A model generated the notes under the pieces. The model searched no databases and was not told where the DNA came from. It worked only from the letters and a program-made list of their open reading frames with translations. DNA of 35,698 nucleotides from Neptunomonas japonica DSM 18939 (lineage in GTDB: Bacteria; Pseudomonadota; Gammaproteobacteria; Pseudomonadales; Balneatricaceae): assembly GCF_000422765.1 (NCBI RefSeq), contig NZ_AUGR01000030.1:1-35698 (forward strand), given 5' to 3'. A program made the position numbers and the translations under genes. Position 1 is the first letter of the stretch. Each line of letters opens with the position of its first letter. Below are positions 1 to 35,698 of the stretch, piece after piece.

Positions 1-283
1 GCTCATCTTCAAGCTCCCTCTCTAGGCGCTTAATTTTCTGGGCTGGCGTTTCTTTGCTTTGGGGTGATTTAGTCATAATTCTATGCGTTGGCTGGGACCA
101 ATCTAGCTTGCCGTGCTTTCTTAACCAAGTCAGAACGGTAGATCGCCCTTGAATACCATATATCTTTTGAGCTTGTTTATAGGTCATGTCGCCTTTTTCA
201 ACAGCATCTACAACCTGCAATTTAAAGCCCATTGTGTAATCGCACTGACTGCGCTTATGATGCGTGGGGGTTGATGTGTCCAT
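1..283 (-). CDS. IS3-family transposase OrfA (5' part only, truncated by window edge)
   Basis: An ATG at 283 opens a frame that runs leftward off the window without a stop, giving 94 codons. The product begins MDTSTPTHHKRSQCDYTMGF and continues with a helix-turn-helix of the IS3 OrfA kind. It contains the stretch KLQVVDAVEKGDMTYKQAQ, then GIQGRSTVLTWLRKHGKLDW, and then a charged heptad segment (QKIKRLERELEDE). In this family that segment is the start of the OrfA leucine zipper. OrfA binds the element ends, and a frameshift into orfB normally makes the full DDE transposase. This gene was too near the edge to show as a complete reading frame. Confidence 0.8.
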   Translation of the reverse strand, partial: MDTSTPTHHKRSQCDYTMGFKLQVVDAVEKGDMTYKQAQKIYGIQGRSTVLTWLRKHGKLDWSQPTHRIMTKSPQSKETPAQKIKRLERELEDE

Positions 284-323
284 AATAGGTCCTCAATATG
301 TAAACCTATTTCAGGACGGGACA
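1..323 (-). mobile_element. End of an IS3-family insertion sequence (partial, runs off left edge)
   Basis: The block holds the beginning of an IS3-type orfA reading leftward, preceded by a short untranslated stretch. That stretch ends in GGGACA on the given strand, so the element would begin 5'-TGTCCCGTCC, the TG...CA type of terminus usual for IS3 elements. I place the outer end at about 323. It sits 13 bp from the terminator of dpaL. The other terminus, orfB and any target-site duplication lie outside the window, so element identity and activity cannot be judged. Confidence 0.65.
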
Positions 324-335
324 ATACTTAGATAT

Positions 336-364
336 AAAAAAGCCTCGTAGTTACGAGGCTTTTT
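336..364 (-). terminator. Intrinsic terminator downstream of dpaL
   Basis: A perfect 9-bp stem (AGCCTCGTA / TACGAGGCT) with a 2-nt apparent loop is flanked by an A-run and a T-run. It can therefore act in both directions. It lies 20 bp beyond the dpaL stop and insulates that gene from the neighbouring insertion sequence. Confidence 0.85.
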
Positions 365-384
365 GTAAAGTATGCAGCAGCAAA

Positions 385-1584
385 TTAGCCAACTAACTGC
401 TTATACAACTCTGGATCTGTAGCACCTTCAGTACCTATTACAAGTACCTTACTTTTAACATTCAAGTTTAGCGCGTTAGAAAACTCAACTTGCTGGGCTG
501 CAATAACCGCCGCCGCCAAACCAGGCACAGCTGATTCACCGGCCTCAATTCCAGGATCACTTTTATAGCCTGTCGCTAGCATTCGCATTGTTTCTGCAAC
601 GGCTTCTTCACTTAATGTCATAAAGTCATCAGCACCATTTGAGAGAATTTCCCATGCAAGCGCTGACACTTCACCACAGGCTAAACCTGCCATTAAGGTA
701 TTCAGATCACCATCAACAATTACTGGCTTACCAGCTTTGGCACTAAGCTGTAGGCAGTTAGCCTCAACAGGCTCAACCACAACAAAGCGTGGACGCCGCT
801 CACCCCAAAGATCCCAAAAATAACCCGCTACAGCTGAGGCTAAACCACCCACACCGCCTTGGATGAATACATGAGTTGGGACTTCACCTTCTAGCTGCTC
901 AACAATTTCAGCCAACATGACGGTATAACCTAGAGCAACATCTTTAGGCACTTCCATGTAACCTTCATAGCTAGTATCAGAAACAATGATGCGGCCATTC
1001 GCTTTAGCATCTAGGTCTGCCTGACGTACGGATTCATCATAGTTACCCGTGATACGAATCACTTCAGCATCAAATGCTTGCATGGCTTGTTTACGGCCTT
1101 CAGATACATCGCGGTGAATGTAAATAACACAGCCACAACCAAACATCTGCGCGCCCCAGGCAACAGAACGACCATGGTTACCGTCGGTTGCACAGCTCAC
1201 AACTATCTCAGATAAGGCATCTTTTAGTTGTCCATCTAATAATTCAGCAATACTTGGACGCTTACCCAGCTGAGCTTCTAAAACATTTTGTAACTGACAA
1301 GCCACGGCATAAGCACCACCGAGCGCTTTGAAGCTTTTCAAACCAAAACGCTGTGATTCATCTTTATACCAAAGCGCACCCAACCCCGCATCGTTGGCCA
1401 TAGCTGCTAATGAATGCAAAGGCGTTTCAGAGTAAGCCGGCCACGTTTTGATATCAGCAATAGCATTGGCAGCTTTGGCAATACTAATCACATCTCGCTG
1501 TGCATCAGAATATACATTTTTACTGTTAGCTACAGGGTTTGGAAAATGGGTCAGAGTCCCGTTCAGTTTTAACATAATCATCAA
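385..1584 (-). CDS. dpaL: Diaminopropionate ammonia-lyase (PLP enzyme)
   Basis: The 399-residue product matches the YgeX/DpaL group of fold-type II PLP enzymes. This group splits 2,3-diaminopropionate into pyruvate and two ammonia. The PLP-binding lysine is in SFKALGGAYA (Lys86). SCATDGNHGRSVAWGAQMF is the family's conserved segment with the catalytic Asp, and the phosphate-binding glycine loop is QGGVGGLASAVAG. Length agrees with the family (about 400). Three in-frame ATGs cluster at the start (codons 1, 2 and 4). The first is chosen because AAAGG lies 5-6 nt upstream. The gene is monocistronic, with its own terminator and no catabolic partner nearby. It is cytosolic and probably detoxifies or uses the amino acid as a nitrogen source. 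Confidence 0.9.
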   Translation of the reverse strand: MMIMLKLNGTLTHFPNPVANSKNVYSDAQRDVISIAKAANAIADIKTWPAYSETPLHSLAAMANDAGLGALWYKDESQRFGLKSFKALGGAYAVACQLQNVLEAQLGKRPSIAELLDGQLKDALSEIVVSCATDGNHGRSVAWGAQMFGCGCVIYIHRDVSEGRKQAMQAFDAEVIRITGNYDESVRQADLDAKANGRIIVSDTSYEGYMEVPKDVALGYTVMLAEIVEQLEGEVPTHVFIQGGVGGLASAVAGYFWDLWGERRPRFVVVEPVEANCLQLSAKAGKPVIVDGDLNTLMAGLACGEVSALAWEILSNGADDFMTLSEEAVAETMRMLATGYKSDPGIEAGESAVPGLAAAVIAAQQVEFSNALNLNVKSKVLVIGTEGATDPELYKQLVG

Positions 1585-1965
1585 TGCCTTTGGTTATCAT
1601 GGTGCTTTCTTTGTAGCTACTTAGCCGGAAGTTACATATCTCTCGCTAGCAACACTACAAAAGACAAATCACCATTCATCTTATTTTAATTTCTGTCTAT
1701 GTCAGACCAGAAGTCCCCATAGCCTACTTCAGCGGAATTATTAATCCCTATTGAGAGGTTATGACTATAAAAATTGTATGAAATGGCTCTGCGGGCATTC
1801 CTTCTAATCCATCACAATGACAAGGAATTTCATTAGAATATGTAAAATAATGACTATTATCCTCAAATAAGCTTTTAGCTAGCTAAAGGGATAAATTATG
1901 GCGCTTTAATCACAAGAAATTATATAAGCCGATACTCAGCAGTGTAGCAAGCTAAACAAGAGCAT
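1585..1965. other. Non-coding stretch upstream of dpaL
   Basis: About 380 bp with no credible gene. It must contain the leftward dpaL promoter. A pair of overlapping, mutually exclusive 7-bp inverted repeats is visible: ATTCCTT 1797-1803 with AAGGAAT 1822-1828, and TTCTAAT 1802-1808 with ATTAGAA 1832-1838. I cannot assign a role to them. Confidence 0.5.
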
Positions 1966-2084
1966 AAAAAAAGGGTAACCCGAAGGTTACCCTATAAATG
2001 ACAAGAACCGTGTTTCTTTTGTGGCCTGCACCAACAAAAGAAGATGAAGCAAATCAGAAGTGAGGCCTGATTAACTTGTTGAAC
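1966..2084 (-). ncRNA. Fur-box-controlled small RNA, copy A (about 119 nt)
   Basis: Reading leftward, a promoter predicts a start at G2084 and an intrinsic terminator ends the transcript near 1966. The predicted RNA has three hairpins. The first is AAUCAG/CUGAUU (2052-2072). The second has a 9-bp stem, UUCUUUUGU/ACAAAAGAA (2014-2042), with loop UGGUGCAGGCC. The third is the terminator GGGUAACC-UUCG-GGUUACCC followed by seven Us. A single-stranded linker UGCUUCAUC sits between hairpins 1 and 2. The 64-nt core 1995-2058 is identical in copy B. Iron-responsive sRNAs such as RyhB and tandem PrrF1/PrrF2 share this regulatory logic, but I see no clear sequence identity beyond a loose GCUUC. No open frame with a ribosome site is present. 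Function is inferred, not known. Confidence 0.75.
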
Positions 2085-2090
2085 AAAACC

Positions 2091-2119
2091 ACTATAATGC
2101 AAATGATAATCACAATCAA
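2091..2119 (-). promoter_or_regulatory. sRNA copy A promoter with overlapping Fur box
   Basis: Reading leftward, -35 TTGATT (2119-2114), a 17-bp spacer and -10 TATAGT (2096-2091) form a strong sigma-70 promoter. The spacer and -35 are covered by GCAAATGATAATCACAATC (2099-2117 on the given strand), which matches the 19-bp Fur consensus at 15 positions by my hand count. Occupancy by Fe-Fur would block RNA polymerase directly. Confidence 0.75.
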
Positions 2120-2197
2120 TAGCACTTATTAATTCTAACAATTATTAATACGTAAACTCAAAGAGTTAGTAATTGTTAACCAACAAAACCATTAGGC

Positions 2198-2319
2198 AAA
2201 AAAAAAGGGTAACCCGAAAGTTACCCTGTAAATGACAAGAACCGTGTTTCTTTTGTGGCCTGCACCAACAAAAGAAGATGAAGCAAATCAGAGGTGAGAT
2301 CTGATTTAACTTGTTGAGC
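2198..2319 (-). ncRNA. Fur-box-controlled small RNA, copy B (about 122 nt)
   Basis: Second copy of the RNA. The predicted start is G2319, at the same place relative to its promoter as in copy A. The terminator at about 2198-2226 has stem GGGUAAC/GUUACCC, a U-G pair closing the UUCG loop, and nine Us. Hairpin 1 is extended to AAAUCAGA/UCUGAUUU by compensated and lengthened pairing. The remaining body is identical to copy A over 64 nt (2229-2292). A 64-codon reading frame across this unit has no ribosome-binding site at its first ATG and is not conserved as protein between copies, so I call RNA, not protein. Confidence 0.75.
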
Positions 2320-2325
2320 AAAATC

Positions 2326-2354
2326 ATATTAACGCAAATGATAATCACAATCAA
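2326..2354 (-). promoter_or_regulatory. sRNA copy B promoter with overlapping Fur box
   Basis: -35 TTGATT (2354-2349), a 17-bp spacer and -10 TAATAT (2331-2326), reading leftward. The Fur-box-like 19-mer at 2334-2352 is identical to the one in copy A. The altered -10 could give the two RNAs different strengths. Confidence 0.75.
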
Positions 2355-2500
2355 TAACATTACCTTTTTATTTTATTGTTTGAGCTTTACTCTATAAAAC
2401 TCAAATCCAGCTCCTCTTTCGCATCATTGGATTAAGAATTTAAACACACCATTACCCTAGGTGTTTTGACGTCAAAGCTACCATCAGGCTTGTGTGACAA

Positions 2501-3541
2501 TCAGTACTCTTTTTTTGCTTTTTCTTTTAGCTCACTAACATTATCGAGCTGTTGATTTACTTGTTCTATATGAACTTCGATTTTAGCTTTTTCATCTCCA
2601 CTAGCGACACTGAGTTCTTCTCCCAATGTTTGTAGCTCTTTTTTCAAACGCTCTTGAGCGGCTTCTTGTTGTTCAGCTTTTTCAGCTTTATCGAAAATCA
2701 TATCCTCAGGAATAGATGAAACCTCTGCTGCTTGTCTTACCCCCGCCCCTGGCACTATTTTAACGTGATCATCCATGCGCCGTTGGTTAACAAACGTCGG
2801 GGACACTATCTCAACAGCACCATCATGCAATGCATCTAACATGGCTCTGTGCAGTAAAGAACGTGTTGTCAGCATGCTTTTTACATCGATTAATAGCCCG
2901 CTCACACGATAAGTGACCGCATCATTACCCAGTTCAATGACTTGCACGAATGGGTCTTTTAGATCTGTCGCTTTAGCCGCAGAGATTAACAATGACTCAA
3001 TACGTGAATAGTGGACGTCATACCCCAAGGTTAAAGTACTAGAAATAATTGCACCTGACTTACTAATAACCTCTACCGGGCGAGACACAAGGTATAGGTT
3101 GGGTAAGGTAATAAGCGCACGATGTTCACTTTGGATTTCTGTATCAAATAAACCGCGCTCAGAAACACGACCAAAGTGATCCTCTACCCGTATAAAATCA
3201 CCTGTTCGAAACGGTTGATTCATACGAAGCATAATCCCTGCCATAAAGTTGGCAACAAAGGTTGTCGATGAGAATGCAACAATCCCGGAAAGCAACACAC
3301 CTACAAGCGTTATGACTTGGTTACGTGCAGTATCACTAATCGGCAGAGCAACAGTAATCACGACAAAACCTATAAGTGTTAGCGCTAATAAAGTAAGCTG
3401 TCGTGGAAGCTTTTTTTCGTTACCCAATGCAGGGTGACGCCTCAATAAAGCCCAATTTGCCATAAATAGAAGCGCAACCACCACTACGCTAACAGCCAAT
3501 GAAGGCGCTATAAAAGTAACCTGATCAACCAAACTATCCAT
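2501..3541 (-). CDS. MscS-family mechanosensitive ion channel with a charged C-terminal tail
   Basis: The 346-residue inner-membrane protein has three N-terminal hydrophobic helices (about 9-32, 48-68 and 74-110). It then carries the MscS pore and beta-domain region: GIVAFSSTTFVANFMAGIML followed by PFRTGDFIRV and a downstream LPN. Small MscS proteins of this type release solutes on hypo-osmotic shock. The last 60 or so residues (AEKAEQQEAAQERLKKELQ onward) are highly charged and probably a coiled coil. E. coli MscS lacks such a tail. The start ATG has GAGG 5 nt upstream. The gene is divergent from nasA and has no partner. A weak hairpin with ACACC/GGTGT arms lies just past its stop. Confidence 0.85.
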   Translation of the reverse strand: MDSLVDQVTFIAPSLAVSVVVVALLFMANWALLRRHPALGNEKKLPRQLTLLALTLIGFVVITVALPISDTARNQVITLVGVLLSGIVAFSSTTFVANFMAGIMLRMNQPFRTGDFIRVEDHFGRVSERGLFDTEIQSEHRALITLPNLYLVSRPVEVISKSGAIISSTLTLGYDVHYSRIESLLISAAKATDLKDPFVQVIELGNDAVTYRVSGLLIDVKSMLTTRSLLHRAMLDALHDGAVEIVSPTFVNQRRMDDHVKIVPGAGVRQAAEVSSIPEDMIFDKAEKAEQQEAAQERLKKELQTLGEELSVASGDEKAKIEVHIEQVNQQLDNVSELKEKAKKEY

Positions 3542-3775
3542 AAAAGCCTCTGCGCATCCTATTGTTTAGTTCTGCTTATTATTAGTTAAGCATCTCAGCT
3601 AAAATCTAGCTGTATTACAACATGTTAAGTACTACAAAGGTGCAGTTTTCATTTTGGTGCACCACCAAGAACACATTCTATGTACATGGGCATTACTATT
3701 AGCATTTAAAAAATCCCATTAAAAACCCTTTAATAACAACAAGATATACCAATTACTTTTAAACAAAACACTGCA

Positions 3776-3792
3776 TTGGCATTAATTATGCA
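3776..3792 (+). promoter_or_regulatory. Putative sigma-54 (-24/-12) promoter of nasA
   Basis: TTGGCATTAATTATGCA carries the invariant GG (3778-3779) and GC (3790-3791) separated by exactly 10 bp, as RpoN promoters require. Transcription would begin near 3803. GGTGCA half-sites resembling NtrC sites occur at about 3649 and 3655 on the given strand, but without a full dyad. The assignment fits the known NtrC/sigma-54 control of nas operons in Klebsiella. Confidence 0.6.
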
Positions 3793-3821
3793 GTAGCTAT
3801 GTTGATAAACATGGTTAGACA

Positions 3822-3914
3822 TGTACGTATGCTGCGTACAAATATTTGTTCTCGGTATTGAGAAGACTTGGCAATGGCGCTATTTCAGGATCACTCCTGC
3901 ATAGCGCTTTTTTT
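3822..3914 (+). promoter_or_regulatory. nasA leader: two hairpins then an intrinsic terminator (attenuator)
   Basis: Three structures follow the predicted transcription start. P1 is TGTACG/CGTACA (3822-3840). P2 is TTCTC/GAGAA with a 6-nt loop (3849-3864). The third is a terminator at 3877-3914 with nested stems GCGCTAT/ATAGCGC and CAGG/CCTG, then seven Ts. The terminator ends 10 nt before the nasA ATG, so most transcripts should stop unless antiterminated. This layout is that of the Klebsiella nasF leader read by the ANTAR protein NasR when nitrate is present. The loops do not show the usual A1/G4 hexaloop pattern cleanly, so the reader protein is inferred. Confidence 0.65.
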
Positions 3915-3924
3915 GGGAATAAAG

Positions 3925-6633
3925 ATGATCACAACAGAGACTATTAAAACCACTTGCCCATACTGTGGCGTAGGTTGCGGTGTGGATGCCAAAGTTCAGC
4001 AAGGTAATTTGATAGCGGTTAGTGGCTCAACTGAACATCCAGCAAATCAAGGTAGACTCTGTGTTAAAGGCTCAGCTTTAGACGAAACCGTTAGCCACCA
4101 AGGACGATTGCTTTCCCCAAAAGTTGCAGGCAAAAATGTTGATTGGGACGCTGCTTATTCTCATGTTGCTAGCAAACTATCCGATATTATCGAAAAGCAC
4201 GGCCCTGACGCTATAGCCATGTATGTATCAGGACAAATTCTGACCGAAGACTATTACGTAGCCAATAAGTTAATGAAAGGCTTCATTGGTACAGCTAACC
4301 TCGATACTAATTCTCGCTTATGTATGTCATCTGCTGTAGCCGCGCACAAACGTGCTTTTGGTAGCGATACTGTTCCGGGCTGCTATGAAGATATTGAATT
4401 AGCTGATTTAGTCATACTAACGGGTTCTAATTTGGCATGGGCGCATCCTATTATTTATCAGCGTTTAGCAAAAGCTAAAGCAGAACGCCCAGAAATCAAG
4501 ATTGTCGTCATCGATCCACGTAAAACCGCCAGCTGTGATATTGCTGATCTACATTTACCTTTAAAGCCTGGTAGTGATGGCTTTCTATTTAATGGTTTAA
4601 CGCACCATCTGATAGCCAATAAAAAAATTGATAAGACATTTATTGACCTGCATTGTGAGGGGTTTGATAGCTTATCTGAAAGTGTGCAACAGCAGACCCT
4701 TGTACAAACGGCACTTGATTGTGATGTATCAGCAGAAGCCCTTAAAACACTCTATCATTGGTTTGCTAATACTGAGTGCACCGTCACCCTCTTCTCACAA
4801 GGAATTAACCAATCATCCAGCGGTGTCGATAAAGGTAATGCCATTATCAATTGCCACCTAATTAGCGGGAAAATTGGTAAACCTGGGGCAGCACCCTTTT
4901 CTATTACGGGTCAGCCTAATGCCATGGGTGGACGCGAAGCCGGTGGCTTGGCCAACCAACTTGCTGCACACATGGAACTAAAAAACCCAAACAGTCTGGA
5001 TAAAGTTAAACGCTTTTGGAATGCTCCTAATCTAGTACAAAAAGAAGGCCTTAAAGCGGTAGATATGTTTGATGCCGTGGGTAGTGGGCAGATAAAAGCG
5101 ATTTGGATTATCGCGACGAACCCAGTTGTGTCTATGCCAGATGCCGACAAGATTAAGCAAGCACTCGCTCATTGTGATTTAGTCATTGTATCTGATTCAA
5201 GCGACTCAACCGATACACTGCAATTTGCAGATGTGTGCTTGCCTGCAACCACCTGGGGAGAGAAAGACGGAACCACAACGAATTCAGAACGGCGAATTTC
5301 TAGGCAACGCCGTTTTCTTCGTCCACCTGAAAAAGCGCAAGATGATTGGAAAATCATCTGTGAAGTTGCAAAGCGTATGGGCTTTAATGATGCCTTCAAT
5401 TTTGCATCTAGCGCCGATATATTTCGTGAACATGCTGCACTGTCTGGTTTTGAAAACAACAGTGTTAACCGCGCTGCCGGTAACGGTGAACGTGACTTTG
5501 ATATTTCTGGGCTTGCAGAGATAAGCGATCTGGAATACCAAAATCTTGAACCGATTCAGTGGCCTGTTAATAGTACCTACCCTAAAGGTAGAAAACGCTT
5601 CTTTGACGACGGGCACTTTTATACGGCGTCTAATAAGGCACATCTCATTACTATTACCCCCCGCTTACCTACTTATGCAGCCGGCGGTGACCAGTTGATT
5701 CTTAATACAGGCCGCATCAGAGATCAGTGGCACACCATGACACGCACCGGTAAAGCACACCGCTTATTGGAACATATCGCCACACCTTTGATTGAAATCC
5801 ACCCTGAGACTGCAGAGCAACTGTTGATCAAAAACGCCTCACTGGTATCTCTCAAGGATAGAGGAATCGAATACATTGCACGCGCCAATATTAGTGATGC
5901 ACAACGTAAGGACTCTGTATTTGTACCAATGCATTGGAGCGATGCATTTGCCAGCCATGCTCGTGCAAATAGCTTGGTACGCCCCATTCAAGACGCACTA
6001 TCTGGCCAGCCTGAGTTTAAACATAGCCCTGTAACTATCACACCGTTAACACCCCGTTGGCAGGGAGTTTTACTCAGTGCTTCTGACTTTGTACCTGATA
6101 AAAGGATGGAATGGTTTAAAACCCCATTAGCCAACTGCACCTTGTGGGAGCTTATTGATCTTGAAAAATCACCGTCACTTACATGGCTAACCGCTGCATA
6201 TCCAAAGGTTGACCAGTGGGTGCACTTAGTTGACTCAGAGCAGCAATACTTAAGTGCCGCTGGCTTTATTGGTAATAAGCTACAAGTGGTTTTGCTTAGC
6301 GGGCCAGCATTGCCAGAATACGATAAAACGTGGCTAGCAAGCCAGATTGGAACAGAATGTTCACCTAATCAGGATCGGTTACGATTACTCGCAGGCTACC
6401 CTGCAGACCCATCGCTACAAACAGGAAAAACCATTTGCGCCTGTTACCAGATAGGCGAGCAAACCATTATTAATGCACTACAAAATGGTGAAGCAAACAG
6501 TGTTGGGGGCTTAGGAGAAAAATTAAAGTGCGGTAGTAATTGTGGCTCCTGTATTCCGGAGCTACGAACACTCGTAAATGACTATAATCCTGACGCTGTA
6601 AGCTCAGCTGTTGAGACGGATAATACCGCTTAG
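3925..6633 (+). CDS. nasA: Assimilatory nitrate reductase large subunit (Mo-bisMGD, 4Fe-4S, C-terminal 2Fe-2S)
   Basis: The cytosolic enzyme reduces nitrate to nitrite for nitrogen assimilation. The N-terminal 4Fe-4S site is C11-x2-C14-x3-C18-x27-C46 (TCPYCGVGC ... GRLCVKG). The molybdopterin oxidoreductase and dinucleotide-binding domains fill the middle (GRIRDQWHTMTRTGK near residue 600). The last 70 residues carry a BFD-like 2Fe-2S domain (ICACYQIGE ... CGSNCGSC), as in Klebsiella NasA. The frame is open back to 3868, but those 19 codons overlap the leader terminator hairpin. I therefore start at ATG 3925, giving 902 residues, and the Cys motif then begins at the usual place. No nasB/nirBD, transporter or nasR is in the window. 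Confidence 0.92.
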   Translation: MITTETIKTTCPYCGVGCGVDAKVQQGNLIAVSGSTEHPANQGRLCVKGSALDETVSHQGRLLSPKVAGKNVDWDAAYSHVASKLSDIIEKHGPDAIAMYVSGQILTEDYYVANKLMKGFIGTANLDTNSRLCMSSAVAAHKRAFGSDTVPGCYEDIELADLVILTGSNLAWAHPIIYQRLAKAKAERPEIKIVVIDPRKTASCDIADLHLPLKPGSDGFLFNGLTHHLIANKKIDKTFIDLHCEGFDSLSESVQQQTLVQTALDCDVSAEALKTLYHWFANTECTVTLFSQGINQSSSGVDKGNAIINCHLISGKIGKPGAAPFSITGQPNAMGGREAGGLANQLAAHMELKNPNSLDKVKRFWNAPNLVQKEGLKAVDMFDAVGSGQIKAIWIIATNPVVSMPDADKIKQALAHCDLVIVSDSSDSTDTLQFADVCLPATTWGEKDGTTTNSERRISRQRRFLRPPEKAQDDWKIICEVAKRMGFNDAFNFASSADIFREHAALSGFENNSVNRAAGNGERDFDISGLAEISDLEYQNLEPIQWPVNSTYPKGRKRFFDDGHFYTASNKAHLITITPRLPTYAAGGDQLILNTGRIRDQWHTMTRTGKAHRLLEHIATPLIEIHPETAEQLLIKNASLVSLKDRGIEYIARANISDAQRKDSVFVPMHWSDAFASHARANSLVRPIQDALSGQPEFKHSPVTITPLTPRWQGVLLSASDFVPDKRMEWFKTPLANCTLWELIDLEKSPSLTWLTAAYPKVDQWVHLVDSEQQYLSAAGFIGNKLQVVLLSGPALPEYDKTWLASQIGTECSPNQDRLRLLAGYPADPSLQTGKTICACYQIGEQTIINALQNGEANSVGGLGEKLKCGSNCGSCIPELRTLVNDYNPDAVSSAVETDNTA

Positions 6634-6708
6634 CCAATAGCATGATCAACAATGCCCACTTACGACGAGCCATAAGCCTAACCTTTAAGAAAACCGATAC
6701 CTATTCAA

Positions 6709-6739
6709 AGCTTGCGGAGGTGTTTACCACCGCCAAGCT
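6709..6739. other. Imperfect inverted repeat after nasA
   Basis: AGCTTG...CAAGCT arms with an additional CGG/CCG segment form a hairpin between the nasA stop and the end of the convergent LysR remnant. There is no T-run on either side, so it is only a possible Rho-independent terminator or mRNA-stabilising hairpin. Confidence 0.35.
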
Positions 6740-6753
6740 GATATCAGCTCAAT

Positions 6754-7095
6754 TTAACGTAAATCATCCGTTAACCGAGGAGCCCTTAAATTTTGAACGG
6801 GTAGCGTTACGTTGAATAACTCGTCAGTTATCCAGGGAGCCTGCGTCTGTAACTTAGGCAAAATATCGCTGACGAGAATCGACTGAATCAATGCTGCGAT
6901 CTTGCCCGGGATCCCCCCCAACTCGCCTTTGCGTGCGATCAGCTGAATAGTTCTGGAGTGGCGGCTATTACCCAGTTCCATAACCTTAACTCCTGCTTCA
7001 CCCGAGGTATGGAGCGTTTGAGCCAAGCAGGTCGCTGTTAGAATGGCCCACCCGTGTCCGTCACGTACGAAGCTCATCAGATGGTGAAATTGATA
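6754..7095 (-). pseudogene. C-terminal remnant of a LysR-type transcriptional regulator
   Basis: The frame from a stop at 7096-7098 down to 6754 encodes about 114 residues. It looks like the second half of a LysR effector-binding domain: FVRDGHGWAILTATCLAQ matches the typical V..G.GWA.LP segment, followed by HSRTIQLIARKG and a C-terminal amphipathic helix. There is no DNA-binding domain upstream. The 150 bp before it hold no frame, and the first ATG (7077) lies inside the conserved domain with no ribosome site. I read it as a decayed regulator. Its convergent position beside nasA suggests, without proving, a former regulator of nitrogen genes such as nac/cysB types. A free-standing small protein cannot be excluded. 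Confidence 0.6.
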
Positions 7096-7243
7096 TTAAC
7101 GAAACAACATAAAAGGGCCAATTGCATCCCTGAGTGTCAATCGATCAATTGCAGTACCTTTGTGAATTACTTAGTGGTTTGATATCTGGAAAAAATAATC
7201 TTCAGATTTATTACATCCATGTCCGCTTCTGGCACCAAGCGGC

Positions 7244-7615
7244 CTAAAACAGACCGCCATTATCCCAGATAACCCCGCCCCACACCGCCGCCGTTATAAA
7301 CAACCCAAACATAACAGCCGCTGATCCTAAATCTTTTGCGCGCCCTGCCAATTCATTAAACTCAGTACCGGCTCTATCTACTACCGCTTCAATAGCAGAA
7401 TTTATAAGCTCCAAAATTAAGACAAGCAAACAAACACTGACCAATAGCGCCCACTGTGTTGCTGTTTGGGCAACCCAGAACGATGCCGGGAACAATACCA
7501 AAAACCCATACACTTCATATTGAAAAGCGGGTTCATGCTTAAACGCAGCAGTTATCCCTTTGATTGAGTATTTCGTTGCATAATAGAACCGTGCTAAGCC
7601 AGTTACCTTTGCCAT
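7244..7615 (-). CDS. dgkA: Diacylglycerol kinase, prokaryotic type
   Basis: The 123-residue integral membrane enzyme phosphorylates diacylglycerol to phosphatidic acid with ATP, recycling lipid from membrane-derived oligosaccharide synthesis. An N-terminal amphipathic helix is followed by three membrane helices. The family signature is intact (ELINSAIEAVVDR, then AGRAKDLGSAAV, with the catalytic Glu and the conserved Asn and Asp). Length is typical. AAGGGATAAGTA precedes the ATG. It is codirectional with the next two genes upstream, with a 37-bp gap, so it may share their transcript. Confidence 0.93.
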   Translation of the reverse strand: MAKVTGLARFYYATKYSIKGITAAFKHEPAFQYEVYGFLVLFPASFWVAQTATQWALLVSVCLLVLILELINSAIEAVVDRAGTEFNELAGRAKDLGSAAVMFGLFITAAVWGGVIWDNGGLF

Positions 7616-7652
7616 TACTTATCCCTTGTTTTCTAGGCTTTAGGTCGCCAGA

Positions 7653-9284
7653 TTATGGTTGGTTGTAGCCTAAAATTTTGTAGTCTTTATCGCGCATATT
7701 ATTTAACAGAAGCTCCCCGTTACTGGCCACCCTGAACTCGCCATAACGGGCTTGTTCATATGTTTGAGCGGTTCCTTCTTGAAAAAAGAAAGCATTGGTA
7801 GCAAATTTAACGCTTCCATCTCTCACGCGATACTGCATTTTCACCTGATTATTCGCCAGTGTTTCGCCTTGGTAAAAACCAGCAAACTGACCCACGCTAT
7901 TTTCATCTAGGTTGACGATAATAAAACCTTCTTCACTCTCCACCGATTTATCTGCAAACGCTTTCCTTTGCAGAGCAAAGCGTAAACGCATGTAATCCCC
8001 CTGCATGAGCGAGCGAGGATCAACCGGCGCAAGCTGCAACAAGACTAGCTTACCCGATGCTAATACTTGCTCTTTCTTAAAAATGGTAAAGTTTACAGCG
8101 CCTAAAACAAAACAGATCATAATCACGCCGATCCATTTAGTGCTGTTCATACCTGAGCGCTTTAAGAGGCGTGACAGTAAGAAAACACTTTCCTTTTCAC
8201 TATCACTTGAGTGGCTATTTAAAATTGCACGCACTACTAATTGCCCCAGTAATAATGCTATACCAGTACCCACCAAGATGAATGACTTAAGCAGTAACGT
8301 AGTATTGAGGCTGTAATAATACCAAGAGACAAACGATATTAATGCGAGTAGCCCTAGTACTTTAAGGCTTGTTCTCTGGTAAGCAAAACCCACCAGCAAA
8401 ATAAGCAGAGCGCTACTGGTGCCTAGAGCAATAAGCCCAGAGGCAACAAGTAAAACACCACCAAGAACAACCAAACGCCCTGTTACAGATGATAACGAGA
8501 GTTGATATTGCACAAAGATTTTTTGGATCACTAGCGCGAATGAAACAGCCACTAATACCGATGTTATCCAGGGTGCTATTGCCCACCAAGTATTAGCACC
8601 TTGTTTATCATAGAAAGATAGCAAATCGTCGCTAAAGAGAATGTGCCCATTAAATTGCACCAATGCCAACGCTAGCCCAAAACCTACAGGCTCCCAGAGT
8701 GAGTAAAAGCGCTTCCAGTGATTTTCATTTATCCATACCAGCGTAAATAAAACACAACAACTAGCAGCGCCTAAGCCATAAATACCCAATTGATTGAGGC
8801 CCCAAAAAAGAGCAATCATGGCAAACCAACAGCTTAAAACACGGTGAATAAAATGCGGCATAAGCAGAGTTAGTACTAGCTGAAAAGCAGCCAACAGAAA
8901 AAATGCCATAAATGATTGGTAGGATATCCAATCAAATAAACCCCACGCCACCAGCATCTGCCCGGTTAAACTAAACACCAAGCCTAACTGACCAACAAAA
9001 ATGCCTTTTGGTTGAGTCCGAAACAAGATGTAAGCGGCCGTACAACAGATAAGACCTGACGCAATAAGCGCTATTTCGTTATCAAATTGGAATAAAAATC
9101 CAAACATCGATCCGACAAAACCCAGCATAAAAAATGCAGAGATCCATCCAGCAAACCCCTGCATTAAAGCGATGTACCAAGGCGTACTGTCATGCAGCGA
9201 ATCATCTGTATTAGTGGGTATGTCTCCAGAGACTAATTGCTGGCGCTTAAGCGTTTCCCACAAAGCATTCGTTGAGGAGTCCAT
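7653..9284 (-). CDS. DUF4401 plus GDYXXLXY-domain polytopic membrane protein
   Basis: Many membrane helices (a DUF4401-type region, about residues 40-355) are followed by one more helix and a roughly 150-residue extracytoplasmic domain. That domain contains QGDYMRLRFAL, the hallmark of the GDYXXLXY family. In other bacteria these two parts are often separate adjacent genes; here they form one chain. The frame extends to GTG 9299, but ATG 9284 has AGGAGG at the right distance, so I use it (543 residues). It starts 1 bp after the stop of the DUF2157 gene, so translation is probably coupled. DUF2157 and DUF4401/GDYXXLXY proteins co-occur widely. Their function is unknown. Confidence 0.85.
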   Translation of the reverse strand: MDSSTNALWETLKRQQLVSGDIPTNTDDSLHDSTPWYIALMQGFAGWISAFFMLGFVGSMFGFLFQFDNEIALIASGLICCTAAYILFRTQPKGIFVGQLGLVFSLTGQMLVAWGLFDWISYQSFMAFFLLAAFQLVLTLLMPHFIHRVLSCWFAMIALFWGLNQLGIYGLGAASCCVLFTLVWINENHWKRFYSLWEPVGFGLALALVQFNGHILFSDDLLSFYDKQGANTWWAIAPWITSVLVAVSFALVIQKIFVQYQLSLSSVTGRLVVLGGVLLVASGLIALGTSSALLILLVGFAYQRTSLKVLGLLALISFVSWYYYSLNTTLLLKSFILVGTGIALLLGQLVVRAILNSHSSDSEKESVFLLSRLLKRSGMNSTKWIGVIMICFVLGAVNFTIFKKEQVLASGKLVLLQLAPVDPRSLMQGDYMRLRFALQRKAFADKSVESEEGFIIVNLDENSVGQFAGFYQGETLANNQVKMQYRVRDGSVKFATNAFFFQEGTAQTYEQARYGEFRVASNGELLLNNMRDKDYKILGYNQP

Positions 9285-9285
9285 A

Positions 9286-10329
9286 TTACGCCTCCTCACT
9301 TTTCTGGTCTTTTTCTACATAAGCTGTTTGTTGACGAGACAGCTTCTTCAACCAAATGCCCCCTGCAGCAGACAAGCCAATAATAGCCATACTGATTAAC
9401 AAAAAGGCCCCGTCATCCAAGACATCTTCAAACATCCAGCCCAGAGAGAATGTCACCACTAAAATGCCACTTAATACACAGCCAGATAACAACACAAGAT
9501 CCAGCACTTTGTAACGGTACAAGTAAAAAACAGCGGCCATCCACGTCACATAAACAGGCCCCCCCCAAGCCGTATCATGGTTATCAAAAATGGCAAGAAT
9601 CGCGATCCAAGTCACCGTGATTCCGCCAATTAATGCCGAGACTTGTGCTGCTTGCCGGTTATCTAACGCTACGGATAAAGCGCTGGTGTTAGCATTTTTA
9701 TCTGAAACGTTTTGCTGGCTACCAAAGCACACCAGTACTTCAAAGAAGACTAAAAAGGCGGTATTTACTGCAAGGAATATCCACAACCACTCTTCTTCAC
9801 GAAACAGAAAGCCAAACAGCCCACGAAAAGTGTTCAGATACAGAATCATCGATAAGTTGACTAGAGCAATCCAAAGAATCCATAACGTACTGGATCGACC
9901 AATCAGCGCCCATGGTGTAATAAGTGCAGCCCACACAGCAAACAACTGCCATGGGTCAGCTCCAGTTTGATAAGTCTGCCCGGTTAGCGCCAACAATGCC
10001 CCCGTTAACAGAGCCATTCCTAATAAAGACACCGTTGAAGATGTACGATGGCAATCTAGACGAGAATAAATGAATGCAGCAGCCAGCATAATGGCTTCAA
10101 GCAGAGCAAACTTAGCAAAACGCCCCATGGCATCCCAGTTAAAAGCAAAGAAGAAGATCATGCCAACCGCAATAGCAACGGCACCTGTCCACATCAAAAA
10201 CTGGCTAATAAAACTAAACCAATCCTTTTTAGCGGGGCGTGAGTGAGTTGCCGCTAACGCCTCCTCTACATCTCCTTGAATAAGCCCCTGTTCTGCCCAG
10301 GATAAAATTTGCCTGCGGTTGTCTGTCAC
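9286..10329 (-). CDS. DUF2157 membrane protein
   Basis: A cytosolic N-terminal segment of about 55 residues (ILSWAEQGLIQGDVEEAL) precedes roughly nine or ten hydrophobic helices, the plan of DUF2157 proteins. The open frame reaches a TTG at 10353. The GTG at 10329 has AAAGGAAGAGAAG just upstream and is preferred, giving 347 residues. It is the first of a two-gene unit with the DUF4401/GDYXXLXY gene. The two products plausibly form one inner-membrane complex of unknown role. Confidence 0.85.
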   Translation of the reverse strand: MTDNRRQILSWAEQGLIQGDVEEALAATHSRPAKKDWFSFISQFLMWTGAVAIAVGMIFFFAFNWDAMGRFAKFALLEAIMLAAAFIYSRLDCHRTSSTVSLLGMALLTGALLALTGQTYQTGADPWQLFAVWAALITPWALIGRSSTLWILWIALVNLSMILYLNTFRGLFGFLFREEEWLWIFLAVNTAFLVFFEVLVCFGSQQNVSDKNANTSALSVALDNRQAAQVSALIGGITVTWIAILAIFDNHDTAWGGPVYVTWMAAVFYLYRYKVLDLVLLSGCVLSGILVVTFSLGWMFEDVLDDGAFLLISMAIIGLSAAGGIWLKKLSRQQTAYVEKDQKSEEA

Positions 10330-10363
10330 GCTTCTCTTCCTTTGCCATCCCAAACATACTTAG

Positions 10364-11557
10364 TTATATTGCTTGAACCAGTGCTTTTAGGACCTGTGGT
10401 GATTTAATATCTTGACGCTGCTTGATCAATGCACTGCCAAGATCCAGTGCAAATTTTTCTGATATGGCACGCGTATTAAGATCTTCTATTGAATCCAAGT
10501 CAGCCACATGAGCTAAACCAATGGTACGGCGGATTATTTCTGTACCCGCATATCCCATGCTCTCGTGCCATGTATATTCGATAAAAACATCGACAAAGGC
10601 GGTATCAGCAAAGACAGGATCTTTACATTTCTTACTAACGAGTTCTTTAAAGCGCACAGCAAATGTGCTCCATAAGTTATCAATCGTGGTTAACAGAAAT
10701 TCACGATAGGCCTGCTTCTCGTCGAGATCTCCTTCTAACCCTAATTGGCCTGCAAAATTGATAAGCAAGTTACCGATAATAGAGCCAATATCAAAACTCA
10801 TCGGTCCATAAAAAGCGAATTCAGGATCAATCACTTTAGTACCATCTGCTTTGACAAAAACAGAGCCTGCATGAAGATCCGCATGCAACAAAGCTTGTGC
10901 ATCATTCATGAAATGGTATTTAAGTTTAGCCGCCTCGACTTTAAGCAAGTCGTCCTGCCACAGTGCTTGCGCCGTTTCTTGTAATGGTGGATTAACACTA
11001 TTGCGTTCGTGATCGCAGAACGGATCCCAGAAAAAGAGTTCTTCCGTAATTTTGCACAGGTCGGGGTTAATATAGTCAGCTACGGCTGATTTTTTCTGAT
11101 AAGTGTCTAGATAAAAATCAGACGTATGGAACAAAGACTCAGCTAAAAACTCACCTAAATGGCGCCCTAGTTCAGGCAGCGGGCGGCGTGCAATAAGGGC
11201 GTGACGTAAGTTCTCGTGATCACCTATATCTTCCATAATGAACGCGGAACGTGCTTGATCAAAATAATAAACAACGGGTACATACTCAGCAGCCCAAGTA
11301 CCTTCTTCTTGAAGGCACTGTGCTTCAATACGAATACGGTCTAGCGATAATGGCCAACCCTCACCAATAATGCGTACATATGGCAGCGCTTGTTTAACAA
11401 TAACGCTTTGATGGTCATTCGTAATTCGGTAAACAAAGTTAATATTACCATCGCCAATCTCTTCAACACGTAAAGCAGATGTATCAGTGAACAGCTCAGT
11501 ATTGGTCAGTACAAATTCGATTATTTCAGCATCATTGGCAAATTTAGCATTGGTCAT
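10364..11557 (-). CDS. mtnK: S-methyl-5-thioribose kinase
   Basis: MtnK phosphorylates methylthioribose in the methionine salvage pathway and belongs to the APH/choline-kinase fold. Visible motifs are GDGNINFVYRI (nucleotide loop), the catalytic HADLHAGSVFV and the metal-binding DPEFAFYGPMSFDIG. All three fit MtnK closely. Length (397 residues from ATG 11557) matches the family. A TTG three codons earlier is possible. mtnA and the rest of the pathway are not beside it, so the gene is orphaned here. It ends 34 bp before the DUF2157 start and may be upstream in the same leftward transcript. Confidence 0.92.
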   Translation of the reverse strand: MTNAKFANDAEIIEFVLTNTELFTDTSALRVEEIGDGNINFVYRITNDHQSVIVKQALPYVRIIGEGWPLSLDRIRIEAQCLQEEGTWAAEYVPVVYYFDQARSAFIMEDIGDHENLRHALIARRPLPELGRHLGEFLAESLFHTSDFYLDTYQKKSAVADYINPDLCKITEELFFWDPFCDHERNSVNPPLQETAQALWQDDLLKVEAAKLKYHFMNDAQALLHADLHAGSVFVKADGTKVIDPEFAFYGPMSFDIGSIIGNLLINFAGQLGLEGDLDEKQAYREFLLTTIDNLWSTFAVRFKELVSKKCKDPVFADTAFVDVFIEYTWHESMGYAGTEIIRRTIGLAHVADLDSIEDLNTRAISEKFALDLGSALIKQRQDIKSPQVLKALVQAI

Positions 11558-11732
11558 AACAGTCAATTCTCACAGGTGCTTTTTCAATATCCACCCAGTT
11601 TGCCAGAAAAAAAACATCTATAAAGTTAAATATCTGAATGGGTTAATTTATGTATCATCTGTATCTACTTAAGCCAACAGTGACTGTGCTATCGTCTAGC
11701 TCTTTTTGGTGGTCACAGGGCAGTTGTTAACT

Positions 11733-12506
11733 ATGTCATTTGAATTAGTCATTTTGTTCCTTGCGGGTTTCTTTGGTGGAGTACTCAACTCTATCGCAGG
11801 TGGCGGAAGCTTCATTACATTTCCTGCGCTCATTTTTGTAGGAATCCCTCCTATTACAGCCAATGCAACTAACACTTTTGCTTCGTGCGCAGGCTATATG
11901 AGTGGCACATATGCATTTCGAAAGGAGATTGCCCAGCATAAAGACCAGCTAGTGCGTATTGTGACTATCAGCTTGATTGGCGGTATTTTAGGAGCATGGC
12001 TATTACTGCAAACACCCGAAACAGTTTTTGAGGAAGCAATTCCTTGGTTGCTACTTTTTGCCACTGTTCTCTTTATTTTTGGCGGACAAATTAATGCGGG
12101 GTTAAAAAGGCTGGCATCTCGTCATCGCCATGCATCCTCGATTGGCGGCATATTGCTATCACTATTACTATTGGGAGTTGCTACATACGGCGGCTTCTTT
12201 AATGCAGGCTTAGGCATTATCAGCCTGAGTTACTTAGCATTGGCAGGTTATACCAATATCAACGCAATGAACGGCCTAAAACTTTTAGTGTCATCATCGG
12301 TTTCGCTCATTGCCATAATTCTCTTTATTTATAACGATGTAATTGCTTGGTACGAAGGCACTATTGTATTGTGCGGTACGTTAGCCGGCGGCTATGTTGC
12401 AGCACATGTTTCACGCAAACTGCCTCAACAACAGGTAAGGAACTTTGTGATTGTTGCGAGCATAGCTACAACGCTTTACTTCTTTTTTGATGTTTATGCA
12501 GGCTAG
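11733..12506 (+). CDS. TSUP (TauE/SafE) family membrane exporter
   Basis: The protein has seven to eight predicted membrane helices. It shows the family's duplicated motif: GGVLNSIAGGGSFITFPALIF near the N-terminus and GVATYGGFFNAGLGII in the second half. TSUP proteins move sulfite, sulfoacetate or related small organic anions. The substrate here cannot be read from sequence. The frame opens at TTG 11706, but ATG 11733 begins the usual N-terminus (257 residues), with AGGG 14 nt upstream. It converges on and overlaps the hxlR-type gene by 4 bp. Confidence 0.88.
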   Translation: MSFELVILFLAGFFGGVLNSIAGGGSFITFPALIFVGIPPITANATNTFASCAGYMSGTYAFRKEIAQHKDQLVRIVTISLIGGILGAWLLLQTPETVFEEAIPWLLLFATVLFIFGGQINAGLKRLASRHRHASSIGGILLSLLLLGVATYGGFFNAGLGIISLSYLALAGYTNINAMNGLKLLVSSSVSLIAIILFIYNDVIAWYEGTIVLCGTLAGGYVAAHVSRKLPQQQVRNFVIVASIATTLYFFFDVYAG

Positions 12507-12880
12507 TTTTCACTAGCCCTATTCTCTGAGTTAGGCAGATCAACAGCTTCACCAATATCTTGTTGAAGCTGTTCAATATCGCCCACTACTTTCAAGAACT
12601 TCCTGCCAAAGGGTGTGAACTCATATTCTACTCGTGGCGGTATTTCTGCGAATGAATTTTTCTGCAAAATACCAAACTCAATATGTCTACGTAAGCACTC
12701 ATTCAACACTTTAGTGCTCAAACCATCAACGCTTCGTACCATTTCGCCTGGCCGATTCACTCCATCGGTTAATAACGTGAACACCGTTAAAGACCATTTA
12801 CAGCCAAAGATTGCTTCAACCATCCGTGTTGCTTGAACAGGTGCTGTTCGGCGCAGAATTTTTTTCTCATTAGTTTTCAT
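12503..12880 (-). CDS. HxlR-family winged-helix regulator
   Basis: The 125-residue winged HTH has the family's opening segment (VEAIFGCKWSLTVFTLLTDG), then LSTKVLNECLRRHIEFGIL as the recognition part, then VEYEFTPFGRKFL as the wing. The Cys in GCKW is where redox- or electrophile-sensing relatives carry their reactive thiol. It is divergent from an SDR-cupin pair across 155 bp that contain GTAC palindromes, so it probably represses that pair and itself, perhaps in response to carbonyl or quinone stress. The target and signal are inference. Confidence 0.88.
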   Translation of the reverse strand: MKTNEKKILRRTAPVQATRMVEAIFGCKWSLTVFTLLTDGVNRPGEMVRSVDGLSTKVLNECLRRHIEFGILQKNSFAEIPPRVEYEFTPFGRKFLKVVGDIEQLQQDIGEAVDLPNSENRASEN

Positions 12881-12886
12881 AAAGAT

Positions 12887-12920
12887 GTACTAAAAAGTAC
12901 CTACCCCACTCATTTGTACT
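12887..12920. promoter_or_regulatory. Putative HxlR operator
   Basis: GTACTAAAAAGTAC (12887-12900), an inverted repeat, and a further GTACT (12916-12920) lie immediately upstream of the hxlR ATG and within the divergent intergenic region. Dyads with TAC/GTA arms are typical of HxlR-family sites such as those of YodB and HypR. No footprint is available. Confidence 0.45.
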
Positions 12921-13035
12921 TAGTTTTCAAGCAGTAAGCTTCTTCATATGCTTGCCTCACAAATCACTCGTATCACTAATTTAATAGTGCCTTTTATCTT
13001 CAATCTAATAAAGCACAATTCAGGAGATCAACAAC

Positions 13036-13803
13036 ATGACGACAACAAATAATGCACATAGCTTAATAGTCGGTGGGTCAAGCGGAATGGGGCTAGCGAC
13101 AGCAGAGCAGTTAGCAAGACAGGGGCATTCCATAATCATTGTTGGCCGTAATACTGAGAAACTCGCAAGCGCAAAAGCCAAATTGGGTCAATTTACTAAT
13201 GTACTGACATGGCAAGAAGACTTATATGAACATGAAGCCGTAGAACACTTGATAACTCGCATCAATAATTTTCAAGGTCATATAAAACAATTGGTCAACG
13301 CTGCCGGCTACTTTAATCCAAAAGCTTTTCTTGATCATAGTGTTGATGATTACGAGCTATATATGGGCCTTAATCAATCCATCTTCCTTGTAACTCAGGC
13401 CGTGGTTAAAAATATGCAGGCTCACAACGGTGGTGAAATTGTCAATATCGGTTCTATGTGGGCACATCAAGCCATTAAAGCAACACCCTCTTCTGCTTAT
13501 TCCATGGCAAAAGCAGGCTTACACGCCTTTACCCAACACCTAGCTATTGAGCTAGCAGACTCAAACATTCGGGTAAATGCAGTGTCTCCGGCTGTTGTTA
13601 AAACGCCTATCTATGAAACCTTTATTGATCCTAGTGAGCTAGATCAAACTCTTGTAGGATTCAGTGCTTTCCATCCCATAGGCCGGATTGGTACAGTAGC
13701 GGATATTGCTAACACCATTACATTCTTGCTCTCGGATAAAGCAGGTTGGGTGACAGGGGCAATTTGGAATATTGATGGTGGTGTGATGGCTGGACGCAAT
13801 TAA
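13036..13803 (+). CDS. Short-chain dehydrogenase/reductase (classical SDR)
   Basis: A 255-residue Rossmann-fold oxidoreductase. The cofactor loop is [11 protein letters not shown] near residue 13. VNAAGY corresponds to the NAG motif, a Ser is followed by YSMAKAG with the catalytic Tyr and Lys, and IDGG is near the C-terminus. The Arg after the second strand (VGRN) points to NADP(H). Substrate is unknown. CAGGAG lies at good distance from the ATG. It leads a two-gene unit with the cupin gene (43-bp gap), divergent from the HxlR regulator. Confidence 0.9.
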
Positions 13804-13846
13804 CACCCGCAAACACAATTAGAAAAGTCTACCCGGGAGCCATAAA

Positions 13847-14566
13847 ATGACAGCCACAACAAGCAACTTCGCACCGATAAATATGGACCGTCTGCAACGC
13901 TGTATTATTGAAACAGCCAGCAACGAATGGCTCCCCTCTCCAGCTCAAGGTGTTTGGCGTAAACCATTAGAACGCGAAAGCGCAGAGCAAGGCCAGGTCA
14001 CCAGTATTGTGCGCTATGACGCAGGAACATTCTTTCCCGAACATTCACACCCACAAGGTGAAGAAATTTTTGTGTTAAGCGGTGTTTTTGAAGACGAGAA
14101 TGGCAGCTACCCTGCCGGCACATATTTACGGAACCCACCGGGTTCTAGCCATACACCCGGCAGTACAGTTGGCTGCGAGTTACTCGTCAAACTCAATATG
14201 TTTGATATGAATGATCAACAACAGATTGTACTGGATACAATCAATACTGATTGGCTACCCGGTTTAGTCGATGGTTTAAGTGTTATGCCACTACACGAGT
14301 TCGTATCAGAAAATAGCGCAGAACACACCGCTCTCGTTCGCTGGCAAACAGGCACGCGCTTCAGTACTCATAGGCATATGGGCGGTGAAGAAATACTGGT
14401 TCTTGAAGGCACATTCGAAGACGAGTTTGGACAATACCCCACAGGCACTTGGGTACGCTCTCCGCATAACAGCAAACATCAACCTTTTAGTAACGAGGGT
14501 TGTTTGATTTTGGTAAAAGTTGGCCACCTATCACGCTTACTTGGTGACACATCTTTAGATAAATAA
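13847..14566 (+). CDS. Double-cupin protein, ChrR-like cupin domain
   Basis: Two tandem cupin domains can be seen by internal similarity: FFPEHSHPQGEEIFVLSGVF (about residues 64-83) and RFSTHRHMGGEEILVLEGTF (about 172-191). Each is followed by FED and a P-x-GT(Y/W) strand. His, Glu and a later His form the metal site in both. The ChrR zinc-binding anti-sigma domain is absent; only its cupin type is present. It could be a dioxygenase or sensor acting on the product of the preceding SDR. GGGAG precedes the ATG. Confidence 0.85.
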   Translation: MTATTSNFAPINMDRLQRCIIETASNEWLPSPAQGVWRKPLERESAEQGQVTSIVRYDAGTFFPEHSHPQGEEIFVLSGVFEDENGSYPAGTYLRNPPGSSHTPGSTVGCELLVKLNMFDMNDQQQIVLDTINTDWLPGLVDGLSVMPLHEFVSENSAEHTALVRWQTGTRFSTHRHMGGEEILVLEGTFEDEFGQYPTGTWVRSPHNSKHQPFSNEGCLILVKVGHLSRLLGDTSLDK

Positions 14567-14614
14567 ACGAGATGATCGAAGCGTTTATTTAATGCAATTT
14601 ACAAGATCAAAGCA

Positions 14615-14642
14615 CATTAATGGGAGAGCACTCCCATTAATG
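14615..14642. terminator. 12-bp perfect palindrome at the convergent cupin/mocR ends
   Basis: CATTAATGGGAG / CTCCCATTAATG with loop AGCA, followed by TTTTC on the given strand. It contains the stop codon of the MocR gene. It could terminate the rightward SDR-cupin transcript. The T-tract is short. Confidence 0.45.
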
Positions 14643-16083
14643 TTTTCAATGCATCTTGGCGTGCCATTGTTAAAGGGTGCAAAAAGCTCAAGCGCAAACA
14701 GTTACGATAATGATCACTTGAAGAGAACAGCGACCCCGGTGTTATCACCACTCCCTTACTAAGTGCTACGCCATATGCTGCCAGTGTATCTATCTCTTCG
14801 GGAAGCTGTAACCACATCGCCATACCTCCTTCAGGCACGCTAAAGCGAATATCAGCAGCCCAATGCTCATCCAGAAAGTTAACGAGTTGATCGCGTTGCA
14901 ACCGCAGCTGTTCTCGCTGGCGTCGAAGGTGTGTGTCATAGCCGCCATCTTTTAAGAAACTAGCAAGGCCTTGTTGGACAAAACGGCTGCTCGCTAGCAA
15001 GGTGACTAGCTTCAAACGCTTTACTTGGTTATGCCAACGACCTGCATCTATCCAGCCAATTCTTAAATCACGTGAAAGGCTCTTAGAGAAAGAACTACAA
15101 AGAATGACACGACCCGTTTTATCTTCTGCCTTCAAAGGGTCGGGGCGCCCTAAAAAACCCAGCTCGCCGTATATATCATCCTCAATCAAGGCCAGATCAT
15201 ACTGTTCGGCTAATAAGAGAAGTTTCTTGCGTGTTGCTAACGGTAAATTGGCGCCTGTCGGTGTTGCATAGGCAGGTGTCACGACACACGCTCGAATATC
15301 CCATTGTTGTAAGGCACGCTCTAGCGCATCAGCATCTAAACCTGTAACCGGCGAAGCGGGTATCTCGACAACTTGTAGACCCAATTGCTCAAGCAATTGT
15401 AAAACCCCATAAAAGCCCGGCGACTCAACAGCAACAATGTCACCGCGCTGACAAGATACCATCAACGCCAAAAACAGTGATTGCTGGCAACCAGCGGTAA
15501 TACAGTAATCTTCAGCATTGCGTTCACAGCCATAGCGACGATAACGCTGCGCTAACTGCTCACGTAAAACGTTGTCTCCAGCGGGTTCGTCGTAGTAATG
15601 GTGTGCACTATCCGCCTGGCTACGCAGAGCACGCCCGACACTGCGGTTCAGCGCCGTTACCCCTGCGTTACTTGTTTCAGTTATGTTCTCATCAAGTGAG
15701 GCTTGTTCACTAAAGCTTTGAGCGGGTCTGCGCTGCGCTTGTAATCCAGCCAAGATATCAAATGCAGCGCCTCTGGACATAACATCCATAACCACATCAC
15801 TCACAGTGACAGGAGCAGGCGCTACAACTGTATCGTTACCAATTAGCGGGACAGCTCTATTAGCAGTGTTTGGTAAAACGAAATAGCCAGATTTAGGGCG
15901 AGCTTCAACGAGTCCGCGCGCCTCCAACCTTTGGTACGCATGGAGCACTGTCGCTTTAGAAAGTTGTTGCTCAGCACACATTTCACGCACAGAGGGCAAA
16001 CGCTCACCGACACTCCAGCGCTTTCCAGCAATACCATCAAGTAACCATGTTTCAAGTCGCTGGTATCGGTATTCTCTGCTCAT
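14617..16083 (-). CDS. MocR-type regulator (GntR HTH fused to PLP aminotransferase-like domain)
   Basis: The 488-residue fusion starts with a GntR winged helix (RLPSVREMCAEQQLSKATVLHA at about 24-45, GLVEARPKSGYF at the wing). A variable linker follows, then a fold-type I aminotransferase domain. The PLP lysine lies in SSFSKSLSRDLRIGW, and the Asp in IEDDIYGEL and YATPTGANLP are also conserved. MocR proteins use PLP as effector or substrate-binding cofactor, not for catalysis. It is divergent from the CcoG gene across 147 bp, which usually marks the target, though a CcoG target would be unusual. Confidence 0.9.
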   Translation of the reverse strand: MSREYRYQRLETWLLDGIAGKRWSVGERLPSVREMCAEQQLSKATVLHAYQRLEARGLVEARPKSGYFVLPNTANRAVPLIGNDTVVAPAPVTVSDVVMDVMSRGAAFDILAGLQAQRRPAQSFSEQASLDENITETSNAGVTALNRSVGRALRSQADSAHHYYDEPAGDNVLREQLAQRYRRYGCERNAEDYCITAGCQQSLFLALMVSCQRGDIVAVESPGFYGVLQLLEQLGLQVVEIPASPVTGLDADALERALQQWDIRACVVTPAYATPTGANLPLATRKKLLLLAEQYDLALIEDDIYGELGFLGRPDPLKAEDKTGRVILCSSFSKSLSRDLRIGWIDAGRWHNQVKRLKLVTLLASSRFVQQGLASFLKDGGYDTHLRRQREQLRLQRDQLVNFLDEHWAADIRFSVPEGGMAMWLQLPEEIDTLAAYGVALSKGVVITPGSLFSSSDHYRNCLRLSFLHPLTMARQDALKTLMGVLSH

Positions 16084-16230
16084 TACTTTTAAACCTTGTT
16101 GATATCTGCCATGTAATTAAACATTAACAAAACAATCTGTACCGCAAAAGTTTTATTTTTTTATGCCTGATCCTATTTTCTATTCTTCTATATGCTTTCA
16201 ACCTCCTAATTCTCATTAGCTAAGTTGTGA

Positions 16231-17589
16231 ATGATGCAAAAGATTCCAGTCCAAATTATCGATGCTTCTACGCTTGCCGTTGATAGCAAAATCCATGTTC
16301 GTTTAACCGAAGGTTTGTTTCAGCAAGCCCGTCGTTTAATCAGTTGGCCATTGCTGTTTGTTTACTTCGCCTTGGTATGGCTACAAGTTGATGGGCAACC
16401 CTGGTTGTTATTTGATTTTGGGCAGCGACGTATACTGCTTTTTGGAACCTCTCTGTCATGGCATGATTTACCATTACTGGCAGGAATCATGATTGCAGGC
16501 ACCAGCTTATTATTTTTTATGGCGGTAGGCTGGGGACGTGTTTGGTGTGGTTTCGCTTGTCCACAGAGCATCTGGACATGGGTATTTATCCGCATAGAAC
16601 AATGGACTGAAGGGCGCGCTAATATCCGTGCACGCCAAGAACGCCAACCGTTACGCGGTATCCTGCTTTTGCGTCGTATCAGTAAGCATTTTTTATGGAT
16701 TAGCTTCGCTCTTTTTACAGCAGTGACCTTTACCGGCTACTTTATTCCCATTCGCGAACTCGTAGCAGACTTATTCACATGGCAAGCAGGCACAGGCACC
16801 CTTGGCTGGTTGGTCTGCATGGCAGCCCTGACTTACCTTAATGCAGGGCTCGTAAGAGAAAAGATATGTTTACACGCATGTCCATACTCTCGCTTTCAAG
16901 GCGTCATGTTTGATGACCAAACGCGTACCGTTAGCTATGATAAAAGTCGAGGAGAGCCTCGTAGTAATAAACGATCTTCTGACGGTAGCAGCGGCGACTG
17001 TGTAGATTGCGGCCTTTGTGTGCAAGTGTGTCCAACAGGAATTGATATTAGAGATGGCCTGCAAGCCGCCTGTATCGATTGCGGTGCCTGCATTGATGCC
17101 TGCGATGCCGTGATGACAAAAATACAACGCCCCAAAGGCTTAATTCGGTTTTGCTCCGAAGACCAATTAGCAAAAATTAGCAGTCCACTTTGGCGACCTC
17201 GCCTGATCGCTTACCTATTAGTATCGCTGACAACCATCGCGGCTGTAGTTTATGGGTTTACCGATAAAACAGAACTGTTAGTAGAGATCAGACGAGACCG
17301 GGGAGCACTGTTCCACCAACTTGATGAAGAAACAGTCTGCAACCGTTACTTATTTAAGGTAGAAAGTTTCAACCCAGAGCTTCAAGCATTAAACCTGTCA
17401 GTTTCGGGAATAACAGGCGCATACCTAGAAGGCATGAAAAGAATAGAAAAATCTAATTTTGCGCAATGGCTACCTTATAGAGTGTGTGCTCAACCCACGT
17501 CTACGTCAAATAATCAGCTCCAGATACACTTTCAGGAGAACAACTTCGAAACAATTAAGAAGACTACTTTTATAACGTCAGCTCGCTGA
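16231..17589 (+). CDS. ccoG: CcoG/FixG/RdxA-type iron-sulfur membrane protein (cytochrome cbb3 oxidase accessory)
   Basis: Five membrane helices with WGRVWCGFACPQSIWTW in the NapH/FixG-type domain, then a ferredoxin module (CVDCGLCVQVCPTGIDI ... CIDCGACIDACDAV) giving two 4Fe-4S clusters. A membrane anchor and an Ig-like periplasmic C-terminal domain (about 350-452) follow. CcoG reduces Cu(II) during assembly of cbb3 oxidase. Normally it sits beside ccoNOPQ or ccoIS. Here none is present and its divergent neighbour is a MocR regulator, so it may be a second copy with another task. The C-terminal domain ends slightly shorter than in the usual 470-residue proteins. Confidence 0.87.
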   Translation: MMQKIPVQIIDASTLAVDSKIHVRLTEGLFQQARRLISWPLLFVYFALVWLQVDGQPWLLFDFGQRRILLFGTSLSWHDLPLLAGIMIAGTSLLFFMAVGWGRVWCGFACPQSIWTWVFIRIEQWTEGRANIRARQERQPLRGILLLRRISKHFLWISFALFTAVTFTGYFIPIRELVADLFTWQAGTGTLGWLVCMAALTYLNAGLVREKICLHACPYSRFQGVMFDDQTRTVSYDKSRGEPRSNKRSSDGSSGDCVDCGLCVQVCPTGIDIRDGLQAACIDCGACIDACDAVMTKIQRPKGLIRFCSEDQLAKISSPLWRPRLIAYLLVSLTTIAAVVYGFTDKTELLVEIRRDRGALFHQLDEETVCNRYLFKVESFNPELQALNLSVSGITGAYLEGMKRIEKSNFAQWLPYRVCAQPTSTSNNQLQIHFQENNFETIKKTTFITSAR

Positions 17590-17642
17590 ATTAATTACAA
17601 GCTTTACTCGCCCTACTAACAAGAGGCCTAGTTTATTTCATA

Positions 17643-17675
17643 GTACCCACGCTCTTACTAAAGAGCGCTGGGTAC
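17643..17675. terminator. Strong hairpin between ccoG and the convergent C39 locus
   Basis: GTACCCA-CGCTCTT, loop ACTA, AAGAGCG-C-TGGGTAC: 14 base pairs with one bulged C. There is no T-run, so it may be a bidirectional barrier or a transcript 3' stabiliser rather than a classic terminator. Confidence 0.4.
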
Positions 17676-17828
17676 GAACTCTTATTATTGGCGCACCTGT
17701 TTTATAAACAACGAAGCCAAAAATCACTTAATCTGCTCAACGAATTATCGTATTTTGAGAACCGGCAATAGCAGTGAAAAAAACAGGTGAGAGGTTGATG
17801 AATAAAAAGCTGATAGAGAGCTCAGAAT

Positions 17829-18308
17829 TTATTTATACGTTGGGCTGACTAAATCCCTAAAAGTATGGGCGTTATTAATGTCAAATTGCGCATTTTTAAC
17901 ATTGCTTATGTCGATACTGATTGTGTTCAACGTTTTTATGACTTGATTATCTAATCTATTTTGTGTGACAGAATTCAACACCATATTAGTAAAATCTGAC
18001 GCTAAGTCAGATATTTCTGTACGACTACGGCTTAACTCAGTATTTTTTGGTAGCTCAAAATATGAGTAAAATGACTCAATACCATTTTGATATACTCTTT
18101 TATCAAAACTAAAATCTACTACTAAGCCGCTTGGTAAAGTAAAACCACCACGTAAGCTATCCAACTCTGCATCACCTACTTTCTCCCAATCGGCACCAAC
18201 CTGTATTTGATCTAAGGCTTCTGCTGCAAAAACACTGTTTTCTAAAAAACTAGCCATTAGCACGCTACATATAGACAGCGCAGGGATAAAAACACTATGA
18301 GTATTCAT
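17829..18308 (-). CDS. Secreted protein with ELDSLRGG double-glycine motif (putative C39 peptidase substrate)
   Basis: The 159-residue product begins with a hydrophobic signal (residues 5-28, ending VFAAEA). A short acidic segment and ELDSLRGG (48-55) follow. After the GG comes FTLPSGLVVDFSFDKRVYQN, a beta-rich piece, and then a Ser/Thr/Asn-rich region. The ELxxLxGG pattern resembles double-glycine leaders cut by C39 peptidases, and such a peptidase is encoded 29 bp upstream. I recall hypothetical proteins with RGGF...GL..F....VY.NG near C39 genes in other Proteobacteria, but I cannot name a characterised member. GGGGAG precedes the ATG. It is the last gene of the leftward cluster. Confidence 0.75.
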   Translation of the reverse strand: MNTHSVFIPALSICSVLMASFLENSVFAAEALDQIQVGADWEKVGDAELDSLRGGFTLPSGLVVDFSFDKRVYQNGIESFYSYFELPKNTELSRSRTEISDLASDFTNMVLNSVTQNRLDNQVIKTLNTISIDISNVKNAQFDINNAHTFRDLVSPTYK

Positions 18309-18337
18309 CGAAATTCTCCCCTATAAAAATACTACCC

Positions 18338-19012
18338 CTAAAAATCATAATTACCTGGCTGTAATAGATTAAATGCACCCAAACTTGCACGACTAATGAC
18401 TGTGTCCAAAGGAGCCTTAACACGAACGTTCCACTCACGGGAGTCTTGAAAATGCTCAGAAGCGATGCTGTTATCATCTCTTATTAAAAATAGTATTCGC
18501 TTCTCCCACATCTTTATAAAATCACTACGCGGTACTACTTTCACACCTACAGATGGGTCCCCTACCAACACTTCAGTATTACTAGCTCCTTTAATAATAA
18601 CAAAATGGAGGTACCCATTATTATTTATTATTGTTATAGCAGGGACTTTAAGATTATCGAGGCTCATTCTGAATCCATCTGATCGATATCCACGTCTTTC
18701 TAAAAATCGTTTCATATCAAGCAATGAAAACCCTTGCTGCTGAATTTTTAACTTATCACCTCTTTTAAACATATCTAAAAATACATTTTGTTCACTAATA
18801 TCATCTTCATAATGGAACGTAAGAAGGCTGGCTAGCGCTGCGGATCCACAGCTAAAATCATATTTCTGTTTATAAACGGTTGTGAATTTTCGTTCATTAA
18901 AACTCACGACGGGAATACTATAGTTCCCCCCTACTGAAAATCCATTCAACTCAATCGCTTGAGTTTTTAAATGAATAAAAAACAACAAAAATATAAATAC
19001 TAATACTCTCAT
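18338..19012 (-). CDS. Secreted C39-family cysteine peptidase (FapD-like)
   Basis: A signal peptide (MRVLVFIFLLFFIHLKTQA) is followed by one C39 domain with no ABC transporter. The visible triad is Cys55 (QKYDFSCGSAALASLL), His136 (NGYLHFVIIKG) and Asp152 (VLVGDPSVG), with Gln49 as the likely oxyanion residue. C39 domains normally remove double-glycine leaders. Stand-alone periplasmic ones include FapD of Pseudomonas Fap amyloid operons. An ATG at 19030 overlaps the upstream stop by 4 bp. I prefer 19012, six codons later, because AAAGGA sits 6 nt before it and a cleaner signal results. Genes on both sides encode ELDxxRG(x)GG proteins, its probable substrates. Confidence 0.85.
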   Translation of the reverse strand: MRVLVFIFLLFFIHLKTQAIELNGFSVGGNYSIPVVSFNERKFTTVYKQKYDFSCGSAALASLLTFHYEDDISEQNVFLDMFKRGDKLKIQQQGFSLLDMKRFLERRGYRSDGFRMSLDNLKVPAITIINNNGYLHFVIIKGASNTEVLVGDPSVGVKVVPRSDFIKMWEKRILFLIRDDNSIASEHFQDSREWNVRVKAPLDTVISRASLGAFNLLQPGNYDF

Positions 19013-19026
19013 AAATAGTCCTTTCT

Positions 19027-19389
19027 TCATGGAGATATAGTTACATTAATAATGGTTGAGTCCTGGATAATGACATTATTTCCTGTATTTTGTATAATAG
19101 AAAAAACACCACTGGCTTCAGAAAATGAACCTTTATCAATGATATTGAAGCCAGTAAAATTATTGTTAGCTGTATTGTTTGATAGCTCAGCCTCAACATT
19201 TGAATTTACAATGCTTGTTATATCAATAATTCCACCACGACCACGAACTTTATCCAGCTCATCCAATAGTACTGCATCAGGATTAACTAAAAACTGATTT
19301 ACTTCCTGCGGTAACGCTCTTGCTGATCCAACATAAAAATAAACTAATGGGATAATAAATAAGTAAAGTTTTCTGTTAAACGCTATCAT
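19027..19389 (-). CDS. Small secreted protein with ELDKVRGRGG motif and amyloid-like C-terminus
   Basis: The frame is open to 19464, but AAGGAGAATGTG immediately before ATG 19389 fixes the start, giving 120 residues. A signal peptide (residues 1-24) is followed by LLDELDKVRGRGG (41-53), again a double-glycine-like leader. The C-terminal part is polar and beta-prone, with SGVFSIIQNTGNNVIIQDST (93-112), the kind of Q/N/G/V-rich strand found in bacterial functional amyloid subunits. By position it could be a minor or nucleator subunit to the large repeat protein upstream. It overlaps the possible first ATG of the C39 gene by 4 bp, so the pair is translationally coupled. Confidence 0.75.
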   Translation of the reverse strand: MIAFNRKLYLFIIPLVYFYVGSARALPQEVNQFLVNPDAVLLDELDKVRGRGGIIDITSIVNSNVEAELSNNTANNNFTGFNIIDKGSFSEASGVFSIIQNTGNNVIIQDSTIINVTISP

Positions 19390-19411
19390 CACATTCTCCT
19401 TTTTATTATAT

Positions 19412-19438
19412 AGGTTGCCGGCAATGAGCCGACAACCT
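19412..19438 (-). other. Intra-operon hairpin between the repeat protein and the next gene
   Basis: In the leftward transcript, AGGUUGUCGGC pairs along all 11 positions (one U-G) with GCCGGCAACCU around a 5-nt loop. It stands between the stop of the large repeat gene and the next ribosome site, and has no following U-run in that direction. Such hairpins commonly protect the upstream message or reduce read-through, giving more structural subunit than peptidase. Confidence 0.6.
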
Positions 19439-19476
19439 TTTTCAGGTGATGAATAAATCAACACATATTATTATAG

Positions 19477-20844
19477 CTATTGGTTTACATTCACATTTCC
19501 TTGGAAAGAAACCTGCTGTTGTGTCAAAGCGTTAGCCCCAGCATTTTGGACAGTTTGGTTGACACCTGCAGTTCCATTGAAGGTATTTGTCATATTGTTT
19601 TCACCGCCTCCTAAGCGACCTGCCCGAGATGGATAACCATACGTATTACCAGTAACCGTACCCATCAAGTCTGAGTTGTTTACACTGTAAGTCGTTGTTG
19701 CTGATCCTCCTCCATTTGCTGCAGAGGTACCAGTACCACTAGCGTTAGAATAACTATTATCACTATTATCACTATTATCTACTGTGGCTGTACTGTTATT
19801 GTTTGCTGCTGCAGCCCCCATAGCGGTTGCTGATGCGGCACTGTTGTCGCTGTTGTTACTATTATCCGACGTTGCTGTGCTGTTATTGTTTGCAGCGGCT
19901 GAACCGGCAGCACTGGCATTTGCCATACTGTGATCTGAACTATCAGAGTTATCAGAGGTTGCTGTACTGTTATTGTTTGCTGCTGCAGAACCAGGAGCAC
20001 TGGCATTCGCCATACTGTGATCTGAACGATCAGAATTTGCTGTACTTCCATTGTTTGCTGCTGCATCGGCGGCTGTAGCAGAACTGTTATCAGAGTTATC
20101 CGAACTATTGCTGTTATCGGAGTTATTGCTGTTATCGGAATTATTGTTGGCTACATTATCGACAGCCACATCCACAGTTACATCATTATCGGCCGTGCTG
20201 TTGTTACTATTGTCTGAGTTATTAGTGTTATCGGTACTGTTATCAGAGTTGTTACTATTGTCATCATTATCAGCAGTACTATTATCAGAGTTATTAGTAT
20301 TATCCATACTATTATCTGAGTTATTGCTGTTGTCATCGTTGTCAGCAGTTCTGTTATCGGAGTTATTGCTGTTATCGGAGCTGTTACTGTTGTCATCGTT
20401 GTCAGCGGTGCTGTTATCCGAGTTATTGGTGTTATCTGAATTATTGCTGTTATCGGAGTTGTTACTGTTGTCATCGTTGTCAGCAGTGCTGTTATCCGAG
20501 TTATTGGTGTTATCTGAATTATTGCTGTTATCGGAGTTGTTACTGTTGTCATCGTTGTCAGCAGTGCTGTTATCCGAATTATTGGTATTATCGGAGTTGT
20601 TACTGTTGTCATCGTTGTCAGCGGTACTGTTATCCGAGTTATTGGTATTATCCGTGTTGTCTGTACCTACAGCCGAGGAGTTCTCATTAGCGGTACCTGA
20701 TCCATCTCCACTCGTCTCAGAACTGGCTGTAGCCGTTTGTGTTTGTGCCGAATCCGTCGCTGTATTGGTCGGGTTTGCCCACGCATTAGTGGTTGTTCCC
20801 AAAATAAGCGCAATACTAGCTGCTAGCAATTTAGTATTATTCAT
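19477..20844 (-). CDS. Secreted Asn/Asp/Ser-rich repeat protein, putative amyloid/biofilm structural subunit
   Basis: The 455-residue product has a signal peptide (about 1-23, ending NAWA). An N-terminal Thr/Ser-rich stretch is followed by residues 62-255, built almost only of N, S, D and T. That block has six TADNDDNS modules, 20-26 residues apart, and a seventh degenerate one. Residues 256-375 hold about four Ala-rich repeats (AAANNNSTATSDNS pattern). The unique end (380-455) includes GTAGVNQTVQNAGANALTQQ, which resembles the GVN...GxNNQQ ends of FapC-type amyloid proteins. The repeats are strongly acidic and cysteine-free, so calcium binding or extended surface structure is possible. GGAG precedes the ATG. 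The function is inferred from composition and neighbours. Confidence 0.8.
   Translation of the reverse strand: MNNTKLLAASIALILGTTTNAWANPTNTATDSAQTQTATASSETSGDGSGTANENSSAVGTDNTDNTNNSDNSTADNDDNSNNSDNTNNSDNSTADNDDNSNNSDNSNNSDNTNNSDNSTADNDDNSNNSDNSNNSDNTNNSDNSTADNDDNSNSSDNSNNSDNRTADNDDNSNNSDNSMDNTNNSDNSTADNDDNSNNSDNSTDNTNNSDNSNNSTADNDVTVDVAVDNVANNNSDNSNNSDNSNSSDNSDNSSATAADAAANNGSTANSDRSDHSMANASAPGSAAANNNSTATSDNSDSSDHSMANASAAGSAAANNNSTATSDNSNNSDNSAASATAMGAAAANNNSTATVDNSDNSDNSYSNASGTGTSAANGGGSATTTYSVNNSDLMGTVTGNTYGYPSRAGRLGGGENNMTNTFNGTAGVNQTVQNAGANALTQQQVSFQGNVNVNQ
19720..20661 (-). repeat. Two arrays of in-frame coding repeats
   Basis: Array 1 (20080-20661) has units of about 60-78 bp, each containing the TADNDDNS codons. 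Two adjacent 26-residue units are identical in protein. Array 2 (19720-20079) has about four Ala/Asn-rich units near 90 bp. Unit lengths are multiples of three. The opposite strand shows a spurious Leu/Ser frame caused by the same repeats. Confidence 0.85.
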
Positions 20845-20944
20845 TTTAATGCTCCATTTAATTATTTTTATCTTCGTGACTTATTGATGAATTCCTGAAT
20901 AAAAACCCGACCACCTCCATACAGCTAGGGTGATCTCCCACATC

Positions 20945-20980
20945 TTTAGAATCCATAAATTAATCTTAAAAATCCATAAA
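20945..20980. promoter_or_regulatory. Direct repeats, candidate response-regulator boxes
   Basis: TTTAGAATCCATAAA (20945-20959) and TTAAAAATCCATAAA (20966-20980) repeat with a 21-bp period, two helical turns. A weaker relative, TTAAAAAATCTCTTAA, starts at 20999, about three turns further on. OmpR-family regulators bind direct repeats on one helix face, and such a regulator is encoded alongside. The boxes lie about 100-155 bp before the repeat-protein ATG. Confidence 0.45.
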
Positions 20981-21259
20981 ATAAAAATTAAAAAACCCTT
21001 AAAAAATCTCTTAATTTTTATATAAACAATTATTGCAACACTATGATTTATATGAAAATATTAATTAAAAAATATAAATCACTAACTTAATCTAGTACTT
21101 AAATTCCTAGAACATGATTTTTATCAAGAAAAAATAATAGAAATTATTTTTTTAACAACCATTAATAAAACCAAGATAAACTTCAATAAAAACAATATTT
21201 ATAACGTTTCACTATATCAATACAAAAATTAAATATATCAAAAAACCACATGAGCAATA

Positions 21260-21289
21260 TTGATATAACCATAGCCAACACGATAGAAT
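21260..21289 (+). promoter_or_regulatory. Putative sigma-70 promoter of the response regulator
   Basis: TTGATA, an 18-bp spacer and TAGAAT, 30 bp before the ATG. Both hexamers are close to consensus, but the region is so AT-rich that chance matches are likely. Confidence 0.4.
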
Positions 21290-21318
21290 AGAATTAAAAA
21301 CAGTTACAGGATTTCAAC

Positions 21319-22197
21319 ATGGATAACAGTAAAAATCCTATATTGCTAATATCAGACGACAAGTTCATTCTTGGATTGTTAAAAGGATACGGGCTTGCAA
21401 ATCAATTAGATATAAACACAAAATCCGCTTTAGAAAAAATAGATCAAAATGACAAAAAATATAACTATAAATTAATAATTTTCGACATAAGACACCTTGA
21501 TAGAGCATTTACAAAAGAACAACTAAAAGCATTAAAAACAATTCACAATAATAAAAAAACACCTATTTGTGCTATTTCTCATGATACAAACAATAAAGAC
21601 AGTCAAGATGAGTCATGGGTAGATCTTTATCTAGAAAACCCCATAATGGAAAAGCTGGATAGTTATTTACGAGAACACTTCAACTATAACTTTCATCCAT
21701 TCCCTGATAGAAGAAATAATGACCGAAGACATAATAAAAGACGCTCTGAAGATAGCCATAAGTACCTCACAACAGACTCGCCGATTAATAATTCAGAAAA
21801 CCACGACCTAACACAACATGTACATTTCGAAAACTATAAAGTCGGACCTTTCACCGTTAATATCAGCAGCCAATCTGTTTATTTTAAAGAGAAAAATCTA
21901 AAGTTAACCCGTAAAGAATTTAAACTATTTTCACTTCTTGCAGCCGATACTGAGCACGTATTTTCCTCTCAAGAAATAATCAACCATCTATGGAAAGAAA
22001 ATGGCCGCGCAAACAAGTCTGATCTTTACCAATATATGCACTTGTTACGGAAAAAAATTGAAATCGACCCGTATAATCCACACTGGGTATTAACGCTAAA
22101 AGGAATTGGATATAAGTTAAACACCCAACCACTTTATGATGTTAATCAAAAAGAAGCAGAGTCAAAAGATATCAACATAAATCATATACTTCAGTAA
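21319..22197 (+). CDS. Orphan OmpR-family response regulator with degenerate receiver
   Basis: A receiver domain occupies residues 7-118, with the acidic pair Asp13-Asp14, phosphoacceptor Asp56 (LIIFDIRH) and Ser87. The conserved Lys near 107 is replaced by Asn (LENPI instead of xKP), so phospho-signalling may be altered. A linker contains the basic repeat DRRNNDRRHNKRR (130-142). The C-terminal OmpR/PhoB winged helix runs from about 175 to 275 (LTRKEFKLFSLLA ... LRKKIE ... VLTLKGIGYKL). No histidine kinase is nearby. It lies between the repeat-protein operon (divergent) and the outer-membrane gene (convergent), so it probably controls that locus. Codon use is AT-rich like the locus. Confidence 0.85.
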   Translation: MDNSKNPILLISDDKFILGLLKGYGLANQLDINTKSALEKIDQNDKKYNYKLIIFDIRHLDRAFTKEQLKALKTIHNNKKTPICAISHDTNNKDSQDESWVDLYLENPIMEKLDSYLREHFNYNFHPFPDRRNNDRRHNKRRSEDSHKYLTTDSPINNSENHDLTQHVHFENYKVGPFTVNISSQSVYFKEKNLKLTRKEFKLFSLLAADTEHVFSSQEIINHLWKENGRANKSDLYQYMHLLRKKIEIDPYNPHWVLTLKGIGYKLNTQPLYDVNQKEAESKDININHILQ

Positions 22198-22222
22198 AAA
22201 AGCCATGTTTTATTACATGGCT
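22194..22222 (-). terminator. Intrinsic terminator of the outer-membrane gene
   Basis: In leftward reading, AGCCATG/CATGGCT with an 8-nt loop is followed by a T-run (complement of A 22195-22200). It lies 26 bp past the stop of the beta-barrel gene and at the end of the convergent regulator gene. Confidence 0.75.
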
Positions 22223-22248
22223 ATATAATGAAATAATATGTGATTAAT

Positions 22249-23529
22249 TTATAAAATTGACATTGGCACTCTCAAACTAAGTCTTACATCCTGTGCATCC
22301 TCAGTTGTTCCAATACCTAGCGATAAATTAATATTTTTTTCTGGTGAAAGTTTTAAAGAATAGCCAATGGACAACTGCCCAATATCCAATACACTTCCTT
22401 TTACACTCATGTCATCTATCTTTGATTCAAAAACATGTTTGTGTGAATAACCAAGGCTAAATGAGGAATGCTCATTTAACGAGAAACCTAACCCAAAGCT
22501 CATTCCCAACGTATCACCAGGATCCACTGTACCGATACTTTCATCAGTCTCAGCATTATAGCTATAGCTTAAATTACCAAAAAACACTCCCGGGTCTGTT
22601 GGATACAACGCCGTTAGGCTTGGTTGAATACTTATATATCCAGAACCGGTCGGTAACTCCGTTGGAAACTCTGCTCCCGCCGTTGATTGAACATATTCAA
22701 CCTCAAAAGGGCTAGTACCAGTTGGCATAGTAACTAATAAGTTACCCACAAAAATTGGCCAACCATCATTACCGTTATTTAATTGATAGCGTGCAGCAAA
22801 CTCCAAATCACCAATACCACCACCGCTGGCATCAAATATTTCGTCCTCACCAACACCAATACTTACAGGCCGTGATCTTTGACTATCTGACCGATAAACA
22901 TAAGGTAATTTAAATTCGAGCTCTAACCGATCGGTCATACCGTAGCGCGCAGTTAAACTCGCAATTGTGCTATGGCGCTTAATCTCTCGTAAATCAATGA
23001 GCCCTACCGCTAATGCCGGTAAAAATGTGAATGCATCTAGGAAGACTCTATTGTTCGAGTTATATGAATACTCAATAGAAGGCTCTAGAATCAATTTTCC
23101 TTTTTTAGTTAACACTCCACCCACGGTATTACTCAGTCTAGGAATTTCTGGCGGAGTAGTATCCTTCACTCTTTTAGGGGGGCGTTGCCCGACAGGAGAA
23201 GACGGTAAATTTCTCTGTTGTGAAGCAATCTGATATTGGCGCTTAGCCGAAGGCTTTGGGGCCACTTTATTGGATATGGTATCGAGCCGAGACTTCAACT
23301 TATCTATCTCATTTCCTTGTCGTGCTATAATTTCTCTTTGCTTTTCAAACTCTCTTTGTTGCTCAGCCACTAATTGCTGATATTGCTTTAAAATAGCTTC
23401 GTTAGAAATACTAACTTCCGAAAACACATCTCCTGAATACAAGACCAATGTATAAAAAATCGCGCCGCATGGAAAAAACTGACGAGATACTTTTTTAATA
23501 TCATTTTTATTAGATTTAATACCCTTCAC
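22249..23529 (-). CDS. Coiled-coil plus beta-barrel outer-membrane protein (FapF-like exporter candidate)
   Basis: The frame starts at a GTG with AAGGG 6 nt upstream; 426 residues. A signal peptide (about 12-38) is followed by a coiled coil (44-86, EAILKQYQQLVAEQQREFEK onward), a Pro-rich linker (90-131) and NTVGGVLTKKGKLILEP (134-150). About 275 residues of alternating amphipathic strands then make an outer-membrane barrel of the Phenol_MetA_deg-like transporter group, ending LSLRVPMSIL. A trimeric coiled coil plugging a barrel is the plan of FapF, which exports Fap amyloid. Sequence identity to FapF cannot be claimed by eye. The GG at 137-138 at the coil-barrel junction might also be a C39 site. 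It is monocistronic, with its own terminator. Confidence 0.75.
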   Translation of the reverse strand: MKGIKSNKNDIKKVSRQFFPCGAIFYTLVLYSGDVFSEVSISNEAILKQYQQLVAEQQREFEKQREIIARQGNEIDKLKSRLDTISNKVAPKPSAKRQYQIASQQRNLPSSPVGQRPPKRVKDTTPPEIPRLSNTVGGVLTKKGKLILEPSIEYSYNSNNRVFLDAFTFLPALAVGLIDLREIKRHSTIASLTARYGMTDRLELEFKLPYVYRSDSQRSRPVSIGVGEDEIFDASGGGIGDLEFAARYQLNNGNDGWPIFVGNLLVTMPTGTSPFEVEYVQSTAGAEFPTELPTGSGYISIQPSLTALYPTDPGVFFGNLSYSYNAETDESIGTVDPGDTLGMSFGLGFSLNEHSSFSLGYSHKHVFESKIDDMSVKGSVLDIGQLSIGYSLKLSPEKNINLSLGIGTTEDAQDVRLSLRVPMSIL

Positions 23530-24017
23530 AGTCGCCCTTCCTTAATTCATCAAACTTCGACAAACGATATTGAGCTATTCTCTGCTATATAACCCAACAT
23601 AATAGAAATAATTCAAGTACTTATTTAATTCATATTTTACAACAGCAACTTCATAATAAAACCAGACATATAGATAGTAAAGCACTTAAAAAACTTATAG
23701 TTTTGAGTCTAACTTAAGATTTTTTTGATTGATATTTTATTTTATTTACTTTTCCACACCCTGAATAAATGTTTATTATTCTATAGCTTAGGACCCTCCT
23801 CCTCCTCCCTTTTGAATGCACCAAAGACAATCTTTAGATATGTATCAACATTCGCCCGAACTCCCCCTCCCCCGCGCCAGCGCTGATCAAAAAACATACA
23901 ACCGATACCTATCCTTTCGTGACACATGCCCAACTTTCTTGTAATTTTTTTACAAAAACCGCCTTTTATTATCCTTAAGTGCATAGCCCAACCGTATAAC
24001 AGCCATTACTCTTCCGG
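23530..24017. other. Non-coding region upstream of the barrel gene and icd
   Basis: About 490 bp. The half nearer the barrel gene is AT-rich. It is followed by pyrimidine-rich tracts on the given strand (CCTCCTCCTCC near 23802 and CCCCCTCCCCC near 23864). A 67-codon leftward frame across these tracts (23781-23984) is a composition artefact in my view: there is no ribosome site and no domain. Promoters of the barrel gene and of icd must lie here. No exact copy of the AATCCATAAA boxes was found. Confidence 0.5.
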
Positions 24018-24131
24018 TATAATTCTGCTCGAAAAACATAGAAGAAAGGCTTGGACCAGTGAGGTAAACAGACCATAAGTCAGCTTACTTCAAGCCTGTT
24101 GCGATCCAGCTAAACTACTCGGGGATGAGAA
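24018..24131 (+). promoter_or_regulatory. icd promoter and structured 5' leader
   Basis: A consensus -10 TATAAT is at 24018-24023, without a good -35. The leader that follows is about 100 nt and contains AGGCTTG (24047-24053), which pairs with CAAGCCT (24091-24097), enclosing weaker inner pairing (GGTAA/TTACT). GGGGATGAGAA precedes the icd ATG. An RNA motif upstream of icd genes has been proposed by comparative genomics. I cannot tell from memory whether this leader is an example. Confidence 0.4.
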
Positions 24132-26363
24132 ATGACTACAACGAAACAAACAATTTATTACACCCTTACCGACGAAGCTCCATCACTGGCAACCTGTTCT
24201 TTATTACCTATTGTAAGAACATTCACAGCCGCTGCTGATATCGATGTTAAAATCAGTGACATTTCATTAGCAGGCCGTATTCTTTCTGCTTTCCCCGAAA
24301 AACTAACTGACGAGCAGCAAGTTGCAGATGGCCTAGCTTTTCTAGGTAAGCTTACTCAAGACCCTTCTGCTAACATCATTAAGCTTCCTAACATCAGTGC
24401 CTCTATTCCTCAGCTAAAAGCGTGTATTGCTGAACTTCAGACTCAGGGTTATGACATTCCTGATTACCCTGAAGTAGCGCATAGCGATGAAGAACAAGCC
24501 ACTCAAGCCCGTTTTGGCAAGCTTCTAGGTAGTGCTGTAAACCCAGTACTACGTGAAGGTAACTCTGACCGTCGCGCACCTGCAGCTGTTAAAGCATTTG
24601 TTCGCAAATTCCCACACAGAATGGGTAAGTGGAGCAAAGCGTCACGCACTCACGCTGATTATATGCGCGGTGGCGACTTCTTCTCTAGCGAGCAATCTAC
24701 AACCGTTGACAAAGAAACCGATGTCCGCATTGAGTTTGTTGCTAAAGATGGCAAGGTAACCGTTAAAAAAGAATTCCAGCTGGAACAAGGCGAAATTATT
24801 GATGGTATGTTCATGAGCTGTAAAGCGCTTCGTGAATTCTTTGAAGATAGCCTAAATGATGCAAAAGAAACCGGTGTTATGTGGTCTTTACATGTTAAAG
24901 CTACCATGATGAAAGTTTCACACCCTATCGTATTTGGCCATGCGGTTACTGTTTTCTACAAAGACCTTTTTGAAAAACACGCTGAGTTGTTTGCAAAGCT
25001 TGAAGTTAATCCAAACAACGGTTTGGGAAGCGTCTACGACAAAATTGCCAGCCTACCTCGCTCTAAGCGCGAAGAGATCGAAGAAGATATTCAGGCTTGT
25101 TACTCTACCCGCCCTGAAATGGCGATGGTTGATTCAGTAAAAGGTATCTCTAACCTACACGTACCTAGTGACGTAATCGTTGATGCTTCTATGCCTGCAA
25201 TGATTCGTAGCTCTGGTCAGATGTGGGGGCCAGATGGTAAGCAAAAAGATACTAAAGCAGTTATGCCAGAAAGCACATACTCGCGTATCTACCAAGAAAT
25301 GATTAACTTTTGCAAAACTAACGGTGCATTTGATCCAACAACAATGGGTACTGTGCCTAACGTTGGCTTAATGGCGAAGAAAGCAGAAGAATACGGTTCA
25401 CATGATAAAACGTTCGAGCTAGCTGAAGACGGCATCATGCGTATTGTTGATACAGCAGGTAACGTGCTGACTCAACACGAAGTAGAAAAAGGCGATATCT
25501 GGCGCGCATGCCAAACCAAAGATGAGCCTGTTCGTGACTGGGTAAAACTTGCTGTAACACGTGCTCGTCAGTCCGACACTCCTGCCATTTTCTGGTTAGA
25601 CCCTGAACGTGCCCATGACATGGAGCTGGCTAAAAAAGTACGTGCTTATCTACAAGACCACGATACAACAGGCCTAGATATCCGCATTGCGTCTTACGAC
25701 GAAGCAATCCGCATTTCTATGGAACGCCAGATTCGTAGCCAAGACACTATCTCAGTAACAGGTAACGTACTACGTGATTACCTAACTGACCTATTCCCAA
25801 TCATGGAGCTAGGGACATCAGCAAAAATGCTATCTATCGTACCAATGCTTAAAGGCGGTGGTATGTACGAAACAGGTGCTGGTGGTTCAGCTCCTAAGCA
25901 CGTACAGCAGGTAGAAGAAGAAAACCACTTACGTTGGGATTCTCTCGGCGAGTTTATGGCGTTAGCAGTATCTCTAGAAGATATGGGCATTAAGAACGAT
26001 AACCCACGTGCTACAACGCTATCTAAGACGCTTGACCAGGCAACTGGAAAACTTCTAGAAAACAACAAGTCTCCTTCACGCAAAACGGGTGAGCTAGATA
26101 ACCGTGGTAGCCATTTCTACCTAGGTATGTACTGGGCTCAAGCCGTTGCTGAGCAAAATGACGATAAAGAACTGGCAACTTTATTTGCGCCATTAGCTAA
26201 AACACTGGCTGAGAATGAAGCAACTATCGTAGCTGAGCTTAGTGCTGTACAAGGTACACCAGCTGCCCTGGATGGCTACTACCACGCTAAACGCGACACG
26301 GTTAAACGTGTAATGCGTCCAAGCACAACATTAAATAGCGCCTTAGCTTCTGTTCATCAGTAA
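24132..26363 (+). CDS. icd: NADP-dependent isocitrate dehydrogenase, monomeric type
   Basis: The 743-residue protein is of the large monomeric IDH family (IDH-II), unrelated in length to the homodimeric 416-residue enzyme. It catalyses oxidative decarboxylation of isocitrate to 2-oxoglutarate in the TCA cycle. It matches throughout: [18 protein letters not shown] near 138-155, [44 protein letters not shown] and [20 protein letters not shown]. Ser, Asn and Arg in SDRR bind isocitrate. The gene is flanked by its own leader and terminator, so it is a single-gene unit. Its GC content is higher than that of the preceding locus. Confidence 0.97.
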
Positions 26364-26402
26364 GCCGCTATTCGTTATTTCTCATTGAAATAACAACAGA
26401 CA

Positions 26403-26434
26403 AGCCCACAAGAGCAACTTTTGTGGGCTTTTTT
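26403..26434 (+). terminator. Intrinsic terminator of icd
   Basis: AGCCCACAA pairs with TTGTGGGCT across a short A/T-flanked loop and is followed by six Ts. It lies 40 bp past the stop codon. Confidence 0.9.
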
Positions 26435-26586
26435 ATTACTTCATAAAAACCCATCAATTAATTTATACTCAAGCCTCTATTTTGAACTCAACAGCGAATT
26501 ATGTACTCGCCGCTAGGCACTAGAATATTTACGACACTCGTAATTCGCAGAGCACTCCCTGATTTTGCATTGAGACATTAGCCATC

Positions 26587-27927
26587 ATGAGTCTAACAAC
26601 CGAGCAACAAGCACTACTTAACACACTTCCTCTTATTGCCCAATTACAAGAGCAGCATGAGCTCCTTTGGCTAAACCCTGCATTAAAAGACTTTGGAGAC
26701 GCTCAGGGCGGGCTTATATTAAATAGCACTGATATCAAAGATGCTGCTGAGCGCTTACAAAGGTTTGCAGCGTATATTGCCGACGTCTTTCCTGAGACAG
26801 CAGAAAGCCACGGGCTAATTGAATCTCCTTTACAAGCGATCCCCAATGCCCAACATGCACTCTCCAGCATTTCAGCTATGCCTCTACCGGGAAAACTCTG
26901 GATGAAGTGCGATAGCCACCTACCCGTTTCTGGCTCTATCAAAGCACGCGGTGGTATTTATGAGGTACTCAAACATGCCGAAACACTCGCGATTACCGCA
27001 GGACTCTTGAATAAGGAATCCGATTACCGCGTATTGAGTACACCTGAAATACGAGACTTTTTTGCACGACACAGTATCATTGTTGGATCGACTGGCAATC
27101 TAGGGTTAAGCATTGGCATTATGAGTGCAAAGCTAGGCTTTCAAGTGAGCGTGCATATGTCAGCGGATGCCCGCCAATGGAAAAAAGACTTATTACGCAG
27201 CAAAGGAGTCACCGTTGTAGAACACACGGATGATTACAGCAAAGCCGTTGAAGTAGGACGCGAACAAGCGATACAAACACCAGGCGCGCACTTTATTGAT
27301 GACGAGAACTCTCAGGACCTATTTCTAGGCTATAGCGTAGCGGCTCTACGTTTACAAAAACAACTAGATGAACATAAAATTACTGTCGATGAAAACCACC
27401 CTCTATTTGTTTACCTTCCATGCGGGGTTGGCGGTGGCCCTGGCGGCGTCGCGTTTGGATTAAAGCAAGTTTTTGGAAATAATGTTCACTGCTTCTTTGC
27501 TGAACCTACGCAGTCTCCTTGCATGCTACTGGGCATGTACACAGGCTTACATGATGAGATTTGCGTGCAAGATATTGGCGTTGACAATAAAACCTGCGCT
27601 GACGGGCTCGCGGTTGGCCGCCCTTCTGCCTTTGTTGGCAAGTTCATTGAACCGCTATTAAGCGGAATCTACACCATCAATGATGACAACATGTATCGCC
27701 TGCTTAAATTGCTAAAAGATACCGAACAGCTATCCCTAGAACCCTCTGCACTTGCAAGCTTACCCGGCATAGTCAACCTACTATCAAACGGTAAGGCTTA
27801 TTTAGCGCAGCACAATCTAGATAACAAAATGGAAAGCGCTACGCATATTAGCTGGGCAACCGGTGGCAGTATGGTGCCAAAAGAGGAACAAGACAGATAT
27901 TACCAAACAGCTAAAAAGCTTACATGA
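26587..27927 (+). CDS. dsdA: D-serine ammonia-lyase
   Basis: DsdA converts D-serine to pyruvate and ammonia with PLP and is cytosolic. The PLP lysine is Lys119 in [28 protein letters not shown] binds substrate and cofactor, and the phosphate-binding loop is [14 protein letters not shown]. The C-terminal [11 protein letters not shown] is typical. Length (446) matches E. coli DsdA. dsdC and the transporter dsdX are absent. A second PLP lyase of the same fold, dpaL, is at the other end of the window, but nothing links them. No operon partner; the next gene starts 83 bp on. Confidence 0.94.
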
Positions 27928-28010
27928 TCCTCTCATTATTTAGGTATTCGCCCATTTAATACGATCTTTTCGTCTATACTTAAACTCTGAAACCTACAGA
28001 GTAAGTCATT

Positions 28011-29189
28011 GTGATTGTTGATTTTTTTAACAACATGGCGAAAAGAATCGCGCTTTTTTCCGAGACAGCTCCTATCTCGAATGAGGCAAAAACACGCTTA
28101 CAGCATTATGTGATTTTCCTAATGCTGGGTGTGCCTACGATGACCCTATTTAGCCTTTACAGTTTTTATAAAGGCAACACCACATTAGCACTAATAATCC
28201 TCCCATCAGCAATAGCACTATTAACAGGCATCTTTGTGGTACGCACCCTCAAAGATGGAACCTGGGTTTACCGAATAAACGCCATTGCTTATATGTCCCT
28301 ACTCATTTATATGATAATGATTGGCGGAGATGGAGGCTCAAAAGCCTTATGGTCTTACACATGGCCATTAATTAGCTGCTTTTTATTCGGCTATATAGAG
28401 GGCAGCTTATGGTCGATACTACTACTTTTAATCACGCTGATAGCCTACAACTCTCCTATGTCACAGTTCGTCGAGCGTTATGATTACTCCCCCGATTTCC
28501 TACTTAGGTTCTTAATTACTTATAGTATTTGCGCAGCGCTTGCTAGCTGGTTCGAGTATTCCAGAGCCTATTACCGCCAAGAAAGTAATCAAAAAAATCT
28601 CATCTTAGACCTTGAGCATAGAAAACTTAAAAAAGAGATCGCAACACGTAAAGCGCTTCAAGAACAGCTTGTGATCACAGCCAAAACAGATAGCTTAACT
28701 GGCATACTGAACCGAGGTGCGTTCTGGGAAAATGCAGAACAAGAGTGGGATAAACACCAACATACTGCAAACACTATTAGCTTTGCCATTTTAGATATAG
28801 ATCACTTCAAAAGAATCAACGATACCTTCGGCCACCCCGCCGGTGATGAGGTAATACGCCAAGTAGTGAATAGCGCTCTTAGCTGCATCCGCACAGTAGA
28901 TATTATTGGCCGAATCGGTGGCGAAGAGTTTGCTATTATCATGCTGAAAACATCATCTGAAGACGCCTCTAAGATAGCAAACCGTATACGCTCAACCGTC
29001 AGCCAACAAGATATTCGCTACCAGCAAGACTCCATAAAGTGCACAGTAAGTTGCGGAGTATACTCAACAGATAATGACCAACTATCATTGGACAGTATTT
29101 ATCAAAAAGCCGACCAACTACTTTATCTTGCAAAGAAAACCGGACGCAACCAAGTAGTTATAGAGAAAGAGAGCTGCTTGCTTACATAA
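28011..29189 (+). CDS. Membrane diguanylate cyclase (GGDEF)
   Basis: Six membrane helices occupy about residues 32-182, followed by a short coiled coil (190-222) and a GGDEF domain. Active-site motif GGEEF is at 303-307, the metal-binding LDIDHFKRIND at 261-271, and the inhibitory I-site RTVD at 294-297, exactly five residues before GGEEF. The protein should make c-di-GMP with product feedback. No recognised sensor domain is present, so the membrane part may sense. The GTG start is used. An ATG eight codons later (28035) has no better ribosome site. c-di-GMP often controls biofilm matrix genes such as those 5 kb to the left, but no direct link is visible. Confidence 0.92.
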   Translation: MIVDFFNNMAKRIALFSETAPISNEAKTRLQHYVIFLMLGVPTMTLFSLYSFYKGNTTLALIILPSAIALLTGIFVVRTLKDGTWVYRINAIAYMSLLIYMIMIGGDGGSKALWSYTWPLISCFLFGYIEGSLWSILLLLITLIAYNSPMSQFVERYDYSPDFLLRFLITYSICAALASWFEYSRAYYRQESNQKNLILDLEHRKLKKEIATRKALQEQLVITAKTDSLTGILNRGAFWENAEQEWDKHQHTANTISFAILDIDHFKRINDTFGHPAGDEVIRQVVNSALSCIRTVDIIGRIGGEEFAIIMLKTSSEDASKIANRIRSTVSQQDIRYQQDSIKCTVSCGVYSTDNDQLSLDSIYQKADQLLYLAKKTGRNQVVIEKESCLLT

Positions 29190-29212
29190 CGAAAGAAGGT
29201 ATAACTTACTAG

Positions 29213-29590
29213 TTACTCCAAAGAGAACTCTTTTTCCAACCACGGAAATAACTCCCTCTCCTCAAAACGAATATGTGCTTTTAATAAATCAGAAAATTGC
29301 TGTAATTGGCTCACTTCATCTGAGTTCATACAAGCACGCATTGCCTGATGGTCTTCCAGCATTTTTTTAAACAGACAGTTATCCGCAGTCACGCCCAACT
29401 CATACAAAAAGTAACGCTCTTCTTCATCAAAGTGCGGCAACAGCGCGTTACTTAAAATAAGTCTAAACTCACTCCACTCCTGAAGCCGATTCTGCTCAGG
29501 CAAAGCAGCCAGCGCTTGTAGGCGCTTGCTAAACACCAATGCTTGATGATGGTCTCTGCTTAATGGCTGAAGAATCAAAGCACGTTTCAT
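29213..29590 (-). CDS. Hemerythrin-domain protein
   Basis: A 125-residue four-helix bundle with the di-iron ligands His14/15, His53 and Glu57 (LPHFDEEERYF), His81 (EDHQAM), His106 and Glu110 or Glu111 (AHIRFEERELFPWL). Hemerythrin domains bind O2 or NO or repair iron-sulfur clusters. This one lacks the ScdA N-terminal domain of RIC/YtfE. The frame runs up to 29638 but AAGGTGTTTT before ATG 29590 marks the start. The upstream extension lies inside a palindrome. That palindrome, 16 bp upstream of the ATG, resembles an NsrR operator, suggesting a nitric-oxide response. Confidence 0.87.
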   Translation of the reverse strand: MKRALILQPLSRDHHQALVFSKRLQALAALPEQNRLQEWSEFRLILSNALLPHFDEEERYFLYELGVTADNCLFKKMLEDHQAMRACMNSDEVSQLQQFSDLLKAHIRFEERELFPWLEKEFSLE

Positions 29591-29605
29591 AAAACACCTT
29601 GTTAC

Positions 29606-29642
29606 AAAAATGTATTTTAAACATACTTTAAAATACATTTTT
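29606..29642. promoter_or_regulatory. Perfect 16-bp-arm palindrome, NsrR-like operator
   Basis: AAAAATGTATTTTAAA (29606-29621), CATAC, and TTTAAAATACATTTTT (29627-29642). Each arm contains ATGTATTTTAAA, close to one half of the NsrR site (consensus AAGATGYATTT and its complement). The dyad could hold two overlapping NsrR sites. It ends 15 bp from the hemerythrin start codon, so binding would block transcription. Confidence 0.55.
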
Positions 29643-29778
29643 AATCTAACACTTAAATACAGCCATCACACACTCTCTCTTAAAGCTTATTCGACACAAG
29701 CCCCTAACAACCCACTAAGTGAAGACAAACACCTTACAGCGACAAGCATAAATTCAATCTCTAAAATCAGAAAACTTC

Positions 29779-29806
29779 TTGCACTAATAGGGGCTTATGG
29801 TAGAAT
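29779..29806 (+). promoter_or_regulatory. tRNA-Ser promoter
   Basis: TTGCAC, a 16-bp spacer, TAGAAT, then a GC-rich discriminator (CGCGCC), the pattern of stringently controlled stable-RNA promoters. The tRNA begins 14 bp after the -10. Confidence 0.65.
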
Positions 29807-29820
29807 TCGCGCCTCATAAC

Positions 29821-29908
29821 GGTCAGGTGTCCGAGTGGCCGAAGGAGCACGCCTGGAAAGTGTGTATACCGCAAGGTATCGAGGGTTCGAATCCCTCCCT
29901 GACCGCCA
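29821..29908 (+). tRNA. tRNA-Ser(GGA)
   Basis: 88 nt including encoded CCA. The acceptor GGTCAGG pairs with CCTGACC, the discriminator is G, and the anticodon stem CACGC/GTGTG encloses CTGGAAA with anticodon GGA (29855-29857). The long variable arm (GTATACCGCAAGGTAT) is typical of serine tRNAs, and the T-loop GGTTCGAATCC is standard. It reads UCC and UCU codons. No mobile element adjoins it. Confidence 0.97.
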
Positions 29909-30117
29909 TTAATTAGTTTTTAAATCGACTAGTTAAATGCCACTCACTTTATCTAAAATACTTTAAAACGAATAATCCCCATACATAGCATTTATTTACA
30001 CTTTCTTCGTATAATGAATCTTTTGGCTTAATTTTCTTAGCTATGCAATCTTTTAAAATCTGCCTGTAGGCAAACACTGCAAAAATCAAAGCTCTCAGCC
30101 TTTCCTTACCACGACGA

Positions 30118-30909
30118 TTAACGAATATTCCGGCTAATTTCCTTATTTAGAGCGGCACCTAAGCGATTAAAGTAATGCTGAAACGCTAAGTTAATTCGCT
30201 CACGCTGCTTCCCCACCGGGTACAGACCTTGCCGCGCTTCAGTTGTTGCTTTGGTTCCTGATACTAAAAAGTTGTTAGTAATAGCCGCATCTTGAATAAA
30301 TGCTTCAAATGCACGGGCACAGAGCTCTTCAGGTTGACTGTAGTAGACTTGATTCATCGCCCTATCGATACGTGCCGATACTTGGAATAATTGACTGGGT
30401 GATTCACCATTCTCATCTAACATTATACTTCTGAAACAAGCATATAGGTCATCATTCAATGGATGAACTACGGGCGTTGCCTCTGATAGCCACGCTTTAG
30501 AAGCAAACATTCCTGAAGATGCATCGTCAAATGCGGTACTGCCTAGGTAGTGGTCAAACGCATGAAACCACTCATGTGCAACACTTCCAGGACCTGCATT
30601 TTTAGCTAATGAAAAGCATCGCATTGACGGCTGATAATGAGCGGCAACACCTGGGCGCCCGCCTATACCATATTGCAACGATAACGAACCGCGTAACGAG
30701 ATCAAGGGCTCTGGGCATTGTAATATGCTCATGAGGTCAACAAGCGCATCATAAAATAATCCCGCAGCACGCTCCTGCTCCGGCTGAGTTACCCAGCGCC
30801 CAATGCGGATAGACGCAAAATCAAACCGTCGCCTAACTTCAACAAAGCTCACTTGCTGCCCTTGCCGAACATCAGGACCATGTCGATAAAACTCACGGGG
30901 TAATGTCAT
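30118..30909 (-). CDS. CLCA_X family protein, putative zinc metalloprotease
   Basis: The 263-residue protein resembles the CLCA_X group of uncharacterised gammaproteobacterial proteins. HEWFHAFDHYLG (112-123) is an HExxH metal site followed by Asp and His. A possible third ligand lies in QPEELCARAFEAFIQD near 215. There is no signal peptide, so it should be cytosolic. Substrate is unknown. The ribosome site is weak. Its neighbours are a tRNA gene and a divergent YyaL-type gene, and they give no functional hint. Confidence 0.75.
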   Translation of the reverse strand: MTLPREFYRHGPDVRQGQQVSFVEVRRRFDFASIRIGRWVTQPEQERAAGLFYDALVDLMSILQCPEPLISLRGSLSLQYGIGGRPGVAAHYQPSMRCFSLAKNAGPGSVAHEWFHAFDHYLGSTAFDDASSGMFASKAWLSEATPVVHPLNDDLYACFRSIMLDENGESPSQLFQVSARIDRAMNQVYYSQPEELCARAFEAFIQDAAITNNFLVSGTKATTEARQGLYPVGKQRERINLAFQHYFNRLGAALNKEISRNIR

Positions 30910-31163
30910 ACTTAATTAAACGCCATACAGTTTATTCTTAGCTCTTAAAACTACAGTTTCTAGCATACATTTAATCAGGTAGGGCGAGGCATTTATTACA
31001 AATAACTCACACCTAACTGCCTGAAATAGATAGAACATCATACTTGCCCGATAACCTCTAAACAGTATATGTGTCACCAAGGTCATTAATTCAAAAAACA
31101 GGGAACCCTTATTGGCTGCATCGCTCCAATCTATAACGCCAACTGTAGACAATACGATTAAAC

Positions 31164-33530
31164 ATGATGACTAAAAAAGCGCTCGCTTTCACCTCTACTC
31201 TGTTACTCGCATATTTGATAAGTAACATCACTATCGCCTCAGAAAGCAAAAGAGCAATACAAAGTTTAAATACCGAGTATTCCAACACTGTACAACAGCA
31301 GTTAGCAAGTGCATTAGAGGCAAAAGACAATAATTACCAACCACGCACTGAACACAAAACCCCAGATGGCACCCCTGTGTTTACTAACCGCCTAATGCTT
31401 GAGTCCTCTCCCTACCTTTTGCAACATGCGCATAACCCGGTCAATTGGTTTAGCTGGTCTGAGGAGGCGTTATTAAAGGCCCGCATAGAGAACAAACCGG
31501 TCTTTCTCTCCATTGGTTATTCTACCTGTCACTGGTGCCACGTTATGGAAAAAGAGAGTTTTGAGGATTTAGAAATTGCTGCATTTTTAAATAAACACTT
31601 TATAAGTATTAAGGTTGACCGAGAACAGCACCCTGATGTAGATAGCACTTATATGACAGCAGCAGCACTACTAAGCGGGCATACCGGCTGGCCATTAACC
31701 GGCTTTATCACCTCACAAGGCGCTCCCTTTTATGCTGCAAGCTACCTTCCTCCAGAACAGTTTTTAAGCTTTCTGCATCAAGTAAATGACGTCTGGATAA
31801 ATAACCCCAAGGCTGTTGAAGAAGAAAGCCGTTATGCACTTGCCCAGATACAAAGAATTAAAGCAGCTAAAAACACATCCACCACTATTCAAGGAAACAG
31901 CGTAGCAAGTAACGCAGCCGAGCAATGGTTAGCGCAATATGATGAGTTTTCGGGTGGCTTTAGTACTGCACCTAAGTTCCCCAACGAGCCGGTATTATTT
32001 CTTCTGCTGGATCAAGCACTCAGGCAGCAAGATGACACCATGTTAAACGCAGTATTACATTCACTTGATAGCATGCAGCAAGGCGGCATATACGACCAAG
32101 TAGGCGGAGGCTTTCACCGCTACGCGACCGATCCTGAGTGGCTACTCCCTCATTTTGAAAAAATGCTCTATAGCCAGGCACAATTAGCCAGAGTTTATCT
32201 TTATGCATGGCAAGTAACAGGTAACCCACTTTACAAAAGAACGACAGAACAAACATTAGATTACGTCCTAAGAGAGCTTCGCCACACAAGCGGCCCTTTT
32301 TACTCTGCAACCGATGCAGATAGTGACGGAGGAGAAGGACGTTACTTTCTTTGGAATACTGAACAGCTGCGTGAAGCTTTGCCCGATAAAGAGCAGTTTG
32401 ATCTTGCCTTTGAACTTTTTGGTTTGAATGAAGGCAGTAACTTTGATGGGAGCAATATTCTTTACCTACCTCAATCACTTCCGGACTTTACTATTAATAA
32501 GCAGCTGAATGCCTTTGTATTTTTTGAGCAGCTAGAGCACGTTCAGAAACAGCTCCTTAAGCAGCGAACGAAACGCACAGCTCCTCATCTGGATGATAAA
32601 ATCATTACTGCATGGAATGGCATGCTCATACGCTCATTAGCAGAAGCTGGGGATGCACTAAAAAAACCTGAATACATCCAAGCGGCCAACACAGCCGCCA
32701 ATTGGTTGTGGGATCACCATATGAGCAAGGGAACACTACTTCGCAGCTCAAGAGAAGGAAACTCTGGGCCAGAAGGCACACTAGAAGATTATGCACACCT
32801 TGCCCACGCTTACCTGACACTCTATAACATAAGTAATAACCCACTATGGTTACAGCGAAGCAAGCAGCTAACGAATGAATTACTCAACAGGTTTTGGAGC
32901 GAAGAAGAAGCACAACTTTACCTGTCACCCAAAAGCTCTCTTTTACCTTTTCGAATTAAAAGCTCACAAGATAATGCGACTATATCCGCAACCGCCATCA
33001 CTTATGAGTTATTAACACAGCTTAGCAAAAGGGACTCTCTGCCTCTTTACCAAGCTATATCTGAGCAGGTATTTGCTTCTGAAGCGGCAGCTATCCAGCA
33101 GAGTCCTATGCAGTACAGCTATCTATTAACCATGCACAACCAAGCCACACAAGGAAACCTTAAACACAGGCAATTTGCGGCTCAAGGTGCCTTAAAAGCA
33201 GAACTACAACACAATAGCAAAGGACTACAGCTAGTGGTAGACCTAGCTCCTGGGTGGCATATCAACGCCCATAGCATTGAGGATAAGCGATTAATTCCCA
33301 CCTCACTTAGTGCAGACTGGGTAGCAAAAGCACACTACCCAGAAAGCTCGCCTTTAGCGGTAGCATTTATGCCGCAGCCGATCAGTGTTTATAGTCGAAG
33401 GTTACAGTTTAATATTCAATCAGTGAGCGAATCACGCAAGCTTAAAGCACCTTTGCATTTTCGTTTTCAAGCGTGCAGTAGTCGCCAATGCCTAGCACCA
33501 GAATCGCTCTACTTTACACCTATGCATTAA
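31164..33530 (+). CDS. Periplasmic YyaL/SPATA20 (DUF255) protein fused to a DsbD-alpha-like domain
   Basis: A signal peptide (3-26) leads into a thioredoxin-like domain. [20 protein letters not shown] at 79-98 is the family signature, and the CHWC redox pair is Cys122/Cys125 in [18 protein letters not shown] helical six-hairpin domain follows ([61 protein letters not shown]). The last 100 residues contain PGWHINAHS and [13 protein letters not shown], the Q-x-C-x4-C-x2-P pattern of the DsbD N-terminal (alpha) domain. Usual YyaL proteins are about 670 residues and cytosolic. The added signal and domain suggest periplasmic thiol-disulfide exchange. The true substrate is unknown. Confidence 0.85.
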
Positions 33531-33575
33531 GGCCCGTAAATAGAAAACGCCAAGCAGTAAGTCCAAAAAGAAAAC

Positions 33576-33600
33576 AAAAAAAAGCCACTCAAAGAGTGGC
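33576..33600 (-). terminator. Intrinsic terminator of ftsZ
   Basis: Leftward, GCCACTC/GAGTGGC with a 3-nt loop is followed by eight Ts (complement of A 33576-33583). It is 33 bp past the ftsZ stop and faces the convergent YyaL-type gene. Confidence 0.9.
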
Positions 33601-33632
33601 CAAATAAACCTGAAAGATATTTCTAGATAATA

Positions 33633-34820
33633 CTAATCAGCCTGGCGGCGTAAGAAAGCCGGAATATCCAGGAAGTCCATATCATCTGTACCTGTTTTCT
33701 TCATAGGCGCATGCATCATTTCGTTTTCTTGCTCTGATGCAGGAGCACCCGCACGCTGGCGATTACGTAACACTGTCGGCAACTCAAGCTGATTAAAATC
33801 AGCAGCAGAGGACACCACACGCGTTGTTGTACCGCCATTAACTACCTTTAGCTCTTCAGTCTGCACTTGCCCCAAACCCGTTGCGACAACCGTCACTCGT
33901 AGTTCGTCAGTTAATTCAGGATCAATGACTGTTCCCACAACAATTGTTGCGTTATCAGAAGCATATTCTTCAACAATATTACCTACTTCAGAGAACTCAC
34001 CCAGACTCAAATCCAAGCCTGCTGTAATGTTTACCAAAATACCACGAGCACCTTTAAGGTCCACATCTTCTAGCAATGGGCTATTAATCGCCGCTTCAGT
34101 CGCAACGGTTGCACGGTCATCGCCTTTAGCAGCACCCGTTCCCATCATTGCCATGCCCATTTCAGACATTACTGTACGCACATCTGCAAAATCGACGTTA
34201 ATCATACCTGGGCGAGTAATCAGGTCAGCGATTCCCTGCACAGCGCCACGAAGTACATCATTGGCTGTGTTAAACGCATTGATCAAGCTACAGTTGCGTC
34301 CAAGTACTTGCATTAGCTTTTCATTTGGAATGATGATTAATGAATCAACATTCTCTTTTAATTGTTTAATACCTTCATCAGCGATTTTCATTCGCTTACG
34401 GCCTTCAAACGGGAACGGCTTAGTGACAACAGCCACCGTTAGAATACCTAAATCTTTTGCTACTTCAGCAACAATAGGTGCAGCACCTGTTCCTGTACCA
34501 CCGCCCATGCCTGCTGTGATAAAGACCATATCGGCACCAGAGATCATCTCAGCAATGCGTTCACGGTCCTCAATAGCCGCCTGGCGCCCTACTTCAGGGT
34601 CTGCTCCTGCGCCTAAACCTTTCGTTAACTCACCACCAATTTGAATAACTGCACGTGACAGCATATTCTGCAAAGCTTGTGAGTCTGTATTTGCACAAAT
34701 GAACTCAACACCTTCAACATCTGTGCTTACCATATGCTGGACAGCATTTCCGCCGCCGCCACCTACGCCAATCACCTTAATGACAGCGTTTTGCGGTAGG
34801 TTATCAACCAGTTCAAACAT
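33633..34820 (-). CDS. ftsZ: Cell division protein FtsZ
   Basis: The tubulin-like GTPase forms the division ring at midcell. The 395-residue chain has the GTP-binding GGGTGTG (106-112), an N-terminal loop GVGGGGGNAV and the T7-loop region NVDFADVRTVM. The variable linker ends in the conserved peptide DDMDFLDIPAFLRR, which binds FtsA and ZipA. It follows ftsA by 121 bp as in other Gammaproteobacteria. A terminator comes directly after, so lpxC is not co-transcribed here. Confidence 0.98.
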   Translation of the reverse strand: MFELVDNLPQNAVIKVIGVGGGGGNAVQHMVSTDVEGVEFICANTDSQALQNMLSRAVIQIGGELTKGLGAGADPEVGRQAAIEDRERIAEMISGADMVFITAGMGGGTGTGAAPIVAEVAKDLGILTVAVVTKPFPFEGRKRMKIADEGIKQLKENVDSLIIIPNEKLMQVLGRNCSLINAFNTANDVLRGAVQGIADLITRPGMINVDFADVRTVMSEMGMAMMGTGAAKGDDRATVATEAAINSPLLEDVDLKGARGILVNITAGLDLSLGEFSEVGNIVEEYASDNATIVVGTVIDPELTDELRVTVVATGLGQVQTEELKVVNGGTTTRVVSSAADFNQLELPTVLRNRQRAGAPASEQENEMMHAPMKKTGTDDMDFLDIPAFLRRQAD

Positions 34821-34941
34821 GATCCAACTCCTTCAGGTTAACGCTTCATGACAGCCAAAGTGCAACTAGTCAGCGCTTTTTATATTCTTTAATTCGTTAA
34901 TTATCTCTGCTTTGTTATTTTTTATAAAAGAACAGCAGAGG

Positions 34942-35698
34942 CTAAAAATTTCCTTTCAACCAGTCTTTAGCCCGTATCAGCAAACTGGGGCCTTGTTTCT
35001 CTGATTGTATAATCTCTTGTGTATTGTCTCGTTTTTCACCTGCTAGCCTTTCAGTCTTAGAAGGCATGCGTGCCGATGATGCACTTCCTACCTGGCCACC
35101 TTGGCTTGCGTAGTGCAACAGGCCAATGCCGGTCGCAAAAATAGGGTTTTGTAAAATATCATCCATGCCACGTACACCGTGTGGCATCGCCAAACGTACC
35201 GGCATATGGAAAATCTCTTCAGCAAGTTCAACAACGCCTTCCATTTTTGCTGTGCCGCCCGTCAAAACAATGCCCGCGGCCACGAGATCTTCAAAACCAC
35301 TGCGGCGCAGTTCGGCCTGTACCAGCGAGATCAACTCGTCATAACGTGGCTCAACCACTTCCGCCAATGCTTGGCGTGATAGGTCACGAGGAGGACGATC
35401 ACCGACACTCGGCACTTTAATGGTTTCATCTATGCTGGCTAATTGCGCTAAGGCACAGGCATATTTCATCTTCAGCTGCTCGGCATGCTGAGTCGGTGTG
35501 CGCAACGCCATTGCAATGTCATTGGTGACCTGATCACCCGCAATAGGGATCACACCGGTGTGGCGAATAGAGCCGCCGGTAAAAATAGCAATATCTGTGG
35601 TACCGCCACCGATATCCACCATGCAGACACCAAGGTCTTTTTCATCTTCGGTCAATACGGCATAACTAGAGGCCAATTGCTCTAGCACAACGCCGTCG
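34942..35698 (-). CDS. ftsA: Cell division protein FtsA (C-terminal part, truncated by window edge)
   Basis: An actin-like ATPase that anchors FtsZ to the membrane. The visible 252 residues continue in frame to the right edge with no start codon, so the N-terminal 160 or so residues lie outside. The phosphate-2 loop DIGGGTTDIAIF, the adenosine motif GIVLTGGTAKMEG and the C-terminal amphipathic membrane-targeting helix (RAKDWLKGNF) are present. A GTG at 35688 is internal, not the start. Confidence 0.97.
   Translation of the reverse strand, partial: DGVVLEQLASSYAVLTEDEKDLGVCMVDIGGGTTDIAIFTGGSIRHTGVIPIAGDQVTNDIAMALRTPTQHAEQLKMKYACALAQLASIDETIKVPSVGDRPPRDLSRQALAEVVEPRYDELISLVQAELRRSGFEDLVAAGIVLTGGTAKMEGVVELAEEIFHMPVRLAMPHGVRGMDDILQNPIFATGIGLLHYASQGGQVGSASSARMPSKTERLAGEKRDNTQEIIQSEKQGPSLLIRAKDWLKGNF

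Follow-up and report, generated by a model that had tools for sequence, protein, structure and literature searches.

The double-glycine leader pattern is typical of PCAT/ComA-type exporters, and a C39 protein paired with a barrel protein occurs in the Fil 'putative pilus' system, which is linked with Acinetobacter. The closest described system to the locus analyzed here is Fap of Pseudomonas. According to the available part of a 2025 review and genome survey, Fap is evolutionarily 'fixed' and nearly always has three repeats, FapA is missing from some fap operons, and FapB is the nucleator for FapC, as CsgB is for CsgA in curli (PMC12822426). Both Fap surveys, in the portions available, retained only gene clusters with matches to the FapB/C repeat (PMC12822426, PMC12392863). 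In Pseudomonas, FapC secretion requires Cys38 of FapD, and the first ~70 residues of FapE yielded no peptides, as stated in the accessible sections of that study (PMC5557850). The substrate of FapD was posed as an open question in the literature of 2017-2018.

Here, we analyze a locus in a 35,698-nucleotide stretch of DNA from the marine bacterium Neptunomonas japonica (contig NZ_AUGR01000030.1; hereafter, the window). All six open reading frames listed in the initial annotation were found at their coordinates, and their order (REP-GG145-C39-A159, with the barrel gene apart and a regulator gene between) is, as had been noted, other than fapABCDEF. Quite probably, these genes specify a secretion and assembly system of the FapF/FapD type, a sister branch of Fap, that builds a surface fiber or matrix from the secreted repeat protein REP. 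The case for export by FapF/FapD-type machinery is good; that a fiber forms, we infer by analogy with Fap. The initial proposal of a Fap-like 'new variant or distinct C39-dependent export system' is supported: the barrel is related to FapF, and the genes mostly remain together across distant genomes.

Export core and regulator

The barrel protein (22249-23529, minus strand) is a FapF homologue by sequence and a predicted outer-membrane exporter with coiled coil and barrel. It matched the NCBIfam FapF model at 1.5e-41 (142.6 bits, profile positions 21-418 of 420; the curated cut-off of 700 is not reached) and, using phmmer, the sequence of the FapF crystal structure at 3.7e-31 over residues 128-423. 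It comprises a signal region, a coiled coil rich in Q (by eye, at about residues 40-95), a linker, and a beta barrel with PTG motifs. A Pfam Phenol_MetA_deg-type model was matched at 1.2e-5; the phenol-degradation transporter suggested by this name was rejected because the FapF match is far stronger. The relation to FapF in sequence, the N-terminal coiled coil, and the PTG motifs uphold the earlier view that the barrel is not an unrelated transporter.

Based on its profile matches and catalytic residues, the C39 peptidase (18338-19030, minus strand) is a FapD-like periplasmic enzyme. It matched Pfam Peptidase_C39 (1.2e-17), the ComA peptidase (6.4e-6), and NCBIfam FapD (9.1e-38, 129.7 bits), below the curated FapD cut-off of 330 bits, a value attained by none of the 274 class genomes. 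The catalytic residues are Q55, C61, H142, and D158, all four of which are invariant across five aligned sequences. If the first ATG is used, the gene overlaps the 3' end of the GG145 gene by four bases. Like PCAT/ComA ABC exporters, the system combines a C39 domain with a double-glycine leader; in contrast to them, its C39 protein is stand-alone, has a signal peptide (by eye), and lacks an ABC domain.

The regulator gene (21319-22197, plus strand) encodes an OmpR-type winged-helix protein (Pfam Trans_reg_C, 5.2e-18) whose receiver-like part is degenerate and whose Arg-rich linker contains four invariant Arg; no kinase gene was seen beside it. The embedded regulator had been counted in the gene set, but it is a lineage-specific partner outside the core: a clear relative adjoins 13 of the 43 loci found by C39 sequence alone, in either orientation. 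This atypical regulator would control the locus in some lineages only. The divergent, AT-rich region between REP and the regulator (20845-21318, 474 bp) is presumed to hold the promoters; promoter-like matches in it were no commoner than in shuffled sequences. The regulator and barrel genes are convergent, and the palindrome AGCCATGTAATAAAACATGGCT (22201-22222) that lies between them is a possible terminator; terminator-like sites exceeded the shuffles weakly (5 versus 3.5 +/- 1.9).

Leaders and C-terminal modules of the secreted proteins

A159 (17829-18308, minus strand) has a Sec signal (by eye), a double-glycine leader, and a C-terminal QN motif. The leader, DAELDSLRGG|F (18144-18173, minus strand), has E-8, L-7, L-4, R-3, G-2, and G-1; among 37 sequences, R53, G55, and F56 are invariant, and L49 and G54 are conserved in at least 90%. 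In GG145, a small secreted protein (19027-19389, minus strand), the corresponding motif DELDKVRG (19240-19263, minus strand; E44, L45, V48, R49, and G50) is proposed to be the C39 recognition site; across 38 sequences, L45 never varies and G50 is conserved in at least 90%. Because the residue after R-G in the GG145 family is mostly R, K, L, M, or Q and not G, cleavage of GG145 is less certain than that of A159. Both proteins carry, following the Sec signal, a conserved bacteriocin-type leader; at the corresponding place, FapE has L-x-x-h-RG-[RK]-[FY]. The pattern [LM]..[LIVMAQSHTY]R[GA] was present in 43 of 51 A159-type proteins (shuffled mean 2.6) and 25 of 39 GG145 proteins (shuffled mean 0.9); none of the 37 proteins of the REP set had it, and REP lacks a double-glycine leader. 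The strict pattern was also found in 7/19 FapB proteins (shuffled mean 1.0), a result not expected under the cleavage model. All 23 proteins of the FapE set have the leader, partly by construction because that set was selected by RG[RK][FY]. The leader is a specific candidate for the site at which FapD-type peptidases cut.

The initial annotation counted two GG-motif proteins. Both leaders are there, but A159 is best read as the counterpart of FapE and not as an additional GG protein. In hhalign, A159 and FapE were matched at 93.6% over 28 columns that include the leader, and A159 and FapA at 37%. The NCBIfam FapE model, the sole NCBIfam match, hit 6 of 37 A159 family members (best E 0.0011); A159 of the window itself had no NCBIfam match at E <= 1, and its position, its leader, and the weak family profile matches agree with FapE.

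For GG145, the GTG start at 19464 chosen initially is less likely than the ATG at 19389, which has AGGAGA five bases 5' of it and gives a protein of 120 aa; the homologues, taken as called, are 115-125 aa long in about half of the cases. No Pfam or NCBIfam model was matched by the 38 family members scanned. The protein ends in one amyloid-like module, for which a profile was built leaving out locus L134. Among 8119 ORFs, this profile gave 93 matches at E<1 (reversed set, 1): 39 GG145, 15 of 51 A159-type, 13 of 19 FapB, and 5 REP proteins, with 21 unassigned. Using hhalign, the module was matched to FapB at 78% (reversed control, 0.08%), and the leader region of GG145 to the FapA set at 86%. 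We propose, by analogy with FapB and CsgB, that GG145 is a minor subunit or nucleator. The AlphaFold models (mean pLDDT 59 for A159 and 54 for GG145) were of too low quality to be compared with known folds.

REP (19477-20844, minus strand; 455 aa) has a Sec signal, MNNTKLLAASIALILGTTTNAWA, by eye. N, S, and D make up 57% of the protein, which has an entropy of 3.11 bits and contains hexapeptide (18-nt) repeats, e.g., NNSDNS, with TRF periods that include 18, 60, 78, and 138 nt. Its last 44 residues (19480-19611, minus strand; containing GTAGVNQTVQNAGANALTQQQVSFQGNVNV) form a conserved module, the only such unit detected in REP. The profile of this module found one copy in 36/36 REP proteins (its training set, from which the LuxR-type protein of L061 was left out) and in 36 of 39 GG145 proteins, and none in shuffled controls; GG145 and the REP C-terminus were matched at 96.5% by hhalign (reversed control, 0.15%). 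A direct link from REP to FapC failed: the REP module reached 0.18% against whole FapC, and comparisons with only four excised Fap repeats, whose selection pattern was too strict, gave 0.14% and 0.19%. Kinship of the module to the Fap repeats runs via GG145 and FapB only. REP-like proteins range from 133 to 739 aa in the 36-protein set and reach 901 aa in Motiliproteus, and the arm is N/D/S-rich in the window and Gly-rich in Motiliproteus. The repeat type had been noted as a difference from fap; the N/D/S repeat region is indeed present, but it is a replaceable arm, and the single C-terminal module is the conserved part. A 'REP-like' composition test did not discriminate, as 24 of 25 classic loci also pass it.

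Related QN motifs are found at the C-termini of all three secreted proteins, and the module could instead be a signal for export or for docking to the barrel or its coiled coil. The products would then be adhesin or hydration proteins, either soluble or anchored at the surface, that do not assemble into amyloid at any stage. The related ends (hhalign A159-GG145 97%, next to the GG145-REP value above, but A159-REP only 0.35%), the single module copy per protein, and the hydrophilic, low-complexity arm of REP all fit this explanation. We nevertheless regard it as unlikely, if the most serious of the alternatives: the GG145 module is related to the amyloid repeats of FapB, and a major/minor pair with one common unit is typical of nucleated fibers, with FapB nucleating FapC and CsgB nucleating CsgA (PMC12822426). 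Curli likewise have a major and a minor subunit with one common repeat type (CsgA/CsgB); in contrast to curli, none of the six window proteins had a CsgG-, CsgE-, or CsgF-like match in the Pfam and NCBIfam scans.

Recurrence of the gene set and relation to Fap and Fil

A neighborhood survey agreed with the expectation that the genes stay together in related genomes, mostly so and across distant taxa: the set recurs in Neptunomonas, methanotrophs, Nitrosomonas, Colwellia, Paraglaciecola, Paraburkholderia, Alphaproteobacteria, and an Eremiobacterota bin. Among 64 window-type loci, a barrel gene is near the C39 gene in 62, an RGG/RAG leader is present in 58, and a small module protein in 56; 48 have all four scored features. 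This tally counts each genome once (L047, L048, and L078 are named copies of L029, L028, and L030) and leaves out the Aquificota/Hydrogenothermaceae loci L087-L089 (86-94 bits); L031 (a barrel without C39 on a 4.7-kb contig) and the frameshifted L043 are in no tally. Among the 43 loci found by C39 sequence alone, 38 have a barrel of at least 73 bits within 3.4 kb, which argues that the gene set is more than chance; in one of these (L058), the barrel belongs to a second, neighboring pair. The five without such a barrel are L053 (at a contig end), L072, L087, L088, and L089 (21 bits). In 13 held-out loci, which came from a later C39 search and were not used in building the profiles, a barrel match lay within 6 kb in 13/13 (one a 162-aa fragment), the small-protein module was found in 9, the RGG leader in 10, and all four scored features in only 6. 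The locus is present or absent as a block: the same-genus genome G076 has an empty site, in which CcoG and IDH are 435 bp apart, as opposed to 6.5 kb in the window.

Could the locus be a diverged fapABCDEF operon with a degenerated FapC that works unchanged? Most steps would be the same as in the system that we propose, the FapD- and FapF-like core and the putative FapE counterpart are shared with Fap, and classic fap operons are present in the same family. However, the window-type genes recur in distant taxa with their own conserved subunits. Moreover, a Fap-repeat profile detected three copies in 19/19 FapB and 19/20 FapC proteins, but none in 36 REP proteins and one copy each in only 2 of 39 GG145 proteins; on these module counts, a simple classic fap operon was rejected. 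The window family also differs from Fap in its low-complexity arm, in having RGG instead of RG[RK] in the leader, and in the OmpR-type regulator of some of its lineages. On the C39 tree (unrooted; two ABC-exporter outgroup rows left out), the two leader types need 2 changes, compared with 18.9 on average after shuffling. Both kinds of C39-barrel pair, classic-scoring and window-type, are found in genome G127 (L123, L139), and the GG145 module adjoins none of 25 classic C39 genes. With the models that NCBIfam contains, none of the six window proteins was recognized as FapA. A diverged operon is, on this evidence, distinctly improbable, and based on sequence the window family is probably a sister to Fap that lies outside the classic Fap operons.

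The core pair is also shared with Fil, with the window C39 matching FilB at 4.5e-31 and the barrel matching FilC at 1e-23. Both matches are below the curated cut-offs (108.2 of 475 bits for FilB and 84.3 of 630 bits for FilC). Five Fil-type loci (C39 profile, 109-143 bits) differ in gene content: C39 and barrel genes are followed by a gene for a 532-557-aa protein and then by a gene that is often lipoprotein-like, other secreted, repeat-free proteins are encoded upstream in three of the five, and no GG145 module was among the matches listed. Finally, bacteriocin-like export, with GG145 and A159 as antimicrobial double-glycine peptides leaving via the barrel, would explain the leaders and the C39 peptidase but was rejected as highly improbable because none of the six proteins is an ABC transporter or has an ABC domain, the leaders come after Sec-like signals, and a FapF barrel and a long repeat protein belong to the set.

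Proposed assembly and implications

In the Fap-related secretion and assembly system that we favor, REP, GG145, A159, the C39 peptidase, and the barrel would reach the periplasm via Sec, as suggested by signal peptides identified by eye. Because the leaders are conserved and the catalytic residues are present, the C39 peptidase is expected to recognize the E-L-x-x-hydrophobic-R-G leader; A159 would be cut after RGG, before F, and the GG145 leader is probably removed too. Processed A159, in the position of FapE, may prime the FapF-like channel or form the base of the fiber, as modeled on Fap, and unfolded GG145 and REP would traverse the barrel. GG145 would then nucleate, and REP would polymerize via its homologous C-terminal module, as in FapB/FapC. 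The exported product is probably a surface polymer with one fiber-forming unit per subunit, not three, and a long, variable, hydrophilic arm. Because each subunit has one module, each layer of the fiber would bear a single hydrophilic arm, up to several hundred residues long. Such a hydrated, brush-like fiber would suit a role in the biofilm matrix, in adhesion, or in hydration of the surface. A single module may, however, be too little for an amyloid core.

More broadly, we see about even chances that these loci, in Proteobacteria and at least one Eremiobacterota bin, represent a third FapF/C39 branch beside Fap and Fil, with single-cross-beta-module subunits, one freely evolving hydrophilic arm per layer (a bottle-brush amyloid), and a C39 peptidase that cuts Sec-exported subunits, within the periplasm, at a double-glycine leader of the bacteriocin type, a two-leader route that would also hold for Pseudomonas FapE. 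Because our Fap-repeat profile found no REP protein, the filter described in the available parts of the two surveys would probably miss the window family, and the requirement for a Fap repeat may be why this sister family is unreported. For the question of what FapD acts on, a possible answer is the leader, found here in two subunits and in FapE with R/K in place of the last G. The window family would combine a Fap export core with one module per subunit, against the view, as expressed in the available text of the 2025 review, of a 'fixed' three-repeat system (PMC12822426).

Layout of the locus and its distribution in the genus

All six genes that the initial annotation had assigned to a C39-dependent export locus paralleling fap were found at 17829-23529 of the window, a single entire contig of 35.7 kb from a 4.39-Mb genome. 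The minus strand carries, in this order, the genes for REP (a 455-aa secreted repeat protein), GG145 (a small module protein), a FapD-like C39 peptidase, and A159 (a leader protein and proposed FapE counterpart); the regulator gene is divergent from REP, and the gene for a FapF-like barrel exporter is convergent with that of the regulator. Judging by their sequences, the genes on either side of the locus encode a CcoG-like protein (16231-17589) and an isocitrate dehydrogenase (IDH) of the monomeric type (24132-26363). In 1-kb steps, GC content is 28-40% inside the locus (18-24 kb) vs 43-49% in the flanks. An antisense ORF of 278 aa (20051-20887, plus strand) overlaps the REP gene and is most likely a by-product of low-complexity codons rather than a gene.

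The barrel search listed eight same-genus genomes, of which four have the barrel. In the three other than that of the window, the block lies between the same two neighbors, with one extra gene in Neptunomonas qingdaonensis (L029, 2394-4679); this gene (761 aa), whose sequence motifs suggest a PAS-GGDEF-EAL-like product, lies between the CcoG-like gene and A159 and hints at a link to cyclic-di-GMP. In the same-genus genome G076, the CcoG-like and IDH genes are 435 bp apart with nothing between them, compared with a gap of 6.5 kb in the window, and the IDH protein is 96% identical to that of the window. In these genomes, the locus is present or absent as a block.

The export core and the conserved gene set

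The peptidase matches the FapD model at 9.1e-38, the FilB model of the putative pilus system Fil at 4.5e-31, and the ComA and PCAT-type exporter peptidase domains at 6.4e-6 and weaker; the Gln, Cys, His, and Asp expected in C39 enzymes are invariant in five sequences. The barrel protein matches the NCBI FapF model over almost its full length (1.5e-41), the FapF crystal-structure sequence (3.7e-31), and the FilC model (1e-23). A glutamine-rich coiled-coil-like stretch precedes the barrel domain, and PTG motifs are present; Q-layers in the coiled coil are reported for all FapF homologues (PMC6173795) and a PTG motif for FapF (PMC6173800). These comparisons show that the export core is homologous to that of Fap. 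Both proteins score under the curated cut-offs (FapD, 129.7/330 bits; FapF, 142.6/700 bits). Because the cut-offs of the NCBIfam models for FapD (NF058616, 330 bits) and FilB (NF050078, 475 bits) are reached by 0/274 genomes of our class search and 0/194 genomes, respectively, the names FapD and FilB may be absent from many annotations.

Scanning named genomes with the C39 sequence alone, we found 43 loci, among others in Neptunomonas, Methylobacter, Methylomonas, Methylomicrobium, Nitrosomonas, Colwellia, Paraglaciecola, Motiliproteus, Paraburkholderia, Acidocella, Sphingomonadales, Parvularculaceae, Pseudomaricurvus, Aestuariicella, one Eremiobacterota bin, and three Aquificota-type bins. 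REP, small protein, C39, A159-like, and barrel is the order in most of them. Among 274 class genomes searched for FapD, 60 had a match, and the 20 neighborhoods examined comprised 11 classic (Fap-type) and 9 window-type loci, i.e., with a gene set like that of the window. A search of 398 phylum genomes matched 38 in two score groups (16 genomes at ≥176 bits, the others at ≤151 bits); three of these 16 (the window, G187, and G127) were already sampled, and 13 were newly added. Leaving out three Aquificota-type loci, we tallied 64 window-type loci uniformly (42 + 9 + 13), of which many in the subset of 42 are close relatives (eleven labeled Methylobacter) and, therefore, not independent events. 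A barrel within 6 kb was found in 62/64 (40, 9, and 13 by subset), the small-protein module in 56 (38, 9, and 9), an RGG/RAG-F leader in 58 (39, 9, and 10), and REP-like composition, a weak test because 24/25 classic loci pass it, in 59 (40, 8, and 11); all four features were found in 48 (34, 8, and 6). Some misses are due to contig ends or ORF calling, and some are real. By comparison, 25 classic loci had the small-protein module in none, RG[RK][FY] in 25, R[GA]G[FY] in one, and a barrel in 23. Altogether, these sequence comparisons show that the gene set is conserved across genomes.

Several loci depart from the usual arrangement. L187 (5988-12465) has two tandem copies of a cassette of REP, module protein, C39, and leader protein, with equal C39 scores, and a single barrel gene. 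L189 (5386-7116) is a decayed-looking copy (C39 of 183 aa, barrel of 162 aa, module protein not found), perhaps a remnant of the system. Between the leader-protein and barrel genes, L135 (5673-6086) and L136 (5306-5734) carry an additional gene for a small coiled-coil-like protein (137 and 142 aa), the N-terminus of which is signal-like. In a Methylobacter bin (L058, 5509-7555), the window-type genes have a further, more distant C39-barrel pair immediately upstream, and no barrel of their own was found downstream.

The regulator (292 aa) has an OmpR-type DNA-binding domain, and a domain-model scan detected no receiver domain at E ≤ 1. The DNA-binding domain and an Arg-rich linker show strong conservation among 15 relatives (13 of the 43 loci plus the window and L027), some of which appear to have lost the likely phosphoacceptor Asp to another residue; based on this pattern, some members, if not all, probably work without phosphorylation. 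At 9/11 Methylobacter loci, the stretches examined had no relative; the regulator beside L086 is a different one, with a longer receiver, and gives a weaker match; and in Motiliproteus, a gene that by sequence is sigma-54-activator-like adjoins the barrel in place of the regulator.

Among the papers listed by our searches of the open-access literature, we recognized no description of this family; one may exist in preprints or in subscription journals. Methylobacter, Colwellia, and Nitrosomonas go unmentioned in the main texts of PMC3792158 (2013) and PMC6173800 (2018). A 2018 review states that fapD and fapF homologues are co-localized in five further phyla, and the co-occurrence of the core pair was, therefore, already known.

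One module per subunit

The C-terminal 44 residues of REP and GG145 align with our consensus G-h-x-x-h-x-Q-N-x-G-x-N-x-h-x-Q-x-x-x-h-x-h-x-h. A REP-module profile found exactly one copy in 36/36 REP proteins (its training set), one in 36/39 small proteins, and matches in 0/20 FapC and 1/19 FapB. Conversely, a Fap-repeat profile found three copies in 19/19 FapB and 19/20 FapC (its training sets), none in 36 REP proteins, and a single copy in each of 2/39 small proteins; neither profile matched shuffled sequences. These counts show a single shared module per subunit. A GG145-module profile had 93 matches at E<1 among 8119 ORFs vs 1 in the reversed set, i.e., 39 small proteins, 15/51 A159-type proteins, 13/19 FapB, 5 REP, and 21 not assigned. 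With hhalign, GG145-FapB reached 78% (reversed control, 0.08%), while the direct REP-FapC comparison gave nothing (0.18%). The kinship of the modules to the Fap repeats goes via the small protein.

Outside the module, REP is a low-complexity arm (entropy of 3.11 bits; medians of 3.37 for the REP set and 3.90 for FapC), which is N/D/S-rich in the window and Colwellia (≤70% N+S+D) and Gly-rich in Motiliproteus (901 aa). REP lengths in the module-count set are 133-739 aa, some perhaps shortened by ORF calling. In the FapC cryo-EM structure described in PMC12392863, every cross-beta layer is made by a single repeat; by extension, a one-module subunit would put one arm on each fiber layer. A Sphingomonadales bin (L085, 3827-6074) has a tandem pair of REP-like proteins upstream of the module protein.

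Leaders and the relation to Fap and Fil

Double-glycine leaders have hydrophobic residues at −4 and −7 and Glu at −8. A159 fits this pattern, placed after a Sec-like signal, with D-A-E48-L49-D-S-L52-R53-G54-G55-F56; across 37 sequences, R53, G55, and F56 do not vary, and conservation is at least 90% for L49 and G54. GG145 reads E-L-D-K-V-R-G in that frame, with L45 invariant, and the motif at the equivalent position of classic FapE is L-x-x-h-R-G-[RK]-[FY] (23 sequences, selected for RG[RK][FY]). A159 and FapE align at 93.6% in hhalign across 28 columns that include the leader; the FapE model is matched by 6/37 A159 family members (best, 0.0011). Leader pattern matches occur in FapA (8/13), REP (0/37), FapC (1/20), and FapB (7/19); for the strict pattern, the 7/19 in classic FapB compare with a shuffled mean of 1.0, an excess that the cleavage model does not predict. 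Low-confidence AlphaFold models place a short helix just before R-G (residues 46-52 in A159 and 42-48 in GG145), which is suggestive only. Together, the alignments show that the leaders are conserved.

As described in PMC5557850 and PMC6173800, FapD Cys38 is required, the FapD target was unclear, canonical C39 sequences are missing from Fap proteins despite GG and GA motifs in FapE, and the first ~70 residues of FapE yielded no detected peptides. The 2017 paper (PMC5557850) also considers FapF as a target, and a 2025 review (PMC12822426) names the FapE N-terminus and FapF as the presumed substrates of FapD. These published data fit leader cleavage, to which our analysis adds a specific, conserved candidate site.

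The initial annotation left open whether the locus is a Fap variant or a distinct system. Fil differs in gene set, based on five Fil-type loci. At two of its loci (L206, 7360-10474; L205, 8071-8901), secreted proteins carry, close to the start of the mature chain, a motif resembling D-x-x-[LM]-x-x-[VA]-T-G-Q, suggestive of the same leader principle in a third branch. On a C39 tree of 77 rows (47 RGG, 22 RG[RK], and 8 unlabeled), which is unrooted, has long branches, and includes near-copies that make any label cluster, leader type requires 2 changes, compared with a mean of 18.9 for shuffled labels (0/500 as low as 2). Two C39-barrel pairs lie ~90 kb apart in G127, a window-type one (L139, 224 bits) and a classic-scoring one (L123, C39 at 130 bits), for which ORF calling of the subunit genes was not clean. 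A further, lower-scoring C39 gene is present in 4/16 high-scoring phylum genomes (G127, G464, G514, and G550) and is Fil-type in G514 and G550. We infer cleavage, export, polymerization, brush architecture, and the biological role of the system. The window-type system would work like Fap; however, because the three-repeat subunits that define Fap are absent, we file the locus as a variant of FapF/C39 secretion and not as a fap operon.
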